DNA of 12,308 bases, taken from the NCBI GenBank assembly GCA_001803565.1, contig MHDQ01000296.1:1-12308 (forward strand). Reading direction: 5' to 3'. The position numbers were made by a program, and so were the translations under genes. Positions 1 to 12,308 of the stretch are shown here, piece after piece. The notes beneath the pieces are model-generated. The model made no database searches. It saw nothing but the letters and a program-made list of their open reading frames with translations, and was not told where the DNA came from. Position 1 is the first letter of the stretch. Each line of letters opens with the position of its first letter. This DNA is from Nitrospinae bacterium RIFCSPLOWO2_12_FULL_45_22 (GTDB lineage Bacteria; 2-12-FULL-45-22).

Positions 1-1
1 A

Positions 2-148
2 GTTATAAATGAGTTGAGGGAGAAGAATTTAATTGATGACTATGCAATAGGTGGGGGTATTGGAGCGCTATCTTATATTGAGCCTTTTCTTACTTATGAT
101 TTAGCTGTGGCTATTTTTTGTCATAAAGGCTATGTAATAAATTTGTAG
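2..148 (+). pseudogene. Truncated nucleotidyltransferase-like gene, 5' end outside window
   Basis: An open frame enters from the left edge and stops at 146-148, giving 48 residues. The visible part (GGGIGALSYIEPFLTYDLAV) resembles the N-terminal core of a nucleotidyltransferase family related to AbiEii-type proteins, whose pattern is GG..A..Y.EP..T.DLD followed by a long C-terminal part. Here the frame departs from that pattern after the DL: the second acidic residue is Ala, and the protein ends about 15 residues later. The stop codon lies inside the palindromic repeat that begins at 145, so the repeat or an associated deletion probably removed the rest of the gene. The family assignment is from memory of the motif and is tentative. 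The likely product is a non-functional remnant. Confidence 0.5.
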
Positions 149-195
149 TGGTCGAGCTTGCTCGACTTTATTTGCAGAGCAAGCTCTGCCACTAC
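145..195. repeat. Cloverleaf-like palindromic repeat (REP/BIME-type)
   Basis: Outer arms GTAGTGG (145-151) and CCACTAC (189-195) pair perfectly over 7 bp. They enclose two hairpins: TCGAG/CTCGA (152-156 with 161-165, loop CTTG) and CAGAG/CTCTG (175-179 with 184-188, loop CAAG), separated by a short AT-rich spacer. The two halves read as inverted copies of one unit whose stem differs by paired (compensatory) changes, TC..GA against CA..TG. This suggests that the folded structure is maintained. It resembles REP-type elements in opposed pairs. No REP-associated transposase is present in the window. It is not a typical rho-independent terminator, because no T-tract follows. Confidence 0.7.
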
Positions 196-227
196 CCTGC
201 CTGTACCGTGATTCCGGCACAGGCAGG
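196..227. repeat. Second palindrome, abutting the first
   Basis: CCTGCCTGT (196-204) pairs perfectly with ACAGGCAGG (219-227). After one mismatch (205/218), CCG (206-208) pairs with CGG (215-217) around a 6-base loop. It begins at the base after the preceding repeat ends. The reverse complement of its right arm (216-227) matches 8550-8561 inside mutS base for base over 12 nt, where another hairpin lies. That suggests a dispersed palindromic family. It has no T-tract, so terminator function is not supported. Confidence 0.65.
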
Positions 228-268
228 CATGGATGAGCGGTTAGCTTTTGCTGAGGGAGGTTCTTTAG

Positions 269-703
269 ATGGAGCTGGGTGAGCTCGCAAAAATGCTTAA
301 AGACTACTTTGGGAAAAGAGATGAGGTGGTACTGGCTTTCCTTTTTGGCTCGTGGGCGAAGGGCCAGCGAGGTATTGACTCAGATATTGATATCGCTATC
401 TATTTCCAACCCAAAGGCCATAGCCTGGAATGGGAAAAAACAGACTTTCAATATGATAGTGAAGACCATATCTGGTTAGACATCGAGAGGATTGTAGGAA
501 GGGAAGTGGACCTCCTGATCCTTAACCGGGCTGCGCCAACCATCGCCGACAGTGCCCTAAGAGGGATTCCCATTATCATTAAAAACCGTAATCTATATCT
601 GGATTTTCTTTTGAGAATTACCTCGGAAGCCATTGATTTTCGGCAATGGGTTGAGGCATATTGGCAGTATAAGGAACAGAGGAAGCATGGGACTCCTGCC
701 TGA
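269..703 (+). CDS. Minimal nucleotidyltransferase (MNT), MntA-like antitoxin candidate
   Basis: The 144-aa protein has the nucleotidyltransferase signature GSx10DxD: G27-S28, then D39 and D41 (DSDID). A likely third metal-binding carboxylate is D81 in REVDLLIL. The C-terminal helix (about 109-140) is rich in aromatic and charged residues, as in MntA-type proteins. In known type VII toxin-antitoxin pairs, MNT proteins add AMP to, and so silence, a HEPN ribonuclease encoded next door. All catalytic residues are present, so activity is plausible. The start is well supported by GAGGGAGG at 253-260, 8 bases upstream. No intact HEPN gene overlaps its 3' end; the next gene is a second MNT. It may therefore be an orphan, or act on a partner elsewhere. 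The fold call is firm and the biological role is inferred. Confidence 0.85.
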   Translation: MELGELAKMLKDYFGKRDEVVLAFLFGSWAKGQRGIDSDIDIAIYFQPKGHSLEWEKTDFQYDSEDHIWLDIERIVGREVDLLILNRAAPTIADSALRGIPIIIKNRNLYLDFLLRITSEAIDFRQWVEAYWQYKEQRKHGTPA

Positions 704-755
704 GGATAGATCTTGATAAAGAACAAGGTAACTGAGGATAGGATACAAAAGATAT

Positions 756-1088
756 ATGAAAATGAATGTTGATAAAAAATTAGATCAGATCCTTAAGAAA
801 CTAAAGAAGAAATTAAGCAACCTATATGGGGAGAGGTTTAGAGAGTTGATTCTTTATGGTTCTTATGCCCGTGGAAAAGCGAATAAGGACTCGGATATTG
901 ATGTTGTGGTTGTTCTTGAAGGGAAGATAGTCCCAGGGCAAGAAATAGACCGTATGCTTGATGTAATAACGGACCTGAACCTTAAATATGATGAACTTAT
1001 CTCTGTCTACCCAATATCCTTAAATGACTTGCCCATTACAAAGAGTCCTCTGCTTTTACGTGTTAGAGCGGAGGGTGTGAGGATATGA
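756..1088 (+). CDS. Minimal nucleotidyltransferase paired with a HEPN gene
   Basis: The 110-aa protein carries GSx10DxD (G35-S36, D47, D49 in KDSDID) and a third acidic position, D79, in KYDELISV. It belongs to the short MNT class that occurs beside HEPN proteins, and is clearly a different subfamily from the MNT just upstream. Its stop overlaps the start of the HEPN gene as ATGA (1085-1088), which implies translational coupling and a joint function. By analogy with characterised pairs it would modify or neutralise the HEPN partner. Because that partner is frameshifted here, the antitoxin may persist without a target. The start at 756 is preferred over the in-frame ATG at 762 because purine-rich GAGGATAGGA (734-743) lies nearer to it; the choice is not firm. 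Confidence 0.85.
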   Translation: MKMNVDKKLDQILKKLKKKLSNLYGERFRELILYGSYARGKANKDSDIDVVVVLEGKIVPGQEIDRMLDVITDLNLKYDELISVYPISLNDLPITKSPLLLRVRAEGVRI

Positions 1089-1479
1089 GTGAGATTGAAA
1101 ACCTGCTTGCCCGGGCTCGCAGATATATCAAATCTGGTAATCTCCTTTTAGCAGACGGAGATTATGAATCTGCTGTATCCCGTGCCTACTATGCCATGTT
1201 TTATTCCACCGAGGCTTTGCTACTTACTAAAGGGTTATCCTACTCGAGCCATAAAGGTGTTATTTCTGCATTTGGAAGGCATTTTGTAAAGACCGGGATC
1301 TTCCCCACAAATCTTTCGCTAAGTCCCTTACCCGGGCCTTCCAGAAGAGACAGGTTGGTGAATATGAGTTTACTTTTGTTATGGCAGAAAACGAAGCCAG
1401 AGAAATACTTGAGGAAGCTGAAAAATTTATAAAAGTGGTCGTTGAGTATCTGAAGAGCAGTGGCTACAATGTACAGTAG
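1085..1479 (+). pseudogene. HEPN-domain protein with a one-base frameshift
   Basis: Residues 1-77 read as a HEPN-domain protein, with the characteristic SRAYYAMFYSTEALLL helix (32-47) and SSHKGVISAFGRHFVKTG (54-71). After L77, at about 1316, the frame is lost and the reading runs out of family-like sequence, ending at 1432. The family-like continuation lies in another frame from 1318 to 1479 (AKSLTRAFQKRQVGEYEF and onward, ending SSGYNVQ). One missing base near 1313-1320 (C/T-rich ATCTTTCGCT) would restore a continuous protein of about 131 aa, the usual size. It is the presumptive toxin of the MNT gene it overlaps. No clear Rx4-6H ribonuclease motif is visible, so catalytic activity is uncertain even if intact. 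A sequencing error is a real alternative to true decay. Confidence 0.8.
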
Positions 1480-1486
1480 CCTTAGC

Positions 1487-1516
1487 TTGATTTCGGCTGA
1501 CCCGAATGGATAGGAT
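1487..1516 (+). promoter_or_regulatory. Weak candidate promoter before the SIR2 gene
   Basis: TTGATT (1487-1492) and TAGGAT (1511-1516) are separated by 18 bases and lie about 30 bases before the SIR2 start. They resemble sigma-70 -35 and -10 boxes with two mismatches in each. A 5-bp inverted repeat, TTCGG (1492-1496) and CCGAA (1502-1506), lies between them and could bind a repressor or be chance. The 66-base gap after the HEPN gene makes an own promoter for the SIR2/STAND pair plausible, but this match is weak. Confidence 0.2.
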
Positions 1517-1545
1517 ATTTAGGGTAGAGAACAGAGCATTTGGAA

Positions 1546-2556
1546 ATGCCAATAGACCAAGAAAATATAGACCGAGAAAATAATGAGAGAGCGCTTAGCA
1601 GGTTGATAGAACTTCTTAAAACTGGCCGAGCCCTGGCCTTTGTCGGTTCGGGTAGCTCTAAAAGGGTGGGTTATCCCGATTGGGATGAACTACTTTCGTT
1701 GATGGAGGGAGAAATTCGAACAAAAGATCCTACATTTAACGGGTCTTTCCACAGAGAAGCTGGAGATACCCTCTGGCATGCTTATAAATTAAAAGAAAGA
1801 CTCGGCGAAAACTTTTACCCCTTTATCAAAAAAACCTTTGAACCTAAGAATAATCGGCATAATGCTTTCCATATAAATTTGATGAGCCTTTCCTTCCAAC
1901 ATATCATTACATCAAACTATGACTCAGTATTAGAGGATGCTTTTTCTGGGTTGCGAAAATCCAAACCGGTTGAAAGATTCTGTTGGAATGAAAAAGAAAA
2001 ATTGTGCGACTTTATCCGGCGGATGAATGATCCATTGTATAAAGATACCATACAAATTTTTTACGTTCATGGTCGATATGATTCTCAGGATTCAATTGTT
2101 CTCACCGAAAGGGATTATACGAATCGTTACCATGAAGGCAATCTTGCTATAAAATGTCTATGGCTTATAGCGGCAACAAGGCAAGTAGTATTTGTCGGAT
2201 TTAGCTTTCAAGATTTTGATCTTCTTTCAGCATTCCGGCAGGTTCGAGGAGATTTTGGGGGAGGTGATTCACGGCACTTTGCACTAGTAGGGATTGAGCC
2301 AAACAAAGATCGTATAATTCGACGCAATTACCTTAACGATAAATTTGGTGTAGAACCGATATTTTATGACATTATTGAAGGAAAACATGACGAGCTAGAT
2401 AAATTGGTAATAAAAATACTCGGCGAATTTGGTCTTAAGACATCATTGATGGATGTAATTGAGCCCAAGCATGATTCAATTGATGAGGATGTAAGACGGC
2501 TTCAGGAGTATACTACAAAAGCATATGATCAAATAAAGAGTGGTAAATCAAAATGA
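1546..2556 (+). CDS. SIR2-domain protein, probable NAD+-consuming defence effector
   Basis: The 336-aa protein has the SIR2-like motifs in order: nucleotide-binding loop FVGSGSSKRVGYPDW (32-46), ITSNYD (121-126, with N124 and D126), FYVHGRYD with the expected catalytic His at H175, and FVGFSFQDFD (216-224). This set is typical of prokaryotic defence SIR2 domains (as in Thoeris ThsA and SIR2-STAND proteins), which degrade NAD+ to stop phage growth, rather than of protein deacetylases: no zinc-binding cysteine quartet is seen. Its stop overlaps the next start as ATGA (2553-2556), coupling it to the STAND NTPase. I chose ATG 1546; an in-frame TTG at 1540 would add two residues, and neither has a strong ribosome binding site. 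The domain call is firm. NADase activity and activation by the neighbour are inferred. Confidence 0.85.
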   Translation: MPIDQENIDRENNERALSRLIELLKTGRALAFVGSGSSKRVGYPDWDELLSLMEGEIRTKDPTFNGSFHREAGDTLWHAYKLKERLGENFYPFIKKTFEPKNNRHNAFHINLMSLSFQHIITSNYDSVLEDAFSGLRKSKPVERFCWNEKEKLCDFIRRMNDPLYKDTIQIFYVHGRYDSQDSIVLTERDYTNRYHEGNLAIKCLWLIAATRQVVFVGFSFQDFDLLSAFRQVRGDFGGGDSRHFALVGIEPNKDRIIRRNYLNDKFGVEPIFYDIIEGKHDELDKLVIKILGEFGLKTSLMDVIEPKHDSIDEDVRRLQEYTTKAYDQIKSGKSK

Positions 2557-5500
2557 TCCGGTTAGAACGTAAGAAACTTTTAAACGAACTAAATAGAATG
2601 TCCGATATTGGGCACCTTTTAGTCATTGGGGAACCAGGTATCGGAAAATCATGGATTTTAAATGAGCTTGTGGTCCAAAGATATGAGCAGAAAAAAATCA
2701 CATTGCTCCTTAAAGCCGATGAACTAGAGATTTCCTCAATGAATGATTTTAAAACTGCCCTGAATATCAATAATGAATTGGATACTGTGTTAAATAGCCT
2801 TAGCAAAGGTGAACATGGAGCTCTTATAGTTGATGCCTTGGATGCAGCCCGCAGCGAACCGAGGCAAAGAGCTTTCCGAGATCTGATCCATCAAGTTCAG
2901 ACTCAATGTCCTGATTGGTCGGTGGTTGCCAGTATACGGATTTATGATGCCAGACGTTCCCGGGAACTCCTTTCCCTTTTTCCCAGTGGCTCAATGGATA
3001 CTACTGAAGAATTTCGATGCCCGGACATTCGTTACCGTCACCTATGGGTTCCCCTCTTAACCGAGGAAGAGATTCGGGATGCCATCCGCCAGGAACCTCG
3101 CTTGCGGCCTTTTTATGACAAAGCTACTCCGCAATTACGACAAATATTACGGAACCCTTTTTACCTTTGGTTAGCAAATGAACTCATCGAGGAAGGGGTT
3201 AATGTTAATCAGATCTCTTCTATTCAGTCTGAGGTACAACTACTTGGTTTGTATTGGCATGAGCGGATAAATAAGAAGCCGGACGCAGAGGACAGAAGGA
3301 TGCTGTTGGTCAATGCAGCTAAGGCCATGGTGGATAGCCACTCCCTTTCTGTGTCTCGATCGGATGTGTATCAACAGCCAGGTTTAACCGGAGCGTTTAA
3401 TGCCTTGCTGAGTGAGCAAGTGCTAAAAGAAGTTACAGTATCAGGAGAAAGGCTGGCTTTTGCCCATAATATGCTTTTTGATTATGCGGTTTCGAGGCTC
3501 CTTATTCCAGAAGAGCCGAAAGAGTCCCTTCAATTTCTGATAGAGGAAATAAGCAGGCCCATTTTTTTAAGGCCAAGCATTACTTACTACTTTGCCCGCC
3601 TCTGGTATGATGAACGGGATCTCTTCTGGAAAACCTTCTGGCACTTTATGTTTGATGAAAAGGGGGAGATAGGGGAGCATATTAGAGTTCTCCCGGCCTT
3701 AACCATCCCAGCCGAAGTGAGCGATGCCGATGATCTCCAGCCTTTAATTGATAGATTAAAAGAAGACAAAGATTTGATCAAAGAGGGAGCGAAAGCGGTA
3801 CAGCGAGTCCTCCAATGTTTGCAATCATTAAAAGGTGCACCGGAGCCACAAAAGAATTTGTCTTGGGTAGAGTTTTTTTATCGCCTGCGGGAACACCTTT
3901 CTATTGGATTTATCAATGAATATGTCCGGTTACTAAATTCGATGGTAGATATTTGGGATCAATGGAAGCATCCTGAGCAGCATAAAATAGCAGTGACGTG
4001 CAGAAAAACCCTTGAATGGACCTGGGGTCCACCCAAGGGTTTAAATGAGGCTCAAATTAGAAACCTTACCCGGATGATAGGTGTCTGGGTAGTCCCTCTG
4101 GTATGTAAAACCTTTGGTGAAAATTCGGTGGAGTCACGGAAGTTATTGCAGAATATTCTTGAGCGGATCAGACAGCCTGCAACTCCTACCCAAGAGATTT
4201 ATCGGCTTACGCATGAAATTGCGCACCTCTGGCCCTATGATCCGGACTTTGTAGCAGATATTTATAAGGCTGTCTTCGAATATGAAGAAACTTCAGCGGA
4301 GAAAACCATATTGAGCTCCGGTGTTGTAGGCCTGACAAGCACCCGTCGGCAAGACTATCAGATGTGTTACTACATATTGGAGGAAGAATTTCCCAAATTT
4401 CTAAAGACGCACCCTATGCCGGCCACCCGGGCGATGGTCTGGGCAGTAAATGCCGCTACCAAGCGGGAACATGTATTCAGATATTCTTCTGCTGTTCCTA
4501 AAGATTTGGAACCCTCCCCGTTTCCTTTTAATGATAAAACCGCCCGTTATTTACCTGATCCTAGCTATGTATGGGATCAGGGTGATTTAATTGATCACTA
4601 TTACTATAAAAAAATGCTATCCCATTTAGACATCTTTTTAGAAGACCTGGCTAGGTCAAACAATGGTAAGGCGAAAGAATTGCTTACCAATATTCTGAAT
4701 GAAATCGTGAAAGAAAATGAGGTTGCGGTCATCTGGAGACATATCCTGAAACTCGCTATTAAGCATCCTTCCTTTTTTATCCAGGATATCTATCCTCTTC
4801 TCACTGCCGAACCTATACTGGTTTGGCCTGAGACTAATTATGAAGTGGGAGAATTATTAAAGGTTGGCTTTGAGTATCTCGAAGCAGAGCAGCGTCGGCA
4901 AATTGAGAAATCATTGCTCTTCCTACCAAATGCTACCCAGGCACCTATGAATCAGAAAGGCTTGGAAAGGCTTTATCTAACGTTAATTTCCTGTATCCCA
5001 GAAGGGTTATTGACATGTGAGGAATCACGTAGAATACTTAGTGCGCATAGGGAGAGCGGGGAAGGGATTCCAGAAAATCGGTCTCATAGTCCAATATTTG
5101 AATTCTCAAGTAAAAAATCTACGGAATCTGATTGGCTAATGGAGGAAGGGGCGGATCTCACTACCCCTGCAAATAAAAAGTTAATCGAGTTTTCCAACCC
5201 CGCCAGGGAGTTCGAAGACCAACATCTTAACAAAATACCTTCGATAGAAGCCTGTGAACAAGTCCTTCCGCAACTGGTGAAGCTAAATGACTATTTAGCC
5301 AGCAGTGCCAAAGATATGGATGAACCGGTTCGGGAATCGGCATTAAAACACCTGGCAGGGGCTTGTGAGACCATAGCCCGCACCCATGATCTCCCATATG
5401 ATCATGAAGCCTTGAAACTAGCCCAGAAAGTATTTTATCTTGCTGGACAGGATCGTTCACCGGAATTTAATCCAAAATACCACGCAACCTTTGACTCTCC

Positions 5501-6650
5501 CTCCTGGTCTCCAGCGCCCCGCATCGAAGCCGCCCAAGGAATCATGCACCTTGTCAGTCGAGAAGAGTTTGCAACTGAAGAGAACCTTAATTTAGTAGAA
5601 AAGCTCTCACAGGATCAGGTTCCGGCGGTTCGGTTTCACATTGTGATTAATATATTGAAACTTTATTATACGGCCCCGGAAAAGCTGTGGGAAATAGCTC
5701 TTCGCATAGCAGAGCGTGAGCCAACTAATGGCGTCCTAACCGGTCTTGCCGAAGCACTAAGGGATGCAGCCAGTGTACAACCTGAAAGGGTACTGGATGT
5801 ATTAGAAATAATATGTAAGAGACAACCTTCGGCAAAGAGAAAAGGTATTTCCTTGGTTGACCCCTGTCTCTCCGCGATTGCAGGTTTATTTATTGCCCAA
5901 GATAATAGCCGAGCAAATAAGATTCTGAAGCAATATGAATCTGATCCCATAAAAGGCGCCTCGGAATTGGTATATGCGGTTCTAACAGCCAGTAATTATC
6001 TATTGTGTGGAATTGCCAAGAGCTGGAAGGAAGATCCTGATAGTGTAAGGAAACGAGCCCGAGAAGTCATGTCCCGGGCGTTATCCAGTTCAGAAAAGGG
6101 ATTCTTAGAACTACAAGAAAAGTTTGGTGATAGCTGGCCAGAGGAACGACAAAAGGCAGCTAAAGAACTCTATGAAATCGTAGATCAGGTTGCCACCAGG
6201 CTCTATTTCACTGCTGATGTCAGGACTGATTCAAGTAAGCAAAATAAAATACCGTTGGATGATAGACAGCGGGCACAATATTATCACGAGATTCGTCCAT
6301 TGATAAAACAGGTCATCAAGATCGGGTTTTCTCCTGGGGGATTCCTCCCAGCGCGAACTGCGCATTATCTTATGCAGCTATTGAATGGGGTCTTGCCCTA
6401 TGGTCCTTCAGGGGTTATTGCTCTTGCCGATGAACTGTGCAAAGCCTCGGCTGCTTATGGATACACTCTGGATTCCCTTGCTATTCAAGAAGTAGTCAAG
6501 TTGGTAGAGACCTGCCTGGCGGACTATAAAGAAATTCTACAACATGAGCAAGATGTAGCCCATCTGGTAAGCCTATTGAATATATTTGTAGAGGCTGGCT
6601 GGCCAGAGGCTATACAACTTGTATTCCGGCTAGAAGAAATCTTTCGCTAA
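2553..6650 (+). CDS. STAND-type P-loop NTPase with long helical sensor region (NLR-like)
   Basis: The 1365-aa protein begins directly with an NTPase domain: Walker A GEPGIGKS (26-33), Walker B LIVDALD (91-97), a sensor-like strand VVASIR (124-129), and a helical module with the NP motif RNPFYLWLANEL (200-211). FAHNMLFDYA (303-312) resembles the conserved end of NACHT/STAND switch modules. From about 320 to the end it is predominantly helical, with stretches suggestive of HEAT/ARM-like repeats (for example near 930-950 and 1025-1080). No transmembrane segment, nuclease or TIR domain is apparent. STAND proteins are ATP-driven switches that oligomerise when the C-terminal region binds a ligand, in phage defence often a viral protein. 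Here the effector appears to be the separate SIR2 protein encoded upstream with an ATGA overlap. The NTPase call is firm; the sensor role is inferred. Confidence 0.8.
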   Translation: MIRLERKKLLNELNRMSDIGHLLVIGEPGIGKSWILNELVVQRYEQKKITLLLKADELEISSMNDFKTALNINNELDTVLNSLSKGEHGALIVDALDAARSEPRQRAFRDLIHQVQTQCPDWSVVASIRIYDARRSRELLSLFPSGSMDTTEEFRCPDIRYRHLWVPLLTEEEIRDAIRQEPRLRPFYDKATPQLRQILRNPFYLWLANELIEEGVNVNQISSIQSEVQLLGLYWHERINKKPDAEDRRMLLVNAAKAMVDSHSLSVSRSDVYQQPGLTGAFNALLSEQVLKEVTVSGERLAFAHNMLFDYAVSRLLIPEEPKESLQFLIEEISRPIFLRPSITYYFARLWYDERDLFWKTFWHFMFDEKGEIGEHIRVLPALTIPAEVSDADDLQPLIDRLKEDKDLIKEGAKAVQRVLQCLQSLKGAPEPQKNLSWVEFFYRLREHLSIGFINEYVRLLNSMVDIWDQWKHPEQHKIAVTCRKTLEWTWGPPKGLNEAQIRNLTRMIGVWVVPLVCKTFGENSVESRKLLQNILERIRQPATPTQEIYRLTHEIAHLWPYDPDFVADIYKAVFEYEETSAEKTILSSGVVGLTSTRRQDYQMCYYILEEEFPKFLKTHPMPATRAMVWAVNAATKREHVFRYSSAVPKDLEPSPFPFNDKTARYLPDPSYVWDQGDLIDHYYYKKMLSHLDIFLEDLARSNNGKAKELLTNILNEIVKENEVAVIWRHILKLAIKHPSFFIQDIYPLLTAEPILVWPETNYEVGELLKVGFEYLEAEQRRQIEKSLLFLPNATQAPMNQKGLERLYLTLISCIPEGLLTCEESRRILSAHRESGEGIPENRSHSPIFEFSSKKSTESDWLMEEGADLTTPANKKLIEFSNPAREFEDQHLNKIPSIEACEQVLPQLVKLNDYLASSAKDMDEPVRESALKHLAGACETIARTHDLPYDHEALKLAQKVFYLAGQDRSPEFNPKYHATFDSPSWSPAPRIEAAQGIMHLVSREEFATEENLNLVEKLSQDQVPAVRFHIVINILKLYYTAPEKLWEIALRIAEREPTNGVLTGLAEALRDAASVQPERVLDVLEIICKRQPSAKRKGISLVDPCLSAIAGLFIAQDNSRANKILKQYESDPIKGASELVYAVLTASNYLLCGIAKSWKEDPDSVRKRAREVMSRALSSSEKGFLELQEKFGDSWPEERQKAAKELYEIVDQVATRLYFTADVRTDSSKQNKIPLDDRQRAQYYHEIRPLIKQVIKIGFSPGGFLPARTAHYLMQLLNGVLPYGPSGVIALADELCKASAAYGYTLDSLAIQEVVKLVETCLADYKEILQHEQDVAHLVSLLNIFVEAGWPEAIQLVFRLEEIFR

Positions 6651-6723
6651 TGAAAAGGGGATTAATAGAAAGACTATATCATGCCTTCGTTGAGAGGGGC
6701 AGAGAGGGGGTTTAAGAGTAGTA

Positions 6724-6981
6724 ATGATGATAGAAAAGGATGTAGTATTAGGTTTTATTGAAGGTCATAGGCGGGCTAATGAACTGGTCAGGGCAGAAAA
6801 GAAAAGGCGCCTCTCAGAATTGAGTATAGAAGATTCTCTTCGAGAATACGATACTCCCTGTAAAATGTGGGAAGCAAACCCTAATTCGGATAAAGAAGGA
6901 TTGGAATTACTGGCAAGACAAAAGATAGCTTTTCTCCTTGAGAGGAGAAGACGATTTAACAAAGTCAGTGGTCTTAAATAA
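6724..6981 (+). CDS. Small charged helical protein of unknown function
   Basis: The 85-aa protein is rich in Arg, Lys and Glu and looks mostly helical, with no transmembrane segment. The pattern ELVRAEKKRRLSELSIEDSL (20-39), then a YDTPCKMW segment, and a C-terminal KIAFLLERRRRFNK is reminiscent of small conserved proteins found beside nucleotidyltransferase and toxin-antitoxin genes, but I cannot name the family. The start is at ATG 6724, with a second ATG immediately after it. G-rich AGAGGGGG (6703-6710) or AAGAG (6714-6718) could serve as the ribosome binding site. It lies 73 bases after the STAND gene on the same strand, so it could be an accessory or regulatory member of that operon, or a separate antitoxin-like gene. 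No function is assigned. Confidence 0.6.
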   Translation: MMIEKDVVLGFIEGHRRANELVRAEKKRRLSELSIEDSLREYDTPCKMWEANPNSDKEGLELLARQKIAFLLERRRRFNKVSGLK

Positions 6982-7012
6982 GAAGAATGAATTGATAAGA
7001 AAGGGTCAGAGG

Positions 7013-7294
7013 ATGAGGTCGGTTAAATTTATCCTGTATCTGGCGGTATTGGTGCTGCTGGGGAGTTTCTTTTCCTTGAATAGCCAGGATGTGGTGGTAA
7101 ATTATGGGCCGGGTAGTATATGCTTACCCCTATTTATAGTAATGGCGGCAGCTATGATGGTTGGTTGCCTGGTTATCTGGGCCTATGAACTGGTCGCCCA
7201 GCACCGGCTACGCCGCGATAATAAGAGGCTCAACCAGGAAATAAAAAGACTGGAACACCAGCTCTCTACTACCCAGCCCAACCTACCCGGCTAG
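7013..7294 (+). CDS. LapA-domain (DUF1049-like) inner membrane protein
   Basis: The 93-aa protein has two membrane segments (about 5-21 and 37-60), the short N-S-Q-x-V-x-V-x-Y/F element between them (23-31), and a basic then coiled-coil cytoplasmic tail (about 63-86, HRLRRDNKRLNQEIKRLEHQ). This is the architecture of LapA-domain proteins, which in Gram-negative bacteria such as E. coli take part with LapB in assembly or regulation of lipopolysaccharide synthesis. That role is not demonstrable here. An in-frame TTG at 6938 would add 25 residues but would overlap the upstream gene by 44 bases and add non-membrane sequence. ATG 7013 is preferred, with AAGGG at 7001-7005 and AGAGG just before it. 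No lapB-like gene is adjacent. Confidence 0.7.
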   Translation: MRSVKFILYLAVLVLLGSFFSLNSQDVVVNYGPGSICLPLFIVMAAAMMVGCLVIWAYELVAQHRLRRDNKRLNQEIKRLEHQLSTTQPNLPG

Positions 7295-7321
7295 ACCAGG
7301 TAATTAGGGCATTGGGTCATC

Positions 7322-7353
7322 TAATAACGTAATAACCTAATGACGTAATAACC
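7322..7353. repeat. Four-unit 8-bp tandem repeat upstream of mutS
   Basis: The sequence reads TAATAACG, TAATAACC, TAATGACG, TAATAACC, four consecutive 8-bp units with few substitutions (equivalently a 16-bp unit twice, one mismatch). Related words (TAATTAGGG, ATTGGGTCAT) occur just upstream at 7301-7320, so the degenerate array may be longer. It ends 26 bases before the mutS start. It could be a neutral intergenic simple repeat or affect mutS expression; nothing here decides. Confidence 0.75.
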
Positions 7354-7363
7354 TGGCCCCGCT

Positions 7364-7374
7364 AAGGAGGGAGG
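7364..7374 (+). promoter_or_regulatory. Strong Shine-Dalgarno sequence of mutS
   Basis: AAGGAGGGAGG lies 5 bases before ATG 7380, with the AAGGAGG core about 9 bases from it. This is the best anti-16S match in the window and fixes the mutS start. Confidence 0.8.
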
Positions 7375-7379
7375 CAGTA

Positions 7380-10025
7380 ATGTCTGACCAAACCCCGATG
7401 ATGCGGCAATACTATGCAGCTAAGGAAAAGTTGAAGGATGCTATCCTCTTTTTCCGCATGGGGGATTTTTATGAGATGTTTTATGAAGACGCCCGGATTG
7501 CCTCCCGCATCCTGGAGATTGCCCTGACCTCCCGACAAAAGAATGCTGAAAACCCGATCCCGATGTGTGGTGTGCCCTATCATGCTGCGGATGGTTATAT
7601 AGCAAAATTAATAGAAGCGGGGCATAAAGTAGCTATCTGTGAGCAGGTAGAAGACCCCCGGGAGGCTAAAGGGCTGGTGAAGCGTGAGGTAGTAAGGATC
7701 ATCACCCCGGGGACTATCCTTGATACCGGCGTGCTCAAGGCCAAGGAAAACAATTATCTAGCCGCTATTTATCCGGGCAAGGAAAGACTGGGCCTGGCCC
7801 TGCTGGACCATACTACCGGGGAATTCTTTCTCACCGAGCTATCAGGCCCTAAAACCCTGGAGCGCTTCAAGGATGAATTCTACCGGTTCGCCCCCAAAGA
7901 GATATTGATCCCACCCGGCTTAGAAGACCAAGACCCCTTTTACGCTTTTTTGCGCCAGGAACCCACCTTCTTAGTAGAAGATCAAGAAGAATGGAGCTTT
8001 GACTATGACCTGGCCTACCAGACCTTGTTAGATCAATTCCAGACCAGTTCATTGGAGGGGTTTGGTTGCGAGGGGCTACCCGCCGCGATAAGGGCTGGTG
8101 GGGCCTTGATCCACTACTTACGAAAAACCCAGGGCGAGAGCCTGAAGCATATAAATAAGGTAACCTATTACAATACCAGTGATTATATGGTGATGGATCA
8201 GGCTACCCAGCGGAATCTGGAGCTGATCACCTCTTTAGACCCGCTCCATCCGGAAGGGTCATTATTGGCCGTGCTGGACCAGACAGTAACGGCTATGGGT
8301 GGCCGGAAGCTAAAAAATTGGCTCCTCCATCCCCTAAAAGACCTGGCTACCATAGAGAAACGCCTCTCGGCGGTAAATACCTTTTATCATGACCTTATCA
8401 CCCGGAAGCAATTAAGGGAGCTCCTCAGAGGGATACATGACCTGGAGCGGTTAGCCAGCAAGATCGCCTTAAACGCCACTAACCCCAGGGACCTCCTGGC
8501 CTTAAAAAACTCCCTCAGCCTCCTGCCACAACTAGAGCAGCTCCTCCAGCCTGCCTGTGCCAGCATGGCAGACAGGCCCGGTACTGACCCTATGATTAAT
8601 GAGCTGCTGAACGATTGGGATAATCTTTCTGAGGTGAAAGAGCTGATAGAGAAGGCTATTGAAGATGATGCGCCCCTTAATTGGCATGAGGGGGGGATAA
8701 TCAAGGCGGGCTTTAGCGCTGAGCTGGATCAGTTGCGGAGTATAAGCCAGCATGGTAAAGACTGGATCATAGGGCTGGAAGAACAGGAGCGACAACGAAC
8801 CAGGATCAACTCCCTTAAGGTGGGATACAATAAGGTATTTGGCTACTATATCGAGGTGACCAAGAGGTATCTAACGCAGGTGCCGGACTACTATATCCGA
8901 CGCCAAACCCTGGTCAATGCTGAGCGGTTTATTACGCCGGAGTTGAAGGAGTGGGAAGACAAGATACTGGGGGCAGAGGAGAAGCTCCTCCAGTTAGAAG
9001 AGAAGCTTTTTCAACAACTAAGGGAACAGATAGCCGGGAAGACCCAGCAAATCCAGGCTATGGCCCAGAAGATAGCGGTGCTGGACACTTTAGCCTCCCT
9101 GGCCCAGGTAGCCCATGACAAAAACTATACCCGGCCCGTGGTAGATCAGGGCGACACCATCCAGATAACTGAAGGCCGCCACCCCCTCCTTGAGGGCTTA
9201 ACCCTGGGAGAGAAATTTATCCCTAATGATACCTACTTGCATAATGCTGACCACCAGATCATACTTATTACCGGACCAAATATGGCGGGCAAATCTACCT
9301 ATTTGCGCCAGGTAGCGCTGATAGTATTATTAGCTCAGGTGGGTAGCTTTGTGCCAGCTAACGAGGCACGGATAGGCATAGTAGACCGGGTTTTTACCCG
9401 GATAGGCGCCCAGGACTTTCTGGCCCGGGGTCAGAGTACCTTTATGGTAGAGATGAATGAGACGGCCAATATCATCCATAATGCTACGGCAAAAAGCTTA
9501 ATCATCCTGGATGAGGTAGGCCGGGGGACCAGTACTTATGACGGGCTGAGCCTGGCCTGGTCTATTACCGAACATATCCACCAGGTAATCGGCGCTAAGA
9601 CCCTATTCGCTACCCATTACCACGAGCTTACTGCCCTGGCTCAGCTCTTCCCTCGAATAAAAAATTATAATGTAGCGGTCAGAGAATGGAGCGATAAGGT
9701 TATCTTTTTACGTAAGATTGTAGAAGGGGCTACTGACCGGAGTTATGGCATCCAGGTAGCCCGTTTAGCCGGTATCCCTGCCGGGGTACTGGGCCGGGCT
9801 AAAGAGGTGTTACATCAGATGGAGAACAATAACCGTAAATCCTGCCGGAAGAATTTGATAAAGCATACCCCAGGCCAACCCTGGCAATTGCATCTCTTTG
9901 ATGACCAGCCAGACCTGATCAGGAAAAAACTCCAGGAGATCAATATAGACTCGCTGACACCACTAGAGGCCTTGAATAAGCTGGAGGAATTAAAAAATAT
10001 TTTAGAGGAAGGTAGAGATAAGTAA
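7380..10025 (+). CDS. mutS: DNA mismatch repair ATPase MutS
   Basis: The 881-aa protein is a full-length MutS. The N-terminal mismatch-binding domain has GDFYEMF with the Phe-x-Glu pair F30/E32 that stacks on and contacts the mispaired base. The connector, core and clamp domains follow (RRQTLVNAERFITPELKEWE in the clamp/core). The ATPase has Walker A GPNMAGKST (632-640), Walker B ILDE with D711-E712, and the FATHYHEL segment (743-750) with the conserved His746. It recognises base mismatches after replication and recruits MutL; no mutL is in the window. An in-frame palindrome at 8549-8577 encodes PACASMADRPG (391-401). By hand alignment from memory, this region is about nine residues longer than in E. 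coli MutS. Otherwise no key residue is missing. The stop overlaps the next start (TAATG). Confidence 0.97.
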   Translation: MSDQTPMMRQYYAAKEKLKDAILFFRMGDFYEMFYEDARIASRILEIALTSRQKNAENPIPMCGVPYHAADGYIAKLIEAGHKVAICEQVEDPREAKGLVKREVVRIITPGTILDTGVLKAKENNYLAAIYPGKERLGLALLDHTTGEFFLTELSGPKTLERFKDEFYRFAPKEILIPPGLEDQDPFYAFLRQEPTFLVEDQEEWSFDYDLAYQTLLDQFQTSSLEGFGCEGLPAAIRAGGALIHYLRKTQGESLKHINKVTYYNTSDYMVMDQATQRNLELITSLDPLHPEGSLLAVLDQTVTAMGGRKLKNWLLHPLKDLATIEKRLSAVNTFYHDLITRKQLRELLRGIHDLERLASKIALNATNPRDLLALKNSLSLLPQLEQLLQPACASMADRPGTDPMINELLNDWDNLSEVKELIEKAIEDDAPLNWHEGGIIKAGFSAELDQLRSISQHGKDWIIGLEEQERQRTRINSLKVGYNKVFGYYIEVTKRYLTQVPDYYIRRQTLVNAERFITPELKEWEDKILGAEEKLLQLEEKLFQQLREQIAGKTQQIQAMAQKIAVLDTLASLAQVAHDKNYTRPVVDQGDTIQITEGRHPLLEGLTLGEKFIPNDTYLHNADHQIILITGPNMAGKSTYLRQVALIVLLAQVGSFVPANEARIGIVDRVFTRIGAQDFLARGQSTFMVEMNETANIIHNATAKSLIILDEVGRGTSTYDGLSLAWSITEHIHQVIGAKTLFATHYHELTALAQLFPRIKNYNVAVREWSDKVIFLRKIVEGATDRSYGIQVARLAGIPAGVLGRAKEVLHQMENNNRKSCRKNLIKHTPGQPWQLHLFDDQPDLIRKKLQEINIDSLTPLEALNKLEELKNILEEGRDK
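8549..8577. repeat. Palindrome embedded in frame in mutS
   Basis: CCTGT (8554-8558) pairs with ACAGG (8572-8576) and GCC (8559-8561) with GGC (8567-8569), with a 2-base bulge and a 5-base loop. An alternative outer pairing is GCCTG (8549-8553) with CAGGC (8573-8577). The 12 bases 8550-8561 equal the reverse complement of 216-227, part of the intergenic palindrome near the left end. The reading frame stays open and the encoded residues fall in a variable stretch of the MutS core domain. Confidence 0.5.
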
Positions 10026-12286
10026 TGGTAGATATGGCTAGAATCAGGAGAAGAAGAATCCGAAGGGCTATTGTGGGTTTAGTCCTCCTGGTGATTATCC
10101 TTACTATAATTCAAACTTATATAAAAGGCGTCAGGAGCCCTTCTCCTATAGCCAGCAATATCCTGGTCTTCTCCCTCTTCAACATAAATATTATTCTCCT
10201 TATGCTCCTGATATTTTTTGTTTTCCGCAATATCGTAAAGCTCTATTTTGAGCGTAAATCCCAGACTATAGGGGCCCAGTTTAAGACTAAATTGGTAGCA
10301 GCCTTTGTAGGCTTTTCCTTGATCCCAGCTATCCTGCTCTTTGTGGTGGCCAGCGGTCTCATCACTAACAGCATAGATAATTGGTTCAATGAGCAGGTAG
10401 AGAAGTCCCTGGAAAATGCCCAGGAAGTGGTAGATTTCTATTATAATAACCTCTCTGAAGATGCCCAGCTCGCCGCTAAGCGGTTCGCTCAGTACCTCAC
10501 TAACCAGGGATTGGTAGGCTATTCCCCTAATAGAGGCTTAATAAAAGCGAAAAATATGGCCTCAGTGCAAAAGGCCCTCGATAAGTTCAGGACCGATTAT
10601 TCCCTGGATGCCCTGCAGATCTTCGATAAAGACCAGGAAATGCTGGCCTATAGTATCCACCCTACTCTTCAGGTACACAAAGATAAACTCCTCATTAGGG
10701 ACACCTATCGTTATGTGAGACGGAGTCTGGCAGGAGATACTAATACCAGGGTTAAGACTATCAAGGAAGGGGTAACGGTCCGGGGATTTGCCCCTATTCG
10801 GCAAGATACGATCCCCACGCCGGTAGGAGCCGTAGCAGTTACCCATTACATCCCCAAGGATATCGCTGCCAAGGTCTCAGAGATCACCAAGACCTTTGAT
10901 GAATATAGGGGGTTAAAGTTCTTGAAAGGCCCTATTAAGTCCAGCTACATTATTACCTTTTTCCTTATTACCCTCCTGATTATCTTTTCTGCCACCTGGT
11001 TCGGTTTTTATCTGGCTAAAGGGATCACGGTACCTATCCAGAAACTGGCCGAGGCCACACGCTATATAGCCCGGGGAGATCTGGAGTTCAATATAGACGT
11101 TGAAGCCAAGGACGAGATAGGTATCCTGGTGAACTCTTTTAACCAGATGACCAAAGAGCTGAAGGATAGCCAGGTACAGATTGCCCAGGCCAACGAAGGG
11201 TTGAGGCAAAAAAATATCGAGCTGGATCAGCGGAGGAACTATATTGAAACAGTCCTGAAGAATGTAGCAGCCGGTGTGATCTCGCTAGATAAAGAAGGAA
11301 GAATAACTACTATTAATAAATCGGCTGAGAGACTACTGGAGCTAGATGCTGATACCCACCGGGGTAGACCTTACCAGGAAGTCCTTGGGGCAGAACAATA
11401 TTACCCCATATTGAGCCTCATCAATAAGGCCATCATAGATGACTATGAGAATCTGGAAGAACAAGTTAAGCTAGTGATCGGCCAAAAACCCCTCACCTTA
11501 ATCATCCATGCCTCGACGATGAAAGATGATAGTTATAATCCCTTAGGCATGGTATTGGTGCTCGAGGACCTGACAGAATTGATAAAGGCCCAGAGGGTCG
11601 CGGCCTGGCGAGAAATAGCCAAAGGCATTGCCCATGAAATCAAAAACCCCCTCACCCCTATCCAGCTATCCGCCCAGCGACTTAAGAAGAAATATGTGAC
11701 TCAGGCCCCTGACCTGGATGAGACCTTTGATGAGTGTGTAGATACCATTATTAATCAGGTAGATGACATAAGGGGGTTGGTGGATGAATTCTCTCGCTTT
11801 GCCCGGATGCCTGAGTCCCAGCCTAAACCGGAGGACCTCCATAAGGTCACAGATGAGGTTATTGCCCTCTACCGGGTATCACATAAAGATATTGAAATAA
11901 TACCCACCTACGACCCTCAGATAAATACCTTAGAGCTTGATCGTGACCAGATCAAACGATTATTAATTAACCTGATAGAAAACGCTATCAAGGCCATGAA
12001 TGGCCAAGGCAAGATATATATTACTACCTGCCTTATGAAGAAAGCGGGCTTTGTCCAAATAGAGGTAGCCGATGAAGGGAGTGGCATACTCCCGGAAGAT
12101 AGAGATAAGCTCTTCCTCCCTTATTTTTCTACTAAAAAAGGGGGTACCGGCCTGGGTTTAGCCATTGTAAATCGCATAGTAGAAGACCATCATGGCTACA
12201 TAACCGTGAGGGATTATTATCCCAAGGGGACGGTCTTCTCTGTCCACCTCCCCCTTCACCCAACCTTATCCCAGGAGAGTCATTGA
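10025..12286 (+). CDS. NtrY-like membrane sensor histidine kinase
   Basis: The 753-aa protein has membrane segments at about 15-33, 46-67, 90-111 and 308-330, leaving an extracytoplasmic sensing region at about 112-307. A HAMP linker follows (about 325-380, VPIQKLAEATRYIARGDLEF), then a PAS domain (about 405-520), the phosphorylated His H537 in GIAHEIKNPLTPIQLSAQRL, the N-box with N653, and the ATP-binding motifs DEGSG (683-687) and GGTGLGL (706-712). Four membrane segments plus HAMP-PAS and the HEIKNPLTPIQLSAQRL box are typical of NtrY-family kinases, which usually act with an NtrX sigma-54-dependent response regulator. That partner would lie beyond the right edge; only 22 bases remain after the stop. 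The start overlaps the mutS stop, with GAGGAAGG at 10005-10012. An in-frame ATG at 10034 is a less likely start. The signal sensed is unknown. Confidence 0.9.
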   Translation: MVDMARIRRRRIRRAIVGLVLLVIILTIIQTYIKGVRSPSPIASNILVFSLFNINIILLMLLIFFVFRNIVKLYFERKSQTIGAQFKTKLVAAFVGFSLIPAILLFVVASGLITNSIDNWFNEQVEKSLENAQEVVDFYYNNLSEDAQLAAKRFAQYLTNQGLVGYSPNRGLIKAKNMASVQKALDKFRTDYSLDALQIFDKDQEMLAYSIHPTLQVHKDKLLIRDTYRYVRRSLAGDTNTRVKTIKEGVTVRGFAPIRQDTIPTPVGAVAVTHYIPKDIAAKVSEITKTFDEYRGLKFLKGPIKSSYIITFFLITLLIIFSATWFGFYLAKGITVPIQKLAEATRYIARGDLEFNIDVEAKDEIGILVNSFNQMTKELKDSQVQIAQANEGLRQKNIELDQRRNYIETVLKNVAAGVISLDKEGRITTINKSAERLLELDADTHRGRPYQEVLGAEQYYPILSLINKAIIDDYENLEEQVKLVIGQKPLTLIIHASTMKDDSYNPLGMVLVLEDLTELIKAQRVAAWREIAKGIAHEIKNPLTPIQLSAQRLKKKYVTQAPDLDETFDECVDTIINQVDDIRGLVDEFSRFARMPESQPKPEDLHKVTDEVIALYRVSHKDIEIIPTYDPQINTLELDRDQIKRLLINLIENAIKAMNGQGKIYITTCLMKKAGFVQIEVADEGSGILPEDRDKLFLPYFSTKKGGTGLGLAIVNRIVEDHHGYITVRDYYPKGTVFSVHLPLHPTLSQESH

Positions 12287-12308
12287 TCCCTATGAGGGCT
12301 TAAGTCTA

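Follow-up and report, generated by a model that had tools for sequence, protein, structure and literature searches.

The SIR2 and STAND genes

The window, that is, the whole stretch of 12,308 nucleotides analyzed here, corresponds to contig C296 in a draft genome of 3.67 Mb that is 85% complete, and its genes all run in one direction (+ strand), in the order MNTs, HEPN, SIR2, STAND, two small ORFs, mutS and histidine kinase. The SIR2-family gene (1546..2556) encodes an NADase-like protein of 336 amino acids that matches Pfam SIR2_2 (E 5e-23) and is the proposed in-trans effector; the mechanically called frame opens with TTG at 1540, and the ATG at 1546 gives the 336 residues. All the SIR2 motifs listed in the original prediction are present in the sequence, namely, GSGSS (residues 34-38; 1645..1659), with G34 and G36 invariant among 22 paired SIR2s, TSNYD (122-126; 1909..1923), with T122 and N124 invariant in the same set, HG (175-176; 2068..2073), with H175 invariant and G176 conserved in at least 90% (the paired SIR2 of locus L028 has HE where the others have HG), and GFSFQD (218-223; 2197..2214), with G218, F219 and D223 invariant. 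The PADLOC matches of the protein include ThsA (E 3e-21), LmuA (3e-17) and Dsr1 (1e-13), and the folds closest to its AF2 model (pLDDT 85) are those of ThsA, KomC and DSR2. In this model, a disordered linker (residues 302-311) connects the SIR2 fold to a C-terminal helix (312-332; 2479..2541), a candidate STAND-docking element.

The next gene (2553..6650) encodes a STAND NTPase of 1365 amino acids that belongs to the PDC-M54A family but is devoid of the fused N-terminal effector. The ATGA overlap of the two genes (2553..2556) is as originally described: the SIR2 frame ends at 2556 and the STAND ATG lies at 2553. The short leader ahead of the P-loop, previously given as about 25 residues, is likewise borne out, with the P-loop beginning at residue 26 and the ORF bounded by the SIR2 overlap. 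Among 31 homologues, the invariant positions are P28, G29, G31 and K32 of the Walker A motif GEPGIGKS (residues 26-33; 2628..2651), D94 and D97 of the Walker B-like ALIVDALD (90-97; 2820..2843), and the sensor-type arginine R129 of ASIR (2937..2939); F303, H305, L308, F309 and D310 are also invariant in FAHNMLFDYA of the winged-helix region (303-312; 3459..3488).

The AF2 model of residues 1-1190 (pLDDT 87, pTM 0.63) consists of the NTPase and winged-helix module followed, from about residue 332, by an all-helical solenoid, which is placed at about residues 332-1365 (3546..6647) from the model and the end-to-end Avs4 alignment and which is the proposed ligand sensor. The long helical C-terminal region that had been surmised in this Walker A/B protein is thus seen in the model up to residue 1190. 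The nearest folds are those of NLRC4 and NLRP3 (Z 22-25; Z 25.3 over 339 residues for NLRC4) and of Avs4. Taken together, the motifs and the model comprise the P-loop NTPase, winged helix and C-terminal repeat sensor that characterize STAND/NLR-like proteins, and the STAND profile also matches PDB entry 9n00 ('AAA family ATPase', 1523 aa) along its length.

Conservation of the pair and effector exchange

When 84,980 species genomes were scanned, 152 relatives of the STAND protein were obtained, of which the best 80 were kept for study. Among these best 80 of 152, a SIR2 gene lies directly upstream of all 23 STANDs that start at the P-loop (21 loci including the window, together with L035 and L057, in which the SIR2 frames are broken), compared with 2 of the 62 STANDs that carry a fused N-terminal domain (Fisher p 9e-19, uncorrected for shared ancestry). 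No SIR2 was found near the 57 STANDs with other fused domains or near three SMEK fusions. The split design proposed from the single locus is therefore upheld: STANDs without an N-terminal domain have an upstream SIR2 (23/23), and those with one lack it (60/62). STAND homologues without an adjacent SIR2 gene, which the original prediction took as speaking against it, are indeed common in the wider family, yet they carry a fused domain of their own. The 23 SIR2-paired cases are not independent because all pairs fall in one clade, and many of them come from Poribacteria.

In 21 other loci from unrelated phyla, the SIR2 and STAND genes overlap by 4-41 nt, mostly by 11 or 17 (lengths counted from mechanical start codons), so that the overlapping arrangement is far beyond chance. 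The overlap suggests translational coupling only, as opposed to the earlier claim that the two proteins are made in equal amounts. In a tree of 84 STANDs, a 100%-supported branch separates two clades, one containing the SIR2-type and SMEK-type proteins and the other the 57 remaining fused ones. The former clade includes members from Acidobacteriota, Bacteroidota, Methanobacteriota, Armatimonadota, Krumholzibacteriota, Poribacteria, Latescibacterota and the window's own phylum (which is represented by just one further genome in the genome set used), and the SIR2 pairs span at least eight phyla. The window STAND is among the deepest members of this clade, next to a pair from Terriglobia. The SIR2 and STAND distances are strongly correlated (r 0.886 for 22 pairs; none of 2000 permutations reached this value), and N124 and H175 of SIR2 as well as K32, D94, R129 and H305 of STAND are invariant among the homologues compared. 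In the SIR2 tree, the paired SIR2s do not firmly form one clade, the window protein and that of locus L030 being placed near unpaired plasmid SIR2s.

Residues 10-1365 of the window STAND align with positions 308-1657 of the 1657-position PADLOC model PDC-M54A (E 4e-236), such that the protein is a full-length homologue lacking only the N-terminal part of about 307 residues. A match of the pair to a named defense system, the other outcome that the original prediction regarded as adverse, was thus found for the STAND protein, whereas the pair itself is unnamed because PDC-M54A has the extra N-terminal domain, PDC-M54B is absent and SIR2 lies outside the model. The window SIR2 had no match to the PDC-M54A model in PADLOC, no ORF in the window had a phmmer match to PDC-M54B, and PADLOC gave no M54B match for the downstream ORF (6724-6981); the window has a SIR2 gene rather than the PDC-M54B gene of a PDC-M54 system. 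PDC-M54B is found downstream of 28 relatives and with none of the SIR2 pairs. The family appears to be rare, given that PDC-M54A had no match in a spread of 289 other genomes, and PDC-M54 is unnamed in the literature searched. It now gains a second lineage, one that would escape a search requiring both the A and the B gene.

Most of the relatives, from both plasmids and genomes, consist of one polypeptide of about 1620 aa whose N-terminal domain, about 300 aa long, contains the motif ET.PVDD..QxK in about 53 of 57 cases. Judging by this motif, the domain could be a PD-(D/E)XK nuclease; apart from two hydrolases, the fused N-terminal domains had no meaningful sequence match in Pfam or PDB. The two exceptions are Paenibacillus proteins (L049 5873-10849; L052 5870-10852) with an N-terminal alpha/beta-hydrolase (DUF676/PGAP1-like, CHSLGG) in place of the nuclease-like domain. 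Searches of viral contigs by alignment, single-protein and DNA pattern scans recovered just two relatives, both of the fused type, and no relatives were found in phage records.

A SMEK domain (Pfam E about 1e-45) is fused to five Poribacteria STANDs that are nested among the SIR2 pairs. Three of these have no SIR2 gene, and no SIR2 remnants were found beside them, whereas in the other two the SIR2 gene precedes the SMEK-STAND fusion (L033 3067-8857; L044 4808-10786). These two loci present two possible effectors for one switch. Because the SMEK proteins are nested among the SIR2 pairs, with SIR2 replaced or joined, effector types interchange on one chassis; among the indirect lines of evidence that the STAND uses its separate SIR2 as an effector, this substitution is the strongest. 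The SIR2s of L033 and L044 have lost the C-terminal tail, which suggests that the tail may dock on STAND since it is missing where SMEK occupies the STAND N-terminus. A more elaborate scenario, in which one switch family exchanged fused effectors (nuclease-like, SMEK, alpha/beta-hydrolase) for an in-trans SIR2 via dual-effector loci such as L033 and L044, with one STAND driving both SIR2 and SMEK and the SIR2 C-terminal helix serving as a docking tag, is conceivable but somewhat doubtful as a whole.

Proposed mechanism and comparison with known systems

We consider it probable (roughly 0.7) that the pair is a two-gene NLR-like antiphage system in which the STAND switch activates a separate SIR2 NADase in trans, SIR2 being most likely the killing arm of this switch. 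The solenoid would bind a ligand from the invader, upon which the NTPase would exchange its nucleotide and the STAND protein would assemble. SIR2 is envisaged to dock on the NTPase at its N-terminal face, which is bare here but in the relatives bears the fused nuclease-like, SMEK or hydrolase domain, such that assembly would gather SIR2 subunits and turn on NAD+ hydrolysis, aborting the infection. This would be the Avs5 logic with the effector moved to a separate chain, and we infer all of its steps, that is, physical contact between the two proteins, ligand triggering, NAD+ depletion and protection against phage by the pair.

The overlapping genes also fit a stoichiometric pair of a different kind, in which STAND, in the manner of an antitoxin, would hold a constitutively toxic SIR2 inactive until an invader disrupts STAND and frees SIR2. 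An unregulated SIR2 would be toxic, and MNT/HEPN genes of the toxin-antitoxin type adjoin the pair in the window; nevertheless, we regard such restraint as unlikely, given that the relatives bear fused effectors on the same STAND face, as in the switch-activated Avs proteins, and that an ATPase of 1365 aa would be atypical for an antitoxin. Less plausible is the possibility that SIR2 modifies proteins instead of depleting NAD+: ADP-ribosylation and deacylation activities do exist among sirtuin-fold enzymes, but the window SIR2 sequence has no zinc-binding CxxC pairs (its sole cysteines are at positions 146, 154 and 204), and both its profile and its fold match NADases, namely, ThsA, DSR2 and KomC. 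Chance adjacency of two separate single-gene defenses is, in our estimate, marginally less credible still. SIR2 proteins commonly work alone or with other partners, and the closest plasmid SIR2s adjoin other genes; against this, SIR2 is present at 23/23 bare STANDs, in constant order and overlapping, the two proteins diverge in a correlated manner, and the flanking contexts are many.

In-trans activation of SIR2 by the STAND switch, the reading we favor, differs from the organization of most studied bacterial NLR-like proteins, which combine sensor, switch and effector within a single chain. A STAND receptor that adjoins a separate effector gene, as in the SIR2/STAND pair, is found in the fungal NWD2/HET-S pair, where the trigger of HET-S is amyloid templating. 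Avs5, which combines SIR2 and STAND in one chain, responds to a phage protein by hydrolyzing NAD+ and requires the Walker motifs as well as SIR2 residues (PMC12931631). The window pair resembles it in having a SIR2 effector and a STAND switch, with the SIR2 profile matching EfAvs5 (9jap; E 3e-6), the STAND model aligning to EfAvs5 (Z 12.9), whose PDB structure is helical, and GSGSS, TSNYD and HG corresponding to the Avs5 motifs GAGxS, TTNxD, and HG or NG. However, Avs5 is one polypeptide whereas the window proteins come from separate frames overlapping by ATGA, and the window STAND, whose solenoid comprises about 1000 residues, belongs to a different family; Avs5 models of PADLOC and NCBIfam matched neither window protein at E up to 1. 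The best end-to-end structural match is Avs4 (8dgf; Foldseek E 6e-16, 979 residues aligned), and a PADLOC Avs4 model matches the window STAND NTPase (E 1e-6), but the Avs4 nuclease is in the same chain.

Thoeris ThsA, DSR2 and KomC share the catalytic domain and fold of the window SIR2 but are triggered by other partners or ligands. The window SIR2 extends beyond its SIR2 fold by just one helix, with neither a SLOG domain nor a tail-tube sensor, and no TIR match, as expected of the Thoeris partner ThsB, was obtained among the window genes scanned with Pfam. Like SIR2, SMEK is listed for the partner proteins of short Argonautes, as a nuclease domain, and in the SIR2-APAZ and SMEK-APAZ systems the two are alternative effectors, usually encoded by a separate gene (PMC10810196); there, however, the switch is an Argonaute, not a STAND NTPase. 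The window system is built from parts of familiar kinds, and its STAND family already figures as a candidate in PADLOC, whereas the SIR2-in-trans lineage appears to be the new element. This lineage and the effector swaps are absent from the model libraries and the literature searched, of which the coverage is partial, so that an earlier description is possible. The conserved split version together with its fused-effector relatives offers a direct route to how an activated STAND signals to its effector, and the two separable halves could be purified apart and then mixed to study this signal transfer.

Neighboring genes

The first gene of the window (269-703) encodes a lone MntA-type MNT nucleotidyltransferase scoring above the NCBIfam cut-off; no HEPN partner is visible, the contig starting 268 bases upstream. 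It is followed by a second MNT nucleotidyltransferase (756-1088; PADLOC PDC-S09) that overlaps by ATGA a HEPN gene (1085-1432), and these two form a pair of the toxin-antitoxin type that immediately precedes the SIR2 gene. Downstream of the STAND gene are mutS (7380-10025) and a membrane histidine kinase (10025-12286), both named from sequence. A third conserved gene was sought at the pair loci, and the window MNT/HEPN genes recur in fewer than three of them. The pair neighbors in other genomes include restriction-modification enzymes and AbiH, and a restriction-modification gene is recurrent solely in Poribacteria and Latescibacterota, where a type IIG/ISP-like enzyme of about 1025 aa is encoded upstream of SIR2 or SMEK-STAND in 14 loci (for example, L019 2150-5227 and L055 1113-4304, and 12 more). 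In L055, this gene ends 8 nt before the SIR2 or SMEK-STAND gene, and the arrangement suggests a three-gene module in these two phyla. The poribacterial methyltransferase gene is a full-length match to a type IIG enzyme model. No second STAND copy was found in the window's 85% complete draft genome, which does encode a second SIR2_2 protein (L099; contig C198 4067-4657, open frame of about 473 aa).
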